In this document: one piece after another, positions 1-64,000 of the stretch | Numbering within the stretch: the first letter of the stretch is position 1 | Layout of the letters: each line of letters starts with the position of its first letter | DNA from: Sulfurimonas sp. | Lineage (GTDB): Bacteria; Campylobacterota; Campylobacteria; Campylobacterales; Sulfurimonadaceae | DNA length: 64,000 nucleotides | Assembly: GCF_026196735.1 (NCBI RefSeq) | Contig: NZ_JAPHUF010000010.1 | Span: forward strand, 1-64,000 | Reading direction: 5' to 3' | Notes under the pieces: generated by a model | The model's database searches: none | Told to the model about the DNA's origin: nothing | What the model saw: the letters and a program-made list of their open reading frames with translations, nothing else | Translations under genes and position numbers: made by a program

Positions 1-3000
1 GACAATGTAAATATAGACGCCATAGAGAGTGTAAAGGTCATAGGCTCGAACATTAAGGCAGATGGCGACCTTGACATACAGAGCAAAAAACTCGATGTTT
101 TGGCTGTGAACAATAGTAGTTACTCGGAAATAAAAAGAACAAAGAAAGGGACTTTTAGTACAAAGTCTAGTTTGGATATAGGACTAAAAGAGCAGGTTCA
201 AAGCTCAAATATAGAGGCGGATAACTTACATGTAAATACAACCAAAGATATAAATCTTGAATCCGTAAATATTAATGTAGATAACTCTATAGATCTTTTG
301 AGTCAAGAGGGCAATATAAACATGAGTGCAAAAACATATACGAATGCAGAGTATCATGAAAGTTCAAGTTCAAGATTTGGAGGGCTTGTAGGAAGCCGCT
401 CTGTAGATTCTTGGAGTAAAACCAAACTGGGTGATTCGGTTACGACCGCCAATAACAATATAGTCGTAGACGGAAAAAATATCAATCTCGTCGCTAATGA
501 TATAAATGCAAAAGGTGGAAGCGTTCAGTTTAATGCACAAGAAGATATAAACATAGCGTCAGGGCTTGAACAAAGTGATGAACAGCATATCAAAGAATCG
601 ACCGGGTTGAGTTTTGGCTTGAGCGGCGGAAAGTTTACTTTTGCACAAACAAAAAAAGAGAGTGAAGCGGACTTGACAATCACAAATAAAGCTTCAAATA
701 TAGATGCCGACAATATCGTCTTGACAAGTAAAGGTAGCACAAATATCCTTGCGTCCAACCTTGATGCAAAAACAATGCAGGTAACAAGCGAAAAAGACTT
801 TAATATATTGTCTGATCAAGACGTGAAGATGCATAATGAAGAGCACAGTAAAAAAGATATAGGAATAGAATTGACCTTGAACACTAAAGAAGCGTCGCTG
901 TTTGCAGGATACTGGGAAGAAGCAAAAGGTGAAACGACTACAAACAAGGATGTCGCAAAATCCACTCTCAACGTAGACAGTTTAGACGTAAGCGCAAAAA
1001 ATGTCAACATTGCAGGTTCTGATATTTTTGCAAATGACATGTCAATTGATTCAGAAAATACAAAAGTTCTTTCAAGTACGGCGACTACGGACACTCAAAG
1101 CTATACAAAGTCTCTCAAATCTGGAATTTCAGTCGGAGTCTCTCAAAACATATCAGATGCCGTAGAAGCCGTGCAAAATGTAGGTAAAGCAAAAAGCAAC
1201 AGTGCGACAATCGCACGAGGTTTAAAAGCATACGATGCACTCTCAAGTTCACTTAGCAAACCTGTAAACGCAGGGGTACAAGCAGTGTACGAGCAGAGTC
1301 AAACAAATACAAACACAAACAGCGACCAAGTAGTCTCTTCAACTCTTTATGCAAACAACTCAATGAAACTCAACGCAAAAGAAGAGATAGAAGTAGCAGG
1401 AAGCAACATCGCTTCAAACAACACTTTAGAACTCAATGCAAAAAATATAAACCTACACTCAGAACAACAGAACTACTCAAGTGATAGCTCAAGTAGTTCA
1501 CTCAGTGCAAAAGTTGACCTATACGGGACAAATATGGGAAATATAACCTTAGGTGCTCAAAAAAGTGACTTAGGAGTACAGGGAACACAAGAAGTAAACT
1601 CCCATATCTATGCAGCCAATAAAGCAACTATAACTTCTGTAGAAGATACAATACTCAAAGGTGCAACGGTAGATGCAAATGAGTTGGAAGTAAGTGTGGG
1701 TAAAAACCTTGTAATGCAGAGTATTCAAGATACTCAAACCATTAACGGCTCTTCGGCAGGTGGAAGTATCTCAGGAAAGTTTGCAATGCCTACAGGTATT
1801 TCTGCAAATATGGGAACTACCAAAGGCGATAAAGCATGGGTAAATGAAGTGACATCACTCAACGCAAACAAAAAGATAAAAGTAACCGTAAACGAGAACA
1901 CAAACCTCACAGGTGCAAGTATCACAAACTTAGATAAAAACGGAGTAGATAAAGGGAACTTGGAGTTGAATACTCAAACATTAACTACAAATGATATACA
2001 AGACCATGATACATTTGACAGTACAACAATGGGAATGGGTATAGGAACAAATGATAATAAACCGTCACTAAACTCTATGGAGTACACAAACAACACTAAA
2101 GATAAAGAACAAATCAACAGAGCAACCGTAGGAGAAGGAACGCTCACAACTAACTCAGACATCATAAACCTAAACAGAGACACTTCAAAAATACAACAAA
2201 TCACAAAAGATGAAAGTTCAAACCTAGAACTCTACGCAAGTGAGAGTTCTTTAAAAGCACTTCTAAATCCAGTACAAGCATACAACGACTTAAAACAGAG
2301 TGCAAAAGATGTTGGACTTGCAAGCTATAAAGAGATAGTTGAAAATCTGCCTAGTGCAAGCAAGGGTAAAGACGGCAAAGGGGATATTATAGATAATACT
2401 ATAGGTAAAGTACTCGATAGCGCTTCATTTGCAGGGCTGCTCCCTTCACAAGAAAATGCAGGAGGCTACGTAACCCAAATAGCCACACAGGTCTTTGGGG
2501 ATAATAGAAATATCTTACAGACTACAGATGAAAGTAAGTTTATCGCATTGGGGCTCGATAAAGATAATGGAGACTATATACAAACTACAATTAACGGAGA
2601 GACCAAGTATATAACCAATCCAAATAAGACCGTTAGAATAACCCAAGATGCAAAAAAAGACGGAAACTTGGATGATATGAAACTCTATATAAGTGAGGCA
2701 GATGCAAAAGAGATGGGTATAGAGCATCTTTTTACAAATGGAATCATGAACGCTCTTGAAGAAGCTCTCGTTAATCAACAAGAACAACAAGGCTCTCCAA
2801 GTATCGGTATGTTAAACTACAACCAAACACATGGACTTGCAGGGGATGCTCTAGAGATGACACAAGAAAAGATAGCCGTTACAACAAATATTACACAGTT
2901 GGCGACAGGAAGTGATAGACAGACCGGAGATATAAAGACACAGCTTACACAACTCAATGACGGTAACTTGGCCTCAGCATCTCACTCGCAAGGAACTATG

Positions 3001-3558
3001 CAGGATTATCTCGGGACTATGCTAAACAAAGAAGAGATAAGCAAAGTAGTTCAAGAGAATAAAGATGCAAAATACACTACCCAATACTCAGGCTCACCTG
3101 TAAGTTCAGATGCGGCAGGCGAGCTGGTGAGTGATATTTATGGTGGTGAACAAGCTGTAAATGAAAGATATAAAAATACATTAGGTACTGAGAATGTATT
3201 TAAGTCTCAAATAAACCCAGGGGATTTTATAGGTTTACTAGGCGGTAACTTTGGAGGTATAAACAATAATGCCCCAATAACATCAGGAGACTTTTGGGAT
3301 CAAGCGCTATATGATATAACCAGAGGTATACCGACACTGTTTAACGGCTCACTGCAAAACAATCTATCTGATCCAACTAAAACTTCACCACACTCGGGGT
3401 ACCCTTGTGTGATAGGTTGTGGGGATAATGGGGTTACTCCGAATGAAGTTACCAACTATTTCGATCCTGTTATTAATAAAGACACCCCTTTATTTGATTA
3501 TTATATAAAAATCGAAGTAGAACCATCAAAAGCAAAATTTAATACAGGAGCCAATTAA
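1..3558 (+). CDS. Filamentous haemagglutinin-type (two-partner secretion) exoprotein, 3' part
   Basis: The frame is open from the first base, so the 5' end lies outside the window. At least 1185 residues are visible. Residues 1 to about 700 are the repetitive, Asn/Ser/Thr-rich beta-helix typical of Fil_haemagg_2 repeats, with recurring patterns such as 'DADNIVLTSKG' and 'KATITSVED'. Such proteins are normally exported through an outer-membrane TpsB partner, which is not in the window. From about base 2800 the sequence turns globular ('NYNQTHGLAGDALEMTQEK') and contains 'SHSQGT' at 2980-2997, which resembles the nucleophile elbow of alpha/beta hydrolases, then 'GSPVSSDAAGEL'. The tail carries 'YPCVIGCGDNG'. 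The stop overlaps the next ATG (TAATG). Inference: a surface adhesin or contact-dependent effector with a possible lipase-like C-terminal domain; no VENN pre-toxin motif was seen. Confidence 0.85.
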   Translation, partial: DNVNIDAIESVKVIGSNIKADGDLDIQSKKLDVLAVNNSSYSEIKRTKKGTFSTKSSLDIGLKEQVQSSNIEADNLHVNTTKDINLESVNINVDNSIDLLSQEGNINMSAKTYTNAEYHESSSSRFGGLVGSRSVDSWSKTKLGDSVTTANNNIVVDGKNINLVANDINAKGGSVQFNAQEDINIASGLEQSDEQHIKESTGLSFGLSGGKFTFAQTKKESEADLTITNKASNIDADNIVLTSKGSTNILASNLDAKTMQVTSEKDFNILSDQDVKMHNEEHSKKDIGIELTLNTKEASLFAGYWEEAKGETTTNKDVAKSTLNVDSLDVSAKNVNIAGSDIFANDMSIDSENTKVLSSTATTDTQSYTKSLKSGISVGVSQNISDAVEAVQNVGKAKSNSATIARGLKAYDALSSSLSKPVNAGVQAVYEQSQTNTNTNSDQVVSSTLYANNSMKLNAKEEIEVAGSNIASNNTLELNAKNINLHSEQQNYSSDSSSSSLSAKVDLYGTNMGNITLGAQKSDLGVQGTQEVNSHIYAANKATITSVEDTILKGATVDANELEVSVGKNLVMQSIQDTQTINGSSAGGSISGKFAMPTGISANMGTTKGDKAWVNEVTSLNANKKIKVTVNENTNLTGASITNLDKNGVDKGNLELNTQTLTTNDIQDHDTFDSTTMGMGIGTNDNKPSLNSMEYTNNTKDKEQINRATVGEGTLTTNSDIINLNRDTSKIQQITKDESSNLELYASESSLKALLNPVQAYNDLKQSAKDVGLASYKEIVENLPSASKGKDGKGDIIDNTIGKVLDSASFAGLLPSQENAGGYVTQIATQVFGDNRNILQTTDESKFIALGLDKDNGDYIQTTINGETKYITNPNKTVRITQDAKKDGNLDDMKLYISEADAKEMGIEHLFTNGIMNALEEALVNQQEQQGSPSIGMLNYNQTHGLAGDALEMTQEKIAVTTNITQLATGSDRQTGDIKTQLTQLNDGNLASASHSQGTMQDYLGTMLNKEEISKVVQENKDAKYTTQYSGSPVSSDAAGELVSDIYGGEQAVNERYKNTLGTENVFKSQINPGDFIGLLGGNFGGINNNAPITSGDFWDQALYDITRGIPTLFNGSLQNNLSDPTKTSPHSGYPCVIGCGDNGVTPNEVTNYFDPVINKDTPLFDYYIKIEVEPSKAKFNTGAN

Positions 3559-4263
3559 TGAAATATATATATTCAATACTTATAAGTTTATTTTTATTAG
3601 GATGTTCTACAAATGATATAGACTATGCTTTAGCAAGAATGGCGGGAAATAAACCGGCAGGATTTTTTTATTTTGCAAACTCTTATGACGCAAACCATTA
3701 TGTGTTTGAACATAAAGACTTCAATATTTCAATGATACAGACAAAGCAACAAGACTGGATAGATATGGGGGGATGGAAAGGTGCATATATTTATGGTGGT
3801 ATAGGTGTTGGTGTAGATATTAAAGAAGTAACAAAATATGGGGATATTTTAGGCTACGGCATTAATATAAATTCTTCAATATACCCTTATACAGATAGAG
3901 AGAGAGATTGAAAAAGGAAATGAAAAATATATTCAAAAAAAGTATCAACAAGGTAAAGAAAAAAATGGACGAGAGTATTATATAAATGCACATCTGGAAA
4001 AACTAGGAAAAGAAAACTATCAATGTTTAGTTTTTGAAGATTATACTCCAAGAGGCGTTAAAATAAAAACTTATGATTGTTATAAATTCAATCCAGAAAG
4101 AACAAAAGCAAAAAGAGTTGGAGTTAGATTAATCTACACAAAATCCCCAACCTTACCGGAAAAACTAGAACCGCTAGCAGAAGAGTACACCTATGAAGAC
4201 CTGCTGCAAAGAAGCCAGAGAGTGCTAGACAGCCTCTACATAAAAGACGGCTGGGATGAATAA
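3558..4263 (+). pseudogene. Frameshifted lipoprotein, probable immunity-protein copy 1
   Basis: The ATG overlaps the haemagglutinin stop and has an AGGAG site 7 bases upstream. The protein begins with a lipoprotein signal ending 'LFLLGC'. Translation stops at 3911, just after an (AG)5A tract. Shifting frame there restores 'EIEKGNEKYIQKK' and runs to 'LYIKDGWDE' with a stop at 4261-4263. The restored product aligns along its whole length with the intact lipoprotein at 4682-5398, which reads 'TEREIENK' at the same place. One extra AG unit would restore the frame. The family is not one I recognise. Its position directly after a contact-type effector and its export as a lipoprotein fit an immunity protein, but this is inference. 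It could be a dead copy, a phase-variable gene or a sequencing error. Confidence 0.75.
3897..3907 (+). repeat. (AG)5A dinucleotide tract at a frameshift
   Basis: Eleven bases of alternating AG lie exactly where copy 1 of the lipoprotein loses frame relative to its paralogue. Gain of one AG, or loss of two, would reopen the reading frame. Five units is short for slipped-strand phase variation. Confidence 0.7.
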
Positions 4264-4279
4264 TATAAAGGAGAAAAAT

Positions 4280-4486
4280 ATGAAAAAAATTATTGTTTGT
4301 AGTTTAATAGTTTTAATGAGTTTATCCGGATGCGCATCTTTAGAGGAATCTTCTAAACCGCAGTATTATCCATGCGTCATAGGATGTGGAAATGAAAGCT
4401 TTACTCCTGCAAATGGATATTATTATGATCCTAAAGCACCTGGAAAACAAAGACCTCTTTCAGAGTTATATGAAAAAAATAAATAA
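4280..4486 (+). CDS. Small lipoprotein carrying a haemagglutinin-tail motif
   Basis: A 68-residue protein. The start at 4280 is chosen because AAAGGAG lies just upstream and because it opens a clean lipoprotein signal ('MSLSGC'). A start at 4256 would add eight residues with no good SD. The mature part is only about 50 residues and contains 'YYPCVIGCGNESFTP', closely matching 'GYPCVIGCGDNGVTP' in the last 60 residues of the haemagglutinin upstream, followed in both by a Tyr/Phe-Asp-Pro. It therefore looks like an effector tail joined to a lipoprotein signal. It sits between the two lipoprotein paralogues. Function is unknown; it may be a recombination product of effector-tail shuffling or a small surface factor. 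Confidence 0.65.
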   Translation: MKKIIVCSLIVLMSLSGCASLEESSKPQYYPCVIGCGNESFTPANGYYYDPKAPGKQRPLSELYEKNK

Positions 4487-4497
4487 AATAAGTCCAA

Positions 4498-4664
4498 AAG
4501 CAACCATAACTTCTGTAGAGGATATAGTACTAAAGGGAGCGGTAGTAAGCACAAATGATCTGGAAGTAAATGCAGGAAGAGACTTGGCTATGGAAAGTGT
4601 ACAAGATATCCAAAGCATAAAAGGTGAGTCCAAAGTATATCAAACGTATATAACCCATCAATGA
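4498..4664 (+). pseudogene. Displaced haemagglutinin-repeat fragment
   Basis: The frame reads 'KATITSVEDIVLKGAVVS' and onward, matching bases 1621-1750 of the main haemagglutinin ('KATITSVEDTILKGATVD') along about 45 residues, and then stops. There is no SD or convincing start. The longer open frame from 4386 only overlaps the preceding lipoprotein in another frame. This is best read as an orphan remnant of a displaced haemagglutinin 3' module, as seen at loci where toxin tails are swapped. Confidence 0.7.
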
Positions 4665-4681
4665 TTTATAGGAGAGATTAG

Positions 4682-5398
4682 ATGAAAAAAACAAATTTTA
4701 TATTGCTTGGTCTAATGCTGATAATAATGAGCGGATGTTCGAAGAACAGTATCAGAGATAATGTGGATGGTTTTATGCAATGGACAAGTGGCAATAAGTC
4801 TCCTCAGTTTTTTATGTTTGCCGATCCTAAAACAGCCGATAGTTTTACACTGGAGCATAAGGACTTTAACGTAAGTGCACCGCTGACATATGAAAAAGAC
4901 TGGCAAAAGATGCTAGGCTGGAGAGGCGGATTTATTTATGGAGGAGCGTTTTATTCTTTAGCTCAGTATAGGTCAAAAGAGACAAGAGGAATTGTCTTAG
5001 GGTATACATTTGAATTTACCACAGCAATATACCCATATACGGAGAGAGAGATTGAGAATAAAATAAAAAATTTTCCACCCCAAAGAACAAGACCTGATGG
5101 AGAAACTATAAATGTTAATCTTCATTACGAAACTCATGGCAAAGAAAATTATACATGTGGAGTCGCTGAATCTTATAATAAAAAATATGGAAAAAAAAGA
5201 ATAATTTATGACTGCTACAAATTCAATCCAGAACGAACAATGGCAAAAAGCGTTGTTATCCGTCTTGTTTATGCAAAATCCCCAACCTTACCGGAAGAAC
5301 TAGAACCGCTAGCCAAAGAGTACACCTATGAAGACCTACTGCAAAGAAGCCAGAGAGTGCTAGACAGCCTCTACATAAAAGACGGCTGGGATGATTAG
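4682..5398 (+). CDS. Lipoprotein, probable immunity-protein copy 2 (intact)
   Basis: A 238-residue protein starting at an ATG behind a good SD (AGGAGAG). The signal peptide ends 'IIMSGC', so it should be lipidated and outward-facing in the envelope. The body is moderately charged, with conserved aromatic stretches ('FMFADPKTADSF', 'LGWRGGFIYGG', 'YDCYKFNPER'), and ends 'YIKDGWDD'. It is the intact paralogue of the frameshifted gene at 3558-4263. The last 120 coding bases of the two genes differ at only about five positions, much closer than the rest, which suggests recent recombination. I do not recognise the family. Context suggests protection against the neighbouring haemagglutinin effector; envelope lipoproteins are the usual immunity partners of lipase effectors. 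That role is inferred. Confidence 0.8.
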   Translation: MKKTNFILLGLMLIIMSGCSKNSIRDNVDGFMQWTSGNKSPQFFMFADPKTADSFTLEHKDFNVSAPLTYEKDWQKMLGWRGGFIYGGAFYSLAQYRSKETRGIVLGYTFEFTTAIYPYTEREIENKIKNFPPQRTRPDGETINVNLHYETHGKENYTCGVAESYNKKYGKKRIIYDCYKFNPERTMAKSVVIRLVYAKSPTLPEELEPLAKEYTYEDLLQRSQRVLDSLYIKDGWDD

Positions 5399-5408
5399 TT
5401 CTTTCAGA

Positions 5409-5534
5409 ATGTCACTTTACTTTGTAGGAGAAATATTAGGTGGGAACAATGGAGCTAATAAGTGTAGTCAGATCATAAAGAACTGCAACTGGAACTTGAT
5501 ACTAGATTGCTTAGTTAAGATGATATTATTTTGA
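5409..5534 (+). other. Short open frame of 41 codons, doubtful
   Basis: An ATG frame reads 'MSLYFVGEILGGNNGANK' and ends 'KMILF' inside the greA promoter region. It has no SD, but it follows the effector/immunity debris and could be another remnant. Equally it may be chance. Otherwise the 170 bases before greA hold only the greA promoter. Confidence 0.15.
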
Positions 5535-5540
5535 TATAAT
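5532..5540 (+). promoter_or_regulatory. Extended -10 promoter of greA
   Basis: TGATATAAT is a perfect extended -10 element, 28 bases before the greA ATG, with an AT-rich upstream region and no clear -35, as is common in Campylobacterota. It marks the boundary between the accessory haemagglutinin locus and the housekeeping genes. Confidence 0.6.
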
Positions 5541-5568
5541 GACAAAAACAATAATAAGAGAATAAATT

Positions 5569-6069
5569 ATGGAAAAAATTGAACCTATGACAATATTTGG
5601 ATATGAAAAACTCCAAGCTGAAGTAAAGTATTTAAAAGAAGTGAGACGACCGCAAATTGTAAAAGATATTGAAGAAGCACTAGAACATGGTGATTTAAAA
5701 GAAAATGCAGAATATCATGCAGCAAAAGAAAATCAAAGAACTATAGACGGGCGCTTGCAAGAGCTAGCAGACATTATAGGCTCTGCTAAAATAGTTGATC
5801 CATCTGACCTTGAACATTCACGAATCAGTTTTGGCTCAACTGTTGTTATGACTGATATGGACAGTGATGAAGAGGTGACTTACACTATTGTTGGGGGCTG
5901 CGAGTCTAATCCTGATATGGGGCTTATCTCTTTTGCTTCACCTTTGGCAAAGCAGCTTCTTGGCCGTAAAGAAGGAGATGAGGTAAAAGTTCAACTTCCA
6001 GGCGGTAAAAAAGAGTTTGAAATTGAAGAGGTCAAATATCAGGAGATAGTCTTTGAGTGTCATGAATAA
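5569..6069 (+). CDS. greA: Transcription elongation factor GreA
   Basis: Stimulates the intrinsic RNA cleavage activity of stalled, backtracked RNA polymerase. The 166-residue protein has the family's N-terminal antiparallel coiled coil (about 1-78) with the signature 'GDLKENAEYHAAKE'. Its tip acids Asp42 and Glu45 match the catalytic pair of E. coli GreA. The C-terminal part is the FKBP-like domain that docks on the polymerase secondary channel ('GRKEGDEVKVQLPGGKKEF'). Length is a few residues above the usual 158-160. It is expressed from the extended -10 promoter just upstream and overlaps argC by 17 bases, so the two are co-transcribed. Confidence 0.97.
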   Translation: MEKIEPMTIFGYEKLQAEVKYLKEVRRPQIVKDIEEALEHGDLKENAEYHAAKENQRTIDGRLQELADIIGSAKIVDPSDLEHSRISFGSTVVMTDMDSDEEVTYTIVGGCESNPDMGLISFASPLAKQLLGRKEGDEVKVQLPGGKKEFEIEEVKYQEIVFECHE

Positions 6070-7069
6070 AAAGATAAATGTAGGCATAGTCGGAGCAAGC
6101 GGTTACACAGGTTTAGAGCTTGTAAAAATTCTTATAAATCATCCGCAATTTAACCTTGCTTATCTCTCAAACACCGATGGTGGGGTTTTACTTAGTGAAC
6201 TTCATCCGTCTTTAAGTGGTGTGTATGAGTGTAAGGTTTTAAAAGCAGATATTGATGAGATGGCTGCGGAGTGTGAACTTGTTTTTTTAGCAGTTCCTCA
6301 TCAAACTGCCATGGCTTATGTGAAACCACTTATTGCTAAAGGTGTAAAAGTAGTTGACCTCTCAGCTGATTATAGACTGCCACAAGATATTTACGAAGAG
6401 TTTTACTGCAAACATACTGATGCCCAGAACCTTTCACATGTAGTTTATGGCTTACCTGAACTTTATCGTAATGATTTAAAAACTGCCAAGCTTGTTGCAA
6501 ACCCTGGATGTTTTCCAACTTGTGCCATTTTAGGGCTTCTTCCTTTTATGGATAAAAGGGTTAAAAACACTCCCATCATTATAGATGCAAAAACAGGAGT
6601 AAGCGGAGCAGGAAAGAAACTTAGCGATGTTACGCATTTTGTAAATGTTAATGATAATCTTTTTGCATATAATCCTCTTATGCACAGACATGCACCAGAA
6701 ATCGCACAAAAGTTACATGTAGACTTTGATGAGGTTGCTTTTGTTCCACATCTTGTGCCTATAACTAGAGGGATGATATCTTCTATTTATATTCAAGTAA
6801 GCAGTGATTTTGATGCTTTTGAAGTTTTAGAGGAGTTTTACAAAGATGAAATACATGTAAGAGTATCCAAAAATCCAGTAGATATGAAAAATGTGGCAGG
6901 AACAAATTTTTGTGATATCTATGTAAAACAAAAGGGCAATACACTTTTTATCTCAAGCGCTATTGACAATCTTATGAGAGGCGCATCTTCACAGGCTGTT
7001 GTGAACGCAAACATAATGATGGGCCTTGATGAAGGCTTAGGGATTCCAAATATAGCTTATGTCCCGTAA
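6053..7069 (+). CDS. argC: N-acetyl-gamma-glutamyl-phosphate reductase
   Basis: Third step of arginine synthesis: NADPH-dependent reduction of N-acetylglutamyl phosphate to the semialdehyde. The N-terminal NAD(P)-binding motif is 'GIVGASGYTGLE', and the catalytic cysteine lies in 'NPGCFPT' (about residue 153). The C-terminal domain contains the 'HRHAPEI' region. Length of 338 is usual for the family. The start is a choice between TTG at 6053, with AGGAG seven bases upstream, and ATG at 6062, 16 bases from that site; TTG fits the spacing better. The gene overlaps the greA end and, with its own stop, the next start. Confidence 0.96.
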   Translation: MSVMNKKINVGIVGASGYTGLELVKILINHPQFNLAYLSNTDGGVLLSELHPSLSGVYECKVLKADIDEMAAECELVFLAVPHQTAMAYVKPLIAKGVKVVDLSADYRLPQDIYEEFYCKHTDAQNLSHVVYGLPELYRNDLKTAKLVANPGCFPTCAILGLLPFMDKRVKNTPIIIDAKTGVSGAGKKLSDVTHFVNVNDNLFAYNPLMHRHAPEIAQKLHVDFDEVAFVPHLVPITRGMISSIYIQVSSDFDAFEVLEEFYKDEIHVRVSKNPVDMKNVAGTNFCDIYVKQKGNTLFISSAIDNLMRGASSQAVVNANIMMGLDEGLGIPNIAYVP

Positions 7070-7796
7070 TATAGAAATTTTAGAGGGCGCATTTATCATC
7101 TCAGATGCGCACTACTCACACCAGCGACCAGAACTTTTAGACTTTATAAAAGATATTCATTCAAAAAAACTACAACCAACTCAACTTATTTTAATGGGCG
7201 ATATATTTGATGCTTTATTTGGCGGAGTTGCATATACTCAAAAAGTAAATCAAGAAGCCGTAAAACTTTTAAATGAGATATCTTTAGATATAGAGATGAT
7301 TTATTTGGAAGGAAATCATGATTTTAATTTAAGAAAAATTTTTCCTAATGCAAAAGTATTTTCTATTTTGCAACAACCGGTAACATGTCAATATAAAGAT
7401 AAAAAAGTTTTGCTTGCACATGGAGATATAGAGGGCGCTCTTGGATATAAAATTTATACATCTATAATTAGAAATCCTATAGTTTTATTTGTTTTAACTA
7501 TGCTTGATTCTCTCTTTGGACACTATATTTTGAAAAAACTAGATAGATATCTTAGTAAAAAAGATGATTGTAAAGAGTTTACAGGTTTTAGAAAATTTAT
7601 ATCTAAAAGACTTGGACATAAATATGTTTGTGATTACTTTATAGAAGGGCATTTTCATCAAAATAAAATAATTAAATATGACGATTTTGTTTATATTAAC
7701 TTAGGTGTTTTTGCGTGCAATCAAAGATACTTTATTGTAGAATCTAGGAAAGAACTAGAGCTAATGCAAGAGAAAAGTTTCTCTAAAGGAAATTAA
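7059..7796 (+). CDS. LpxH-like metallophosphoesterase (UDP-2,3-diacylglucosamine diphosphatase family)
   Basis: A 245-residue calcineurin-type phosphoesterase. The metal-binding motifs appear in order: 'SDAHYS' (D-x-H, Asp16/His18), 'MGDIFD' (Asp48), 'GNHD' (Asn86-Asp88), 'AHGD' (His121) and 'EGHFHQ' near the C terminus. This arrangement and length match the LpxH family, which hydrolyses UDP-2,3-diacylglucosamine to lipid X in lipid A synthesis, probably at the inner face of the membrane. No other lpx gene is nearby, so the exact substrate is inferred from the family. The ATG lies inside the end of argC (11-base overlap), and cheV follows closely behind its own SD. Confidence 0.8.
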   Translation: MSRNIEILEGAFIISDAHYSHQRPELLDFIKDIHSKKLQPTQLILMGDIFDALFGGVAYTQKVNQEAVKLLNEISLDIEMIYLEGNHDFNLRKIFPNAKVFSILQQPVTCQYKDKKVLLAHGDIEGALGYKIYTSIIRNPIVLFVLTMLDSLFGHYILKKLDRYLSKKDDCKEFTGFRKFISKRLGHKYVCDYFIEGHFHQNKIIKYDDFVYINLGVFACNQRYFIVESRKELELMQEKSFSKGN

Positions 7797-7799
7797 AAT

Positions 7800-8741
7800 A
7801 TGACAACTGAACAATCACTGAAAGTTGGCTCCAATGAGATGGAACTTGTTGACTTTCGTATTTTAAAGCAAGAAGACGACAATGTCTATGAAGGCATATA
7901 TGGGATTAATGTATCAAAAGTTCGTGAGATCATTAAGTTGCCAAATTTAACTGATTTACCTAGTACGCCGGAGTTTATAGAGGGTATTTTTGATTTAAGA
8001 GATGTCGTTATACCTGTTGTAAACTTAGCGAAATGGATGGGAATAGTAGAACCAGAGGATGCAAAGAAAAACTCAAGAGTTATTATAACTGAGTTTAACA
8101 ATGTGCTTATCGGTTTTATAGTTCATGAAGCTAGAAGAATAAGAAGAATCAATTGGAGTGATATTGAACCGGCTTCTTTTATGAACTCAACAAGCTCAAT
8201 TGATGGAAGTAAGATAACAGGTGTTACCAAAATAGAAGGAGATAATGTCCTGCTTATCCTTGACCTTGAAAGTGTTGTGCAAGAATTGGGTCTTTATGAA
8301 CCTGACACACAGAGTCTTCCTAAAAAAATAGAAAATTTTACAGGGCTGGCTCTTGTTTTAGATGATAGTACAACAGCTAGAAGAATAGTTAAAGAAGCGC
8401 TTGTTAAGATGGGATTTGATGTTGTTGAAGCCATGGATGGCAAAGAGGGCTTGGAAAAATTAGATGCACTTTATGATGCATATGGCGATGAGATATCAGA
8501 TAATCTTAAAATAATTATTTCAGATGTAGAGATGCCGAGAATGGATGGTTTTCACTTTGCAGCCAATGTTAAAGAAGATGGGAGATTCAACAATATACCG
8601 ATTGTATTTAACTCTTCAATCAGTGATCATTTTAGTGAAGATAGAGGTATCAAGGCAGGTGGTGAAGCTTACTTGGTTAAGTTTCAAGCAAGCTCGTTTT
8701 ACGACGAAGTAGCACGAGTTGTGCGTGCACATATAAAGTAG
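7800..8741 (+). CDS. cheV: Chemotaxis coupling protein CheV (CheW domain plus receiver)
   Basis: A 313-residue adaptor that links chemoreceptors to the CheA kinase. Residues about 15-165 form a CheW-like domain ('GINVSKVREIIKLPNLT', 'VIPVVNLAKWM'). Residues about 180-313 form a receiver with the acidic pair in 'LVLDDSTTARR', the phosphoacceptor Asp in 'IISDVEMPRMDGF', a Ser in the switch position ('VFNSSIS') and the Lys in 'YLVKFQ', so phosphorylation looks possible. The SD AAAGGA precedes the ATG. It is the first gene of a cheV-cheA-cheW unit; adjacent cheV-cheA-cheW is the arrangement known from Helicobacter and Campylobacter. Confidence 0.96.
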   Translation: MTTEQSLKVGSNEMELVDFRILKQEDDNVYEGIYGINVSKVREIIKLPNLTDLPSTPEFIEGIFDLRDVVIPVVNLAKWMGIVEPEDAKKNSRVIITEFNNVLIGFIVHEARRIRRINWSDIEPASFMNSTSSIDGSKITGVTKIEGDNVLLILDLESVVQELGLYEPDTQSLPKKIENFTGLALVLDDSTTARRIVKEALVKMGFDVVEAMDGKEGLEKLDALYDAYGDEISDNLKIIISDVEMPRMDGFHFAANVKEDGRFNNIPIVFNSSISDHFSEDRGIKAGGEAYLVKFQASSFYDEVARVVRAHIK

Positions 8742-8753
8742 GGGTGTAAAAAT

Positions 8754-11129
8754 ATGGATGAATTTCAAGAGATACTACAGGATTTTTTAGTTGAGTCTTT
8801 TGAGCTAATTGAACAATTAGATCAAGATTTAGTAGAGTTAGAAAGCAGGCCGGAAGATTTAGAACTTTTAAATGGGATATTTCGCGTTGCGCACACTGTT
8901 AAAGGAGCTTCATCATTTTTAAACTTTGATGTTCTGACACACCTAACCCATCACATGGAAGATGTTTTAAACAAGGCAAGACATGGTGAGTTGTTAATTA
9001 CTCCTGACATAATGGATGTTATTCTAGAATCTATTGATTTGATGAAGCAACTTTTATTTACTATTCGTGATACTAGTGCTGATGCTGGAGTAGATGTTGC
9101 AGAGTGTGTTTCTAAATTAGACAAATGTGTAGGCGGTACTGGTGAAGTTGAGACTCCAGTTGCACAAGAAACTACTCCTGCTGAAGAAGTTGCTTCTGAG
9201 CCAGAGAGTTCAGAAGATGACCTTGATTATGAGAATATGGATGCTGATGATCTTGAAGCAGAAATAGAGAGACTTTTACAAGAGAGACAAAATGAAGATA
9301 AAGCAAAAAGAGAAGCTAAAATAGCAGCAGGAGAGAGTGTTCCATCACTCGATCCTACTCCTGAAACAGAAGAAGAAGCACCGCAAGAACCTACTCCTGA
9401 ACCAGTTGCGCCGACACCTGTTCCTGCTGCGCCAACACAACCAACGGAGGATGTAAAAGCTGCTGCACCTGCAAAAAAAGCACAAGTAGTTGAACAAACA
9501 ATCCGTGTTGATGTAAAAAGACTCGACCACTTAATGAATCTTATCGGTGAGCTAGTCCTTGCTAAAAACAGACTTATTAAAATAAATGAGGATGTTGAAG
9601 AGCGTTATGAGGGAGAAGAGTTCCTTGAAGAGTTAACTCAAGTTGTATCTATCGTCTCTCTTGTTACCACTGACTTGCAAATTGCAGTTATGAAGACAAG
9701 AATGCTCCCAATCGGTAAAGTATTTAACAAGTTTCCAAGAATGATTAGGGATTTAAACCGTGAACTTAACAAGAAGATAGAACTCGAACTATATGGGGAA
9801 GATACGGAACTTGACAAATCTATTGTTGAAGAAGTTGGAGACCCTTTAGTGCACATCATTAGAAATTCATGTGATCACGGTATTGAGCTTCCAGCGGTTC
9901 GTCAAGAAGAAGGTAAAAATGAAACGGGAACTATTAAGCTAAAAGCATATAATGAAGGCAATCAAATCGTTATTCAGATTGATGATGACGGTAAGGGTCT
10001 TGATCCTGAAATGTTAAAAACTAAGTGTATAGAAAAAGGCCTTATTACAGCAAAAGAAGCTGATAATATGAGTGACAAAGAAGCTTTTGCCCTGATTTTC
10101 AAACCTGGCTTTTCTACAGCTGCAGCAGTAACAAATGTTTCCGGCCGCGGTGTTGGCATGGATGTTGTAAAAACAAATATAGAAAAAGTAAACGGTATCA
10201 TTGATATAGACAGTGAATTTGGTGTTGGAACATCAATTAAATTGAAAATACCTTTAACTCTTGCGATTATTCAGGCTCTATTAGTGGGTGTTCAAGAAGA
10301 GCATTACGCTATACCGCTTGCATCGGTATTAGAGACGGTTCGAATATCAAAAGATGAGATTTACACTGTTGAAGGTCGTTCAGTAATGAGACTTCGCGAA
10401 GATGTTTTATCTTTGGTTCATATCGGAGATATCTTTGAAGTTGAGCGTATTTTAGACTCCAGTGAACATGCTTATGTAGTTGTTCTTGGTTTAGGTACTA
10501 GCAAACTTGGACTAATTGTAGACACCTTAGTGGGTCAAGAAGAGATAGTTATCAAATCTTTAGGTGATTATCTAAAAGGTATAGACGGTGTTGCCGGTGC
10601 TACTATCCGTGGTGATGGAGGTGTTACTCTGATTGTTGATGTACTAGCTCTTATGGATATAGCTAAACATGTTAAAGCAACAGCCATAATAGACAGTTCA
10701 TCTGACGCTGCATTGCTGACACAAGAAAAGATGAAAGCAAGTGACTATACTATAATGGTTGTTGATGATTCACAAACTGACAGAATGATTATGAGAAAAG
10801 CGTTAGAGCCACTTGGGGTTACCTTAGTTGAGGCTAGTGACGGGCAAGAAGCACTGAGTATACTAAAACAAGGCGACCATCACTTTGATGCGATGCTGAT
10901 AGATGTAGAGATGCCGAGGATGGATGGTTATTCTTTGGCTAAAGAGATAAAAAAATATAACCGTTATAAAAATTTACCTCTTATTGCCGTTACATCTAGA
11001 ACCGGTAAGTCTGATCGTATGCGTGGTGTTGAATCTGGAATGGTTGAGTATATTACTAAACCATATTCTTCTGACTACTTATCAAGCGTAGTTCAAAGAA
11101 ATGTTAACTTTAAATCGGAGTTTTTATAA
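8754..11129 (+). CDS. cheA: Chemotaxis histidine kinase CheA with C-terminal receiver
   Basis: A 791-residue cytoplasmic kinase. Domains in order: Hpt (about 1-115) with phosphorylated His47 in 'VAHTVKGASSF'; an acidic, Pro/Glu/Thr-rich linker (about 140-245); the dimerisation domain starting 'VEQTIRVDVKRLDHLMNLIG'; the ATPase with N box 'IIRNSCDHGIE' and glycine boxes 'DDDGKGLD' and 'GRGVGMDVV'; a CheW-like regulatory domain (about 510-650); and a receiver (about 665-791) with 'VVDDSQTD', Asp in 'LIDVEMPRMDG', Thr in 'AVTSRTG' and Lys in 'ITKPYSS'. The fused receiver is typical of Campylobacterota CheA and probably acts as a phosphate sink. It overlaps cheW by one base. Confidence 0.97.
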   Translation: MDEFQEILQDFLVESFELIEQLDQDLVELESRPEDLELLNGIFRVAHTVKGASSFLNFDVLTHLTHHMEDVLNKARHGELLITPDIMDVILESIDLMKQLLFTIRDTSADAGVDVAECVSKLDKCVGGTGEVETPVAQETTPAEEVASEPESSEDDLDYENMDADDLEAEIERLLQERQNEDKAKREAKIAAGESVPSLDPTPETEEEAPQEPTPEPVAPTPVPAAPTQPTEDVKAAAPAKKAQVVEQTIRVDVKRLDHLMNLIGELVLAKNRLIKINEDVEERYEGEEFLEELTQVVSIVSLVTTDLQIAVMKTRMLPIGKVFNKFPRMIRDLNRELNKKIELELYGEDTELDKSIVEEVGDPLVHIIRNSCDHGIELPAVRQEEGKNETGTIKLKAYNEGNQIVIQIDDDGKGLDPEMLKTKCIEKGLITAKEADNMSDKEAFALIFKPGFSTAAAVTNVSGRGVGMDVVKTNIEKVNGIIDIDSEFGVGTSIKLKIPLTLAIIQALLVGVQEEHYAIPLASVLETVRISKDEIYTVEGRSVMRLREDVLSLVHIGDIFEVERILDSSEHAYVVVLGLGTSKLGLIVDTLVGQEEIVIKSLGDYLKGIDGVAGATIRGDGGVTLIVDVLALMDIAKHVKATAIIDSSSDAALLTQEKMKASDYTIMVVDDSQTDRMIMRKALEPLGVTLVEASDGQEALSILKQGDHHFDAMLIDVEMPRMDGYSLAKEIKKYNRYKNLPLIAVTSRTGKSDRMRGVESGMVEYITKPYSSDYLSSVVQRNVNFKSEFL

Positions 11130-11623
11130 TGAGTGATAAATTAAAAGAAATTATCAATAAGCAAAATGCAAAAAATGAAGAGAGTTTAGTTCAGTCCGAT
11201 GATGTTGTTCAGTTAGTTGGATTTATAATTGGTGAAGAAGAGTATGCGGTTCCTATTTTAGCAATTCAAGAAATTATCAAACCGTTTCCATGGACTAGAG
11301 TTCCACAAGTTCCTAAATATGTTGTTGGTGTATTCAATATGCGTGGAGCAGTTATACCACTTATCGATCTTCGTCTAAAATTTGGGCTTTCTCCTAAAAA
11401 ACAGGGCGATGAAACACGATTTATTGTTTTAAGACATGGAGATGATATTGCAGGATTTATAATAGATAGATTAACAATGGCAATTAGAATCAAGAAAAAA
11501 GATATAGGTCCGGCCCCCGATACTATAAGCGGTGATGATACTGTTATTGATGGTGTTGGCAAGCAAGAGGATAGAATTATTACAATTCTTAAAGTAAATA
11601 AACTGCTAGAGAGAGATTTTTAG
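11129..11623 (+). CDS. cheW: Chemotaxis adaptor CheW
   Basis: A 164-residue CheW-like scaffold that docks chemoreceptor tips to CheA. The fold is shown by 'QLVGFIIGEEEYAVPILAIQEI', 'YVVGVFNMRGAVIPLIDLR' and the final 'DRIITILKVNKLL'. A short charged N-terminal extension of about 25 residues precedes the domain. The ATG overlaps the cheA stop by one base, implying translational coupling. A chemoreceptor gene lies far downstream at 42602-44497, and no cheY is in the window. Confidence 0.96.
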   Translation: MSDKLKEIINKQNAKNEESLVQSDDVVQLVGFIIGEEEYAVPILAIQEIIKPFPWTRVPQVPKYVVGVFNMRGAVIPLIDLRLKFGLSPKKQGDETRFIVLRHGDDIAGFIIDRLTMAIRIKKKDIGPAPDTISGDDTVIDGVGKQEDRIITILKVNKLLERDF

Positions 11624-11634
11624 TAGTTTGTGAT

Positions 11635-12756
11635 ATGAACACTTCATTATTGGATATTTTACATGTGGATGGCAAGCTTTACTTAAAATTTAGTGGTGAA
11701 CTTACTCTCTACAACCTGACAAGCTCTCAAGTTATGATAGATATAATAGATTTTTCTAAAGAAAAGATTGTAGTTATTGACTTGATGAACTTGAAGTTTT
11801 TAGATAGCGGAGCATCTATTTTTATATACAAACTACGAAAAAAACTATCTTCACAAAATATCCAAAATCATCTTGAATGCGACAATAAAGACATACTTGA
11901 TATACTAGAATTAGTAAAAAATGAAAAAGAAAAATCAACTAAAATTTTGCATCCAAAAAGAAGAAATATAATAGAAAAACTGGGTGAGCATTCATATGAA
12001 AATTATCTTGGTTTTTTATCTTTTATGGCTTTTCTTGGAGAGCTGTTTGCAAATAATATGCACTATATAACATCATTTAAAAATATAAGATACAAAGAGA
12101 TAGCTTTTGAAATAAATGAGAGTGCAATCAAGGCAATAGGTATTGTTGCAATAACCAGTTTTTTGATAGGTTTGGTTGTGGCTTATCAGTCGGCTCATCA
12201 GCTAAAAATATATGGAGCCAATATCTTTATCGTTGATATGCTTGGAATATCCGTACTAAGAGAACTCTCTCCATTAATCACGGCTATAGTTATAGCCGGT
12301 AGAAGTGGTTCAGCTTTTACTGCTCAAATAGGTGCAATGAAGATTACTCAAGAGTTAGATGCTATGAGAACTATGGGTTTTGATCCTTATAAGTTTTTAG
12401 TTATTCCTAAAATAGTTGCGCTTATGATAACTATGCCGATATTGATATTTGTATCAGATATTATGGCTATTATTGGCGGAATGGTTGTGGCAAATATAGA
12501 TTTAAACATTTCAATAACGCTTTTTTTAGATAGATTTGCTGATGTTATAGCAGCAAAACATTTTTTTATCGGCATAGCTAAAGGACCGTTTTTCGCATTT
12601 TTGATAGCGACCATAGGAATATACAGAGGTCTTATGGTTAAAGATGATACTCAGAGCATAGGTTTTAACACGACTAAAAGCGTGGTAGAGTCAATTTTTG
12701 CTGTAATTATTTGCGATGCAGTATTCTCTATTGCTTTTACAAACTTGGGGATATAA
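11635..12756 (+). CDS. MlaE-type lipid ABC transporter permease with fused STAS domain
   Basis: The inner-membrane permease of an Mla-like phospholipid transporter. The 373-residue protein has an N-terminal cytoplasmic STAS-like domain (about 1-100, 'VIDLMNLKFLDSGASIFI'), equivalent to the separate MlaB protein of E. coli. It then has the MlaE permease domain with about five membrane segments and the family motif region 'LRELSPLITAIVIAGRSGSAF' followed by 'ELDAMRTMGFDP'. It heads a four-gene set of permease, ATPase, MCE-domain protein and lipoprotein. The stop overlaps the ATPase start (TAATG). The transport direction cannot be read from the sequence. Confidence 0.9.
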   Translation: MNTSLLDILHVDGKLYLKFSGELTLYNLTSSQVMIDIIDFSKEKIVVIDLMNLKFLDSGASIFIYKLRKKLSSQNIQNHLECDNKDILDILELVKNEKEKSTKILHPKRRNIIEKLGEHSYENYLGFLSFMAFLGELFANNMHYITSFKNIRYKEIAFEINESAIKAIGIVAITSFLIGLVVAYQSAHQLKIYGANIFIVDMLGISVLRELSPLITAIVIAGRSGSAFTAQIGAMKITQELDAMRTMGFDPYKFLVIPKIVALMITMPILIFVSDIMAIIGGMVVANIDLNISITLFLDRFADVIAAKHFFIGIAKGPFFAFLIATIGIYRGLMVKDDTQSIGFNTTKSVVESIFAVIICDAVFSIAFTNLGI

Positions 12757-13496
12757 TGAACAGTATAATTGAAGTAAGAGATGTTGTAACTTCTTTTGGT
12801 GATAGAATAGTTCATGACGGTCTTAATTTAACTGTAAAAAAGGGTGAAATTTATGGGCTTTTAGGACCGAGTGGCTGCGGAAAGACAACATTGCTTAGAG
12901 AGATGGTAATGCTGCAAAAAATCAACAGCGGCAGCATTAAAGTTTTGGGTCACGAATTAAATCATATTGAAAATAAAGAGGCTCAAAAACTGAGACAGGA
13001 GTGGGGAGTTTTATTTCAAGCCGGTGCCCTGTTTTCATCTTTGAGTCTAAAAGACAACATTGCCCTTCCTCTGGTTGAATACACGAATCTATCACAAGAG
13101 ATGATTGATGAGATTGTAGAATTTAAGATAAGAATTGTTGGTTTAAAGTCAGAAGATGCACATCTTTATCCGTCTCAAATAAGCGGGGGTATGAAGAAAA
13201 AAGCAGCACTTGCACGATCACTTGCAATGGACCCGAAACTTCTGTTTCTTGATGAGCCTACAAGTGGACTTGACCCGATATCTGCAAGAGAGATTGATGC
13301 TCTTATACTTAAACTTAGAGATCTTTTGGGGTTGACTATTGTAATAATTTCACATGATTTACAATCAATTTATGCTACACTTGATTCAGTTGCTATTATT
13401 GATGAAAAAAAGATAGTATATGAAGGAAATTTAAATAATATAAAATCTGTTAAAAATAAATTTATACAGACATTTTTTGGAAAAAATAATGAATAA
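12756..13496 (+). CDS. MlaF-type lipid ABC transporter ATP-binding protein
   Basis: A 246-residue ABC ATPase that powers the MlaE-type permease. It shows Walker A 'GPSGCGKTT', the ABC signature 'SGGMKKKAALAR', Walker B 'LLFLDEPTSGLD' and the switch His in 'IISHDL'. The start at 12756 is preferred over the longer open frame from 12711, because it overlaps the permease stop as TAATG with GGGG just upstream and because the family starts close to 'IIEVRDVVTSFG'. The 3' end overlaps the MCE gene by eight bases. Confidence 0.93.
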   Translation: MNSIIEVRDVVTSFGDRIVHDGLNLTVKKGEIYGLLGPSGCGKTTLLREMVMLQKINSGSIKVLGHELNHIENKEAQKLRQEWGVLFQAGALFSSLSLKDNIALPLVEYTNLSQEMIDEIVEFKIRIVGLKSEDAHLYPSQISGGMKKKAALARSLAMDPKLLFLDEPTSGLDPISAREIDALILKLRDLLGLTIVIISHDLQSIYATLDSVAIIDEKKIVYEGNLNNIKSVKNKFIQTFFGKNNE

Positions 13497-14451
13497 TAGA
13501 GTTAATTACAGCTTAGTAGGTTTTTTAGTACTTCTTAGTTTGATTTTGATGCTTGGATTTGGATATTGGCTTTTAAAACCATCAGCAGAGGAAGAGATGC
13601 AAAAATATCTTATCCGCTTTGATGAATCAGTCTTAGGTCTTAATCTTGATGCACCGGTTAAATTCAGGGGTATTAGTGTGGGGAAAGTTGTAAATATGAA
13701 AATCAACCCTAAAAATTCAGAACAAGTAGAGATTCTTGTAGATATTTTAAAAACAACACCTGTAAAATCATCAACAGTTGCAAAGTTGACTTCTCAGGGC
13801 ATAACAGGACTTAGTTACATAAATCTAAGTCAAGGTGACAACAAGGCTCCTCTTCTTAAGGCTAGTAAAGAAGAAGAATTTCCGGTTATACAAACAAGTC
13901 CATCACTGTTTTTCAAACTCGAAGATACATTTGGAGATGTTACAACTGACTTGTCCGGGACACTTCTAAGAATGCAGCAGTTGCTAAATGAAGAAAATCA
14001 ACAAGAGATAACACTACTATTGAGAAACAGCGCTGTGTTTATGTCAAAGATGAATAAAACTTTTGACGATGAAACTATTCGTAATTTTCAAGCGAGTATG
14101 AAAAACTTAAACAGCTCAACAAAAAAACTCGATGAAATGATGCCTCGTATAGAAAAATTTATTAATAACAGTGTAGAGTGGGAAGATAAAATATCTTCTT
14201 CATTTAAATCTATTACGGGCAGTTACCATGGTATTAGAACAACAATGGATGATTTTAGAGAGGCAATGGCTAGAGGTGATTTTAATCTAAAAGAGATTAC
14301 CGGTGATCTTGTTCCTACGATGAACAGCACATTCGTAGAGATGCAAGAACTAATGATAAAGATGCAAGAAGCGATTGATAAGTATGAGAGAAGCCCTGGT
14401 GATATTTTATTTAAGCAAGAAAAAATAAAAAAAGGACCAGGAGAGGATTAG
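13489..14451 (+). CDS. MlaD-type MCE-domain protein
   Basis: The substrate-binding or channel part of an Mla-like transporter. The 320-residue protein has one N-terminal membrane anchor (about 8-28, 'LVGFLVLLSLILMLGFGYWL') and then an MCE domain (about 35-120, 'LNLDAPVKFRGISVGKV' ... 'SQGITGLSYINL'). A long, mostly helical periplasmic tail follows, as in MCE proteins that oligomerise into hexamers. The ATG at 13489 is preferred to an in-frame TTG at 13477, which has no SD. It overlaps the end of the ATPase gene and is followed four bases later by the lipoprotein gene. Confidence 0.9.
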   Translation: MNNRVNYSLVGFLVLLSLILMLGFGYWLLKPSAEEEMQKYLIRFDESVLGLNLDAPVKFRGISVGKVVNMKINPKNSEQVEILVDILKTTPVKSSTVAKLTSQGITGLSYINLSQGDNKAPLLKASKEEEFPVIQTSPSLFFKLEDTFGDVTTDLSGTLLRMQQLLNEENQQEITLLLRNSAVFMSKMNKTFDDETIRNFQASMKNLNSSTKKLDEMMPRIEKFINNSVEWEDKISSSFKSITGSYHGIRTTMDDFREAMARGDFNLKEITGDLVPTMNSTFVEMQELMIKMQEAIDKYERSPGDILFKQEKIKKGPGED

Positions 14452-14454
14452 GAT

Positions 14455-15054
14455 ATGAAATATATATTAATTGCAATAGGCATGATTTTGCTCTCAGGAT
14501 GTACAACAATAAATAGCCCTATTACTGAGTATAGAATTGAAGCAAATACCTTCAAAGGTGAGATTGATGTTGTTGATGGGTGTAAAGATAAATCGCTGAA
14601 AGTTGCACAAGCATTTAGCTCCAATGCACTTATGTCACTTAGAATGGATTACGCACAGCCAAGTAGCAGAATTTTCTCCTACTCTGAATCACTATGGCGG
14701 GAATCACCAAACCACTCGGTTACTCAGCAAATGGTTAAAGTAATTAGGGATTCTAATCTTTTTAAAGATGTTCAAACCTCAAAATCAAGAAGTAGAAATA
14801 ATTGGATTCTAGAGACTACAGTAGAAGATTTTATGCAGTATTTCAGCGATGATTTAAAAGAGTCACATGTCAATGTAGCTATAAGTGTAACACTGGTTGA
14901 TATTAAGACAAGCAGTGTGATTGCTACAAATACATTTAGCTCTAAAATCAAATCTAAAACTCTTGATGCAAAGGGTGGAGTAGAGGCTTTAAATAGTGCC
15001 TTATCTATAGTTTTACAGCAAAATATTGAGTGGTTAAACGGAGTCTGTAAATGA
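14455..15054 (+). CDS. ABC-type transport auxiliary lipoprotein (LptE/PqiC-like)
   Basis: A 199-residue lipoprotein with signal 'MILLSGC' and the body typical of the ABC transport auxiliary lipoprotein family that accompanies MCE systems ('RMDYAQPSSRIFSYSESLW', 'NNWILETTVEDFMQYF'). Related proteins such as PqiC sit in the outer membrane and receive lipid from the MCE tunnel. It is the last gene of the Mla-like set, and its stop overlaps the pepP start (ATGA), so the peptidase gene is in the same transcript. Confidence 0.85.
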   Translation: MKYILIAIGMILLSGCTTINSPITEYRIEANTFKGEIDVVDGCKDKSLKVAQAFSSNALMSLRMDYAQPSSRIFSYSESLWRESPNHSVTQQMVKVIRDSNLFKDVQTSKSRSRNNWILETTVEDFMQYFSDDLKESHVNVAISVTLVDIKTSSVIATNTFSSKIKSKTLDAKGGVEALNSALSIVLQQNIEWLNGVCK

Positions 15055-16334
15055 TTACTCAAAAAGAGTATAAAAAAAGAAGAGATATTTTAGCAAAGAA
15101 ATTATCTAAAAACTCTATAGGAATTATATTTAGTTCAACATATAAAACTCGCTCAAACGATACGGATTACCCATATAGACAAGATAGTAATTTTTACTAT
15201 CTTACAGGGTTTAAAGAGGATAATTCTGCATTGGTTTTTGTAAAAACAAAAAATGAGACAAAAACAGTTTTGTTTGTTCAAAAAAAAGATGCACAATTAG
15301 AGCTATGGACCGGCAAAAGAATGGGTAAAAAAAAGGCAAAAAAAAGATTTTTAGTTGATGAAGTATTTGTGAGCGATGACTTACAAAAGAGACTGGAAAA
15401 GTATGTTGTCGGTAAAAAAACCCTATATTGCGATTTAAGTTCTAAGGATAAAAGAGTAAAAAGATTTTTAAAACAATCATCAGCTATTAAAACTCAAAAA
15501 AACATAATTCATTTTATCCAAGAAATGAGACTTATAAAGTCACCTTCAGAGATAAACCTTATCAAAAAAGCAATATCTATAACAAAAGATGCTCATCACA
15601 GTGTTATGAAGAGTAAGAAGATAGGGAAAAAAGAGTATGAACTTCTCGCACAGATCGAGTATGAGTTTAAAAGCAAAGGTGCCTATAGTGATGCTTATAC
15701 ATCAATTGTAGCAGGCGGAAACAACGCAAATACTCTTCACTATATTAAAAACAATAAACCCTTAATAGACAAAGAGCTTATTTTAATAGATGCTGGATCT
15801 GAGTATAAACATTATGCCAGCGATATAACAAGAACAATTCCTGTAAATGGGAAGTTTACTTCTTCTCAAAAAAAGTTATATAAGCTTGTCTTAGATACAC
15901 AGCTTGAAATTATTAGTATGATAAAACCACATGTCAAAAGAAGTGACCTTCAGAAAAAAGCAGAAGAACTCCTGACAAAAGGTATGATTAAACTCGGCAT
16001 ACTAAAAGGTAATTATAAAAAACTGATAAAAAAACAAAAGCATAAGAAATATTATCCACACGGAATAGGACACTGGATGGGCTTAGATGTGCATGACCCA
16101 GCTCCATACATTAACTATGATGATAAAGAGATACCTCTAGATAAAGGTATGGTCTTAACGATTGAACCTGGATTATATATAGATAAAAATGACAAGTCCG
16201 TGCCTAAAAAATATCGCGGTATCGGCATTAGAATTGAAGATAATATATTGGTTACCAAAGACGGGTATGAAAATTTATCAAAAGATATAGTAAAGACTAT
16301 AAAAGAAATAGAAAGTATTTCTTTTAAGTCTTAA
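15051..16334 (+). CDS. pepP: Xaa-Pro aminopeptidase (M24B)
   Basis: Removes N-terminal residues that precede proline. The 427-residue protein has an N-terminal aminopeptidase-P domain ('YPYRQDSNFYYLTGF') and a C-terminal pita-bread domain. Its metal ligands are visible in 'IDAGSEYKHYASDITRT' (two Asp), 'PHGIGHWMGLDVHD' (His), 'LTIEPGLY' (Glu) and 'GIRIEDN' (Glu). It is Lys-rich, which is common in this low-GC genome. It is cytoplasmic, with no signal peptide. The ATG overlaps the stop of the lipoprotein gene. It converges with the end of the nap region, the two stops overlapping by four bases. Confidence 0.93.
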   Translation: MITQKEYKKRRDILAKKLSKNSIGIIFSSTYKTRSNDTDYPYRQDSNFYYLTGFKEDNSALVFVKTKNETKTVLFVQKKDAQLELWTGKRMGKKKAKKRFLVDEVFVSDDLQKRLEKYVVGKKTLYCDLSSKDKRVKRFLKQSSAIKTQKNIIHFIQEMRLIKSPSEINLIKKAISITKDAHHSVMKSKKIGKKEYELLAQIEYEFKSKGAYSDAYTSIVAGGNNANTLHYIKNNKPLIDKELILIDAGSEYKHYASDITRTIPVNGKFTSSQKKLYKLVLDTQLEIISMIKPHVKRSDLQKKAEELLTKGMIKLGILKGNYKKLIKKQKHKKYYPHGIGHWMGLDVHDPAPYINYDDKEIPLDKGMVLTIEPGLYIDKNDKSVPKKYRGIGIRIEDNILVTKDGYENLSKDIVKTIKEIESISFKS

Positions 16335-16765
16335 TCGTTATAGCTATAGCTCCAGCCTGTTAATTTATCTATCTTAGCTTCGATATAGTTGTCTGAATCA
16401 GCTAAAAAATCTATAACATGCATAATGCTGTGCGGGATACTTCTTTGATCTTCAGGTTTTACAAGGAGAAGAGGCATTGGTGTGTCTTGATTGCTTATGC
16501 CAAACCCAACCGGCATTAATTGACTCATAACTTCTATAGGGTTGTTTATTTGATTGTCATCTAAAAATTTATCAAACACGGCATCTTTTATATCTTTTGG
16601 AAGTTGTTCAGATGTATTTAAAAATATACTAAAGTGAATAGGCGTATCTTTAAAGTGATCAGGTGCAGGAGCAGCCATAATTATGTACTCTACATTTTTT
16701 AAGTGCTCGCTAATTTGAATAGGATCTAGATATTTATCAGTTTGTATTGCTTGTGCTACCGGCAA
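16331..16765 (-). CDS. Uncharacterised protein at the end of the nap operon
   Basis: A 144-residue soluble protein I do not recognise. It has no signal peptide, membrane segment or cysteine motif. It contains 'EYIIMAAPAPDHFKDTPIHF' and 'PIEVMSQLMPVGFGISNQDT'. The start is a TTG directly after the stop of the preceding gene, with AAGGAG six bases upstream, which decides the start. It is the last gene of the unbroken minus-strand nap run, so it is probably co-expressed with the nitrate reductase. A cytoplasmic role in maturation or regulation is possible but unsupported by any motif. Confidence 0.75.
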   Translation of the reverse strand: MPVAQAIQTDKYLDPIQISEHLKNVEYIIMAAPAPDHFKDTPIHFSIFLNTSEQLPKDIKDAVFDKFLDDNQINNPIEVMSQLMPVGFGISNQDTPMPLLLVKPEDQRSIPHSIMHVIDFLADSDNYIEAKIDKLTGWSYSYND

Positions 16766-17062
16766 TTAAGACTCCTTATTAACAAGTGGTTTACCTGTCT
16801 CTTCTTCTATTTCTTTTTGAAGTTTAGACATCTCAAATCTAATGCTATCCATTACAGGAAGAGGAACATTATCATCTTTCATCCATTTTACTTCATCGAT
16901 ATTTCCACCATAATCAGCACCAAATTCTTCTACTTTTTTTGAGTACTCTGATAAATCAGCGCAAATCTCAACTCTGTCATCAACAGTGTCTTTAAGTTCT
17001 ATATACCAATCTTCGTTACTGCCCGCAGCCATTTTTATAGTTGATTCAAATATTACTGACAT
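16766..17062 (-). CDS. Uncharacterised acidic protein downstream of napD
   Basis: A 98-residue acidic protein ('WYIELKDTVDDRVEICADL', 'EFGADYGGNIDEVKW') with no export signal. I do not recognise it. It starts at an ATG three bases after the napD stop and its own stop abuts the start of the next gene, so the two unknown genes form the distal part of the nap operon. The helical, charged C terminus ('MSKLQKEIEEETGKP') suggests a protein-interaction role; this is only a guess. Confidence 0.75.
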   Translation of the reverse strand: MSVIFESTIKMAAGSNEDWYIELKDTVDDRVEICADLSEYSKKVEEFGADYGGNIDEVKWMKDDNVPLPVMDSIRFEMSKLQKEIEEETGKPLVNKES

Positions 17063-17065
17063 AAT

Positions 17066-17455
17066 TTATCTCTGTGTTTTGTCAAATTTTTTAGTAAATG
17101 TAGATAGGTCATCTTTTTTCTTCAAGTCACCGTTGTACTGAATATCTGATAGTTTGACATCGTCATCATTTAGCATTTTTGGAACAGCATCTCCATTGGC
17201 AATAACTTCCATATGTGCATCTAACTCATCTTCAGAGTACGCCATTTGCATATCAGCAGTAATTACATGTGGTATAGCTTCTATGATTCTAAGTTTATCA
17301 AGTTCTTCAGATACACCTTCACCCTCAATAGTAATAATAACTCTGCCTTCTTTATCATGCATATGATAATCACATACTTCACAATCCTTAAGAGCTTGTA
17401 CCACTTCATCTATGTACTTTGGAACTGTTTTAACTACTATGCTTGAAATATTCAT
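17066..17455 (-). CDS. napD: Periplasmic nitrate reductase chaperone NapD
   Basis: NapD binds the twin-arginine signal of NapA and holds back its export until the cofactor is in place. The 129-residue protein has the NapD ferredoxin-like fold in its first 80 residues ('ISSIVVKTVPKYIDEVV', 'GRVIITIEGEGVSEELDKL', 'IPHVITADMQMAY'). The C-terminal tail of about 45 charged residues is longer than in the 87-residue E. coli protein. It lies after napL in the usual Campylobacterota order A-G-H-B-F-L-D. Confidence 0.9.
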   Translation of the reverse strand: MNISSIVVKTVPKYIDEVVQALKDCEVCDYHMHDKEGRVIITIEGEGVSEELDKLRIIEAIPHVITADMQMAYSEDELDAHMEVIANGDAVPKMLNDDDVKLSDIQYNGDLKKKDDLSTFTKKFDKTQR

Positions 17456-17476
17456 ATCGACTTCCTTTTGTTGTTT

Positions 17477-18433
17477 TTATTTTACACTATATAAATTAAT
17501 GATTTGGTTATTGCTAGAGACTAAAAACTCCTCATCATTAATAAAGACTATATTTGATAGCGTCATTTTATTGCCGCTGTATTCTCCTATTTTTGACTTA
17601 GTTGCTGTATTGAACAGAGTTACATTATTGTTTTCGTTGCTAGAGTATGCAGCAATTTTACCACTCGGAGATAGGCCAACACTATAGACTAAAAATGTAG
17701 ATTTTATATGATATGCCGAATTAAATTTAAGTGAATAAACTCCAACTCTTCTATCTTGTCCGGCAGTTACAACGATATCATTTTTATATGCAATTTGAAA
17801 TATGTTGTCTACATTTTGTCCTTTTAGTTTTTTGATATTCTTGGCGCTTAATGTGTCATAAATTTGCACAACACCACTTTCATCAGCAACTGCAATTTTA
17901 GTTTTATCTTCACTTAGAGCAAAGTCAGAAAATTTAGCACCTGAGACTTGATACCTATAGTTTTGTTTGGCTTTGTTTATGTTATAAGATATTATTTCAT
18001 TACTAATAAGTGCCAAAATAACTGTGTTTTTGTTTAAATATTTGGCCTTGATAATACTTAGATTTTTTATATAATCGATAATCAGGCTAGTTTTATTGTT
18101 TTTATGAATATGTAATCTGCTGAAACCTTTTTTTGATTGAGATAAAATCATAATAACACCATCTAGCTCATCAACCGAATAAACTTTTGAATCAACTTCT
18201 TCGCCCATAAAATCTTCTATTTTAGGAAGTTTGATTTTTTTGACGAGCTTTTTATTGTTAAAATCAAAAACATCAACTATGCCGGCATCAGTAGCGCTGT
18301 AAATTTTAGAATCTTTATAAACTAAATCAACGACAAAGCCGCTTGAGATAAAACTATCAATTGGCTGCTTGAAATCTTTTGCTTGAATATAAATTACTGA
18401 TAATAAAAGTAAAAAAATAAATTTACTCATCAT
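17477..18433 (-). CDS. napL: Periplasmic nitrate reductase accessory protein NapL
   Basis: A 318-residue exported protein with an N-terminal signal peptide ('KFIFLLLLSVIYIQA') and a repetitive beta-rich body resembling a WD40-like propeller ('KIAVADESGVVQIYDTLSA', 'NDIVVTAGQDRRVGVYS', 'GKIAAYSSNENNNVTLFN'). NapL is a Campylobacterota-specific nap component of poorly defined role that supports full nitrate reductase activity. The start at 18433 follows AAAGG with a four-base spacer; the start region overlaps the napF stop (a second ATG at 18430 is possible). An open frame extends further up inside napF but lacks signal-peptide logic. Confidence 0.85.
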   Translation of the reverse strand: MMSKFIFLLLLSVIYIQAKDFKQPIDSFISSGFVVDLVYKDSKIYSATDAGIVDVFDFNNKKLVKKIKLPKIEDFMGEEVDSKVYSVDELDGVIMILSQSKKGFSRLHIHKNNKTSLIIDYIKNLSIIKAKYLNKNTVILALISNEIISYNINKAKQNYRYQVSGAKFSDFALSEDKTKIAVADESGVVQIYDTLSAKNIKKLKGQNVDNIFQIAYKNDIVVTAGQDRRVGVYSLKFNSAYHIKSTFLVYSVGLSPSGKIAAYSSNENNNVTLFNTATKSKIGEYSGNKMTLSNIVFINDEEFLVSSNNQIINLYSVK

Positions 18434-18912
18434 AAAACCTTTATGTCTATTGCATCTGTAGGACATCTGCTTATACAAAATCCGCAAGCCGTACACTTAT
18501 CATTTATAACTGGCATAAACATTGCAGCAAAGTCTATAGCATTGTCTAAACATGGATCTTTACAAGAAAAACACATCGTATGGTTCCAACTCAAACATTT
18601 TTGCCTGTCAATTGTTATAGTTGCATTTAAAATCTTTTTATCTTTTAGATTCAATACCCCAAACTCACACGCAATTGCACACTTATCACAGTAAGTACAG
18701 CCATTAGTTGAAAAAACTATATAAGGAGTTTTGTCATCTGCTATTTTAATTATCTCTTCTTCACAAACAGTGGCGCATTTTGCATCACACTTGCTACACT
18801 CACTCTGAAAAAGAGATTCATCACCAAAATATGGTGGTCTTAAGACCTTCTCTTGCTTTTTGTCACCTTTAATAGATGAAGCAAGAGAGCTAAAAAGCTC
18901 TCTTCTTTGCAT
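18430..18912 (-). CDS. napF: Ferredoxin-type protein NapF
   Basis: A 160-residue cytoplasmic iron-sulfur protein linked to NapA maturation or cofactor insertion. Cysteine groups appear in order: 'CSKCDAKCATVC', 'CTYCDKCAIAC', a divergent 'CLSWNHTMCFSCKDPC' and 'CTACGFCISRC', consistent with up to four [4Fe-4S] clusters. It lacks a Tat signal; the start 'MQRRELFSSL' contains a twin arginine but no hydrophobic stretch. The ATG overlaps the napB stop (TAATG). Confidence 0.92.
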   Translation of the reverse strand: MQRRELFSSLASSIKGDKKQEKVLRPPYFGDESLFQSECSKCDAKCATVCEEEIIKIADDKTPYIVFSTNGCTYCDKCAIACEFGVLNLKDKKILNATITIDRQKCLSWNHTMCFSCKDPCLDNAIDFAAMFMPVINDKCTACGFCISRCPTDAIDIKVL

Positions 18913-19613
18913 TAGTGATCTAAACTGCCGGCTGCAGAATCTGCATTTGCAACATCTTCTGGAGTAACATAGTTTGGAGCACCTTTAACTGTATCTAAAG
19001 AATCAGTTAACCTTCTTCCTGCCCAACTTGAATTAGTTGCACCATCATCTGTAGTAAAAGTTGGTTCAAAAGTATTCTCAACTGCTAGGTTACCTTGAGA
19101 TTGTGGCGCATGACATAGTGTACAGTTAAATCTTGAACCCTGAAGCACATCATATTGTACGATAGAAACTTCATTTTTATAGTTATCAGCCGCTTTTTGA
19201 AATGTACCGTTTACAACTTTATGCTTAGGTCTAAAGTCTGTAAAGTGTGACACCGGAATCGGCGTTGCACCCATTCCACCAGCCATCTCAGGCATATGAC
19301 AACTAACACATCTGTTATCTTCTGTCTTGATAGGTAACATACCGGTAGTATCATGTGGAATCATCGGTGGAGCATCTTGAAATGCTCTTTTAATCTTTGC
19401 ACTACCCATAGGCTGCGATGTTCTGTACTCAGTTTTTGAGGCTGTAGTACTATCTTCCGTATAAAGGTCGGTTTTTCTTAGACCTAAAGACGCTTCACTT
19501 ACTGCTGTTACTACTTGTGCTTTTGGTGAAGTTTTAGCACTTTCACCAGTACAACCAACCATTAGTAGTGCCGCAGCGACTAAACCAATCGTTATTTTAC
19601 TCATTGTTTTCAT
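18912..19613 (-). CDS. napB: Periplasmic nitrate reductase dihaem cytochrome subunit NapB
   Basis: Transfers electrons to NapA through two c-type haems. The 233-residue protein shows both haem sites, 'CVSCH' and 'CTLCH', plus the His residues around 'HDTTGMLPI' and 'VSHFTDFRPKHK' expected as distal ligands. It is longer than the usual 150-175 residues because of an N-terminal spacer ('SAKTSPKAQVVTAVSEAS') and a C-terminal extension. The signal peptide ends 'ALLMVGC', a possible lipobox, so this NapB may be membrane-anchored. GGGAG precedes the ATG. Its stop overlaps the napF start. Confidence 0.92.
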   Translation of the reverse strand: MKTMSKITIGLVAAALLMVGCTGESAKTSPKAQVVTAVSEASLGLRKTDLYTEDSTTASKTEYRTSQPMGSAKIKRAFQDAPPMIPHDTTGMLPIKTEDNRCVSCHMPEMAGGMGATPIPVSHFTDFRPKHKVVNGTFQKAADNYKNEVSIVQYDVLQGSRFNCTLCHAPQSQGNLAVENTFEPTFTTDDGATNSSWAGRRLTDSLDTVKGAPNYVTPEDVANADSAAGSLDH

Positions 19614-19614
19614 T

Positions 19615-20442
19615 TTACTCTCCCGTTTTTTTGTTTTTTGCTAGTTTTCGTATTGAAAAACTAAGAGCATTATCATCACACACTTCGATACATCTAGCAC
19701 AGTTTGTACACTCACCCGAAAGTACAGGTATGCTCTGTTTATCTATCATGTGTAATACTTGTTGCTCAGGACAAACAGTTTTACATTTCATACATGCAGT
19801 ACAATTTTCTGCTGTATGTTGCACTCTTATAAGACTAGTCTTTCCAACCAGTGAATAAAACCCACCAAGCGGACATACATGTCCACACCATCCATTTTTT
19901 AAAACGAATAGGTCAAAAAGAAAAATAATAAGCATCGCTGCCCATCCAAAACCTAAACCAAATATAATACCTCTATGAAGCATAGATATTGGTGATATAA
20001 ATTCAAAGGCTGTGACACCCATCATAAACGATAATATTAGACTTAATGCTAAAACCCAGTATCGCATATTACGCGAAGCCGGTTGTCTTTTTGAGATAGC
20101 ATCAACACCAAATTTTCTTCTCAAAAGTGCTGCTGCATCCGTAACTATATTTACAGGGCAAACCCAACTACAAAAAGCGCGACCGCCGATAAGTAGATAA
20201 AATATAGTAACTATAAAGACTCCTATAAGTAAATCTAAACTCAAAACAGCACCTGCAAAAAGCATTTGCAGTGCAGCAAAAGGATCACTTAAAGGAACAA
20301 CATCTAAAAAAAGTGATGAACTAAGATTACCCATAAGGATAGTCCATCCCCAAGCATTCGCTCCAAAATACAAAATCAGTAAACCTATCTGGGTAAATCT
20401 TCTAAAAAATAAGTATCGGTAATTATTCCAAAGATTTCTCAT
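19615..20442 (-). CDS. napH: Quinol dehydrogenase membrane component NapH
   Basis: With NapG it oxidises menaquinol and feeds electrons to NapB/NapA, replacing NapC, which is absent here. The 275-residue protein has four membrane segments ('IGLLILYFGANAWGWTIL', 'LDLLIGVFIVTIFYLLIGG', 'YWVLALSLILSFMMGVTAF', 'AAMLIIFLFDLFVL'). It has the conserved cytoplasmic 'CSWVCPVN' and 'CGHVCPLGGFYS' motifs, and two C-terminal [4Fe-4S] sites, 'CTACMKCKTVC' and 'CTNCARCIEVC'. The ATG overlaps the napG stop, and napB follows two bases after its stop. Confidence 0.95.
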   Translation of the reverse strand: MRNLWNNYRYLFFRRFTQIGLLILYFGANAWGWTILMGNLSSSLFLDVVPLSDPFAALQMLFAGAVLSLDLLIGVFIVTIFYLLIGGRAFCSWVCPVNIVTDAAALLRRKFGVDAISKRQPASRNMRYWVLALSLILSFMMGVTAFEFISPISMLHRGIIFGLGFGWAAMLIIFLFDLFVLKNGWCGHVCPLGGFYSLVGKTSLIRVQHTAENCTACMKCKTVCPEQQVLHMIDKQSIPVLSGECTNCARCIEVCDDNALSFSIRKLAKNKKTGE

Positions 20443-21251
20443 TAGTATAAATCCCCTGCATCATTTAAAGAATCAATAGCAGTTTCTTTACTTATCTCAG
20501 TTGTCGTTTTAATTTGCGAAGCATTTTCTAAACGCTTTTCATCTTGTTTATCCCAACCTTTGATATAGTAATTACCTGCTTTACCCATTGCAACTTCTCT
20601 TGGAAGTACAAAGATAGCTGCTTTTTCCGTAACACAAGCCTTTTCACACAGTCCGCAACCGGTGCAGACATTAGAGTGAACAACCGGCTTTAAAAAAGCG
20701 TGTTTACCTGTTCTTTCATTTCTTTCATATTCAACTGTTATCGCTTCACCCAATAAAGGACAAGCTCTATAACAAGCATCACATTGAATTCCCCAAAACG
20801 CTATACAACTCTCATCATCTACTACAGCAAGACCCATATCTGCTATATTGATATCAAGTTCTCCATTTGTTGTAACACTAGATTCATCAAGTGCTCCTGT
20901 CGGACAAACAGGAACACATGGAATATCTGGACACATATAACAAGGTATATCTCTAGGTATAAAATATGGAGTCCCTAGAGGTTTGTTATCACCCGGTTTT
21001 GCAAGTAACAGTGTGTCGTATGGACAGGCTTCAACACAAAGCCCGCATTTTATACATGTTTTCAAAAAATCTTCTTCTTTAATAGCTCCCGGTGGGCGAA
21101 GAAGAAGTTGTGAAGCCGTCACTTCATCAACATATGCACTCCACACAAAACCACCTAGAGCTGCTATACCAGCACCTCTCGCCATTCTTAAAATAAATTT
21201 TCTTCTGTCACTTACTGTTTCGTTTTTCATTTTATTAGGTTTGCCTTGCAA
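20442..21251 (-). CDS. napG: Ferredoxin-type quinol dehydrogenase subunit NapG
   Basis: A periplasmic iron-sulfur partner of NapH. It carries a Tat signal ('SDRRKFILRMARGAG') and four [4Fe-4S] cysteine groups: 'CIKCGLCVEAC', 'CYMCPDIPCVPVC', 'CDACYRAC' and 'CTGCGLCEKAC'. Two starts are possible. TTG at 21251 gives 269 residues and has the strong SD TAAGGAGAG, with 11 bases between AGGAG and the TTG. ATG at 21230 gives 262 residues but is 32 bases from that site. I favour TTG. It follows napA by 34 bases and overlaps the napH start. Confidence 0.93.
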   Translation of the reverse strand: MQGKPNKMKNETVSDRRKFILRMARGAGIAALGGFVWSAYVDEVTASQLLLRPPGAIKEEDFLKTCIKCGLCVEACPYDTLLLAKPGDNKPLGTPYFIPRDIPCYMCPDIPCVPVCPTGALDESSVTTNGELDINIADMGLAVVDDESCIAFWGIQCDACYRACPLLGEAITVEYERNERTGKHAFLKPVVHSNVCTGCGLCEKACVTEKAAIFVLPREVAMGKAGNYYIKGWDKQDEKRLENASQIKTTTEISKETAIDSLNDAGDLY

Positions 21252-21285
21252 AGTGCAAAACTCTCCTTATCCTTTATTTAATAGG

Positions 21286-24108
21286 CTATGCTTTGTAAAC
21301 TTTTACAGCACATTTTTTAAAGTCTGTCTGTTTTGACATTGGACATGTCGCATCTAAACATACTTTGTTAATAAATACTTTTTCATCGAACCAAGGTACA
21401 AATACTAAACCTCTTGGAGGTCTGTTCCTACCACGAGTTTCAACTCTAGCTTTAACTTTACCACGACGAGATTCAACCCATGCAAGTCCACCTTGTTTAA
21501 GGTCTTTAGCTTCTGCGTCAGCCGGGTGCATGTAACATAGTGCTTCTGGAACAGCACGAAATAGTTCAGGTACACGCATAGTCATTGTTCCTGAGTGCCA
21601 GTGCTCTAAAACACGACCGGTAGACAACCAAATGTCATATTCCGCATCCGGCATTTCTGGAGGATCCATATACGGACGAGCAAATATTTTCGCTTTGTTA
21701 GCCAATGATTTTTTCTTAGAATCTTTATCTTTACCGGTTAATGTACCACTTTGTAGAGCTTTTGCAAGTGTTCCATAGAATGCATGTGAGTTACCGCTTT
21801 CTTTAGTAGCTTTAGCTGCATATGGATCATACTTAGCATTAAATCTCCATGCTGTCTCTTTACCGTCAACAACAGGCCATTTAAGACCACGAACTTTATG
21901 GTACACATCAAACGGTGCAAGGTCATGACCATGTCCACGAGTAAACGCAGCATACTCTTCCCAAAGATATTTTTGGATAAAGAAACCATAGCCGTCAAAC
22001 ACTTTACCGTCAGTTCCAACAACTTGTCTCGCATCTCCGGAAGCTTCACTATTATCGTATCCAGCTTGGATAGGATCGTTTGCATCAATTTTATAAGTTT
22101 TAGCAATTTTGTTTGCAAACAATACTTCAAATAGAGTAGTATCAGCATTGTAACCCATTGCATAAGCTTTTTTTAGTACACTTGGAAGTGCTTTTTTTCT
22201 TGGTCCGCTTGGTGCATATTCGCCCCAAACTTCAGAAATTTTAAAACGCTTTGAAAGCTCAACCCATTGCCAAGTATCACTCATTGAATCGCCTACAGGA
22301 AGAACTTGCTGTCTCCAGTGTTGTGTACGACGCTCAGCATTACCATAAGCTCCCCATTTTTCATACATCATAGCAGATGGTAAGATAAGGTCAGAAACTT
22401 TAGCAGATATACCTGGATATCCATCAGAAGTAACAATAAAGTTATCCATTTCACGAGCCGCTTTAATCCAGTGAGAAGCTGATGCAGAACATTGGTATGG
22501 ATTACAAACATTTACCCATGCAAACTTGATTAAGCCATCTTCGATTCCTCTGTGTAATGCCATAATGTGCTGTTTACCAACGCCATTAAGAGTTCCTTGA
22601 GGGATCATCCATTTCTTCTCAGCTATAGCTCTGTGCTTAGGATTTTTAACCATCATATCAGCTGGAAGTCTGTGTGTAAATGTACCAACTTCACGAGCTG
22701 TACCACAAGCAGAAGGTTGCCCGGTTAATGAGAATGCTCCATCACCAGGTTTAGCTTGTTTATTTAGTAAAAAATGAACATTGTATGCAAGTGTATTTGT
22801 CCAAGTACCACGAGTATGTTGATTCATACCCATTGTCCAAAAAGATACTACTTTTCTACCTTTTTCAATATACAAGTCAGCTAACTCTTGAAGTTTTTCT
22901 TTGAAGCTCTCAAGATTTTCATCCGGATCACCTTTTACTATAGTTGCTGTATAGTGTAAATCGTATGGCTCTAAAGATTTTTTGTAATCTTCAAATGAGA
23001 TTTCCCAGTGACCTAATGTACCAGGAGTGTGATTCATTGTATCACCAGCTTTGTATCCATAAGGCTCTAATGCAGGTCCCTCTTTTTTAGAAACAGTTGT
23101 TTTCATCTCTTTGTCGATAATTTCCATCTCTAAAGCAGTATATTTACCGTTTTTAATCGATTTTTCATTAGCTCTTCTCATACCGTAACCGATATTTACA
23201 GGACCGGCTGCAAAAATCATATGTTTTTTAACAAAATCCCAGTCAATAATGCCTTCAGCTTCGTCTCTCATTACGATTTCTCTTGCAATATAATTCCAAA
23301 GAGCAGTATCAGTATTTGGTGAGAAGATGATTTCAGTATCAGCCAAATCCGAAGTTCTGTGAGTATAAGTCTGAATACTTATAACTTTTACTCTCTCAGG
23401 ATTTGATAGTTTTCTGTCTGTTACACGAGACCAAAGGATTGGGTGCATTTCTGCCATATTTGAACCCCAAGATACAATTGTATCTGTCAGCTCGATATCA
23501 TCATAGCAACCAGAAGGCTCATCAACACCAAATGTTTGATAAAAACCAACAACCGCAGATGCCATACAGTGACGAGCATTTGGATCGATAGCGTTTGATC
23601 TAAATCCTGCTTTCATAACCTTTTGAGCTGCATAACCCTCTTGAACAGTGTACTGCCCAGAGGCGAATACACCAACTGCTTCAGGTCCACCAGATTTAAG
23701 TGCTTTTTTGATGTGAATTTCCATCTCATCATAAGCTCTTTCCCAAGATACTGGAACAAATTTACCTTTTTTGTCAAATTTGCCATCAGCACCAACTCTA
23801 AGTAGTGGTTGAGTTAGTCTGTCTGCACCGTACATAATCTTAGCATTAAAGTAACCTTTAATACAGTTAAGACCACGATTTACCGGAGCTGCAGGGTCTC
23901 CCTTAACAGCCACGATTTTACCGTTTTTCGTAGCCATCATAATACCACAACCTGTACCACAGAAACGACAAGCTGCCTTGTCCCATCTCCAGTCTCCTTC
24001 AGCTTGGCCTGCCGCTGCTTCTAGCTCTGTTGGTACACTCATACCAACTGCTGCTGCTGCAGATGCTGCCGCTGAACTTTTAAGAAATTCTCTTCTCGAA
24101 AGTGACAT
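21286..24108 (-). CDS. napA: Periplasmic nitrate reductase catalytic subunit NapA
   Basis: Reduces nitrate to nitrite in the periplasm with a bis-MGD molybdenum centre and one [4Fe-4S] cluster. The 940-residue protein starts with a Tat signal ('[15 protein letters not shown]'). The cluster ligands are Cys47, Cys50, Cys54 and Cys82 (CX2CX3C then C after 27 residues). The likely Mo ligand is the Cys in '[12 protein letters not shown]'. The C-terminal molybdopterin dinucleotide-binding domain is complete ('[18 protein letters not shown]'). The length is typical of Campylobacterota NapA, longer than the E. coli form. It is the first gene of the operon, preceded by an FNR-like box and an extended -10 element. 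Confidence 0.98.
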
Positions 24109-24193
24109 ATTTTCTCCTATTTGATAATTTTTAAAATTTAGACGCTTTACCTACGACTAAAAAATAATTCTTTTTGTTAAGGTGTCCATTAAC

Positions 24194-24243
24194 AGTAGAG
24201 ATAGTATCACTTTGATGAGTTTAAAATATATGACCCAGGTCAA
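24194..24243 (-). promoter_or_regulatory. napA promoter with FNR/DNR-type operator
   Basis: On the minus strand TTGACCTGGGTCAT (24243 to 24230) matches the FNR-family pattern TTGAY-N4-RTCAA at 9 of 10 defined positions. The extended -10 element TGATACTAT follows (24209 to 24201). If transcription starts about seven bases beyond it, near 24194, the operator centre lies about 42.5 bases upstream, the spacing of a class II activated promoter. The leader would be about 85 bases. The likely ligand is the Crp/Fnr-family protein encoded at 25338-26006. No other feature was seen in the 225 bases between napA and the next gene. Confidence 0.6.
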
Positions 24244-24333
24244 GAAAGTAAGTTTTATTATTAAGATTGGTTTTATTTATTATAAGTGTAGACATTCGTA
24301 TCACTTTAAGGTAGAACTAAATAATTAGTAAAA

Positions 24334-25341
24334 TTATGATTTAGGTTTTTGACAACTTTTTGTAAGTTTTTCTAATTCTTTTTTAAGATTTGAGAGTTTT
24401 CTTGTTGAATTAATCAATTCTTCTGTTGATTCTATAACAATATCTTCACTATTGTTTAAATGTTTTGAAGTTATTGATTTGTCCTGTAGTTCACCTAAGA
24501 TTGAATCAAATTCATCAGTTAACTCTTCTAGCTTGGAAGAGGCATATTCTGATTGCTTTAGTGCTTCATTTGAATGCTCCATAGCGGAGTTTATTTTTTC
24601 TACAAAGCAGTTTATAGTGTCTCCAACTTCGACAATTTCGCTTTCACTTTCTGCTTCAAGTTTTATTGGACTTAGTTTAGAACTATTTTTATTGCTTAAA
24701 AGAGTTTTTGAATATTGCATAAATGAATCGACATGTGATTCAATAGATCTTAGTTGCATCATCGAGTATAAAAATATTATACAAAGTATGCCTCCGGCTA
24801 AGTATTGAACAGTTTTAATAAAGTTTGTTTTGTCTTCGGAATTGTTTGTGTACATTGTAACTAGCTTATCTACATTATCCAGAAGTATTGTATTGTTTTT
24901 ATATATTGAAAGTACAATTTCATCTCCTTTATCCCTGTCTGCGTAGGATTGAGTAAGAAGTTTAAAGTTTTGTACATCTTCATAATAAGCATCCCAAAGT
25001 TTGCGTATTTCAAGTAGCTGTGTAGATATATTATAGTTTAATATTGGTACTATTCCTTTATCGTGGTCACCATGTTTTAAAATATTTAAACCTTCTATAA
25101 ACTCATCAGAAGCCGAATTTAATTCATAGAAATCTTGATTAGATGTGTAATGAATATAAAATATATTTTTGGCTATTTTTTGAGTTAACATTCTTTGCTT
25201 ACCTGCAATGTTTATTATAAGAGCATCTTTAATGTTTTGCTGATTTAAGTATATAGTAGTAGCCAATACACTTACAACCAAAAAGACTAAAAGAGCACCG
25301 ATAAGTTTAATTTTTGTACTGATTTTATTTATTTTTTTCAT
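24334..25341 (-). CDS. Membrane P-box (NarX/PilJ-type) sensor protein without output domain
   Basis: A 335-residue membrane protein. TM1 is about 12-31 ('LIGALLVFLVVSVLATTIYL'). The following periplasmic domain starts with 'IINIAGKQRMLTQKIAK' (about 42-58), the P-box-like motif of the PilJ/NarX type-IV sensor family, where it binds nitrate or nitrite in NarX. TM2 is about 183-200. The cytoplasmic part (about 205-335) is a charged coiled coil ('KLEELTDEFDSILGELQDK') with no HAMP-kinase, methyl-accepting or GGDEF module. Its ATG overlaps the stop of the Crp/Fnr gene by four bases, and both lie upstream of napA on the same strand. Inference: a nitrate sensor working through protein contact, perhaps with that regulator. 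Confidence 0.8.
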   Translation of the reverse strand: MKKINKISTKIKLIGALLVFLVVSVLATTIYLNQQNIKDALIINIAGKQRMLTQKIAKNIFYIHYTSNQDFYELNSASDEFIEGLNILKHGDHDKGIVPILNYNISTQLLEIRKLWDAYYEDVQNFKLLTQSYADRDKGDEIVLSIYKNNTILLDNVDKLVTMYTNNSEDKTNFIKTVQYLAGGILCIIFLYSMMQLRSIESHVDSFMQYSKTLLSNKNSSKLSPIKLEAESESEIVEVGDTINCFVEKINSAMEHSNEALKQSEYASSKLEELTDEFDSILGELQDKSITSKHLNNSEDIVIESTEELINSTRKLSNLKKELEKLTKSCQKPKS

Positions 25342-26006
25342 GATGCTGAACCTTTATATATATTATGAAGTAATTCTTTATCTAGTATGATGACTTCTGA
25401 GTTTTTTATTTCAATAATAGAACTTCTTTTTAATTTTTTTAAAACACGAGAGAGAGTCTCGGGCTGAATATGCAGCATAAATGATACTTCATGCCGTTTA
25501 AGTCTGTTAAACATATCCAAATCATCACTAAGCATAAAAGCAACTTTTGCTGTTGCGTCAAATACAAGCTCTCTGTTTACAACACAGTGTAGTTGCTGTG
25601 TTTTTAGAAGGATTTCATTTATAAACTCATTGTTGAGTATGTTCTTGGATAAAAACTGATTTTTCAGTTCTGTAAAGTCAACTTCTAAAACTATACTATC
25701 TTCCATAAACTCAGCATTTGAAAAACAGTATATAGAATGCTCATCCAATGTTGTAAGTTCAGATATTAAAGAGTTTTTATATATATGGTATAAAAATATT
25801 TCATTATCAAATTTATCAATTTTATACACTTTTAATAACCCTGAGACTAAAAAAAAGATTTTATTATGTATATCATTTTCATAATACAAAATAGAGTTTT
25901 TAGGGTAATTAATGATTTTTGACATGCTAGCAACAATATCTAATTTTTCATTTGAAAGTGATTTAAAAAAAGATAGCTGCCGTATGTAGTCTAATTTGTC
26001 ATTCAT
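25338..26006 (-). CDS. Crp/Fnr-family transcriptional regulator
   Basis: A 222-residue regulator with an N-terminal cyclic-nucleotide-binding-like beta barrel (about 10-125) and a C-terminal winged helix (about 150-215). The recognition helix region is 'HIQPETLSRVLKKLKRSS'; the Glu and Ser-Arg spacing is that of FNR-type proteins that read TTGA half-sites. The N terminus lacks the Cys cluster of FNR, so it should not itself carry an oxygen-labile cluster, resembling NssR/DNR-type proteins of nitrogen-oxide control. Its location next to napA, whose promoter has a TTGAC-N4-GTCAT box, makes nap control likely. The four-base overlap with the P-box sensor suggests joint function. Confidence 0.88.
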   Translation of the reverse strand: MNDKLDYIRQLSFFKSLSNEKLDIVASMSKIINYPKNSILYYENDIHNKIFFLVSGLLKVYKIDKFDNEIFLYHIYKNSLISELTTLDEHSIYCFSNAEFMEDSIVLEVDFTELKNQFLSKNILNNEFINEILLKTQQLHCVVNRELVFDATAKVAFMLSDDLDMFNRLKRHEVSFMLHIQPETLSRVLKKLKRSSIIEIKNSEVIILDKELLHNIYKGSAS

Positions 26007-26150
26007 TATTATGTTTCTTTTTAAGAGGCATATTGGTTTGATTCACTGTATTTTAGCATAATTTTTTTTATTATTTAAAAAGTTTTTATCTTGTCATAAT
26101 GTTGGCATAAACATTGCTTATATATAAACAAATTAATTGAAGGGAATTAT

Positions 26151-27407
26151 TTGAAGTTCATAGAAGCCCTTAAACTTAGAAGCAAACTATTTTTTATTTT
26201 TATTATAATTACCATAGGACTAATATTTATTGGGATTATGGGTGCTATAAATCTTAAGTCTATGAAAAAAAATTTAGATTCTCTGTATTTTGGCTCTCTT
26301 GTGCCTGTAATAGAGCTTAATGACATCTTACAGACCTACCACGGCAGTTTAGCAAATACAATATATAAGGCAAGAAATTCAGAATTAAATATAAATGATG
26401 TAGAGTCACAGATAAATAGTTCTATTGCTAAAATAAATAAAAATTGGAATAATTATGAATCACATTTTAAAAGATATGATGAACTTCAATATATAGAGTA
26501 TGCTTCAGCTGAAATACTATCAACTAATAACTATTTTACAAAAATTTTAAAATCTGTAGCAGATGGCTATGATATAAAAGATTTATCAATTAATAATTTT
26601 GAAAGAAAAATTTCAAATATACATCAAACTATAAATAAATTAATCGCATATGAAATCAGTATTGCAAAACATGAGAGAAAGACCTTTTTGAAAATTTATG
26701 ATTCACTTCTTATTGAAGTTGGCTTCATACTTTTATTGGTCATTTTTTGTGTTATGTTTATATCGTATTATGTATTTAAAAGTATACAAGATGATCAAAC
26801 TGTATTGGAAGAAACAACTAAAAAATTAAGAATAGCAAATAAGAAACTAGAAAATGTTTCATACACTGATTCACTTACCGGCTTATACAATAGAAGATAT
26901 TTTAACCTTATATATGACAGAGAATTAAAACGCGCAAAGAGAATGAATTGCTACATAACTTTTATGATGTTAGATATTGATTACTTTAAACAGTATAATG
27001 ATGCATATGGACATATAGAAGGGGATTTTGCTCTTAAAAGTGTTGCAAAAGTTTTAAAAGATTCATTAAAGAGACCGGGGGATTATGTATTTAGACTTGG
27101 CGGCGAAGAGTTTGGCGTTCTTTTAACAGAAACAGGTGAGACAAATAGTGCAAGGTTAGCTCGCAATATTTGTGATGCAGTTCGAGAGCGTGAAATCAAA
27201 CATGAAAACTCTAAGGTTAATGAATTTGTAACTATTTCTATTGGTGTAGTCTGTTGCATTGCGGACAAAACACTTGATGAAGAGATGCTAATCACTCGTG
27301 CGGATGAGATGTTGTATAAAGCAAAAGACAGCGGAAGAGATCGTTATAACATAACAACAAATATTAGTGAAAAAACAACTAAAAAGGTAAATGAAGCAAT
27401 TGCTTAA
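26151..27407 (+). CDS. Diguanylate cyclase with periplasmic four-helix sensor
   Basis: Makes c-di-GMP from two GTP. The 418-residue protein has TM1 at about 13-34, a periplasmic helical domain of the 4HB_MCP type ('LVPVIELNDILQTYHGS'), TM2 at about 187-207, a short coiled coil, and a GGDEF domain with active site 'GGEEF' preceded by the inhibitory I-site 'RPGD' at the correct five-residue spacing. The start is TTG with AAGGGA a few bases upstream. It diverges from the Crp/Fnr gene. Its last 39 bases, including the stop, are duplicated at 30098-30136 on the far side of the IS256-ended insert. Confidence 0.92.
   Translation: MKFIEALKLRSKLFFIFIIITIGLIFIGIMGAINLKSMKKNLDSLYFGSLVPVIELNDILQTYHGSLANTIYKARNSELNINDVESQINSSIAKINKNWNNYESHFKRYDELQYIEYASAEILSTNNYFTKILKSVADGYDIKDLSINNFERKISNIHQTINKLIAYEISIAKHERKTFLKIYDSLLIEVGFILLLVIFCVMFISYYVFKSIQDDQTVLEETTKKLRIANKKLENVSYTDSLTGLYNRRYFNLIYDRELKRAKRMNCYITFMMLDIDYFKQYNDAYGHIEGDFALKSVAKVLKDSLKRPGDYVFRLGGEEFGVLLTETGETNSARLARNICDAVREREIKHENSKVNEFVTISIGVVCCIADKTLDEEMLITRADEMLYKAKDSGRDRYNITTNISEKTTKKVNEAIA
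27369..27407 (+). repeat. 39-bp direct repeat, left copy
   Basis: The last 39 bases of the diguanylate cyclase gene. It recurs at 30098-30136 with one difference (T to C at base 36). It directly abuts the left inverted repeat of the IS256-like element. Confidence 0.9.
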
Positions 27408-27466
27408 GGGACCGTTTAAAAATCTGTGTCAACCGGGTAAAATAAAAAATACCCAAAGACATACAG

Positions 27467-27764
27467 ATGAAGATAGAAATAGATGCAGAGTAATTTGCTC
27501 GTGATATAAAAGCTGGCAAGAGTATCTGCGGTAAAGATGGAACTTTAGGTTCTTTAATTAAACAACTCTCAGAAGCTGCTGAATTTAACTCAGCCGTTGA
27601 CAAGTGTTTTTCCAAATGATAACAGCTTGTTAAAATTACTATATATGGGTATTCAAAATGCTCAGAAAAAATGGACTATGCCCGTAAAGAACAGGAGCTT
27701 AACTATATGGTCTCAACTCTCTATTCATTTTAAGGAAAGATTGGATAAATCTTTGAACTTATAA
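27467..27764 (+). pseudogene. IS256-family (mutator) transposase remnant
   Basis: Two pieces of an IS256-type transposase remain. 27467-27619 reads 'MKIEIDAE', a stop, then 'FARDIKAGKSICGKDGTLG' ... 'KQLSEAAEFNS', the normal N terminus. 27624-27764, in another frame, reads 'YMGIQNAQKKWTMPVKN' ... 'FKERLDKSLNL', the normal C terminus. The central part, including the DDE catalytic residues of a roughly 400-residue enzyme, is deleted, so it cannot act on its own. The stretch 27408-27904 holds no other gene. Confidence 0.8.
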
Positions 27765-27782
27765 AATTTTATTTAATTTCTT

Positions 27783-27811
27783 TAACTGCTTTGTTTCACT
27801 CAAAGCAGTTA
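27783..27811. terminator. Strong hairpin after the transposase remnant
   Basis: A perfect 11-bp stem (TAACTGCTTTG / CAAAGCAGTTA) with a seven-base loop, followed by GAAGATGAGTTTTT on the plus strand. The run of T is displaced, so it may be a terminator insulating the cassette from upstream transcription or simply a stable hairpin. Confidence 0.45.
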
Positions 27812-27904
27812 GAAGATGAGTTTTTAACTTGTGTTATAATTCAATTACTAAGAGTTGCAACAAAAAAGATGATTGAATATCCGAATAAAAGGCATTAAAA
27901 TATA

Positions 27905-28237
27905 ATGAAACCGTATCTTATAATTATTTTAATTGCTTTTCATTTATTTAGTAGTAGTGCCTATGCAACAAAATCTTTTATAGATAAAGACCATTTTCAT
28001 AATGATTTTCATAAGTGTTCTATCCACGAACACCAACACCAACATTTTCATAACGGTTCTAATCATCAACATAAGCATAGTCATTCACAAGTCAATATAA
28101 ATTATGTTGATTTTTTTACAGATACTCACAATATAAATTTATATGACTTAACAAATTTAAGACAAACATATTTAGAAACTGTTTCTTTGGTTCCAAATCC
28201 AATCTTAGAGTCACTTTTTCGTCCTCCAATATCATAA
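27905..28237 (+). CDS. Histidine-rich exported protein
   Basis: A 110-residue protein with an N-terminal signal peptide ('LIIILIAFHLFSSSAYA') and a central His cluster ('HEHQHQHFHNGSNHQHKHSH') likely to bind a transition metal such as nickel, copper, cobalt or zinc. No enzyme motif is visible. I do not recognise a named family; small His-rich exported proteins often sit with HupE/UreJ or metal-efflux genes. It is the first intact gene of the IS256-bounded cassette; AAAAGG lies about 12 bases before the ATG. The metal role is inferred from composition and neighbours. Confidence 0.75.
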   Translation: MKPYLIIILIAFHLFSSSAYATKSFIDKDHFHNDFHKCSIHEHQHQHFHNGSNHQHKHSHSQVNINYVDFFTDTHNINLYDLTNLRQTYLETVSLVPNPILESLFRPPIS

Positions 28238-28283
28238 TCTTCAACTTCACTTATTTTATAAATTGTTAATTAAAAGGATAAAA

Positions 28284-29060
28284 ATGAAAATATTTTTTAT
28301 ATTTATCGCTATTTTTATGCTAAAAAGTATTGCTTATGCACATGGCATATCTGAGGCTGATAAATTAGCGATGATTGAGGGTGGAAACCTTCGTTATATT
28401 TGGTTGGGTGCCACCCATATGTTGTCAGGTTATGACCATTTACTTTTTTTATTTGGTGTTGTATTTTTTCTTACTTCTACTAAAGATATTGTAAAGTTTG
28501 TTACAGTTTTTACTATTGGGCATAGTATCACTTTGATATTTGCTACTTATATGAAAATAACTGCAAACTACTATTTAATAGATGCTGTTATAGCAATTAG
28601 TGTTATATATAAAGCATTTGATAATAATAAAGGATTTCCAAATTACTTAGGTGTTAAATCTCCAAATTTATTACTTATGGTTTTAATATTCGGACTAATT
28701 CATGGTTTTGGACTCTCAACAAGGCTACAGCAGTTACCATTAGCCGAGCAAAGCGGAGATATGTTACTAAATATCATATCTTTTAATTTAGGTGTTGAAT
28801 TTGGACAAATATTTGCACTTATATTTATGCTAATTGCACTAAATATTTGGAGAAAAAGAGCATCTTTTGAGAGACTAAGCCGTGTGGCTAATCATCTGTT
28901 GATGTTTTTAGGTTTTATGTTGTTGTTGATGCAATTGCATGGATATTTACACACTACATACGAGGAAGAGTTTGGATTTAATAAAGATGAACATGCTCAT
29001 ATACATATAGAGCAAGAAGCTAAAGTATTAAAAAACTCATCTCATGATAGTATCTATTAA
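28284..29060 (+). CDS. HupE/UreJ-type membrane protein
   Basis: A 258-residue membrane protein with a cleavable-looking N terminus ending before 'AHGISEADK' and about seven hydrophobic segments. It carries the HupE/UreJ_2 hallmarks 'GATHMLSGYDHLLFLFGV' and 'LIHGFGLSTRL' plus a late 'MQLHGYLH'; intramembrane His/Asp residues of this kind bind nickel or cobalt in HupE-like transporters. The C-terminal tail is His-rich ('DEHAHIHIEQ'). The ATG at 28284 follows AAAAGGA; an in-frame TTG at 28263 is less likely. Metal identity and direction of transport cannot be told from the sequence. Confidence 0.82.
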   Translation: MKIFFIFIAIFMLKSIAYAHGISEADKLAMIEGGNLRYIWLGATHMLSGYDHLLFLFGVVFFLTSTKDIVKFVTVFTIGHSITLIFATYMKITANYYLIDAVIAISVIYKAFDNNKGFPNYLGVKSPNLLLMVLIFGLIHGFGLSTRLQQLPLAEQSGDMLLNIISFNLGVEFGQIFALIFMLIALNIWRKRASFERLSRVANHLLMFLGFMLLLMQLHGYLHTTYEEEFGFNKDEHAHIHIEQEAKVLKNSSHDSIY

Positions 29061-29072
29061 AAGGAAAGATAA

Positions 29073-29210
29073 ATGATACAAACAAAAAAAGTATTAACAG
29101 TATTAGCAATAGGATTTTTTCTTATTGCTATAGTTGGGTGTTCAGACCATGGTCACTCTCACGATAAAGATGGTGGTCATACACCAACAAAACATGAAAC
29201 AATAGGGTAA
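29073..29210 (+). CDS. Small histidine-rich lipoprotein
   Basis: A 45-residue protein preceded by AAAGGAAAG. A lipoprotein signal ends 'FFLIAIVGC', and the mature part is only about 25 residues: 'SDHGHSHDKDGGHTPTKHE'. The motif GHSHDxDGGH is repeated in the next gene, so the two probably bind the same metal at the membrane. No family name is known to me. Confidence 0.7.
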   Translation: MIQTKKVLTVLAIGFFLIAIVGCSDHGHSHDKDGGHTPTKHETIG

Positions 29211-29222
29211 AAAGGAACTCAT

Positions 29223-29582
29223 ATGAAAAAATTAATTAAGACAATGATTATGACAATAGCATTAACTACTACAACTGTATTTGCTGGTTCTGGACATTCT
29301 CATGATGCAGATGGTGGTCATAGTTATCAAGCACCTGTAAATAAAACAGTTGCAAAAGAAAAAGCACTTAATGTGGTAAACTCTTTTGTCAAAAAAAATG
29401 TAATTGATAAAAGTTGGTCATCATCAAATATTGATACAGCAGAGAAAAAAGTTTCTCATGGCAATGAAGAATGGGTTGTGATTTTTATTAACAATAAAAT
29501 AGATGATAAAAAGAAACAAAAACTTTATGTTTTTTTGACACTATCAGGAAGATATATCGCTGCTAATTATACAGGTAAATAA
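29223..29582 (+). CDS. Exported protein with N-terminal HSHD metal motif (DUF6488-like)
   Basis: A 119-residue protein with a signal peptide ('MTIALTTTTVFAGSG'). Right after the cleavage site comes 'GHSHDADGGHSY', almost the same as in the lipoprotein just upstream. The remaining 80 residues look like a small alpha/beta domain ('EEWVVIFINNKIDDKKKQKLYVFLTLSGRYI') and resemble what I remember of the DUF6488 family; that name is from memory and unchecked. The SD AAAGGA precedes the ATG. It probably binds metal in the periplasm as part of the cassette. Confidence 0.75.
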   Translation: MKKLIKTMIMTIALTTTTVFAGSGHSHDADGGHSYQAPVNKTVAKEKALNVVNSFVKKNVIDKSWSSSNIDTAEKKVSHGNEEWVVIFINNKIDDKKKQKLYVFLTLSGRYIAANYTGK

Positions 29583-29588
29583 GTACTG

Positions 29589-29615
29589 AACAAGTCTGTA
29601 TCATTCAGGCTTGTT
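29589..29615 (+). terminator. Possible terminator inside the cassette
   Basis: AACAAG and CTTGTT flank CTG...CAG to form an interrupted stem of about nine pairs, starting seven bases after the preceding stop and followed by a short TTTACT. There is no long T-run, so termination is uncertain. Confidence 0.35.
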
Positions 29616-29640
29616 TACTAAATTATAGAGGAAACTAAAA

Positions 29641-29988
29641 TTGTCTTATTACATCATAAAGCTCTTAATTACTACATTTTTAATTGTATTGATTTCTGAA
29701 ATTGCTAAAAGAAGTAGTTTAGCAGGTGCGATATTGGCTGCTATTCCGTTAGTGTCAATATTGGCAATGATATGGATGTATATAGATACAAATGATAGTA
29801 GTAGTGCAGTAGAATTTTCAAACTCTATTGTATGGCTGATTGTCCCGTCGATGACATTATTTATTGCTTTCCCGATTCTTGTTAAAAGGGGATTGAGCTT
29901 TTACCCAAGTTTGTCTATTGCTATATTGATGACTATTTTAGCTTACTATAGTGTTATATTTGTTCTTACTAAGCTTGGCATTAGATGA
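29641..29988 (+). CDS. DUF3147-type small membrane protein
   Basis: A 115-residue integral membrane protein with four hydrophobic segments ('LLITTFLIVLISEIA', 'AGAILAAIPLVSILAMIWMY', 'SIVWLIVPSMTLFIAFPILV', 'SLSIAILMTILAYYSVIFVL'). The pattern 'SEIAKRSSLAGAILAAIPLV' is that of DUF3147, a family of unknown function often encoded near metal-related genes. The start is TTG with GAGGA upstream. It is the last gene before the right inverted repeat, so it travels with the element. Confidence 0.75.
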   Translation: MSYYIIKLLITTFLIVLISEIAKRSSLAGAILAAIPLVSILAMIWMYIDTNDSSSAVEFSNSIVWLIVPSMTLFIAFPILVKRGLSFYPSLSIAILMTILAYYSVIFVLTKLGIR

Positions 29989-30097
29989 TACCCACAAGGC
30001 TTAAGGCATCAATAGGCACCGTAATAGTAATTTTATTAAATATTATGATACAATTTTAGGAATTACTTGATACTGACACAGATTATTGAACACTACC

Positions 30098-30136
30098 GAA
30101 AAAACAACTAAAAAGGTAAATGAAGCAATTGCCTAA
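30098..30136 (+). repeat. 39-bp direct repeat, right copy
   Basis: Matches 27369-27407 at 38 of 39 positions. It directly follows the right inverted repeat of the IS256-like segment and overlaps the stop codon of the SUI1-like gene on the minus strand. Confidence 0.9.
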
Positions 30137-30477
30137 TGGCCGTGTTTAAACCTAAAGCCTTCTGAAACAAGAAGCGCTCTTATTTTATCTTTTAATTCAC
30201 CTTGAAATTCCATCCATCCATCTTTAAAACTCCCACCACAACCAAGTTTCTTTTTTAAAGTTTTAAGTATTGCCGTAGAATCATTTATAGGCATCTGAAA
30301 TTCACCAACCAATGTCACTGTTTTTCCACGGCGTTTCTCTTTTTTGAAGATTAAAAAATGCTTAGAAGGCTCTAGAATCTCATTTGATACGGTAGTTTTT
30401 CTCGGAGATTTGATTTCTGCCCAGCCGTCATCTATGTCAGCACCTATAAAAAGGTCCAGTTTTTTACCTCTACTCAT
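30133..30477 (-). CDS. SUI1/YciH-type translation initiation factor
   Basis: A 114-residue protein of the eIF1/SUI1 family. The C-terminal domain carries the family core 'RGKTVTLVGEF', 'LKTLKKKLGCGGSFKDGWME' and 'LKDKIRALLVSEGFRFK'. The N-terminal 40 residues are a short bacterial extension. In bacteria such YciH-like proteins bind the small ribosomal subunit and influence start-codon choice, which is of interest given the unusual starts elsewhere in this window. The gene ends inside the right copy of the 39-bp repeat, so the insertion left its coding region intact. Confidence 0.88.
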   Translation of the reverse strand: MSRGKKLDLFIGADIDDGWAEIKSPRKTTVSNEILEPSKHFLIFKKEKRRGKTVTLVGEFQMPINDSTAILKTLKKKLGCGGSFKDGWMEFQGELKDKIRALLVSEGFRFKHGH

Positions 30478-30546
30478 TATCTTCCCTTATTAAATCTCAT
30501 AAAACCTTAACAAAGTCAAGATTTTATTCAGTCACTAAAGCTTTGC

Positions 30547-30774
30547 CTATTGGCAAGAAGAAGTCGTTTCGACTTCTAGGTACTTAAAACGAGGAACTAT
30601 CTTGCCGTCTACTTCGATTTCTTCAAAAAACATAGTGTATGGTCTGACCCATAGGTTTTCATCACCGTACATTGTTCGGTATAAAACCATAAGCTCTTCT
30701 GTCTCGCTATGTCTTACGGTGTCTATGACTTCATAGCGATTACCTTTGTAATGCTCATAGATACCGGTTTTCAT
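30547..30774 (-). CDS. DUF1653 domain protein
   Basis: A 75-residue protein that matches the DUF1653 pattern closely: 'GIYEHYKGNRYEVIDTVRHS', 'VLYRTMYGDENLWVRPYTMF' and 'VPRFKYLE'. Function is unknown; the domain is small, cytoplasmic and beta-rich. It directly follows the DUF5718-like gene, with only two bases between, so the two are co-transcribed. Confidence 0.85.
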   Translation of the reverse strand: MKTGIYEHYKGNRYEVIDTVRHSETEELMVLYRTMYGDENLWVRPYTMFFEEIEVDGKIVPRFKYLEVETTSSCQ

Positions 30775-30776
30775 AA

Positions 30777-31613
30777 TTAAAGTACTTTTTGAGCCAATAC
30801 ACTCATATTGGTTCTGTCATAAGAGCTGTTTTGAACACTTTTTAAAACATCATCAGAAGTGATGTTTTTTGCATTGTAAACAACAATAACAACTTCATCG
30901 CCGGATTTTAAAAATGTAGTCTCTCCATATGGAGTGTATCTTGTAGCGCCTATGCTGATAATTGCTTCTTTTGGATATTGACATGTAGATATATATTCAC
31001 TCAAAGGTTCTAGCGGACCAAAGTCTTTTTGTGTGTTTATTTGATTGACCATCCATGCTTCTAGTTTTTCATAAAAATAGCTGTAACCGCTTAGCTCAAC
31101 ATCTTCACCGTAAGCGTGAACTTTGCCATCACGACGCAAGAAACTGCAAATAGAGTAGTTGTCCATGACTCCGCCATCGCTAAATTTATCGATTGCAATT
31201 AGGTTGTCACTGATGCCTTTAGAAGCTTCACCCCAATTTTTCTTGTCGCTAATCTTGCTTGCACCTGCCTCGCGGATAGAGCAGTCATTGTATGCGCCAA
31301 AGTGAGTTGGGATTATTTTTGATAATTTGTTATCTTTATATTCAAGTCTACATGTAAGTCCAACTTCCGGTTCAGCTTGAACATTTACATCTGTTTGAGG
31401 AAGCTTAATAGTTGTATTTGAAATAGGGTAGGTAGTTAAAATATCTTTGGCAGAGGCTACCGGCTTTGGAAGATAAAAAGGAAACATTCCTTTTGGAGCC
31501 GCTTCATCTGCAGTGATAATATCTTTAAAATCTTCGAGTTCACCAGCTTGAGCTAAATGAAGAGCAAAGTTTCCTGCAATTCCTAGTCCCAAAAAGTTTT
31601 TATAATCTTGCAT
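30777..31613 (-). CDS. DUF5718-like protein
   Basis: A 278-residue cytoplasmic protein beginning 'MQDYKNFLGLGIAGNFALHL', which I associate with the DUF5718 family found mainly in Campylobacterota. The middle ('SDNLIAIDKFSDGGVMDNYS', 'GDEVVIVVYNAKNIT') suggests a fold related to fumarylacetoacetate hydrolase, but no activity is established. The start at 31613 is chosen because AAGG at 31620-31623 is six bases away; the ATG at 31619 touches that site and would be too close. It lies between the YbiT-type ATPase and the DUF1653 gene on the same strand. Confidence 0.78.
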   Translation of the reverse strand: MQDYKNFLGLGIAGNFALHLAQAGELEDFKDIITADEAAPKGMFPFYLPKPVASAKDILTTYPISNTTIKLPQTDVNVQAEPEVGLTCRLEYKDNKLSKIIPTHFGAYNDCSIREAGASKISDKKNWGEASKGISDNLIAIDKFSDGGVMDNYSICSFLRRDGKVHAYGEDVELSGYSYFYEKLEAWMVNQINTQKDFGPLEPLSEYISTCQYPKEAIISIGATRYTPYGETTFLKSGDEVVIVVYNAKNITSDDVLKSVQNSSYDRTNMSVLAQKVL

Positions 31614-31636
31614 CAACATCCTTAATAAAAATTATA

Positions 31637-33238
31637 TTATTTTGCTTGTTTAGACTCAGCATACTCTTCATAAGAGCCTTGAAAGTCTGTTATGCTTCCA
31701 TCTGGATGGATTTCAATAATTCTACTAGCAAATGCATCTAAAAGCTCACGGTCATGAGATACACAGATAACATTTCCTTTAAAGCTTAAAAGTGCTTCAC
31801 CAAGTGCCACAATAGCTTCAAGGTCAAGGTGATTCGAAGGCTCATCAAGAATTAAGAAGTTTCCACCCTCAAGCATCATCTTAGAAAGCATCATTCTGTG
31901 TTTTTCACCACCTGATATGCTTACAACAGATTTTTCTTGCTGTTCACCGCTGAAAAGCATACGACCAAGACAGTTACGAATCTCTGCAATATCGCGTTTA
32001 GGATCAAAAGCTCTTAACCAATCATAAAGAGTACCGTCTCCCTTGATAATATCTGCCGTATCTTGCGGAAAGTAGCTGTTTTCAATAGTAGCACCCCAAT
32101 GAACTTCACCGGAACTCGGTTTCATCTCTTCCATTATAATTTTAAGCAGGGTAGTTTTACCAACACCATTTGGTCCTATAAGTGCAACTTTTTCACCCGG
32201 AATAAATTTTAAATTTACATCTTTTAAAACTTCATTTCCATCAGGATATGTGTGATTGATACCGACTAAGGTAAGAGCCTCGTCACCCATCTCTCTTTTT
32301 GCTTTAAAAACAATGCTTGGGTCACGGCGAGATGAAGGCTTTATATCTTCAATAACAAGTTTATCAAGCTGTTTTTGACGAGAAGTTGCTTGTTTGGCTT
32401 TTGATGCATTTGCTGAGAAACGACGAACAAAAGCTTCTAGTTGTTCTTTTTCTTTTTCTTTTTTAGCGTTGTTAAGTTCATTTTGTTGAGCAATAATATT
32501 TGCTGCTATATACCAATCATCAAAATTACCTGTAAATTCGCGGATTTTTTGGTAATCAACATCAAGTATATTTGTAACTACTGCATTTAAAAAGTGTCTG
32601 TCGTGTGAGATAACAACCATAGTACCTTCATGACGCTGAAGTTCATCTTCTAGCCAGCTAATAGTCTCGATGTCAAGGTTGTTTGTAGGCTCATCTAGAA
32701 ACAGTACATCCGGCTTAGGATATAAAACCTGAGCAAGAAGAACCTTGAATTTATCAGCACTGTCTAGTGTGCTCATAAGATTTTGATGTTTATCTGCTGC
32801 AATACCAACATTTTCAAGTATTTTAGCAATGTTAACATCATACTCATATGTAGGATCTTCTTCAACAGAGATAACTTCTAGCTCAGCTAAACGGTTGTTT
32901 ACTGCATCATCTTCGAAGTCACCATTTGCATAAAGATCTTCTTTTTCTTTGATGGCATCAAATAGTCTTTTGTTACCATAAAGAACAGCATCAGCAATAG
33001 TAAAGTCTTCAAAAGCAAATTGATTTTGCCCTAATACACCTACTTTTAGACCATTTTCAATACTGATGTCACCTTCGTATTCATCTATCTGACCAGAAAG
33101 GATTTTTAAAAAAGTTGTTTTTCCGGCACCATTAGCACCAATCAGACCATATCTTTTATGACGGTCTAGTTTTAGATTTATGTCTTGAAATAGAACTCTA
33201 TTTCCATAGCGCATTATTAAATTGTTCACACTTACCAT
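31637..33238 (-). CDS. ybiT: ABC-F ATPase of the YbiT subfamily
   Basis: A 533-residue soluble protein with two ABC domains joined by a charged, Lys/Glu-rich linker (about 240-300). Domain 1 has Walker A 'GANGAGKTT' and Walker B 'VLFLDEPTNNLD'; domain 2 has 'GPNGVGKTT', signature 'ISGGEKHRM' and 'FLILDEPSNHLD'. The start 'VSVNNLIMRYGNRVLFQDI', the 'LGQNQFAFEDFTIADAV' segment and 'RRFSANASKAKQATSRQKQ' match E. coli YbiT. ABC-F proteins act on the ribosomal exit site to help stalled translation. There are no membrane segments, so it is not a transporter. Confidence 0.93.
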   Translation of the reverse strand: MVSVNNLIMRYGNRVLFQDINLKLDRHKRYGLIGANGAGKTTFLKILSGQIDEYEGDISIENGLKVGVLGQNQFAFEDFTIADAVLYGNKRLFDAIKEKEDLYANGDFEDDAVNNRLAELEVISVEEDPTYEYDVNIAKILENVGIAADKHQNLMSTLDSADKFKVLLAQVLYPKPDVLFLDEPTNNLDIETISWLEDELQRHEGTMVVISHDRHFLNAVVTNILDVDYQKIREFTGNFDDWYIAANIIAQQNELNNAKKEKEKEQLEAFVRRFSANASKAKQATSRQKQLDKLVIEDIKPSSRRDPSIVFKAKREMGDEALTLVGINHTYPDGNEVLKDVNLKFIPGEKVALIGPNGVGKTTLLKIIMEEMKPSSGEVHWGATIENSYFPQDTADIIKGDGTLYDWLRAFDPKRDIAEIRNCLGRMLFSGEQQEKSVVSISGGEKHRMMLSKMMLEGGNFLILDEPSNHLDLEAIVALGEALLSFKGNVICVSHDRELLDAFASRIIEIHPDGSITDFQGSYEEYAESKQAK

Positions 33239-33357
33239 GATTATTCCTGCTATATAGGCCGCTTATTATTCAATAAAATTAAAAAGATACTCAGTGAAAG
33301 AGCGTGCCTATTATTTTTCGGAATTATATCTAAGTGTTGTTTAAAAGATGATTATTT

Positions 33358-33498
33358 TTAATCAGAAGATTTGTCTTTGCCCTCTTCAAACAGTCTTGAA
33401 ATATCGCTTGTTATACTGTCAACACCTTCATTAAACTCTTTTGTACTACATCCTGTAAATACAAGTATAAGTGATAAAATTAAAAATAAATTTTTCAT
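33358..33498 (-). CDS. Small lipoprotein
   Basis: A 46-residue lipoprotein: signal ending 'LILVFTGC', then 'STKEFNEGVDSITSDISRLF' and an acidic tail. AAGGAG precedes the ATG at a good distance. The pattern (CSTK...GV...I..DI) resembles small entericidin-like or other short envelope lipoproteins, but no family is assigned. It lies 17 bases downstream of the mqo stop on the same strand and may share its transcript. Confidence 0.7.
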   Translation of the reverse strand: MKNLFLILSLILVFTGCSTKEFNEGVDSITSDISRLFEEGKDKSSD

Positions 33499-33515
33499 AA
33501 TTATTGCTCCTTTTA

Positions 33516-35012
33516 TTATTTTAATTTAGAACTTGGATTGTCCCAAAATTCTTTATTTGGTCCATTATGTATTGTATTATCCATGTATTTTTCTTGAGTT
33601 CTTGCAATCTCTGCACGAATTAGGTTAACCATTGCTTTTTGGGATGCAACAGGTTCAGGAAGTACACAATATTCACCTTCAGTAAGCTCATCATTAAAGT
33701 GTTGTTGATTAAACTCTTTACCTAAATATTTACAAATGTATTTAACATCGCGTTCAGCATTACCAAGGCATGAAGTGGCTCCAGGAGATGGGGTCATATT
33801 GAAAATCAGTCCCTCACCCGTAAAAATAGAAGCTTCACCTAGCATGAGTTTTTGTTTTTCTTTATCGAGTACTTGTGGGCGAACTCCACCAAAGCCTTTG
33901 GCGTATTCAAATTCATTCATTTTGAGACCGGGAACTATTTTTTTTGCAGCGCGTAAAAATAGATACTTGTTTAAGACCGGGATTTCATATAAAAAGTTTG
34001 TAAAAAGATAGTTTCTTATATCGCTCTCTTTTAGGAGTTTCCACAGTGCTGTAACTATATCCGTGTCAAATCTTAATGTTTTGAAAAAATCCATATAAGT
34101 CCCAGGTTTAAAACGCTCTAGTTTAGGGAGGATTAATGCTGTTGGACCAAAGCGTGTATTTCCATCTGCTAGTACATCTGGGTCACCATGAAGTGCTGCA
34201 AAAGGTAGCTTAGGATTTTGCATCATATATACCTTGCCATTAAGTAATTTTTGTTCTGTCATATAAAAACTGCCGGCAACCGGTAGACATCCAAGCTCTA
34301 ACCCAAAGCCCATACGGTGCGCTAAAAACAGTGAATGAGCACCGGCATCTGTTGCAACAAAGTCGGCGTAAAAATTTTCTTTTGGAGTTTTTAAAACATA
34401 TCCACGCTTTCCGGAGCGTTGTATGTCTTTTACCTCAGTATTTAAAAAGAGTTCAAACTTTACATCTTCTTTTTTTATCTCATCAATAAATGACTGAGAA
34501 AGTTTTGCAAAATCAACAGTGGTCCACTGATCACGACTTCCAATACCAACTATATCCTCAGGTCTTTCATTTCCCTTTTCATCATAAACTACACGAGGTT
34601 CAAGCTCTTTTAGTTTTTCTTTATCCCAAACTTCCATATATGGGAAAAGTTGATGAAATTCTTCGTAACGGTGCAGTAAAAACTCAACTTCTTTCTCACC
34701 AACACCAAGGGCCATTTTTTGATGAGAATATATAACATCATTTTGCAGCCCATGACCTAAACAATATCTCTCAATCATTTTTGCTGTTCTTTTTGTGATT
34801 GCAGCTTTTTCTAAAGTATAGTTTGTCTCAATATCACCGGCATGGATTGTTTGGGAGTTACTTGTACCCTTAGAGTTTAATGTAGACACACCTTCGTATT
34901 TTTCAATTATGGCAATTGATTTGATATCTGTATATCTGGCCAATGTATAAGCTAAAGCACATCCCGAAATACCTGCTCCAACAATTACTACTTCGAAGTT
35001 TTTAGCTGTCAT
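33516..35012 (-). CDS. mqo: Malate:quinone oxidoreductase
   Basis: A membrane-associated flavoenzyme that oxidises malate to oxaloacetate and passes electrons to quinone, replacing NAD-linked malate dehydrogenase. The 498-residue protein begins with the FAD-binding motif 'IVGAGISGCALAYTLAR' and carries 'LNSKGTSNSQTIHAGDIETN' and 'SHQKMALGVGEKEVEFL', which match the Campylobacter-type Mqo. The C-terminal part has 'MTPSPGATSCLGNAERD', the second FAD-contacting region. It is transcribed divergently from the GNAT gene 63 bases away. Confidence 0.9.
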   Translation of the reverse strand: MTAKNFEVVIVGAGISGCALAYTLARYTDIKSIAIIEKYEGVSTLNSKGTSNSQTIHAGDIETNYTLEKAAITKRTAKMIERYCLGHGLQNDVIYSHQKMALGVGEKEVEFLLHRYEEFHQLFPYMEVWDKEKLKELEPRVVYDEKGNERPEDIVGIGSRDQWTTVDFAKLSQSFIDEIKKEDVKFELFLNTEVKDIQRSGKRGYVLKTPKENFYADFVATDAGAHSLFLAHRMGFGLELGCLPVAGSFYMTEQKLLNGKVYMMQNPKLPFAALHGDPDVLADGNTRFGPTALILPKLERFKPGTYMDFFKTLRFDTDIVTALWKLLKESDIRNYLFTNFLYEIPVLNKYLFLRAAKKIVPGLKMNEFEYAKGFGGVRPQVLDKEKQKLMLGEASIFTGEGLIFNMTPSPGATSCLGNAERDVKYICKYLGKEFNQQHFNDELTEGEYCVLPEPVASQKAMVNLIRAEIARTQEKYMDNTIHNGPNKEFWDNPSSKLK

Positions 35013-35075
35013 TCATAATACCCTGTTAATATTTTTTTAATGCGAATTATAACTAATTTATAATAAAATGCCCTC

Positions 35076-35492
35076 ATGCAAATAAGAGAATTAGATTTAA
35101 AAGAACTATTGACAGCATATGAAGTAGTATCTCAACTTCGTACATCGCTATCATACAAAGAGTTTGAAGACTTGATATATGACATGCGAAGTATGGAGTA
35201 TAAGATGATAGGGATTATGGATGGAGAGATTCTCATAACTTATGCAGGTGTTGCCGTTGAAACCAACCTTTATCATAAACGACATCTTTATGTATACGAA
35301 CTAGTAACTGATGAGAAATACAGAAGTAAAAAGTATGGAGAGATGATGCTTGAGTATTTATATGATTATGCAAAAATGGGAATGTGTGAAAATATAGTTT
35401 TATCTTCTGGCTTTGAGAGAGAAAACGCTCATAGATTTTATGAAAATAATGGTTTTACGAAAAAAAGTTTTGTTTTTTTAAAAAGTATCTAA
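35076..35492 (+). CDS. GNAT-family N-acetyltransferase
   Basis: A 138-residue acetyl-CoA-dependent acyltransferase of unknown substrate. The acetyl-CoA-binding core is visible as 'YVYELVTDEKYRSKKYGEMM' (the R/Q-x-x-G/A region, here RSKKYG), followed by the late beta strand and 'SGFERENAHRFYENNGFTKK' typical of GNAT C termini. No SD is obvious. It converges on the ychJ gene, with the stop codons overlapping by four bases. Confidence 0.88.
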   Translation: MQIRELDLKELLTAYEVVSQLRTSLSYKEFEDLIYDMRSMEYKMIGIMDGEILITYAGVAVETNLYHKRHLYVYELVTDEKYRSKKYGEMMLEYLYDYAKMGMCENIVLSSGFERENAHRFYENNGFTKKSFVFLKSI

Positions 35493-35926
35493 GCACAACA
35501 TTTTTTAAATTTTTTTCCGCTTCCGCATGGGCAGCTTTCATTTCTCTCAATTTTAGAGTTGTAAAGTTCTCCATCTGCATACAGCCATACACCATCTTCA
35601 AAAATAAAGTTGCTTCTTTCATGTAAAACTTTAATTTCTTTACCTTCTTTATAATATGCTTTAAATTCAACAATATTCTTAAATGCATCTATTACATCAA
35701 GTTTTAGCCACTCTACTGAGTTACTAAACTCTTCAATTATCTCGGCATCTTCTACATGTTGATTCTCTTTTGTGGTGCTTAGAACCAAATATTCGCCATA
35801 TCCTCGTACATATGCACTGTAGCGGCTTCTCATTAGTTCTTCGGGCGTAGAAGCTTTTATTTCATTATCTATTATTGGTCCACAACACTCATTGTAAGTT
35901 TTATCGCTACCGCAAAGACAGTTCAT
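35489..35926 (-). CDS. ychJ: YchJ-family SEC-C motif protein
   Basis: A 145-residue protein with two zinc-binding Cys-rich motifs: N-terminal 'CLCGSDKTYNECCGP' and C-terminal SEC-C 'CPCGSGKKFKKCC'. Between them is an NTF2-like YchJ domain ('STPEELMRSRYSAYVRGYGE', 'VEFKAYYKEGKEIKVLHERS'). The family function is not known; SEC-C motifs bind zinc and often mediate contact with the secretion or translation machinery. The gene stands alone on the minus strand, upstream of the cold-shock gene in map order. Confidence 0.92.
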   Translation of the reverse strand: MNCLCGSDKTYNECCGPIIDNEIKASTPEELMRSRYSAYVRGYGEYLVLSTTKENQHVEDAEIIEEFSNSVEWLKLDVIDAFKNIVEFKAYYKEGKEIKVLHERSNFIFEDGVWLYADGELYNSKIERNESCPCGSGKKFKKCCA

Positions 35927-36007
35927 ATTTTTTCCATTTTTTTATGTTGAAGTTTTGCTGTAAAAGTTTGTGAAAAGTTAAAATGTAGAATTTGTTATAG
36001 TAAAAGT

Positions 36008-36036
36008 CACAGACCATCCCAAGGATGCAGTCTGTG
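36008..36036 (-). terminator. Intrinsic terminator of the cold-shock gene
   Basis: On the minus strand CACAGAC and GTCTGTG form the base of a long stem that continues through CATCC/GGATG, followed by ACTTTTACT. It starts ten bases after the cold-shock stop codon. Confidence 0.75.
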
Positions 36037-36045
36037 GTGTAAAAC

Positions 36046-36264
36046 CTATAGAGGAGTTACATTCTCAGCTTGAGGACCTTTTTGACCTTCGCCAATTTCA
36101 AAAGTTACCTTTTGACCTTCAGCTAAAGAAACGCGTCCAGGACCTGTTCTGTTTACTTGACGAAAGTGTACAAAAATATCACTTTGTCCATTGTCTTGTT
36201 GAATGAAACCATAACCTTTTTCTTCATTGAACCATTTAACTGATCCGTCTAGCAATTCTGCCAT
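36046..36264 (-). CDS. Cold-shock protein (CspA family)
   Basis: A 72-residue single-domain OB-fold RNA/DNA-binding protein with RNP1 'KGYGFIQQ' and RNP2-like 'DIFVHFRQV'; '[14 protein letters not shown]' and '[10 protein letters not shown]' are standard. Proteins of this type melt RNA secondary structure during cold shock or routine growth. AGAGG precedes the ATG. The gene is monocistronic, with a long AT-rich upstream region and a strong terminator just downstream. About 100 bases of the upstream region may be a structured leader (CACTTC/GAAGTG hairpin at 36283-36297), as is usual for csp genes. Confidence 0.95.
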
Positions 36265-36463
36265 GTGTACCTCTTTGGTAAAAATTCACTTCTAAGAAGT
36301 GGAGTCTAAATATGGATAGAGTCGTTTGTCTAGGCAGAAAATACTTAGATGAACTCACACGCAAATCTTTCATCGTATAAATAATAACATATTTTATTTG
36401 AAATCGCAAAATTTAATTTAAAAATTTTATAAAAAATTACTAAATGTCGTTAATGGTATCATA

Positions 36464-36472
36464 TGGTATAAT
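36464..36472 (+). promoter_or_regulatory. Extended -10 promoter before the 180-residue protein gene
   Basis: TGGTATAAT is a full extended -10 element 35 bases before the ATG at 36508; AAAAAGGA provides the SD. No clear -35 is seen. Confidence 0.55.
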
Positions 36473-36507
36473 CAAACAATATATAATTTAAGTAAAAAGG
36501 ATTTGTT

Positions 36508-37050
36508 ATGCAAATTTCATCTAGTGTGAGTGCTTTAAAAAGTGCGAGTGATTCATCAGTCATAAAACCTCTTTACACAGAAAAAATATCTAAAGATGAA
36601 GTAAGAGAGATTAAGGAGCAGATAACTCAAAATGCAAATGCTATGGCCTTTAACTCGGCATCTGTACAGAGTGGAGTTGTAGGTTCAAAAGAGTTGTTTG
36701 AGCACGATTACAAAGATTTTCAAAGCTTTTTAAGTGAGATAGGTTATAACGGCAAACCAATCGCTGAATTATCTCAGGATGAAGCAGCCGAACTTGTAAG
36801 CGAGGATGGTTTTTTTGGAGTAACACAAACTTCTGAGCGCATTGCAAACTTCGTAATAAACGGCGGAGCAGGGGATGAAGACAGACTTCGTGCAGGACGC
36901 GAAGGTATGATACAAGGTTTTAAAGAAGCTGAAGTTATATGGGGAGGTGAACTTCCGGAAATTTCACAAGAAACAATGGCCAAAGCCATTGAAATGGTTG
37001 ATAAAGCCATGTATGATTTAGGATTTTCTATTATAAACAAAGAGGCTTGA
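36508..37050 (+). CDS. Conserved protein of unknown function
   Basis: A 180-residue protein with a Ser-rich N terminus ('MQISSSVSALKSASDSS') of the sort seen in Campylobacterota proteins exported or associated with the flagellum. It then has a helical body ('FQSFLSEIGYNGKPIAELSQ', 'GVTQTSERIANFVINGGAGD', 'EAEVIWGGELPEISQETMAK'). I recall similar Campylobacterota proteins being labelled hydrogenase-4 component G, but nothing here supports a hydrogenase role. It has no signal peptide, Cys motif or membrane segment. It has its own promoter and a good SD. Confidence 0.8.
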   Translation: MQISSSVSALKSASDSSVIKPLYTEKISKDEVREIKEQITQNANAMAFNSASVQSGVVGSKELFEHDYKDFQSFLSEIGYNGKPIAELSQDEAAELVSEDGFFGVTQTSERIANFVINGGAGDEDRLRAGREGMIQGFKEAEVIWGGELPEISQETMAKAIEMVDKAMYDLGFSIINKEA

Positions 37051-37073
37051 CTTCAAACACAAAGGAATAAATT

Positions 37074-37277
37074 GTGAAATATGAATTAAAAGATGACTAC
37101 ATAGAACTTTTTAAGCTATTGAAAGTTTTAGACCTTGTTGATAGCGGAGCGCAGGCAAAAATGATTATTGCTGAGGGTCATGTAAAAAGAAACGCAGAAG
37201 TCGAACTGAGAAAAAGAGCAAAAATCCATAGTGGTGACACTATAGAAGTTGCTGATGTTATTATTGAGGTTGAGTAA
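37074..37277 (+). CDS. S4-domain RNA-binding protein (YbcJ-like)
   Basis: A 67-residue protein made up of a single S4 domain: 'YIELFKLLKVLDLVDSGAQA', 'IIAEGHVKRNAEVELRKRAK' and 'HSGDTIEVADVIIEVE'. The arrangement matches the YbcJ family of small S4 proteins, which probably bind structured RNA such as rRNA. The start is GTG behind AAAGGA. It follows the preceding gene by 23 bases and may be co-transcribed with it. Confidence 0.9.
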   Translation: MKYELKDDYIELFKLLKVLDLVDSGAQAKMIIAEGHVKRNAEVELRKRAKIHSGDTIEVADVIIEVE

Positions 37278-37282
37278 AGTTT

Positions 37283-37987
37283 TTATATTATTAAAGAACT
37301 CACTAGTCCAATAAGTCCACCAAAAACACCACCCCAAACAACTAGCCAGGAGAGATGCTCTTTTATCAATTTTTGAACCATCTCTTTAACCATAAGCGGA
37401 GTTAACTCATTTAGTCTTGCATCTATTAAGCCATCTATAGAATCAATCATATCAGCACTCAGAGATGAGTTTTGCATATGATTTGCAATGGTATTATTAA
37501 AAGCATCACTATTAACTATTTTGATAACGGCACTTTTCATTTTAAGCGAAAATGGTTCACGAAGACCTTCTAGGGCACTCTCTCCGCCAAACATTCCAAG
37601 CATACCGCCAAAAGATGACTCCATGACAGTTTTGCTAAGTGCGTCAAATGCGGGTGTAAAATCTGTTTCTTCAATTATAGGCGCTAAATCTATCTTTTTT
37701 TCTTCTTTTTTGAAGAAATTATCTAACTGCTCTTTTGTAAAAAACTGGCTCATCATAAGATTTTTTATAGACTCTTTAAAAGCCTCAAATCTTGCAGGAA
37801 TTACCCCAGAACCATAAAGAAACGGCACTTTTTCAAATAACATGTGAATAGCAAGTTGGTTTGTTAAAGCACCTGAGAGCGCAAAAAGACCGCTAAAGAG
37901 TAAAAGCTGGCTAAATTCACTAGCAACTAAAAATGATAAACAAACAAGTGCAACTGCTATGAGGTTTGTGATTAAACTTTTATTCAA
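37283..37987 (-). CDS. DUF445-family membrane protein
   Basis: A 234-residue protein with two N-terminal hydrophobic segments ('LIAVALVCLSFLVASEF', 'LLLFSGLFALSGALTNQLAI'), the DUF445 signature 'GALTNQLAIHMLFEKVPFLYGSG' (split across that region), a helical soluble part and a C-terminal membrane segment ('WLVVWGGVFGGLIGLVSSLI'). DUF445 proteins resemble phage-type or YheB-like membrane proteins, and their function is not known. It converges with the S4 gene, with five bases between the stops. Confidence 0.85.
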   Translation of the reverse strand: MNKSLITNLIAVALVCLSFLVASEFSQLLLFSGLFALSGALTNQLAIHMLFEKVPFLYGSGVIPARFEAFKESIKNLMMSQFFTKEQLDNFFKKEEKKIDLAPIIEETDFTPAFDALSKTVMESSFGGMLGMFGGESALEGLREPFSLKMKSAVIKIVNSDAFNNTIANHMQNSSLSADMIDSIDGLIDARLNELTPLMVKEMVQKLIKEHLSWLVVWGGVFGGLIGLVSSLII

Positions 37988-38063
37988 ATTATCCCTTTTA
38001 AAATTGAAAGTATACTCAAAGATTGGTATAATAAGAAAAATTATAAAAAAAGCGAAAATATTT

Positions 38064-38537
38064 ATGAAACAAGAAAGTTATGAGCTATTTAAAAGTGCAG
38101 AGATTCAAGACATTTTAGCAGTATTGGAGAGAGAACTAAAAACAAGAAATGAGTCTCCCTTTTGGGCTGATAAAGTCTTACCCTTTAGTGAAGCGATTTT
38201 AAGTGTTTTAATACCCCTAAGAGAGGGCGGCATATTGTTTGATCCAGAAGGAAATGCTGCCTTAGAGCTTACTCCTGAGCTGTTTTTTGAGTGGAATGAT
38301 TTTGTCAGTTTAAAAGGTTTGGCTTTTACAATACAAAAATCAAATGAAGCAGGGGAGTTGCTCCGAACTAAACTTGATGACGCTACATGTCAAAAATACA
38401 AAAATATTGATTTAAAGTTATTAGGCGATTATTTGGCTAGATACACGGTAAACCTTGAAGATGAAAATCTGGATTTTCCTATTTCAAATTATAACTTACA
38501 TCAAGGTGTGAGCAATGTAATAAAATCACTTCTGTAA
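38064..38537 (+). CDS. Uncharacterised protein upstream of the RND pump
   Basis: A 157-residue soluble protein I do not recognise. It is leucine-rich and helical ('EIQDILAVLERELKTRNESP', 'AILSVLIPLREGGILFDPEG', 'LLGDYLARYTVNLEDEN'), with no export signal or Cys motif. The ATG at 38064 is chosen over the longer open frame from 37959, since the extra 35 residues are Lys/Ile-rich and overlap the promoter region of the divergent DUF445 gene. It ends 24 bases before the RND gene and is probably in the same transcript. Confidence 0.7.
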   Translation: MKQESYELFKSAEIQDILAVLERELKTRNESPFWADKVLPFSEAILSVLIPLREGGILFDPEGNAALELTPELFFEWNDFVSLKGLAFTIQKSNEAGELLRTKLDDATCQKYKNIDLKLLGDYLARYTVNLEDENLDFPISNYNLHQGVSNVIKSLL

Positions 38538-38561
38538 AATTTATAAGAGTAATAAGCATAT

Positions 38562-41500
38562 ATGATTAAATTTATAGAATATTTTATTAAAAACACAAGA
38601 TTAAACTACATGTTGTTAGTTTTCTTGGCTTATATGGGATATAACGCATATATAAATATCCCAAAAGAAATTTTTCCGGATGTTGAATTAGATAAGATAA
38701 GTGTTTTAGGTTCATACAGCGGTACAAGTGCTTCTGTTATGGACAAGATGGCTGTTCGTGATATTGAAGATGAGCTTAGTAATATTACAGGAATAGATAA
38801 AACAGAAACTACAATTACCCCTGGCGCATTTGCAATACTTTTGACTTTAAATGAAAGCGTAGATAAGATAAATACTCTTTCTCTTGTAAAAGATTCTATT
38901 GCTGTAACAAGACAATATTTGCCATCAGATATGAATGAGCCTATAGCAAGAATTTTGGATAAAAACAGACCGCTTATTAAGCTTTCCCTCTCATCAGAGA
39001 AATTTTCACATGGTGAGCTTACGGTTATCGCTAAAGATATAAAATCAAAGCTCTCAAAAATAAAGGATATAAGTGAAATACTTATTCGTGGAGATTCACA
39101 AGAAGAGGTCTCAATAAAGATAGATTCAGAAGCTATTTTAGCTTACAATTTAGAGCACTCTAGTATACAAAAAGCAATAGCAAATCTTTCATATATTTTT
39201 CCAATAGGGGACATAGAAGAGCGCGGAAGCTTTGTATATGTTTCTACGGTAAATGGCAAATCAAATGCGCAGGAATGGGAAGACAGTATTTTAAATATAG
39301 ATGGAAAATACATAAAACTCGGTGATATCGCAAAGGTTAAAATCGAGTATCCTCAAACCGATACACTTGCAACTTTTAACAATAATCCAACAATAACTCT
39401 TCAAATCTCCAAAGGAGATAGAGGCAATTCCATACAGCTATCAAAAACTCTAAGAGATTATATAGAGAAAATACAAAAAAATTATAAGGATGTAGAGTTT
39501 TATTTTTATCAAGATACATCAAAACCGGTTGAAGATAGATTAAATACGATTATTTCAAATCTGATGCTAGGATTGATTTTAGTTTTTTTATCTATGTATG
39601 TATTGATAAATCTGCGAATCGCTCTTATTGTGGCGCTTGGTATCCCTGTTTCATTTATTATAGGATTACTATTTATATACCATATGGGTTATTCCATAAA
39701 TATTGTCTCTCTGCTTGGGGCACTGATAGTCATAGGTATAGTTGTTGATGATGCTATAGTAGTTAGTGAAAATATTCAGCGATATATAGATGAAGGGATG
39801 AATAATCATGATGCGGCAATAACAGGACTTAAAGAGATGATACTGCCGGTAACTTTGGCAACTATCTCGACTATTGTAGCTTTTTTGCCAATCTTTATGA
39901 TGCAAGGGGAAATATCTCTATTTATAATCTTGATTCCTATCACGGTGGTCATGATTCTTATTGGTTCACTGCTAGAGAGCTTTTTGTTTTTGCCGCTTCA
40001 CGCTAAGGAGTTTTTAAAAAAAAGTAATAATCTTATAGACTGGAAGCCATTTCAAAACCTTTATGGAAGAACTCTCTCTTTTTTAATTACTTATAAAAAG
40101 ACATTTATAGCTATGTTTTTGATTCTTATTTCTATAGCGACAGTAATAACAGCAAAATCTATGAAGTTTCAGTTTTTTCCAAATTTTGACGGTAACTACA
40201 TCTATATTTCAGGTAAATTAGACATAAATACACCACTTGAAGATACATATAAAATCTCAAGAGAGATAGAAGCTAAGATGATGGAGTATTCTGATGAATT
40301 TTCTCTAAAGTCTATATCTTCAGTTATCGGCTATAGAAGAAGTTTATCCGGAGAAACGCAGAGAAACAATAGTGTTTTCATGATCACTATGGAACTATTT
40401 GACAGAGAAGAGACAAACTGGATAAATAAATATATAAACCCTATGCTAAATTTTAGTTTTGAATTTGATGATCCGCAGAAGATAAGACAAAAACAAACTT
40501 TTGAATTATCTCCCCGCGTAAAAGAGATTATAAATCCATATATAGAGAAGTACAGTATGGTTGAGCTTGGTGTTATGGAGGATAAACCCGGTCTTATTCG
40601 AAGTGACATACAGATAAACCTATCAGGAAGTAATGATGAGTCGCTTCAAAACGCTATAAAGAGACTTGAAGTTGAATTAACAAAGATAGACGGTATTAGA
40701 AATTTTAGCGATAATATTCAATATGGAAAAATGGAATATAAGATTAAAATAAACTCTTATGGTGAGAGGTTGGGACTTAGTGAAGCATCTATAGCAAGGC
40801 TTCTTAGCTCATATTTTTTACAAAAGAGACAAGCCACTACTTTTAATGATAGCGGTGTTATGGAAATTAAAACAGAAGATAGTGCAAAAGACAGTACTCA
40901 GACACTTTTAGATTTTAATATTGCAGTTGGTGATGGAAGATATGTAAAATTGACTGATGTTGCAAGTATTATAGAGGTTCAAGATTATGAGAAGATAAAC
41001 AAGTTAAATGGCAATATTGTAAAAACTGTTTATGCAAATGTAGACAAAAGACATATTACCTCACAAGAGGTTTTAGATACGCTTGAACCAACGATAAATG
41101 AAATTTCAGATTCAGGAATTGAGGTCGAACTTCTCGGCGAAAACGAGAAAAACAATCAACTGAAAAATGATATGAAAAATGCGGTTGTTTTGGCAATGTC
41201 TCTAATATTTTTGACACTTTTATTGATTTTTTCTAAAATAAAATATGTCATAATGGTTATGAGTGTTATTCCGTTATCTGTCTTAGGGGCACTTGTTGGA
41301 CATAAGATTTTGGGTATTAATCTGTCAATGCCGTCTATAATTGGTATACTAGGACTAGCTGGTGTTGTAATAAACGATGGTATTATTATGCTTGATTTTT
41401 TAAAAGGAACGCATAAAACAGAAGATTTTTTTACAAGAGCAAAACTTAGACTTCGCCCGATAGTTATAACATCTATAACAACCTTTTTAGGGCTGTTTAC

Positions 41501-41663
41501 TCTGATGTTTTATGCTACGGGTCAAGCTGTTATACTTCAGCCTATTGCTATATCTCTTGGGTTTGGGTTGATTTGGGGAACTGTTCTGAATTTACTATAT
41601 TTACCAACTCTATATGCTATGGTAAACGGGATTAAGCCTATAGATTCAGTTAAACAAAAATAA
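38562..41663 (+). CDS. RND-family efflux transporter (AcrB/CusA superfamily)
   Basis: A 1033-residue inner-membrane proton-driven transporter with the twofold RND layout: TM1, a large periplasmic loop, TM2-6 ('LMLGLILVFLSMYVLINLRI', 'VSLLGALIVIGIVVDDAIVV'), TM7, a second loop and TM8-12 ('LPSLYGMVN'-like end, here 'LPTLYAMVNGIKP'). The proton-relay region 'GIVVDDAIVVSEN' in TM4 and 'GVVINDGIIMLDFLK' in TM10 are present; the latter has a single acid. No membrane-fusion or outer-membrane gene is adjacent, so it either borrows partners or works alone. The substrate cannot be told from the sequence. Confidence 0.9.
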   Translation: MIKFIEYFIKNTRLNYMLLVFLAYMGYNAYINIPKEIFPDVELDKISVLGSYSGTSASVMDKMAVRDIEDELSNITGIDKTETTITPGAFAILLTLNESVDKINTLSLVKDSIAVTRQYLPSDMNEPIARILDKNRPLIKLSLSSEKFSHGELTVIAKDIKSKLSKIKDISEILIRGDSQEEVSIKIDSEAILAYNLEHSSIQKAIANLSYIFPIGDIEERGSFVYVSTVNGKSNAQEWEDSILNIDGKYIKLGDIAKVKIEYPQTDTLATFNNNPTITLQISKGDRGNSIQLSKTLRDYIEKIQKNYKDVEFYFYQDTSKPVEDRLNTIISNLMLGLILVFLSMYVLINLRIALIVALGIPVSFIIGLLFIYHMGYSINIVSLLGALIVIGIVVDDAIVVSENIQRYIDEGMNNHDAAITGLKEMILPVTLATISTIVAFLPIFMMQGEISLFIILIPITVVMILIGSLLESFLFLPLHAKEFLKKSNNLIDWKPFQNLYGRTLSFLITYKKTFIAMFLILISIATVITAKSMKFQFFPNFDGNYIYISGKLDINTPLEDTYKISREIEAKMMEYSDEFSLKSISSVIGYRRSLSGETQRNNSVFMITMELFDREETNWINKYINPMLNFSFEFDDPQKIRQKQTFELSPRVKEIINPYIEKYSMVELGVMEDKPGLIRSDIQINLSGSNDESLQNAIKRLEVELTKIDGIRNFSDNIQYGKMEYKIKINSYGERLGLSEASIARLLSSYFLQKRQATTFNDSGVMEIKTEDSAKDSTQTLLDFNIAVGDGRYVKLTDVASIIEVQDYEKINKLNGNIVKTVYANVDKRHITSQEVLDTLEPTINEISDSGIEVELLGENEKNNQLKNDMKNAVVLAMSLIFLTLLLIFSKIKYVIMVMSVIPLSVLGALVGHKILGINLSMPSIIGILGLAGVVINDGIIMLDFLKGTHKTEDFFTRAKLRLRPIVITSITTFLGLFTLMFYATGQAVILQPIAISLGFGLIWGTVLNLLYLPTLYAMVNGIKPIDSVKQK

Positions 41664-41763
41664 GGTACAAAACACCCCATAAAAGAAATACAACTAGGGC
41701 GATAGCCGCAAAAAGAACCACTACTCTAGTTGTAAAGTAAAAAAGGAATTTTAAAAAGTTCAC
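41650..41763 (-). CDS. Possible small membrane protein (37 residues)
   Basis: A GTG-initiated frame begins three bases after the rhodanese stop and encodes 'NFLKFLFYFTTRVVVLFAAI' followed by 'ALVVFLLWGVLYLIFV', a short basic N terminus plus one long membrane segment. Its 3' end overlaps the last 14 bases of the convergent RND gene. The coding character (membrane-pattern residues, no rare codons) and close spacing favour a real co-transcribed small protein, but there is no strong SD. Confidence 0.4.
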   Translation of the reverse strand: MNFLKFLFYFTTRVVVLFAAIALVVFLLWGVLYLIFV

Positions 41764-41766
41764 TCT

Positions 41767-42159
41767 TTATTTGTATCGTACGATAGGCAAGCGCAAGAAA
41801 TTTGCGTATACAATACCACTTTTTATGTTAATAACATCATAGTTTAGTTTATTGGAAAGAAATGAAGCTAAAAGTTTAGTGCGACTTCCGGTTCTGCAAA
41901 TTATAGCAAACGGTTTTTTTGTATCAACTGCTTTGTTTAATTTATCGAGAAAAACTTTAAGGTCATAATTTCCTTTTTCATCAAAAAGCATAATTGGTAT
42001 AGATCTTTTAAGAAGTCCTGTCTCTTTCCACTCTCCCGGAGTTCTAATGTCAACAATTGGTATATCTGAGTCAATGAGTTTTTGAGAAGCTTCTTCGTTT
42101 ATAATTGTTGCAAAAACAGAAATAGTTAGAATAAAAAATAACACAATAATTTTTTTCAA
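41767..42159 (-). CDS. Exported rhodanese-like protein
   Basis: A 130-residue single-domain rhodanese with a signal peptide ('MKKIIVLFFILTISVFA'), so it acts in the periplasm. The active-site loop 'CRTGSRT' holds the persulfide-forming Cys; 'PIVDIRTPGEWKETG' is the conserved start of the domain. Such proteins carry sulfane sulfur or act in sulfur handling, which fits a sulfur-oxidising host. The partner is unknown. A small membrane-protein frame follows directly. Confidence 0.9.
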   Translation of the reverse strand: MKKIIVLFFILTISVFATIINEEASQKLIDSDIPIVDIRTPGEWKETGLLKRSIPIMLFDEKGNYDLKVFLDKLNKAVDTKKPFAIICRTGSRTKLLASFLSNKLNYDVINIKSGIVYANFLRLPIVRYK

Positions 42160-42223
42160 TGTACACCCTCATAATGTAAAATAAATTGTATAATTATATC
42201 AATAAATTAATAATAGGTTGAAA

Positions 42224-42592
42224 ATGGCATCTCAAAAAGCAATAGATAATGCACAAAGATTACGCTATATAAGAGCACTAGAGAGATTTCACAATAGTGT
42301 TGTATCTTATTTGTTAAATACACCAGAATTAACAAGAACTGGATATAACAAAAAAATAGAAAATAGTCTAAAAGTATTGAAAAGAGTCCAAGAGATATCT
42401 TTGTATAAGGGGGAACTCCAAGACCTGCAAAAATTAGTTACAAAGATGATAGGTTTCAAAGATTCAGATAAAGATATGGATGACATAAAAGAAGAGATTT
42501 TATACAGCTCTAATCAACTAGATAAAAGTAAAAATGCGCGACGCTATAAAAAAGATAAGCATACCCAATCAAAATATGAGGATTGGGAATAA
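42224..42592 (+). CDS. Uncharacterised charged protein
   Basis: A 122-residue basic, helical protein ('AIDNAQRLRYIRALERFHNS', 'NSLKVLKRVQEISLYKGELQ', then a Lys-rich tail 'KNARRYKKDKHTQSKYEDWE'). It has no signal, membrane segment or known motif. The ATG at 42224 is used; an in-frame TTG at 42218 is less likely. It stands alone between the divergent rhodanese gene and the convergent chemoreceptor gene. I do not recognise it; composition suggests nucleic-acid or protein binding, without further support. Confidence 0.65.
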   Translation: MASQKAIDNAQRLRYIRALERFHNSVVSYLLNTPELTRTGYNKKIENSLKVLKRVQEISLYKGELQDLQKLVTKMIGFKDSDKDMDDIKEEILYSSNQLDKSKNARRYKKDKHTQSKYEDWE

Positions 42593-42601
42593 TTAATAGT
42601 T

Positions 42602-44497
42602 TTATTCTTTTAACATCTTATCTAGTAAATCAAATATTTCAGTAGATTGTTTTTCCATCTCATCAAAATTTTTGATAATTTTGTCTGAATGTTTTAGTAT
42701 CTCTTTTTCTGCATTTTCATTATTGAGATACGCAAGATTTGCATAAACATCGTTGTTAAGTGTTTTACGAGGAGTGTCCAATTTAGAAAAAGACAATGTT
42801 TTAGAAAATCTTCTCTCTCCTTCAGCAGAACACCACTCTCCTAAACGACATTTGTCTGTCTCTTTTTTTGGTATAACATTTTTAAGAGAAATAATAGAGT
42901 TATATGCACGAGATTTAAATAATATTTGGTCTAGTTTTGCAAGTACAACAAATACGCTGTTTTCCATTTTAAAAGAGTAGTCAACAATTTTTGAAGAGTT
43001 ATCACTTAAATCAGTGAGGGTCTCTTCAAAGCCATTTATCTTTTGTGTTGATCCATCGACAGTTGTTTTCATATTTTCTGCACTTGTTTGAATCTCACTC
43101 ATATCTTGCTGTAAAGATTTGATAGATACTGAAATCTCCCCAGTTGCCTTATGCGTTCTTTCTGCAAGTTTTCTAACTTCATCTGCTACAACAGCAAAAC
43201 CTCGTCCATGTTCTCCGGCTCTTGCAGCCTCGATAGCTGCATTTAGAGCTAGCAGGTTGGTTTGGTCAGCTATATCGGTAATGAGTTCAATTACAGAAGT
43301 AATATCATTAGCTTGGGTTGTAATATCATTAATACTGTTGTTATTAATTGTCACCTGCTCACTCAATGCATTTAATTCACTAGTGATATCTGAAATATCG
43401 TTACGAGAGTTATTGGCTAAATCAGCAGCATTTTTTGTAGCAGAAGTAATTGTTTTTAAGTCATTAATATTGTCATCTAAGTCAGAAATAATCAACGAAA
43501 GAGATTCAGACACATTTACACTTTTGACACTTATTTTAGAATTAAAAATATCTCTTTGCGCTTTATTGTGCTGAGTTTTCATAAAGTCAATGCTTGTGCG
43601 AACACTCTCAATAGCATCTACGAATTCTCCACTCATGCCTTTTGATGAAATTTGATGCGTAAACACGCCTTTTGAGGCATCTGTTATAGTTGAGTTTATT
43701 TCATGTATAAGATTTTGCGTATGAGTGATAAGTTCAGAGAGTCTATCGCCCATGACTCCTAACTCGGTATCAGTATCTGTGTTGGTCGCTTTATGAGAAA
43801 AATCACCTTTTGCAAGATAGCTTATAAGATCAGTAAACTCGTTTATACCGCTAGTAATGGATTTTCTGATTATATTTGCTAGGATTAATACAACAAGACC
43901 AACAACAATTCCAGCAATAAGAGTGAAGTATTTAAAAAATTCTATTTGTGAGCCGAGATTGCTTGAGTCCTCTTTTAATTCTTTAGATTTTAAATCAACA
44001 AGTTTTTTAAATGAATCTCTAGAAGCATTTGCAAAAGGGGTTAAATCATCTTTATAACTCTGGTAAATGCTATCTTTATTATTTTTGATATCTTCAGGAT
44101 TTAGAGATTTCATCATCTTTAAAGTATTTTCCAAAAAGAGCATTGTTGAGCTTTTGGCTTCTTGAACTAAACTCAATGAGCTATCATCAGCCATTAAGTT
44201 TTCTAATTCAGTAAAATGTTCTCTTATTTTTTTAACTCTATCATCAAGTTTGGCGATATTTTTATCATAATCACCACCGAGTATAATATCTCTGGATGTT
44301 CTGCTTATATAGTTTAGTTTTTTTTCTATCGTCAATGTTGTAAGACTGGCTTGCATGGAGTTATGATGTAAATGATTATAATTATTGCCGATTAGACCCA
44401 TGGCAAGAAATACAGATATAGCAGCTGAAAAAACAGAGATGGTAACCATTGCAATAAAATAGTTCATCTTTTTTTGAATACTCAAGTTTTGAAACAT
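42602..44497 (-). CDS. Methyl-accepting chemotaxis protein with degenerate CZB domain
   Basis: A 631-residue chemoreceptor: TM1 (about 14-34), a periplasmic four-helix ligand domain, TM2 (about 188-208), HAMP, and a cytoplasmic signalling domain with the conserved hairpin tip '[20 protein letters not shown]'. The C terminus ends in a chemoreceptor zinc-binding (CZB) domain ('[18 protein letters not shown]', '[15 protein letters not shown]', '[16 protein letters not shown]'). The Cys is kept, but the three His ligands of the family are replaced (normally DH..., PHxxVH). It should feed the CheV/CheA/CheW system; the stimulus is unknown. Confidence 0.92.
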
Positions 44498-44600
44498 ACT
44501 TAAAATCCTTCCAGCTCATTCTGTGTGATAAAATTGTAACAGAATGATAGCATAACTATTTTGCTAAATGTATTTAAATTGTGAATACCTAATGTTGATA

Positions 44601-45023
44601 TTAAAAATTGATGTACATAAACTGGGATAATAAAATAATGATGACTACAAAGCTAAAAGGAAAAAGGTGGCTTTTAAAGACCCATGGGTCTATTTTGAAC
44701 AGCTTTTGATTTATTCCTCTTAGTCCAAGCCATGATGCCAAGAAAGCTTTTATACTAAGTAAAATTTGAAAAGAACTCATGCCGTCTTCTTCAATTTTTC
44801 CAAAAATTTGTGTTATTAGGTACAGGCCGCTAGCCACTGCAACCATCAGCGCATAGGGAACAACTTTTCGTACATGCATCATTATGGCTTCTCTTGCTTT
44901 TTTATGCTCTTGGCTATCAAGTGTTTGATTCATTTTAGACAAAAACAGTATGTCTACAAATAAAAATCCACCGTAAATAAAAACAGAAAATATATGAATA
45001 GTATGTATAAGTGTGTAAGTGAT
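44601..45023 (-). CDS. CopD-like membrane protein, apparently starting at AUC
   Basis: A 140-residue membrane protein with four hydrophobic segments: 'IHTIHIFSVFIYGGFLFVDI', 'VPYALMVAVASGLYLI', 'FQILLSIKAFLASWLGL' and 'PFSFVVIIILLSQFMYI'. The pattern and the N-terminal His residues resemble CopD-family or related membrane proteins. The first ATG or TTG codons (44935, 44942) would cut off the first membrane segment and have no SD. The frame continues upstream to a stop at 45036-45038, and an AAAAAGGA site sits six bases before an ATC codon at 45023-45021. That ATC is taken as the start; a mutated ATG or sequencing error is the alternative. Confidence 0.6.
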   Translation of the reverse strand: MTYTLIHTIHIFSVFIYGGFLFVDILFLSKMNQTLDSQEHKKAREAIMMHVRKVVPYALMVAVASGLYLITQIFGKIEEDGMSSFQILLSIKAFLASWLGLRGINQKLFKIDPWVFKSHLFPFSFVVIIILLSQFMYINF

Positions 45024-45137
45024 GACTTGTCCTTTTTAGAGGAATTTTAACATAACTTACAGCAAAAGGTATTTGTTTTAAATCAATTATAGTAGAATTA
45101 CAAAATATAAACATACTTATTATTTTTAAGGAAAAAA

Positions 45138-46493
45138 ATGACAATAGCTCAAAAAGAGATTGAAAAATTTGAAACATCAGATTGTAATCAAGATAAAGTA
45201 TTTTACCAAGCTTTAGAGGAGGCTATATACTCTATCGCACCGCTGTTAGAATCAGATGAAAGATATACAAGATATGCAATTTTAGAAAGACTTGTTGTTC
45301 CGGATAGAATTATTAAATTTAAAGTTGTCTGGCTTGATGATAATCAAAATATTATGGTAAATACTGGATATAGAGTTCAATTTAATAATGCATTAGGACC
45401 ATATAAAGGCGGTCTTCGTTTTCATCCTAGTGTAAATGAAGGTATATTGAAATTTTTAGGTTTTGAGCAGATTCTTAAAAATTCACTAACAGGTTTGCCT
45501 ATTGGCGGAGGTAAAGGTGGAAGTGATTTTGATCCAAAAGGTAAAAGTGACTTTGAGATAATGAAATTTTGTTCTGCTTTTATGACAGAGTTGCACAAAT
45601 ATATAGGACCTCGTATGGATGTTCCTGCCGGAGATATCGGCGTTGGAGCAAGAGAGATAGGATATCTTTTTGGAGAGTATAAGAAAATTACTTCATCTTA
45701 TGAGGGTGTTTTAACAGGTAAACCATACATGTTCGGCGGTTCTTTTATGAGACCCGAAGCAACAGGCTATGGACTTATATATTTTACACAGACAATGCTT
45801 GAGATGGAAAACCAAGAGAGTTTAGAAGGGAAAATATGTATTGTCAGCGGAGCTGGAAATGTTGCTTTGCATGCTATAGAAAAACTTCTGCAAATTGGTG
45901 CGATTCCTGTTTCTTGTTCAGACTCAAAAGGGACAATTCATGATCCTAGAGGAGTTAATTTAGAGTTGTTAAAAGAGTTAAAAGAAGAAAAAAGAGTATC
46001 ACTTGAGGAGTATATAAATACGCATAAAGAAGCTAAATATATTCCAGTATCAGAGTACCCAGAGGGAGGACATGCAGTTTGGGATATCCCATGTTATGCA
46101 GCATTTCCGTGTGCAACTCAAAATGAGCTAACTGAGATAGATGCACAAAACCTGATTTCTAACGGTTGTGTGAGTGTAAGCGAAGGGGCAAATATGCCAT
46201 CAACTCCAGAGGCAATAGAAGCATTTTTATCTCATAAAATATGTTTTGCTCCGGCAAAAGCTGCAAATGCCGGTGGTGTTGCTGTTAGTGAGTTTGAGAT
46301 GAGTCAAAATGCGGGAATGACCAAATGGAGTTTTGAAAAAGTTGATGAAAAACTCAAAGATGTAATGCAGCAAATATGTAAAAGAGTTTCACTTACGGCT
46401 AAAGATTATGGCGTTGAAGGAAACTATGTAGATGGTGCAAATATTGCAGGCTTTAAAAGAGTTGCTGATGCTATGATAGCAGAGGGAGTTTAG
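45138..46493 (+). CDS. gdhA: NADP-type glutamate dehydrogenase
   Basis: Makes glutamate from 2-oxoglutarate and ammonium. The 451-residue protein matches the hexameric bacterial GdhA: 'YRVQFNNALGPYKGGLRFHP', the substrate loop with catalytic Lys in 'GLPIGGGKGGSDFDPKG', 'PAGDIGVGAREIGYLFG', and the nucleotide-binding motif 'CIVSGAGNVALHAIEKL'. The length is typical. AAGGAA precedes the ATG at 45138. With glnD and glmS elsewhere in the window it is part of core nitrogen metabolism. It stands alone on the plus strand, diverging from the CopD-like gene. Confidence 0.96.
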   Translation: MTIAQKEIEKFETSDCNQDKVFYQALEEAIYSIAPLLESDERYTRYAILERLVVPDRIIKFKVVWLDDNQNIMVNTGYRVQFNNALGPYKGGLRFHPSVNEGILKFLGFEQILKNSLTGLPIGGGKGGSDFDPKGKSDFEIMKFCSAFMTELHKYIGPRMDVPAGDIGVGAREIGYLFGEYKKITSSYEGVLTGKPYMFGGSFMRPEATGYGLIYFTQTMLEMENQESLEGKICIVSGAGNVALHAIEKLLQIGAIPVSCSDSKGTIHDPRGVNLELLKELKEEKRVSLEEYINTHKEAKYIPVSEYPEGGHAVWDIPCYAAFPCATQNELTEIDAQNLISNGCVSVSEGANMPSTPEAIEAFLSHKICFAPAKAANAGGVAVSEFEMSQNAGMTKWSFEKVDEKLKDVMQQICKRVSLTAKDYGVEGNYVDGANIAGFKRVADAMIAEGV

Positions 46494-46533
46494 AGTTTAG
46501 CTATAATTTTAAGATGAATAAAAAGGAATAATT

Positions 46534-47802
46534 ATAAAAAAGTTTTATTTATTACTACTAATGTTTTTAGGGTTCACTTTAGAGGCCAAAGATGAAAGTA
46601 TGCCTTTAGAGAAGATATCATTTATTGATAGCTTGGAGAGTTTAAAAATAGTTAACGAATTTTTAGCACCATATGGATTGAGCGTTTTTAAAATAGTAAT
46701 AATCCTTGCCCTGTATTTATTTATATATTTTATTCGTAAGGTTTTATTTGATGTAATTGAGAGTTATATATCCAAAATAAAATCACTTAATAAATATGCA
46801 AAAGATATTTTGAGAAGTATCAGAAAACTCTTAGAAGTAATGTTTATTGTAATAAATATAGAATTAACACTTTATGTTTACAATGACTTTTCAACTCTAA
46901 ACAATTACGGTATATATTTTAATATGCTTTATGCTTTTTTAATTACTTTCATAGTTTACACAACAGTCAACACAATAGCAAATATCAAACTAAAAGAGAT
47001 TAGTGTTGATGATAAAAAAATTAAAAATGAAGTTATTAATGTCTCTATAAAACTTATAAATGTCCTTATCTGGATTATTGGTGCTTTGGTTGTATTACAC
47101 CTCGCGGGAGTAAAATTGACAGCAGTTGTGTCAGGACTTGGAATCGGTGCTTTAGCAGTAGCACTTGCTTCAAAAGACTCTTTGGCAAACTTTTTTGGAA
47201 CTCTTTCGATTCTGTTTACCGATGTGTTTTCTCAAGGTGACTGGATAGAAGTTGACGGTAATCAAGGTACGGTCGTAGAGATAGGACTCAGGGTTACAAA
47301 ACTTAGAACTTTCGATAATGCCCTTATAGCAATACCTAATGCAGTATTGGCAAATAAAGATGTTAAAAACTGGAACAAGCGTTCACTTGGAAGACGCATA
47401 AAAATGCATGTTGGAGTTAAGTATGACTCAAAGCGTGAAGATTTACAAAAAGCCATTTCAGAGATTTACAATATGTTAGATAAGCATCCGGGAATTGCAA
47501 CAGTAAATACAAAATACTCTTATGAGCAAAGCAATAGAAAAACCAGAGCCATTGTCTCTATAGACGATGAAGAGGGGATTAAAAAAACTCTGCTTGTTTA
47601 CCTTGATGAGTTTGGAAGTTCTAGTATAAATATTTTGATTTACTGTTTTTCTAAGTCAGTTAAGTGGCAAGAGTGGCTAGAAGTTAAACAGGATGTAATG
47701 TTTAAAATTATGGAGATTTTAGAAAAAAATTCTTTGGAATTTGCTTTTCCTTCACTTTCTGTTTATCACGAAAATGGGTTAGACTTACCTAGTACTAAAT
47801 AA
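46534..47802 (+). CDS. MscS-family mechanosensitive channel, apparently starting at AUA
   Basis: A 422-residue membrane protein: signal-like N terminus ('KKFYLLLLMFLGFTLEA'), several membrane helices, then the pore helix 'GLGIGALAVALASKDSLANF', the beta domain 'DVFSQGDWIEVDGNQGTVVE' and 'TFDNALIAIPNAVLANKDV', all standard MscS features; the C-terminal cage domain follows. The first ATG, at 46561, lies inside the signal peptide and has no SD. AAAAGGA is six bases before an in-frame ATA at 46534, which would start a perfect signal peptide, so ATA is taken as the start. The family opens under hypo-osmotic stress. Confidence 0.85.
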   Translation: MKKFYLLLLMFLGFTLEAKDESMPLEKISFIDSLESLKIVNEFLAPYGLSVFKIVIILALYLFIYFIRKVLFDVIESYISKIKSLNKYAKDILRSIRKLLEVMFIVINIELTLYVYNDFSTLNNYGIYFNMLYAFLITFIVYTTVNTIANIKLKEISVDDKKIKNEVINVSIKLINVLIWIIGALVVLHLAGVKLTAVVSGLGIGALAVALASKDSLANFFGTLSILFTDVFSQGDWIEVDGNQGTVVEIGLRVTKLRTFDNALIAIPNAVLANKDVKNWNKRSLGRRIKMHVGVKYDSKREDLQKAISEIYNMLDKHPGIATVNTKYSYEQSNRKTRAIVSIDDEEGIKKTLLVYLDEFGSSSINILIYCFSKSVKWQEWLEVKQDVMFKIMEILEKNSLEFAFPSLSVYHENGLDLPSTK

Positions 47803-47872
47803 GTCTAACCATATATTCAGACTTTTTAGATAAAATCACAAAATTAAAAAATTAATATAAAGAATTTATATC

Positions 47873-48487
47873 ATGCAAAATACAAAAGCAAGAGCAAATA
47901 TTTATGCATTACTATCTCGTGTTTTACTACAGGAACTAGATGCAGGTATGCTAAAAACTATAAAAAATGATGAGAATATTTTAGATTTTTTCCCAACATT
48001 TAAAGAGTGGGAACCACTTAAAGAAGTTGATGAAACAAAACTTTTACAAGAGTACTTAAACCCTGATTTTGTTAATTTATCTATTTTACATCTTATTCCG
48101 TATGAGACATTTTATACAAGAGAAGACCAGAAAATAGAAACAGGCGGTGCAAACCCTGTAACTGACATGTATAGTGCTTATGATTTTATGGTTGATTATG
48201 AAATCTCTCGTACCATAGCAGCTGACCATATCGGGATAGAGTTAGAATTTATGCATCATCTTACTGAAGCTGAACAAAAAGCTCTGTCTCAAAATGATAC
48301 AGATGCAGTTTTAGAACTTAGAGGTATTCAAAAAGAGTTTTTAAATAAACACCTTTTACAATGGGCGCCGATGTATTTGATAAATATGAAGTTTGAAGCT
48401 AGAACACCACTGTATTATGATGCGGCTGAAATGGCTTTAGAGTTTATTTTGAGTGACAATGAATACTTAAGCAAAGAGTTGTCTTAG
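47873..48487 (+). CDS. TorD/NarJ-like chaperone
   Basis: A 204-residue, all-helical cytoplasmic protein of the TorD/DmsD/NarJ type, which binds twin-arginine signal peptides and guides molybdoenzyme maturation. Family features are 'KARANIYALLSRVLLQE' at the start, 'IPYETFYTREDQ' and 'DHIGIELEFMHHLTEAE' in the middle and the acidic C terminus. It is the first gene of a four-gene plus-strand set with a polyferredoxin and two unusual proteins. No molybdoenzyme is next to it, so its client is unknown. Confidence 0.85.
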   Translation: MQNTKARANIYALLSRVLLQELDAGMLKTIKNDENILDFFPTFKEWEPLKEVDETKLLQEYLNPDFVNLSILHLIPYETFYTREDQKIETGGANPVTDMYSAYDFMVDYEISRTIAADHIGIELEFMHHLTEAEQKALSQNDTDAVLELRGIQKEFLNKHLLQWAPMYLINMKFEARTPLYYDAAEMALEFILSDNEYLSKELS

Positions 48488-48490
48488 TAG

Positions 48491-49594
48491 ATGATACAAC
48501 TTAGTGCTAGTCGATGCGTTCGTTCTCTCTCAGTTGAGAGTGAATGTAATAAATGTGAAGTTATCTGTCCAACTAATGCAATAGTTGTAGGAGATAACCC
48601 TTTACCGGCAATAAACTTCTCTGCTTGTGTGGGATGTGGAGCCTGTGACGCAGTCTGCCCAAATGAAGCGCTTTTGCTAGATAATTTTTCTCCAACAGAA
48701 TTCTTTTTTTCTTATATTGAAGATAGCGATAACTTGATATCGTGCAGAAAAAATGTTCCTTGTATTGCAGCGTTGAATATTGAAAATATTATCTCAATGG
48801 CAGTTCTTAAAAAAGAGATGGTCTTTGATATGGGGCACTGTGATGGCTGTGAGATTGCACACAAATGCAGACCTCAGATAGAGAAAAACTATGAAGAAGC
48901 TATTTACATGTTAGAAGCTATGGAGAGTGACGCTGTTATCAGACTTGAGGATATTAAGTATGAAGCTCCAGCATCTCAGGAGCTTACAAACAATAGAAGA
49001 GAATTTTTAAGTAACATAAATCTAAAAACTGTTGCAAAAACGAAACATGAGTTTGAAAAAGAGATACAAAAAGCTACTGATGAGTTAGTCGAGCATACTC
49101 TGCAAAAGAGTGATATAGCACTTTTAAAGCAAAAACGAATAACAGACAGAAGAAAGCTATTCTTTACAGCAATAAAACGAGTTGAAAAACCATCGCAGTA
49201 TCATATAGTTGAAGCCGATGAGATTACATTTACATCAGCAAAGCTTCTTGATAGTGAAACATGTACTGCCTGTCAGATGTGCTATAGAGTCTGCCCAAGC
49301 GGTGCACTTACATCTGATATAAAAAATTCTAAGATAGATTTTGACCCATTTCTTTGTATAAAGTGTCACATTTGTCATGATGTATGTGAACCGAATGCAA
49401 TTACGCTCTCACCTACATATGCGGTTAAAGAGTTTTTTGAGCCATCGGTTGAAAACTTGATTAGTTTTAATGTAAAAAGATGTAACGAGTGTAATGTTAT
49501 TTTCAGCACAAACACTACCGATACACTCTGCTATAGATGCAAAGCAGAAGATGAAGAAGCAAGAGAATTATGGGGGATAACCAATGACATGTAA
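48491..49594 (+). CDS. Polyferredoxin with multiple 4Fe-4S sites
   Basis: A 367-residue cytoplasmic iron-sulfur protein. Cysteine groups in order: 'CVRSLSVESECNKCEVIC', 'CVGCGACDAVC', the pair in 'CRKNVPC', 'CDGCEIAHKC', a long helical stretch (about 150-255), 'CTACQMCYRVC', 'CIKCHICHDVC', and a final 'CNECNVIF' ... 'CYRC' that looks like a zinc ribbon. At least four [4Fe-4S] clusters are likely. It lies three bases after the TorD-like gene and 12 before the AroE-like gene. Inference: electron transfer or cofactor insertion for a molybdoenzyme handled by the chaperone. Confidence 0.88.
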   Translation: MIQLSASRCVRSLSVESECNKCEVICPTNAIVVGDNPLPAINFSACVGCGACDAVCPNEALLLDNFSPTEFFFSYIEDSDNLISCRKNVPCIAALNIENIISMAVLKKEMVFDMGHCDGCEIAHKCRPQIEKNYEEAIYMLEAMESDAVIRLEDIKYEAPASQELTNNRREFLSNINLKTVAKTKHEFEKEIQKATDELVEHTLQKSDIALLKQKRITDRRKLFFTAIKRVEKPSQYHIVEADEITFTSAKLLDSETCTACQMCYRVCPSGALTSDIKNSKIDFDPFLCIKCHICHDVCEPNAITLSPTYAVKEFFEPSVENLISFNVKRCNECNVIFSTNTTDTLCYRCKAEDEEARELWGITNDM

Positions 49595-49606
49595 AGGCAT
49601 ACAGAT

Positions 49607-50407
49607 ATGATGAATAATGGTAATGAGATATCTCACCAAACGAAACTTTATGGTTTTATCGGAGAATTTGCAGGGCAGAGCAGTTTGTCTGCAACACTAA
49701 ACAAAATGTTTAAAGCTAATAATAAAGATGCGATGATGATTCCGATGAATATTCGCGAAGATGATTTTTACTTTACAGTAGCGAATATGAAAAAATCACA
49801 TGTCAATGGTGCAGTTATTTCTAGTGAGTATGTTACCAATGTAGTTGAGATACTTGATGAATCTACAGAAGTTGTTAAACGCTCAGGTATGTGTGATATT
49901 TTACTCCGTGATGGCGAAAAACTAATCGGGGATGTTGCATTTACAGATATGTTGATAGATTTTTTAAAAGAGCAAGGTGTTATGAAAATAGCACTTATTG
50001 GGACAAATCACTACGCAAAAGCTTTTGCATTGAAATGCCCTTCATCTTTGCATGTAAGTTATTTTAATGATGATTTAGAAGCTCTTATGAACTTCACTAG
50101 TGAGATGCATATAGATGATGCAGATATAAACAGAATAGCGGATAATATGGATGTAGATTTTTCTTCTTTTGATGCAGTGATAGATTTTTCTGAGCTAGAA
50201 AGTTTAAGTATGGTAAATAAACTTAGTAAGATAAATTTGGATATGAAACAAAAGAAACAATTTTCAGCACTAAAAGCAAGAACAAACGAACTTGGGGCTA
50301 ATTATATCGGTTTTGATGATATGTTAAATGAGTTAAGTGGTGGTATTTTTGAGTTTTATAAGAGTAAAAATCATTTAGACTATGACAAATCAGATATGAG
50401 ATTTTAG
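49607..50407 (+). CDS. Shikimate dehydrogenase-like protein lacking the catalytic Lys and Asp
   Basis: A 266-residue protein whose N-terminal half follows the AroE substrate-domain pattern: 'YGFIGEFAGQSSLSATLNKM' (normally G-P-hSlSP), 'VNGAVISSEYVTNVVEILDE' (normally G-NVTxPxK), 'RDGEKLIGDVAFTDM' (normally GxNTD) and a nucleotide-type strand-turn 'KIALIGTNHYAKAFAL' (normally GaGGaarA). The catalytic Lys of TxPxK is replaced (ISSEY), and the Asn of the NTD motif and the glycine-rich loop are not conserved. It therefore looks like a pseudoenzyme. Context with the chaperone and polyferredoxin argues against shikimate synthesis. The assignment is by pattern only. Confidence 0.6.
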   Translation: MMNNGNEISHQTKLYGFIGEFAGQSSLSATLNKMFKANNKDAMMIPMNIREDDFYFTVANMKKSHVNGAVISSEYVTNVVEILDESTEVVKRSGMCDILLRDGEKLIGDVAFTDMLIDFLKEQGVMKIALIGTNHYAKAFALKCPSSLHVSYFNDDLEALMNFTSEMHIDDADINRIADNMDVDFSSFDAVIDFSELESLSMVNKLSKINLDMKQKKQFSALKARTNELGANYIGFDDMLNELSGGIFEFYKSKNHLDYDKSDMRF

Positions 50408-50432
50408 AAAAAAATAAAATTAAGGAAAGAGT

Positions 50433-50942
50433 ATGAACCCAAATGATTTAAGTGATTTAAGAGCAGAGTTTGATAAATTTGTAAAAGATAGCTGTGATTC
50501 AGATCCAAAAAAACAACTTGATGAAGATAATAGAGATATTGGAGACAAGGAAGATGAAGAGCCTGTACCACAGTTTGTTGATGCTTTAACTGCTAAACTT
50601 CTTGCACCCCAGCAGAGTGGAGTTTATCTTTCTCGTTTGGATATAAAAAGAGTCGCTGAGGCTATTGATGAGTCTATTCCAATCAAAGAGAGAGTCAAAA
50701 TGGTTAGAGCTCTTTTTAGACATACAACAAAACAGCAGTATCTTAAAGATGCTTTTGCCGAGATAGATAAGCATATAAATGGTCGTATCTTAATATATAC
50801 GGAGTTAGCTGAAGCATTTCCTGCATCAAAATCCATTTTTGATAGTAATATTGAAAAAGCTAAAAAAACTATGAAGATGTTTCAGACAATTATTGATGAT
50901 TTTGAAGAGATAGAGCCTACAGACGACCCAATGTTCGTTTAA
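50433..50942 (+). CDS. Uncharacterised acidic protein of the TorD/polyferredoxin set
   Basis: A 169-residue, acidic, helical cytoplasmic protein I do not recognise. The N terminus is disordered and Asp/Glu-rich ('DSDPKKQLDEDNRDIGDKED'). The rest is amphipathic helices ('VPQFVDALTAKLLAPQQSG', 'RLDIKRVAEAIDESIPIKER', 'QYLKDAFAEIDKHINGRILI'). There are no Cys residues beyond one near the N terminus. AAGGAAAG precedes the ATG, 25 bases after the AroE-like gene, so it closes the four-gene set. A binding or scaffold role is possible. Confidence 0.7.
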   Translation: MNPNDLSDLRAEFDKFVKDSCDSDPKKQLDEDNRDIGDKEDEEPVPQFVDALTAKLLAPQQSGVYLSRLDIKRVAEAIDESIPIKERVKMVRALFRHTTKQQYLKDAFAEIDKHINGRILIYTELAEAFPASKSIFDSNIEKAKKTMKMFQTIIDDFEEIEPTDDPMFV

Positions 50943-51073
50943 CTTTACTGGCTTTTAGCTGGTAAAATTAAAATAGCGATATACTTGCTACATTGCTCTT
51001 TTAATTTTGTTGACGTTCTTTCTTTAAATTTTTAGTTTTTATTTCTAATTTAGAATAAATTTAGCTTTAGTAG

Positions 51074-51126
51074 CCACAGCGGCTCCAGCGAAGATAAAGG
51101 GATTTAATTCCTTTATCGGACTAAAA
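51074..51126. repeat. Dispersed intergenic repeat, copy A
   Basis: Contains CAGCGGCTCCAGCGAAG followed by AAAGGGATTTAATTCCTTT and CGGACTAA; the same blocks in the same order occur at 57964-58036. The second block is a hairpin (AAAGGGA/TCCTTT type). Both copies lie at the 3' end of a minus-strand gene, here pgpA. The open frame through it on the minus strand is not believed to be a gene. The hairpin TTTACTGGC/GCTGGTAAA at 50944-50966 is the only other structure in this gap. Confidence 0.5.
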
Positions 51127-51627
51127 CAAACTTTGAATTTGTAACCACCCCTGCCAGATAGCAGAAGATAAAATACCAGCAACAAAACCGGCAACGATAT
51201 CGTCACCCATAACACCGACTCCACCTTTTGCTTCACGGTCAAGTCTGCCGATGATAGATGGTTTTGTTATGTCAAAATATCTAAATAGGACAAAAGAGAG
51301 CAGACTCTGCACTAAAAAACCGTTTTGCAAATCTGTCACTTCAGTTATACCAACACTTATAGCAGGAGCAACACTAAGCGCAAACCACATACCTGCAAGC
51401 TCATCTATAACAATGCGTTTATCATCATGAATACCGCTTTTTTCTTCGTACTTATTTATCTCTTTAATAGCAATTATGCTTATAAGAACAGTCGCTAAAA
51501 AAAGAGTCTGAGCATCAAAATATATGAGTATTAACATACCAAGCGGCAGAGAAACAAGAGTTCCTACAGTCCCAGGAGCTTTTGGAGCAAGTCCGCTGTA
51601 GCCTAAAGTTATAAAAAACCAATTCAT
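51121..51627 (-). CDS. pgpA: Phosphatidylglycerophosphatase A
   Basis: Dephosphorylates phosphatidylglycerol phosphate to phosphatidylglycerol at the inner membrane. The 168-residue protein shows the PgpA motifs 'GLAPKAPGTVGTLVSLPLG', 'IVIDELAGMWFAL' and 'GGVGVMGDDIVAGFVAGI', with several hydrophobic segments. The length is typical. It follows the Sat-like gene on the minus strand; ispDF / HP1021-type regulator / Sat-like / pgpA is the order known from C. jejuni (Cj1607 to Cj1610). Confidence 0.93.
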   Translation of the reverse strand: MNWFFITLGYSGLAPKAPGTVGTLVSLPLGMLILIYFDAQTLFLATVLISIIAIKEINKYEEKSGIHDDKRIVIDELAGMWFALSVAPAISVGITEVTDLQNGFLVQSLLSFVLFRYFDITKPSIIGRLDREAKGGVGVMGDDIVAGFVAGILSSAIWQGWLQIQSLF

Positions 51628-51684
51628 TTAATTCCTTAATTTTGTTTCATAAAATGAAGGGAACCCTCCATTTTAATTTATTAC

Positions 51685-51708
51685 GCCAAATGAAGTAATT
51701 CCTTTGGC
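51685..51708 (-). terminator. Hairpin downstream of the Sat-like gene
   Basis: GCCAAA and TTTGGC, extended by GAA/TTC past one mismatch, form a stem 48 bases after the Sat-like stop. The minus-strand sequence after it (GTAATAAATTAAAATGG) is A/T-rich but has no clean T-run. Confidence 0.35.
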
Positions 51709-51755
51709 TACGCTAACGCTTAGTTTTCTTCGGCAGGAAGCCCATCACATCAGTA

Positions 51756-52946
51756 TTATGTTAAAGATGTAGTTTGGTATAGTTTCATCAAATCTAGATA
51801 AAAATCTTGCTCAGTATGCTCTTTTAAAAGACCCTCTACCGGCAGAATGTCATAGTAGAGTTTCTCTAAGTTTTTAAACCTGTCTGGAAACAGTTTTGTG
51901 AGGATAACTGCTGAGATTTCTTTTCGTATCAGCATAGTTGGAGGCAAAATCCCCAATTCTAAAAGCTCAAGTATAGAGTCTGCATGATAAGATATTTGGT
52001 GGTGTTGTCCATGAGGGCATGTGTTTTTGCTTACTAGAGTTGTACACTTGTCGCAGTAAACATACTCACTTGCAACAGTGATTTCTATATCAATTCCTAT
52101 TACTTTATCGATAATTGATTTGTTTGAGTTGCAATCATAGAACATTCCAAGTCCGGCATGGTTTCTCCCGACGGTAAGTCTATTGCAGCCATAGTTACTT
52201 GCAACAATAGCATCAATAATTATTTCATTATAGCCGGCAAAAATATAATTATTTTCTAGTGGCACGACAACAACATGATTTTTAGTCAAAAAGTTATTAA
52301 TAAAAAACTCTAGAGCTTCTTTTCTTATTTCGTAGTCGAGATTAGATTCAGTATAAGGTTTTAGTAAAAATATAACAAGTAAATCAGTATTTTCAAGAGC
52401 TTGACGAATCAATCTCTCATGAGCACGGTGCAGTGGGTTTGCTGCCATTACGATAGCCGTTGTGTGTTTTGCATCTATTAAGTCTTTGGCATAGGCAATT
52501 TTTTCTTTATTTGTATTACTTGATTTATTTAAAAGCTCATACTCTCCACTAACAGCTAAAGAACCCAGTCTGTTTAATGTTGCCATTACTCCTGGATGGT
52601 TTATATCATCTGTTCCATAAAGTTGTTTGATTCTTTCTTTTGGGTCTATATGAAATATTTCATCAACAATTAAATTTGCAAATGGAGCACCATCAAAAAG
52701 AATAGTTATCTCTTCGCCTTTTTCAAGTGAATTTAAAACTTCTGCATTCATTTTTCCAGAAGGTGCCAAAATAAAAGGAAAAGGGAAAGATTTGTTGTTG
52801 ATTAGACCTGTTTTTAACACATCTGCACTCTCTTTAGAGTTCATCAAAGAATAAACGGGTGCTAGTAAACCGTCTTTTAGCAGTTCAAGCGCAGAAGCTG
52901 CTTCTTGGTCTATTAAAAGTGTTTTATTTTTTCTTGACGATGTCAT
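51756..52946 (-). CDS. Sulfate adenylyltransferase-like protein with altered active site
   Basis: A 396-residue protein of the ATP sulfurylase family: N-terminal PUA-like domain, catalytic domain with 'ANPLHRAHERLIRQA' (HxxH), 'TVGRNHAGLGMF' and the zinc site 'YCDKCTTLVSKNTCPHGQ'. In active enzymes the first motif is QTRNPxHRAH and the second GRDHAG. Here Gln-Thr-Arg is Met-Ala-Ala and the Asp of GRDHAG is Asn, so the Thr and Arg that contact sulfate and ATP are missing. It may be an inactive or re-purposed paralogue; a typical Sat could exist elsewhere. The gene overlaps the HP1021-type gene by 23 bases. C. jejuni Cj1609 is the positional counterpart. Confidence 0.8.
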   Translation of the reverse strand: MTSSRKNKTLLIDQEAASALELLKDGLLAPVYSLMNSKESADVLKTGLINNKSFPFPFILAPSGKMNAEVLNSLEKGEEITILFDGAPFANLIVDEIFHIDPKERIKQLYGTDDINHPGVMATLNRLGSLAVSGEYELLNKSSNTNKEKIAYAKDLIDAKHTTAIVMAANPLHRAHERLIRQALENTDLLVIFLLKPYTESNLDYEIRKEALEFFINNFLTKNHVVVVPLENNYIFAGYNEIIIDAIVASNYGCNRLTVGRNHAGLGMFYDCNSNKSIIDKVIGIDIEITVASEYVYCDKCTTLVSKNTCPHGQHHQISYHADSILELLELGILPPTMLIRKEISAVILTKLFPDRFKNLEKLYYDILPVEGLLKEHTEQDFYLDLMKLYQTTSLT

Positions 52947-53823
52947 ATTTCTTTCTCTTTTCCCACAAACTTTTGCGGCTAATACCTAGTTTTTTTGATA
53001 GCTCAGTATCTGGAAATTTATGTTGATAATTTAGAACAATAAATTTCACATAATCCTCTATCGGAAGAATTTCACCTTGGTCAAATATATTGTTTTCGCT
53101 CTTTATTTCTAAAATTTTATACTCTTCATCTTCTATTTTATCTGTACTGGCAATAATTACTTTTTTTCCTTTAGTTAGGGCATAAAAAGCTTTTTTATCA
53201 TTCTTTTTAAGAAGTTGATAATCTATTATATAAATAATAGAATTTTCAGTAATCAATTCTATTTCATTCATAGCTTTTGGATCACTAAGTGTTATAAAAT
53301 GAAGTGGCAAGTTTTTTTCTTTTGCATATTCAAATGCAAAAGAGTCGGCATGCTTTTGATAAGGTGAAGATATAAAAAGAGGAAGTTCCAAGTTATCAAA
53401 ATTGTGATCTCCCGTAAGCGTTGAAAAAGTATGAGTTAAATATTTTTCATAAGCTCCATTTCTCTTTTTTAGTTTTTCATAATCTTGATAGTGATTAATC
53501 TTTCTAATTAATTCTTCAATCATAAACGGCTTTAGAATATAATCTTTTGCACCAGCGGATAAAGGCTTTGATACAGTGTCATTGCTGATATAAGAAACCA
53601 TTAAAATAATAATTGATTTTTTAAATGTTTCAATAACAGGGTTAAAGTCTTGACCATTTATATTTGTAGATAATAAAACAACATCATAGTTGTTACTTTT
53701 TATCGCATCTCTTGTTGAGGTGCACATCTCACATACATGACCAAGTTCTCCTAGTTTTGTAGCGATACTTTGTGCCAAATAAATTTCATTTTCTATAATT
53801 AGTATTTTCAAATTTTCGTCCAA
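52924..53823 (-). CDS. HP1021-type atypical response regulator
   Basis: A 299-residue DNA-binding protein. The N-terminal receiver-like domain lacks the phosphoacceptor: 'YDVVLLSTNINGQ' has Ser where Asp is expected, and the acidic pocket is reduced ('ILIIENEIYL'). The late Lys is kept ('YILKPF'). The middle (about 140-235) looks like a worn AAA-like domain without Walker A, and the C terminus is a Fis-type helix-turn-helix ('TELSKKLGISRKSLWEKRKK'). Length, Ser substitution and location beside ispDF match Helicobacter HP1021 and Campylobacter Cj1608, orphan regulators that bind oriC and respond to redox state. It overlaps ispDF by 16 bases. Confidence 0.9.
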   Translation of the reverse strand: MDENLKILIIENEIYLAQSIATKLGELGHVCEMCTSTRDAIKSNNYDVVLLSTNINGQDFNPVIETFKKSIIILMVSYISNDTVSKPLSAGAKDYILKPFMIEELIRKINHYQDYEKLKKRNGAYEKYLTHTFSTLTGDHNFDNLELPLFISSPYQKHADSFAFEYAKEKNLPLHFITLSDPKAMNEIELITENSIIYIIDYQLLKKNDKKAFYALTKGKKVIIASTDKIEDEEYKILEIKSENNIFDQGEILPIEDYVKFIVLNYQHKFPDTELSKKLGISRKSLWEKRKKYDIVKKK

Positions 53824-54929
53824 TCAAAATATTTTAAATTTGCATTTGCAATCACTCCAACACCTTCACCTCTGCCTATAAAGCCTAGCTTCTCTGTTGT
53901 TGTAGCTTTTATGTTTACTCTGGAGCTATCTATATTTAAAATAGCGCTAAGTGCTTTTCTCATTGACAATTTGTAGCTGCCGATTCTTGGTTTTTGGGCT
54001 GCTATTGTCAAATCTACATTTACTATGACAAATCCAAAACTGTATAGTTTAGTAACAACTTTTTTTAATAACTCTTTGGAATCTATTCCTTTGTACATGT
54101 CATCATTGTCTGGAAACATCATACCTATATCTCCCATGCCTGCAGCACCCAAAAGAGCGTCAATTAGGGCGTGAATTGCTACATCGCCGTCACTGTGCGC
54201 TTTGAAGCCATAGTCTGAGTCTATTTTTATACCGCCGAGATACATGTCGCCTTTTTCATCAAAAGCATGAACATCAAAACCGGTCCCGCTTAGTGTATCA
54301 ATTGATGGTGCACTTAAACAAGACAACTCTTTTAAGTCTTTAAGGTGAGTTATCTTATGGGCATCTGCCTCACCCAAAATAAACTCTCTTGAACCACCGT
54401 TTGCGACTATTGCACTACTCTCGTCTGTATACTCTTCATCGGTTTTTAATGCATCTCTCAGCGCAGAGCTAAGCGAGAGTTGCGGTGTTTGAACTCTTTT
54501 AACCTTATCTCTGTCTATAGTTTTGTCTTCATAAACTACAGTGTCATTTACTTTTAGATAGGGAACAATAGAGTCGCTGTTACCTTTGTGTAAGATAATT
54601 TTTTCTAAAAACTCTTTACTTATGCATGATCGAGCAATATCGCTAACTAGAACATATTTTGTATCTACTTTATCAAGAGAGTTTCTCAGAGAATCTTGTC
54701 TGGTGTTACCACCCTCTACAAATGTGTAATCTGAGTAGTTCTTCATAAAATTAATATCTTCTAAAGAAGAAGTTACGATAATTTTCTCAAAATAACCAGT
54801 TTTTTCAAATCTATCTGCTACAAATTGCCACAAAGGTTGATGACCTACTCTAAGCCACTGTTTTTTAACATCAAGCTCAAAGCGCGTAGAACTGCCTGCC
54901 GCGAGTAAAATAAGTGTTAAATCAAACAA
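53808..54929 (-). CDS. ispDF: Bifunctional IspD/IspF of the MEP isoprenoid pathway
   Basis: The 373-residue fusion performs the CDP-ME synthase and MEcPP synthase steps. The IspD half (about 1-205) shows 'ILLAAGSSTRFELDVKKQW' with the Gly-rich CTP loop and the Arg/Lys of catalysis, plus 'VLVSDIARSC'. The IspF half (about 215-373) shows 'GTGFDVHAFDE' (Asp/His metal ligands), 'KAHSDGDVAIHALIDALLG', 'GDIGMMFPDND' and 'IGRGEGVGVIANA'. The fused form is usual in Campylobacterota. It is the first gene of the minus-strand ispDF / HP1021-type / Sat-like / pgpA unit. Confidence 0.96.
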   Translation of the reverse strand: MFDLTLILLAAGSSTRFELDVKKQWLRVGHQPLWQFVADRFEKTGYFEKIIVTSSLEDINFMKNYSDYTFVEGGNTRQDSLRNSLDKVDTKYVLVSDIARSCISKEFLEKIILHKGNSDSIVPYLKVNDTVVYEDKTIDRDKVKRVQTPQLSLSSALRDALKTDEEYTDESSAIVANGGSREFILGEADAHKITHLKDLKELSCLSAPSIDTLSGTGFDVHAFDEKGDMYLGGIKIDSDYGFKAHSDGDVAIHALIDALLGAAGMGDIGMMFPDNDDMYKGIDSKELLKKVVTKLYSFGFVIVNVDLTIAAQKPRIGSYKLSMRKALSAILNIDSSRVNIKATTTEKLGFIGRGEGVGVIANANLKYFDWTKI

Positions 54930-55090
54930 TCAAACTCCTGACTTTTAAAGTGTTACGAAATTATACACATCTAAAGCTTTTTTTTATCTTGATGTAACGA
55001 AAAAATACAATAATTATTCAAATATTATATAAAAAATTAATCCAAATTATCTACTTAATATTAGATTAACTTTATTTGATTATATTTCCA

Positions 55091-56522
<1,432 letters not shown>

Positions 56523-56613
56523 AAAAAATAAATTAATTGATATAAGACAATTTTTGTCTTATTTAATTATGATAGAGTTTCAAAATTAAACTTATGAAGG
56601 AAATAAACAAATT

Positions 56614-57720
56614 ATGACTAATGAAATTGTAAAATCAGCACTATCAAAAGTTATGTATCCGGGTTTTACCAAGGATATTGTAACTTTTGGTTTTGTTAAC
56701 AGTATAGAAATAAACGGAAATGATGTAAGCTTCAATGTTGATATCACTTCAAGTGCTCCTGAAGTTGCGCAACAGATTAAAGATGATGCGACTGCAGAAC
56801 TTAAAGCAGTTGGTGCAGGCAATGTAACAGCAAATGTTAAAGCTCCAAAAATGCCTGAAGCTCCAACTCCAAAAAGTAAAAATATTGCTCCACATGTAAA
56901 AAACTTTTTGATGATAAGTTCAGGTAAGGGTGGGGTTGGTAAATCGACTACATCTGTAAATATTGCTATTGCTCTTGCAGCACAAGGTAAAAAAGTAGGT
57001 CTTTTAGATGCTGATATCTATGGTCCAAATATTCCTCGTATGTTAGGTGTATCTGATGTTAAGCCTGAGGTAAACGGAAATAAAGTTATGCCGATAAAAG
57101 CATATGGTTTAGAGATGATGTCTATGGGCTCACTGATGGAAGAGGGACAGTCGCTTATGTGGCGTGGTGCTATGATTATGAAAGCAATCGAGCAGTTTTT
57201 AAGAGACATCCTTTGGTCTGAGTTAGATGTTTTAGTTATCGATATGCCTCCGGGAACCGGTGACGCTCAGCTTACTTTAGCTCAGAGTGTGCCCGTTACT
57301 GCAGGTCTGACTGTAACAACTCCTCAGAGTGTTTCTCTTGATGACTCTCGTCGTTCATTAGATATGTTTAAAAAACTAAACATTCCTATTGCAGGAATTG
57401 TTGAGAATATGAGTGGGTTTATCGCTCCGGATACCGGCGTAGAGTATGATATCTTTGGAAAAGGAACTTCTGGGCCAATGGCTAAAGAGTTTGATACTAA
57501 AATAATTGCTGAGATTCCAATCGAGCCAAGTATCAGAACCGGTGGTGATGAGGGTAAACCTATCACTTTCGTAAATCCAACTTCTGAGAGTGCTAAAAGA
57601 TATATGAAAGCTGCTGAGTCTATTTGGGCTACTATCGAAGCTGTTAATGCTGCTGGTGGAGCTTCTAACGAGTCAGTACAGCCGACAACACCTCCGGGTG
57701 TTAGTGCTTGTTCTACATAA
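56614..57720 (+). CDS. apbC: Mrp/ApbC-type P-loop ATPase for iron-sulfur assembly
   Basis: A 368-residue protein with an N-terminal MIP18/DUF59 domain (about 1-80, 'VMYPGFTKDIVTFGFVNSI') and the Mrp ATPase with deviant Walker A 'SSGKGGVGKSTTSVNIA', 'LLDADIYGPNIPRML' and 'VIDMPPGTGDAQL'. Family members carry [4Fe-4S] clusters on apo-proteins through a CXXC pair placed in 'ENMS.x.C..C'. Here that place reads 'VENMSGFIAPDTGVEYDIFG', with no Cys; the only Cys in the protein is near the C terminus ('VSACST'). The Pro/Thr-rich tail is not conserved. AAGGAA lies about 14 bases before the ATG, a loose spacing. Confidence 0.9.
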   Translation: MTNEIVKSALSKVMYPGFTKDIVTFGFVNSIEINGNDVSFNVDITSSAPEVAQQIKDDATAELKAVGAGNVTANVKAPKMPEAPTPKSKNIAPHVKNFLMISSGKGGVGKSTTSVNIAIALAAQGKKVGLLDADIYGPNIPRMLGVSDVKPEVNGNKVMPIKAYGLEMMSMGSLMEEGQSLMWRGAMIMKAIEQFLRDILWSELDVLVIDMPPGTGDAQLTLAQSVPVTAGLTVTTPQSVSLDDSRRSLDMFKKLNIPIAGIVENMSGFIAPDTGVEYDIFGKGTSGPMAKEFDTKIIAEIPIEPSIRTGGDEGKPITFVNPTSESAKRYMKAAESIWATIEAVNAAGGASNESVQPTTPPGVSACST

Positions 57721-57746
57721 GTCAGGTTATATAATAAAAATTTAAA

Positions 57747-57771
57747 TAGCAACGCATTTACTGCGTTGCTA
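57747..57771. terminator. Intrinsic terminator after apbC
   Basis: A perfect 10-bp stem (TAGCAACGCA / TGCGTTGCTA) with a five-base loop lies 27 bases after the stop. On the minus strand it is followed by TTTAAATTTTTATTAT, so it may also stop leftward transcription. Confidence 0.65.
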
Positions 57772-57900
57772 ATCTTCTCACATACTACAGTATGCTTCAA
57801 AACTTAGCGCCTTGTAACTACACCACTCTTTTTATTTTTGTTTAGTGCTTTTCTTTTTTATATAAGACTAAAAGTTTATTTTATTGAAGTATTAATATTC

Positions 57901-58036
57901 TGAGCTTTGAAAAAGCTCAAGCTTTTAGGAATGCTAACCAATGGCATTCTCCACGATGAGTGACCAGAGCGGTCCAAGCGAAGGTGGCACTTGTTCCCTC
58001 TTTGAGAAAAGGGACTTCGTTCCTTTTACGCACTAA
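57901..58036. repeat. Hairpin-rich gap with dispersed repeat copy B
   Basis: The 324-base gap 57721-58044 has no credible gene. It holds the terminator at 57747, a hairpin TGAGCTTT/AAAGCTCA at 57901-57919, another GAATGC/GCATTC at 57929-57950, and at 57964-58036 the blocks AGCGGTCCAAGCGAAG, AAAAGGGACTTCGTTCCTTT and GCACTAA, in the order of copy A at 51074. Copy B ends just after the 3' end of the minus-strand cyclase gene, as copy A does at pgpA. Confidence 0.5.
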
Positions 58037-58044
58037 TAAGTAGT

Positions 58045-59892
58045 CTAAAAATCTTCGCCACTTTGGTACATCTCAGGTTTAAATTCAACTATCTTGTTTC
58101 TACCTGTATTTTTAGCTTCATAAAGAGCTGTATCGGCATATTTGATACATTTCCAAATAGTGTCGCCATCTGTAGGAAATTTTGCAATACCGATACTCAT
58201 AGTTTTTTGTATACTCTCATTTGGCGCTACATCAAAGATGGTGTTACCAAATTGTGAGTGGATTTTTTTTGCAATTTTCATAGCAGACTCTTTGGTTGCA
58301 TTTTGAAGCATTATTACAAACTCTTCTCCGCCATAGCGAATAGCAAGGTCTGATGAACGAATACTATTTTTAAGAATTGCTGCAAGCTCTACAATCACTT
58401 TATCACCTATATCATGTCCATAAGTGTCATTTACCATTTTAAAGAAGTCTACATCAAGCATCATTACATGATATGTATCATCATTTCTAGTCGCTTGACT
58501 CATAATCTTATCGATTAATTCTTCTAGAAATCTTCTATTGTAAAGACCGGTCATACCGTCTCTCAATGAAGTGTCTCGCAATTTATCCATAAGTATTCTA
58601 CTCTCGATAACCGGTTTAGCAGCCTCAAGATAATTTTTTATACTCGCCATAGAAGATGTAATTTTATTTACTTCATCAGGTGTCTTAGCTTTGATTGAGA
58701 TAAGTAGTGAACTATCGGCATTAATATTGAACGGTATACATACATACTCTAAACCTTTAGGATCACAATTTTGACAAAGATTAACAAATTCGGTAGAAAT
58801 AACATCGCTTTTAGTTCTGTATGCTCTACACTCCCCAGCGTTGTGGTCTACATTGTCAAAACATATGCTATCACTGCAGCTATGTATAAGCAGTCTTTTT
58901 TGAGTTACATTATTTATTTGATAAAAAGTGAAATCTTCAATCTCATACTTTAGTTTCAAAATATCAATGATTCTAAAATAAACCATGTCTTTTGATTCAT
59001 CAAGCTCTATGGTCTTTTTAAATTTATATATGTCCGATAACTCATTAATAATTGTATTAGCTTCATAAAGAGGGTCATTAGAAGAAGTAGCACAGCCTTG
59101 AGGAACAAATGTAGATAAATTTTCTTTAATATCTCCAAAAGTCTCTTGCATCTTTCCAAAAAGAGAGTTCATCTGATCGATTACTTTTTTAGCATCACCG
59201 CCTACTTTGGAGCTAAATTTATGAGTAAAATCACCAAGTGATGCCATCTTGACACCTGTTTGCAGGTTTGAAAAAAGTTTCATATAAGGTGCTACATAGT
59301 AATTAATTAATATAAGAGCAATTACAATAAACAGTAAATTGATTCCTAAAATTTTTAGTATTGTCATCATACCGCTGTTTCTCATATGACTAATATCAAA
59401 CTCCATGCTAATCGCACCGAGAACTTCATCTTTTTGTACATTATGACAGTTTAAACAGTTAGATTCACTATTATCAACAGTCGCCTTGTAAGGTATAGTA
59501 ACCCTTAGCTTTATAGCTTTTGAAGTTTCCTTGATACTTTTAACCATTTCGCCTGTTCTCATGACCTCTTTATCTATGGCATCTCTAAGGGTCTCTTCAT
59601 TTAGACCTGGTCCATACTGTTTAACAACACTATCAGCTCTAATAAGTCTTAAAAATTCTACATCAGGGTTGCTGGAAATTTGATTTAAAAAGTATTGTCT
59701 TTTGTCCATAATACCATGAACCATGTGAGAAGTAAGTCCATCTTTTACAATATTTGAGGCCATCTGTGCTTTTTCAACAGCGCTCTTTATGCTGTAATCT
59801 CTGAAGTTAAGAGAGATATTGATAATTGTTGCTGCTGTTAAGCCAAGAAGCATAAATGTAACTATGATAAGAAGTCTGGATTTTGTTTTCAT
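58045..59892 (-). CDS. Diguanylate cyclase with haem-binding periplasmic sensor
   Basis: A 615-residue membrane protein: TM1 (about 5-27), a periplasmic domain containing a c-type haem site 'NCLNCHN' in the setting of a Tll0287/DUF3365-like sensor, TM2 ('ILGINLLFIVIALILINYY'), HAMP-like linker, a GAF-like middle with 'CENVDHNAGEC'-type Cys residues (here 'CFDNVDHNAGECRAY', 'CQNCDPKG'), and a GGDEF domain with 'GGEEF' and I-site 'RSSD' at the correct spacing. Inference: redox or gas sensing coupled to c-di-GMP. The ATG at 59892 gives a clean membrane start; an in-frame TTG at 59934 would add 14 residues. Confidence 0.88.
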   Translation of the reverse strand: MKTKSRLLIIVTFMLLGLTAATIINISLNFRDYSIKSAVEKAQMASNIVKDGLTSHMVHGIMDKRQYFLNQISSNPDVEFLRLIRADSVVKQYGPGLNEETLRDAIDKEVMRTGEMVKSIKETSKAIKLRVTIPYKATVDNSESNCLNCHNVQKDEVLGAISMEFDISHMRNSGMMTILKILGINLLFIVIALILINYYVAPYMKLFSNLQTGVKMASLGDFTHKFSSKVGGDAKKVIDQMNSLFGKMQETFGDIKENLSTFVPQGCATSSNDPLYEANTIINELSDIYKFKKTIELDESKDMVYFRIIDILKLKYEIEDFTFYQINNVTQKRLLIHSCSDSICFDNVDHNAGECRAYRTKSDVISTEFVNLCQNCDPKGLEYVCIPFNINADSSLLISIKAKTPDEVNKITSSMASIKNYLEAAKPVIESRILMDKLRDTSLRDGMTGLYNRRFLEELIDKIMSQATRNDDTYHVMMLDVDFFKMVNDTYGHDIGDKVIVELAAILKNSIRSSDLAIRYGGEEFVIMLQNATKESAMKIAKKIHSQFGNTIFDVAPNESIQKTMSIGIAKFPTDGDTIWKCIKYADTALYEAKNTGRNKIVEFKPEMYQSGEDF

Positions 59893-60021
59893 GAGAATAT
59901 CACTTTTAAATAGTTTATTAGCAGATGTTATCAAATATTATATAAATTTAATATGAAATATCTTGTAAATATGAAATAATGTTATTTAACGGCTAGACTT
60001 TTTCTAAAGAAATCAGTTACT

Positions 60022-61875
60022 CTATTCAACGGTAACTGATTTTGCTAAGTTTCTTGGCATATCAACATCATTACCAAGTCTTATAGAAATCTCAAGTGAA
60101 AGAAGCTGCACAACAATCATCATCTCAAAAAATTCTAACATGTAGTCTTGACATGTAGATATTTGCACAAAATCATCTGCTTTGTCAAATTCTAGTGCAC
60201 TAATGGCGCAAATAGTAGAGTCTCTTGCACTTAGCTCCTCTACATTGCTTTTTGATTTTTCATAGTGTAGATGTTCTGGAAGCAGGGCAATTGTAAAAAG
60301 TTCAGGGTCTGCAAGTGCAATAGGACCGTGTTTCATCTCACCGGAAGGATAGCCCTCGGCATGAAGATATGAAATCTCTTTAAGCTTTAGGGCACCTTCT
60401 AGTGCTAGAGGGTAAAACACATCTCTGCCTATAAAGAAAAAGCCGTGGCCGTGAAGGTATCTTTTAGAGAGTCTTTTTATGCGTTCATGCATCTCATCAG
60501 TGACTTTTACATGAGTTGGAATCTCACGGAGTAAAGAGACTTGTCTAGCTATCTTTTGGTCTTCAAGAGAGTTTTTAAGTTTTGCAATATAAAGACTTAG
60601 CATCCAAAAAACAGTGACTTGAGTGGCAAAAGCTTTTGTTGAGGCTACACCTTTTTCAATTCCGGCACGAGTTAATATGCAGGCATCAGCTAAACGAACC
60701 ATAGAAGAGTTGTCTACATTACATATGACTAAGGTTTTAAGTCCCGCTTTTTTTGCCATTTTTAGAGTCTCAAGAGTATCAGCCGTCTCTCCACTTTGTG
60801 ATATAACTACAAAAAGTGTATCTTTGCTCATAATCGGGTCTCTATATCTAAACTCACTTGCTATCTCTAGTGTAGTTCTTATTTTTGAGTACCTCTCAAA
60901 AAGGTATGATGCGGTCATGGCAGCATGATATGATGTTCCACATGCGCAAAGTTTTATCTCATTAATGCCATTAAAAAGAGTTTTGTCTAATTCGTCAAAA
61001 TGAATCTCTTCATCGCCGACTCTTCCCATAAGTGTGTCAGAAATAACATCACTTTGCTCGTAGATCTCTTTTTCCATAAAAAATCTAAATCCATCTTTTT
61101 GTGCTGAGAGTTTATTTTGTGAAAGTGCAGAAAAAATAGGATCTTTTTTAGCTCCGTCTTTGTCAAATATGACGATTTCATCAGATGTTACATACCCGTA
61201 ATCACCATCTTCAAAGTAGTTTACATCTGAACAGTGGCCAATAAGAGGGGTATCAGAAGACGCAAAATATTTTTCACAGCTCATAGTGTTGTCTCTTTCT
61301 GATGAGCCCTCATTGTCATCGCAGCTAATACCGACTAGCATAGGTGAACCATGTTTTGCAAAAAAGATAGTGTCTGGTTCAGATTTTGTTACAAGCAAGA
61401 TTGCGTAAGCACCATTAAGTTCAGATATTGTTTTGCTAAAGGCTTTTAAAGCATTTAACTCTGATTTTAAATTTTTCTCAAATTGATGAACGATAACTTC
61501 TGTATCTGTTTGACTTAAAAATGTAACGCCCTTGCGAATCAACTCTTTTTTTATTTCTGCATAATTTTCTATAATTCCATTGTGAACTACATAAGAACTC
61601 TCGCCCAAGTGTGGATGGGCATTTAGTTCTGTGGGCTTTCCATGAGTTGCCCAGCGAGTATGACCGATGCCCGCAGCAAAACCTTTTGTCTCATAATCTT
61701 TAGTTTTATCTTCAAGGTTTACTAGTTTACCGACAGCTTTAAAGTTTGAAAAATTTCCATTTTCAAGAACCGCTATACCTGCCGAATCGTAGCCACGATA
61801 TTCTAACTCTTTTAGACCGTCTAATAAAATTTCTTTTGTATTTTTCTCGCCTAAATATCCAACAATTCCACACAT
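60022..61875 (-). CDS. glmS: Glutamine:fructose-6-phosphate aminotransferase (isomerising)
   Basis: Makes glucosamine-6-phosphate from fructose-6-phosphate and glutamine, the first step of cell-wall amino-sugar synthesis. The 617-residue protein has the N-terminal Ntn glutaminase with nucleophile Cys2 ('MCGIVGYLG'), 'HTRWATHGKP' and 'SQTDTEVIVH'. It then has two SIS domains ('ACGTSYHAAMTASYLFER', 'SQSGETADTLETL') and the typical C-terminal 'NLAKSVTVE'. The ATG directly abuts the glnD stop, so they are translated from one transcript. No glmS ribozyme-like structure was looked for beyond this. Confidence 0.97.
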   Translation of the reverse strand: MCGIVGYLGEKNTKEILLDGLKELEYRGYDSAGIAVLENGNFSNFKAVGKLVNLEDKTKDYETKGFAAGIGHTRWATHGKPTELNAHPHLGESSYVVHNGIIENYAEIKKELIRKGVTFLSQTDTEVIVHQFEKNLKSELNALKAFSKTISELNGAYAILLVTKSEPDTIFFAKHGSPMLVGISCDDNEGSSERDNTMSCEKYFASSDTPLIGHCSDVNYFEDGDYGYVTSDEIVIFDKDGAKKDPIFSALSQNKLSAQKDGFRFFMEKEIYEQSDVISDTLMGRVGDEEIHFDELDKTLFNGINEIKLCACGTSYHAAMTASYLFERYSKIRTTLEIASEFRYRDPIMSKDTLFVVISQSGETADTLETLKMAKKAGLKTLVICNVDNSSMVRLADACILTRAGIEKGVASTKAFATQVTVFWMLSLYIAKLKNSLEDQKIARQVSLLREIPTHVKVTDEMHERIKRLSKRYLHGHGFFFIGRDVFYPLALEGALKLKEISYLHAEGYPSGEMKHGPIALADPELFTIALLPEHLHYEKSKSNVEELSARDSTICAISALEFDKADDFVQISTCQDYMLEFFEMMIVVQLLSLEISIRLGNDVDMPRNLAKSVTVE

Positions 61876-64000
61876 TTAATTGCCCTTGTCACTAGTTTTT
61901 GTTAATAATTCATATATTTTCTCGACATTATTGCATATATCATTTTGTTTTTCCATTAAGAAGCTATCTCGAACCTTATGTTTGGTACTGTGAATCTTAG
62001 CAGTTACAATGTTAATATTAAGCTTCTCAAAGCACTCCATAATATATGCTAAAAGACCTTTTTGATTTTGTGTGTGTACGCTCACTTCGGCATGTGTAAG
62101 AGAATGTTCGCAATCAATTGCAATCTCTTTTTTATCGATAATCACATTTTTCATCTCTACATGTAGATTCATGTCAAATGCATTTTTAACTATGTTTTCA
62201 ACTTCAATTATTTCGTTAGAACCTATATTTTCAATAAACTCTATTTTAAAGTATTTCACATCATCAAAAAGTGTAAAAATTTCCATAGATGCGACATCCA
62301 GATGGCTTAACTTCGCAAGCAGATAACTGATATTTAGAGGAATTCTTCTGTATATTTCAATGCTAAGAGAGCCGTCAACATGTATAGAATAATCATACTC
62401 TTTAGTCTCTTTTGCTTTTTTTGCTATTTTAATTATATCTATGGGGGTATGCTTAAAAAAGAAAAGATTTGACTCTACACGCAGAAGTTTTGTCTGTAAA
62501 AGTTTTGGCAGTTGTAAAAACTCTGGAAGTTTTTGCACACGCTTTTCTATATTTATTCTTTTAGTCGCATCGGTGATTCTGCCGAGGTTTTGTGCTACTT
62601 CTAGGGCACTTGTGTACAGGTCATAAAGAAGTTTTGAGTTAAATGAGTTGTAAACATCTCCTCCAACTCCGTTTATATCCGCATATGTCAATACATACAA
62701 AAGCTTTAAGTTTTTAATATCCTGAACACTTGACATAAATTTATACAGAGTTTTTTCATTATGTATATTTTGTTTAAAGGCAACACTGCTCATAGTTACA
62801 TGTTGTTTGACCAAAGTAACACATCTCTGTATCTCTTCTTCTTTAAACTTTAATTTTTTAACAAAAGGGACAATAAGTTTGGCACCGACTTCGCTATGGT
62901 CTTGTTTTCTGCCTTTTCCGGTATCATGAAAAAGAGTGACGACCTTTAAAAGTACTTTTTCATCTTCACTGAATTCATCATAAAGCTCTTTTATAAAAGG
63001 GTCTTGTATATTTTCTAGGGCCTCGACACATTTGATGGAGTGAATATCTACGGGATAGTGATGATATCCGTCAAATTGCGGTAGATGAAGCACCTTTTTG
63101 AAGTTGGTAAATAGATGATGAAGTATCCCCGCATCGTAAAAAAGTTTTAAAAAACAGTACATATGTCTTTTTTTCAGCAAATCTTTTAAGAGCATGTGAG
63201 TTTTTGGTTTTAACGGAGGTGATATTTTTGCATAAGTGAATTGGTTTAAAAATCCAGCATCAAAATGATAAAATTTGTCAGGAAGCTTTACTAATATTTC
63301 TAAAAGATTATCTACATTTTGAACTTTTAAATTAAATGAGGCAAAAATTCTATCATCGAGTTCATAAATACCTTTGCTGATGCGGTTATGTCTGAATTTA
63401 GCTACATATGACATGTCACATAGGTATGGCCTTACCATTTTTTTAACAAAGATTTGAGTAAAGTTACTGATACGCCACTGTGCTTCTAGGACTTTGGTTA
63501 CCATCTTTTGTTGATTTCTAAAGCCGAGCATTCTTGTAACTTCAGGTATATGTTCAAGAAGAAGTCTGTCTTCTTGCTTGTGTGTTATCAAGTGAAGGGC
63601 GCTTCTAACACGAAATAAAAGCTCAAGTGCGCTTCTGTAGTCTCTGTACTCCTCTTCAGAAAATAATTTTTGGGTTAAATCTTTTAAAGCAGTAACGCCA
63701 TAAATCGTATGTGCCACCCAAAAAATAAGGTTTGAATCCCTCAACCCGCCAACACTCTCTTTGATATTTGGCTGCATTGAATTTGGATATTTTTTTCGTC
63801 TAATCTGTGCTTCTTCTACTTTGGCAAATATAAACTCTTTTTGATTATAAAGCCGTATTTTATTTAGCTCTTTTGTAGTTGCGTGCCAGGCAAAATTAGA
63901 ACCTGTTATAAATCTGGCTTCCATAAGAGAAGTCCTGATGGTAATATCTTCATTACTGGCAGGAAACAAGTCTTTTAGTTCGTGAACGCGGTGCCCCAGT
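61876..64000 (-). CDS. glnD: GlnD uridylyltransferase / uridylyl-removing enzyme, C-terminal part
   Basis: Controls PII and hence nitrogen assimilation by adding or removing UMP in response to glutamine. The frame stays open to the right edge ('LGHRVHELKDLFPASNED'), so the N-terminal nucleotidyltransferase catalytic part is outside the window. Visible parts are the end of that domain ('ITIRTSLMEARFITG'), the 'KESVGGLRDSNLIFWVAHTI' signature, the HD domain with 'HHYPVDIHSIKCVEAL' and 'VTLFHDTGKGRKQDHSEVG', and tandem ACT domains at the C terminus ('AEVSVHTQNQKGLLAYIMEC'). About 708 residues are visible. It is upstream of and fused in transcription to glmS. Confidence 0.95.
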   Translation of the reverse strand, partial: LGHRVHELKDLFPASNEDITIRTSLMEARFITGSNFAWHATTKELNKIRLYNQKEFIFAKVEEAQIRRKKYPNSMQPNIKESVGGLRDSNLIFWVAHTIYGVTALKDLTQKLFSEEEYRDYRSALELLFRVRSALHLITHKQEDRLLLEHIPEVTRMLGFRNQQKMVTKVLEAQWRISNFTQIFVKKMVRPYLCDMSYVAKFRHNRISKGIYELDDRIFASFNLKVQNVDNLLEILVKLPDKFYHFDAGFLNQFTYAKISPPLKPKTHMLLKDLLKKRHMYCFLKLFYDAGILHHLFTNFKKVLHLPQFDGYHHYPVDIHSIKCVEALENIQDPFIKELYDEFSEDEKVLLKVVTLFHDTGKGRKQDHSEVGAKLIVPFVKKLKFKEEEIQRCVTLVKQHVTMSSVAFKQNIHNEKTLYKFMSSVQDIKNLKLLYVLTYADINGVGGDVYNSFNSKLLYDLYTSALEVAQNLGRITDATKRINIEKRVQKLPEFLQLPKLLQTKLLRVESNLFFFKHTPIDIIKIAKKAKETKEYDYSIHVDGSLSIEIYRRIPLNISYLLAKLSHLDVASMEIFTLFDDVKYFKIEFIENIGSNEIIEVENIVKNAFDMNLHVEMKNVIIDKKEIAIDCEHSLTHAEVSVHTQNQKGLLAYIMECFEKLNINIVTAKIHSTKHKVRDSFLMEKQNDICNNVEKIYELLTKTSDKGN

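Follow-up and report, generated by a model that had tools for sequence, protein, structure and literature searches.

How might a putative membrane nitrate sensor that lacks a kinase pass its signal to the nap genes beside which it is encoded? The question is raised by a locus in the window, the whole 64,000-nucleotide stretch of Sulfurimonas sp. DNA that was analysed, where the gene for such a sensor overlaps one for a Crp/Fnr-family regulator. Campylobacterota lack orthologues of FNR and NarP (PMC6682613). Their Nss regulators, NssA, NssB and NssC in Wolinella succinogenes and NssR in Campylobacter jejuni, respond to nitrate, NO and N2O by controlling nap, nrf and nos (PMC6682613, PMC8139620, PMC11539149), the means by which Nss-type factors of this group sense the three compounds being stated as unknown (PMC8139620). 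We favour, with a probability of about 0.6, the reading that the two window proteins would form a dedicated unit working without phosphotransfer, in which the nitrate sensor acts by contact on its Crp/Fnr partner and so switches nap. The pair is a concrete, conserved and testable candidate for nitrate sensing in Campylobacterota, with residues to mutate.

The locus and its putative nitrate sensor

The genes of the locus are as follows.

25338..26006, minus strand: Crp/Fnr-family regulator gene, 222 aa
24334..25341, minus strand: membrane sensor gene, 335 aa, with a PilJ/NarX-type periplasmic domain and without a kinase or chemoreceptor tip
25338..25341, minus strand: 4-bp overlap, of the ATGA type, between the stop codon of the regulator gene and the start codon of the sensor gene
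21286..24108, minus strand: napA, encoding the periplasmic nitrate reductase and leading the presumed target operon
17066..21251, minus strand: napG, napH, napB, napF, napL and napD (napD assigned from its Pfam match, the rest from their position and the conserved gene order)

Along the minus strand the order is regulator, sensor, 225 bp, napA, napG, napH, napB, napF, napL and napD, and the identity of NapA is confirmed by TIGR01706 (1331 bits). The initial annotation had described a four-base overlap of the sensor and Crp/Fnr genes next to nap. Both parts of that description hold, the open reading frames running from 24334 to 25341 and from 25338 to 26006, and napA starting 225 bp past the sensor on the same strand. 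Divergent from the regulator lies a gene for a 4HB_MCP–GGDEF diguanylate cyclase (26151-27407, plus strand), which is found in the same place in most Sulfurimonas loci.

Within the sensor the following parts can be distinguished.

25246..25305, minus strand: transmembrane helix 1, aa ~13-32 (Kyte-Doolittle)
25180..25215, minus strand: N-box or P-box INIAGKQRMLTQ, aa 43-54, in which G47 and R50 form the nitrate-contacting G-x-x-R
24757..24813, minus strand: transmembrane helix 2, aa ~177-195 (Kyte-Doolittle)
24583..24747, minus strand: HAMP-like stretch, aa ~199-253, from profile alignment to a chemoreceptor
24349..24450, minus strand: C-terminal helix SEDIVIESTEELINSTRKLSNLKKELEKLTKSCQ, aa 298-331, the proposed output surface

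The NarX/PilJ-type P-box, the two membrane helices and the absence of a kinase, all noted initially, are confirmed: a PilJ N-terminal domain is recognised by Pfam (E=5.6e-17), aa 43-54 match exactly the McpN N-box pattern [IVL]-[ND]-x-A-G-x-Q-R-M-L-[ST]-Q, the helices lie at aa ~13-32 and ~177-195, and no kinase or MCP-signalling family reaches the Pfam cut-off in the sensor. The predicted structure, confident in the periplasmic part and of low confidence over the last 120 residues, best matches the nitrate-bound domain of McpN among PDB entries (6gcv, Z 17.6, 1.9 Å over 124 residues), followed at Z 14 by the NarQ fragments 5jef and 6xyn among other four-helix sensor domains. The protein thus resembles NarX and NarQ in its periplasmic four-helix sensor, its two transmembrane helices and its G-x-x-R P-box in helix 1 after the first of these. 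It differs from them in having no HisKA/HATPase histidine kinase domain and in being partnered by a Crp/Fnr protein rather than a NarL/NarP response regulator. With McpN it shares the PilJ domain, the exact N-box, the four-helix fold and a chemoreceptor-like cytoplasmic helix; unlike McpN it has no tip for contacting CheA and CheW, and its gene lies beside nap with that of a transcription factor. MCPsignal is matched weakly in 6 of 59 members of the sensor family, whilst the window sensor ends ahead of the conserved tip of the signalling domain of methyl-accepting chemotaxis proteins.

The N-box pattern of nitrate-binding PilJ domains has been published, and the McpN-type box is reported to bind nitrate specifically (PMC6381276). 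In NarQ, Arg50 holds the nitrate and Gly47 stacks on it, and a change of the arginine, even to lysine, leaves NarX and NarQ insensitive to ligand (PMC8199190); that the residue numbers 47 and 50 are the same in NarQ and in the window sensor is a coincidence. Of the 105 sensors belonging to the nap, double and g14 classes, all have G47 and 104 have R50; the nitrate box of nap-type sensors is, as judged from these alignments, intact and under strong constraint. All 12 sensors examined of a second type, encoded mostly upstream of nosZ and described below, have instead N (once H) at position 47 and K at position 50. The box is also lost in the sensor of locus L138, which was left out of the set used for these residue counts. 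Since G47 and R50 are kept in the one type and replaced in the other, nap-type sensors very likely bind nitrate and nos-type sensors very likely do not. The Arcobacteraceae sensors encoded ahead of nosZ or nor genes retain the box, and its loss is therefore a mark of one lineage rather than of all nos contexts.

A variant of the favoured reading would keep the unit as proposed and replace nitrate by nitrite, another oxyanion or the redox state of the quinone pool. NarX and NarQ do sense both nitrate and nitrite through one box (PMC8199190), and pairs also occur ahead of nor-nir and nosZ genes. We nevertheless consider such a ligand improbable in view of the exact match to a box reported for specific nitrate binding (PMC6381276) and of the location ahead of napA.

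Conservation and joint duplication of the pair

The initial annotation had made its proposal depend on conservation of the pair and on the sensor family not usually being accompanied by a separate histidine kinase. The pair is conserved across the order. In 77 of 80 named loci the sensor lies immediately downstream of the regulator, the 4-bp overlap being shared by 45 of these 77, and in a sample of 249 genomes from the order 82 regulators reach a score of 195 bits or more, and 80 of them directly adjoin a downstream sensor; the whole-genome sample and the set of named loci overlap, and the two counts are not independent. Crp/Fnr relatives scoring below 195 bits mostly have no adjoining sensor. 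The arrangement recurs far beyond chance. It is carried by at least 11 families, in some of which the sensors reach ~450 aa with two tandem PilJ domains. As for a separate kinase, a kinase-like open reading frame occurs in 9 of 140 neighbourhoods and is never a constant neighbour. The direct control of a one-component regulator by the sensor, suggested in the initial annotation, is supported in part.

Within the genus a close sensor is found in about 45 of 100 genomes, nearly always adjoining a close regulator where contig breaks do not intervene. A nap-type sensor is missing from 34 of the 80 napA-containing Sulfurimonas genomes. Of the three named loci that have no sensor immediately downstream of the regulator, one stops at a contig end. 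In L151, L186 and L187 the regulator lies beside napA or is unaccompanied, with no adjoining sensor, and a whole-genome profile search of the L186 and L187 genomes found no sensor, the L187 genome giving a weak PilJ match. These three loci show that a sensor can be missing or have been lost, and some lineages may have a regulator that acts by itself.

In most Sulfurimonas loci the pair lies directly upstream of napA. A paralogous pair, with ~30% identity in the sensor and ~48% in the regulator, is in most of its loci found immediately upstream of nosZ, and the genes that follow are confirmed to encode clade II NosZ, NosD and NapG/NapH-like proteins. Among 100 Sulfurimonas genomes the nos-type sensor is present in 52 of the 55 with a whole or partial nosZ and in none of the 45 without (Fisher p ~3e-25, a value which overstates independence because the genomes are related). 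The window's own genome yielded neither nosZ nor a nos-type pair. In several Arcobacteraceae the pair precedes genes for a cytochrome c, a COX1-like protein and cytochrome d1, that is norC, norB and nirS.

In both the sensor tree and the regulator tree the nos type forms one clade with support of 100, and the pairwise distances of sensors and regulators over 117 pairs show a mirror correlation of 0.92, a figure that is raised by operon co-inheritance alone. Taken together, the two results indicate that the pair was duplicated as a unit. Unrelated genes often share operons, and the two genes might on that ground be merely co-operonic with unrelated functions. Conservation across the order in at least 11 families, association with several target operons and joint duplication make this very improbable.

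Some further features of these loci were noted. A like pair lies directly upstream of the anaerobic ribonucleotide reductase gene nrdD in L077 (8842-10452), and nrdD is also found near pairs in L140, L144 and L148. At nos-type loci a small conserved exported protein of ~145 aa is encoded before the regulator (for example L061 8068-8517 and L058 9980-10408).

The regulator and its candidate operator

The regulator carries cNMP_binding and HTH_Crp_2 domains above the cut-offs, and its fold is like that of FNR and CRP (Z up to 19). Its nearest relatives in the named contigs, from Sulfurimonas metagenome-assembled genomes, are 84-85% identical. It is neither FNR nor CRP, scoring 23.7 bits against a cut-off of 228 for the FNR equivalog and 29.3 bits against 266 for the CRP equivalog of NCBIfam, and it has only two cysteines, C94 and C141, where FNR has four for its [4Fe-4S] cluster. 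Nearly all regulators of the single-PilJ nitrate type retain both cysteines, and every nos-type regulator has another residue, mostly serine, at these positions; C94 and C141 are possibly a redox or metal site.

The recognition helix of the helix-turn-helix reads QPETLSR and has Pro in place of the Arg of CRP. Assignment of the operator TTGAC-N4-GTCAA fits this sequence, because a published correlation links Pro at this position, which distinguishes such proteins from CRP, with that operator (PMC1274295); both features are shared with DNR and HcpR. The window holds one candidate.

24230..24243, unstranded: candidate operator ATGACCCAGGTCAA, of the DNR/HcpR type TTGAC-N4-GTCAA, centred 128.5 bp before the napA ATG

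Counting sites that agree at 9 of 10 positions or better, the motif is found upstream of 54 of 59 napA genes (92%), typically ~122 bp ahead of the start, and of all 11 nosZ genes examined, as against ~1% of shuffled sequences. The whole genome contains seven such sites, of which 24230-24243 is the sole one outside a gene. A genome-wide regulon drawn from the pattern was rejected, seven sites being hardly more than the five obtained with a reversed control. Autoregulation was likewise dropped, the operator occurring in only 12% of regulator upstream regions, as was direct control of nor operons, where the sites after the sensor mostly score 7-8 of 10.

The regulator also has features of an Nss-type factor: Crp/Fnr domains, occurrence in the same taxonomic order and an FNR-like TTGA-N6-TCAA operator before nap. 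The link to NssA itself is made through PMC11539149 alone, in which the nap-linked regulator of N. labii shares 44.8% identity with NssA.

The common picture of Nss regulators is that they sense their signal themselves. On that model the Crp/Fnr protein would detect NO through haem, in the manner of DNR, or redox state through C94 and C141, and the membrane protein would merely modulate it or serve some other purpose. DNR is indeed the best sequence match of the regulator in the PDB, the two cysteines follow the nitrate type and are lost in the nos type, and L151, L186 and L187 have the regulator with no adjoining sensor. Near-obligate pairing, co-duplication and translational overlap would, however, be difficult to account for were the sensor not needed, and two cysteines do not make an FNR-type cluster; we regard self-sensing as rather unlikely. 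To our knowledge, the members of the DNR/HcpR group described so far are soluble sensors with no obligate membrane partner, whereas here a membrane partner is present.

A possible route from sensor to regulator

If the regulator is governed by its neighbour, the part of the sensor which faces the cytoplasm deserves attention. Across all sensor classes, in alignments of 117 non-identical sensor/regulator pairs, the most constrained columns are those of the ligand box and of the C-terminal helix, where E299 is present in 117 of 117 sensors, I303 and E307 in nearly all, and the subsequent leucines are conserved. A profile of this 42-residue helix matches only these sensors and two chemoreceptors, in which it lies ahead of the signalling tip. 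When the profile is built from the entire cytoplasmic region, chemoreceptors are the sole confident matches outside the sensors, and this region aligns with the chemoreceptor HAMP domain and adaptation helix, although the HAMP-like assignment stays below Pfam thresholds. Two chemoreceptors, L217 and L216, initially chosen because they matched, score 40.8 and 25.4 bits, where the highest of 400 block shuffles reaches 16.1; when all neighbourhood open reading frames were scanned, the non-sensor matches at E ~0.001 or better were also chemoreceptors. We read the sensor, from this resemblance, as a probable chemoreceptor cut off ahead of its kinase-controlling tip. The initial description of only a coiled coil inside the cell is thus right as to the helical rod and too narrow in its 'only', since a HAMP-like stretch and an adaptation-helix-like helix are discernible.

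In the favoured reading of contact between the two proteins, a dimeric periplasmic four-helix bundle would bind nitrate between its two first helices by way of G47 and R50, and the ligand-induced change would cross the membrane and the HAMP-like stretch into the cytoplasmic rod. The conserved C-terminal helix (SEDxxIESxEEL...) would then touch the co-encoded Crp/Fnr protein, so as to hold, release or activate its dimer, and this contact would set binding to TTGAC-N4-GTCAA at the napA promoter. As to polarity, our guess is that nitrate binding releases the regulator and nap is activated. In many Sulfurimonadaceae the co-duplicated unit, its sensor without the nitrate box, would serve the nos operon with another input.

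The sensor could instead signal elsewhere: to an orphan PilJ histidine kinase, to chemotaxis arrays, or to the divergent GGDEF protein, with c-di-GMP acting on the Crp/Fnr protein. The same genome does encode a PilJ kinase (L185, positions 8730-10115, C17) with the G-x-x-R box INTSGRQRMLSQ, but it lies away from nap, and the 19 kb read around it revealed no recognisable response regulator. Kinase-like neighbours of the pair are scarce generally. The cytoplasmic profile matches chemoreceptors, yet the sensor has no MCP signalling tip. The GGDEF gene, frequent as a neighbour in Sulfurimonas, is absent beside the pair in other families. Such an output has in our estimation a low probability, the kinase and the GGDEF gene being possible side routes rather than constant partners.

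Each component of the direct-contact unit is of a known kind, whilst the layout appears to be undescribed: in the literature searched, the main 2016 Wolinella paper lying outside its scope, no membrane sensor partner is mentioned for the Nss regulators and no account of a PilJ–Crp arrangement was found. Direct contact, if true, would place this layout between one- and two-component systems. It is an attractive if tentative thought, to which we give somewhat less than even odds, that these proteins represent a new signalling class of kinase-less, chemoreceptor-derived receptors directly contacting a Crp/Fnr partner, which duplication has split into a nitrate-sensing nap unit and a nos unit, the latter with an altered pocket and possibly the N2O sensor of clade II reducers. 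The nos-linked copy with R50K offers a candidate link between N2O and the control of clade II nosZ, which acts as a sink for a greenhouse gas.

Other genes are found around the nap operon. Two small proteins of 144 and 98 aa without a Pfam family are encoded after napD (16331-17062, minus strand) and are kept with the nap operon throughout the genus. A small NifL/Aer-like PAS protein, absent from the nap operon of the window, is encoded within or at the end of many others, by napD or napL (L071 1247-1771, L067 6901-7425, L086, L087 and others). On the far side of the GGDEF gene, at 27905-29060 on the plus strand, a histidine-rich small protein is followed by a HupE-like membrane protein, which suggests a metal-uptake pair.
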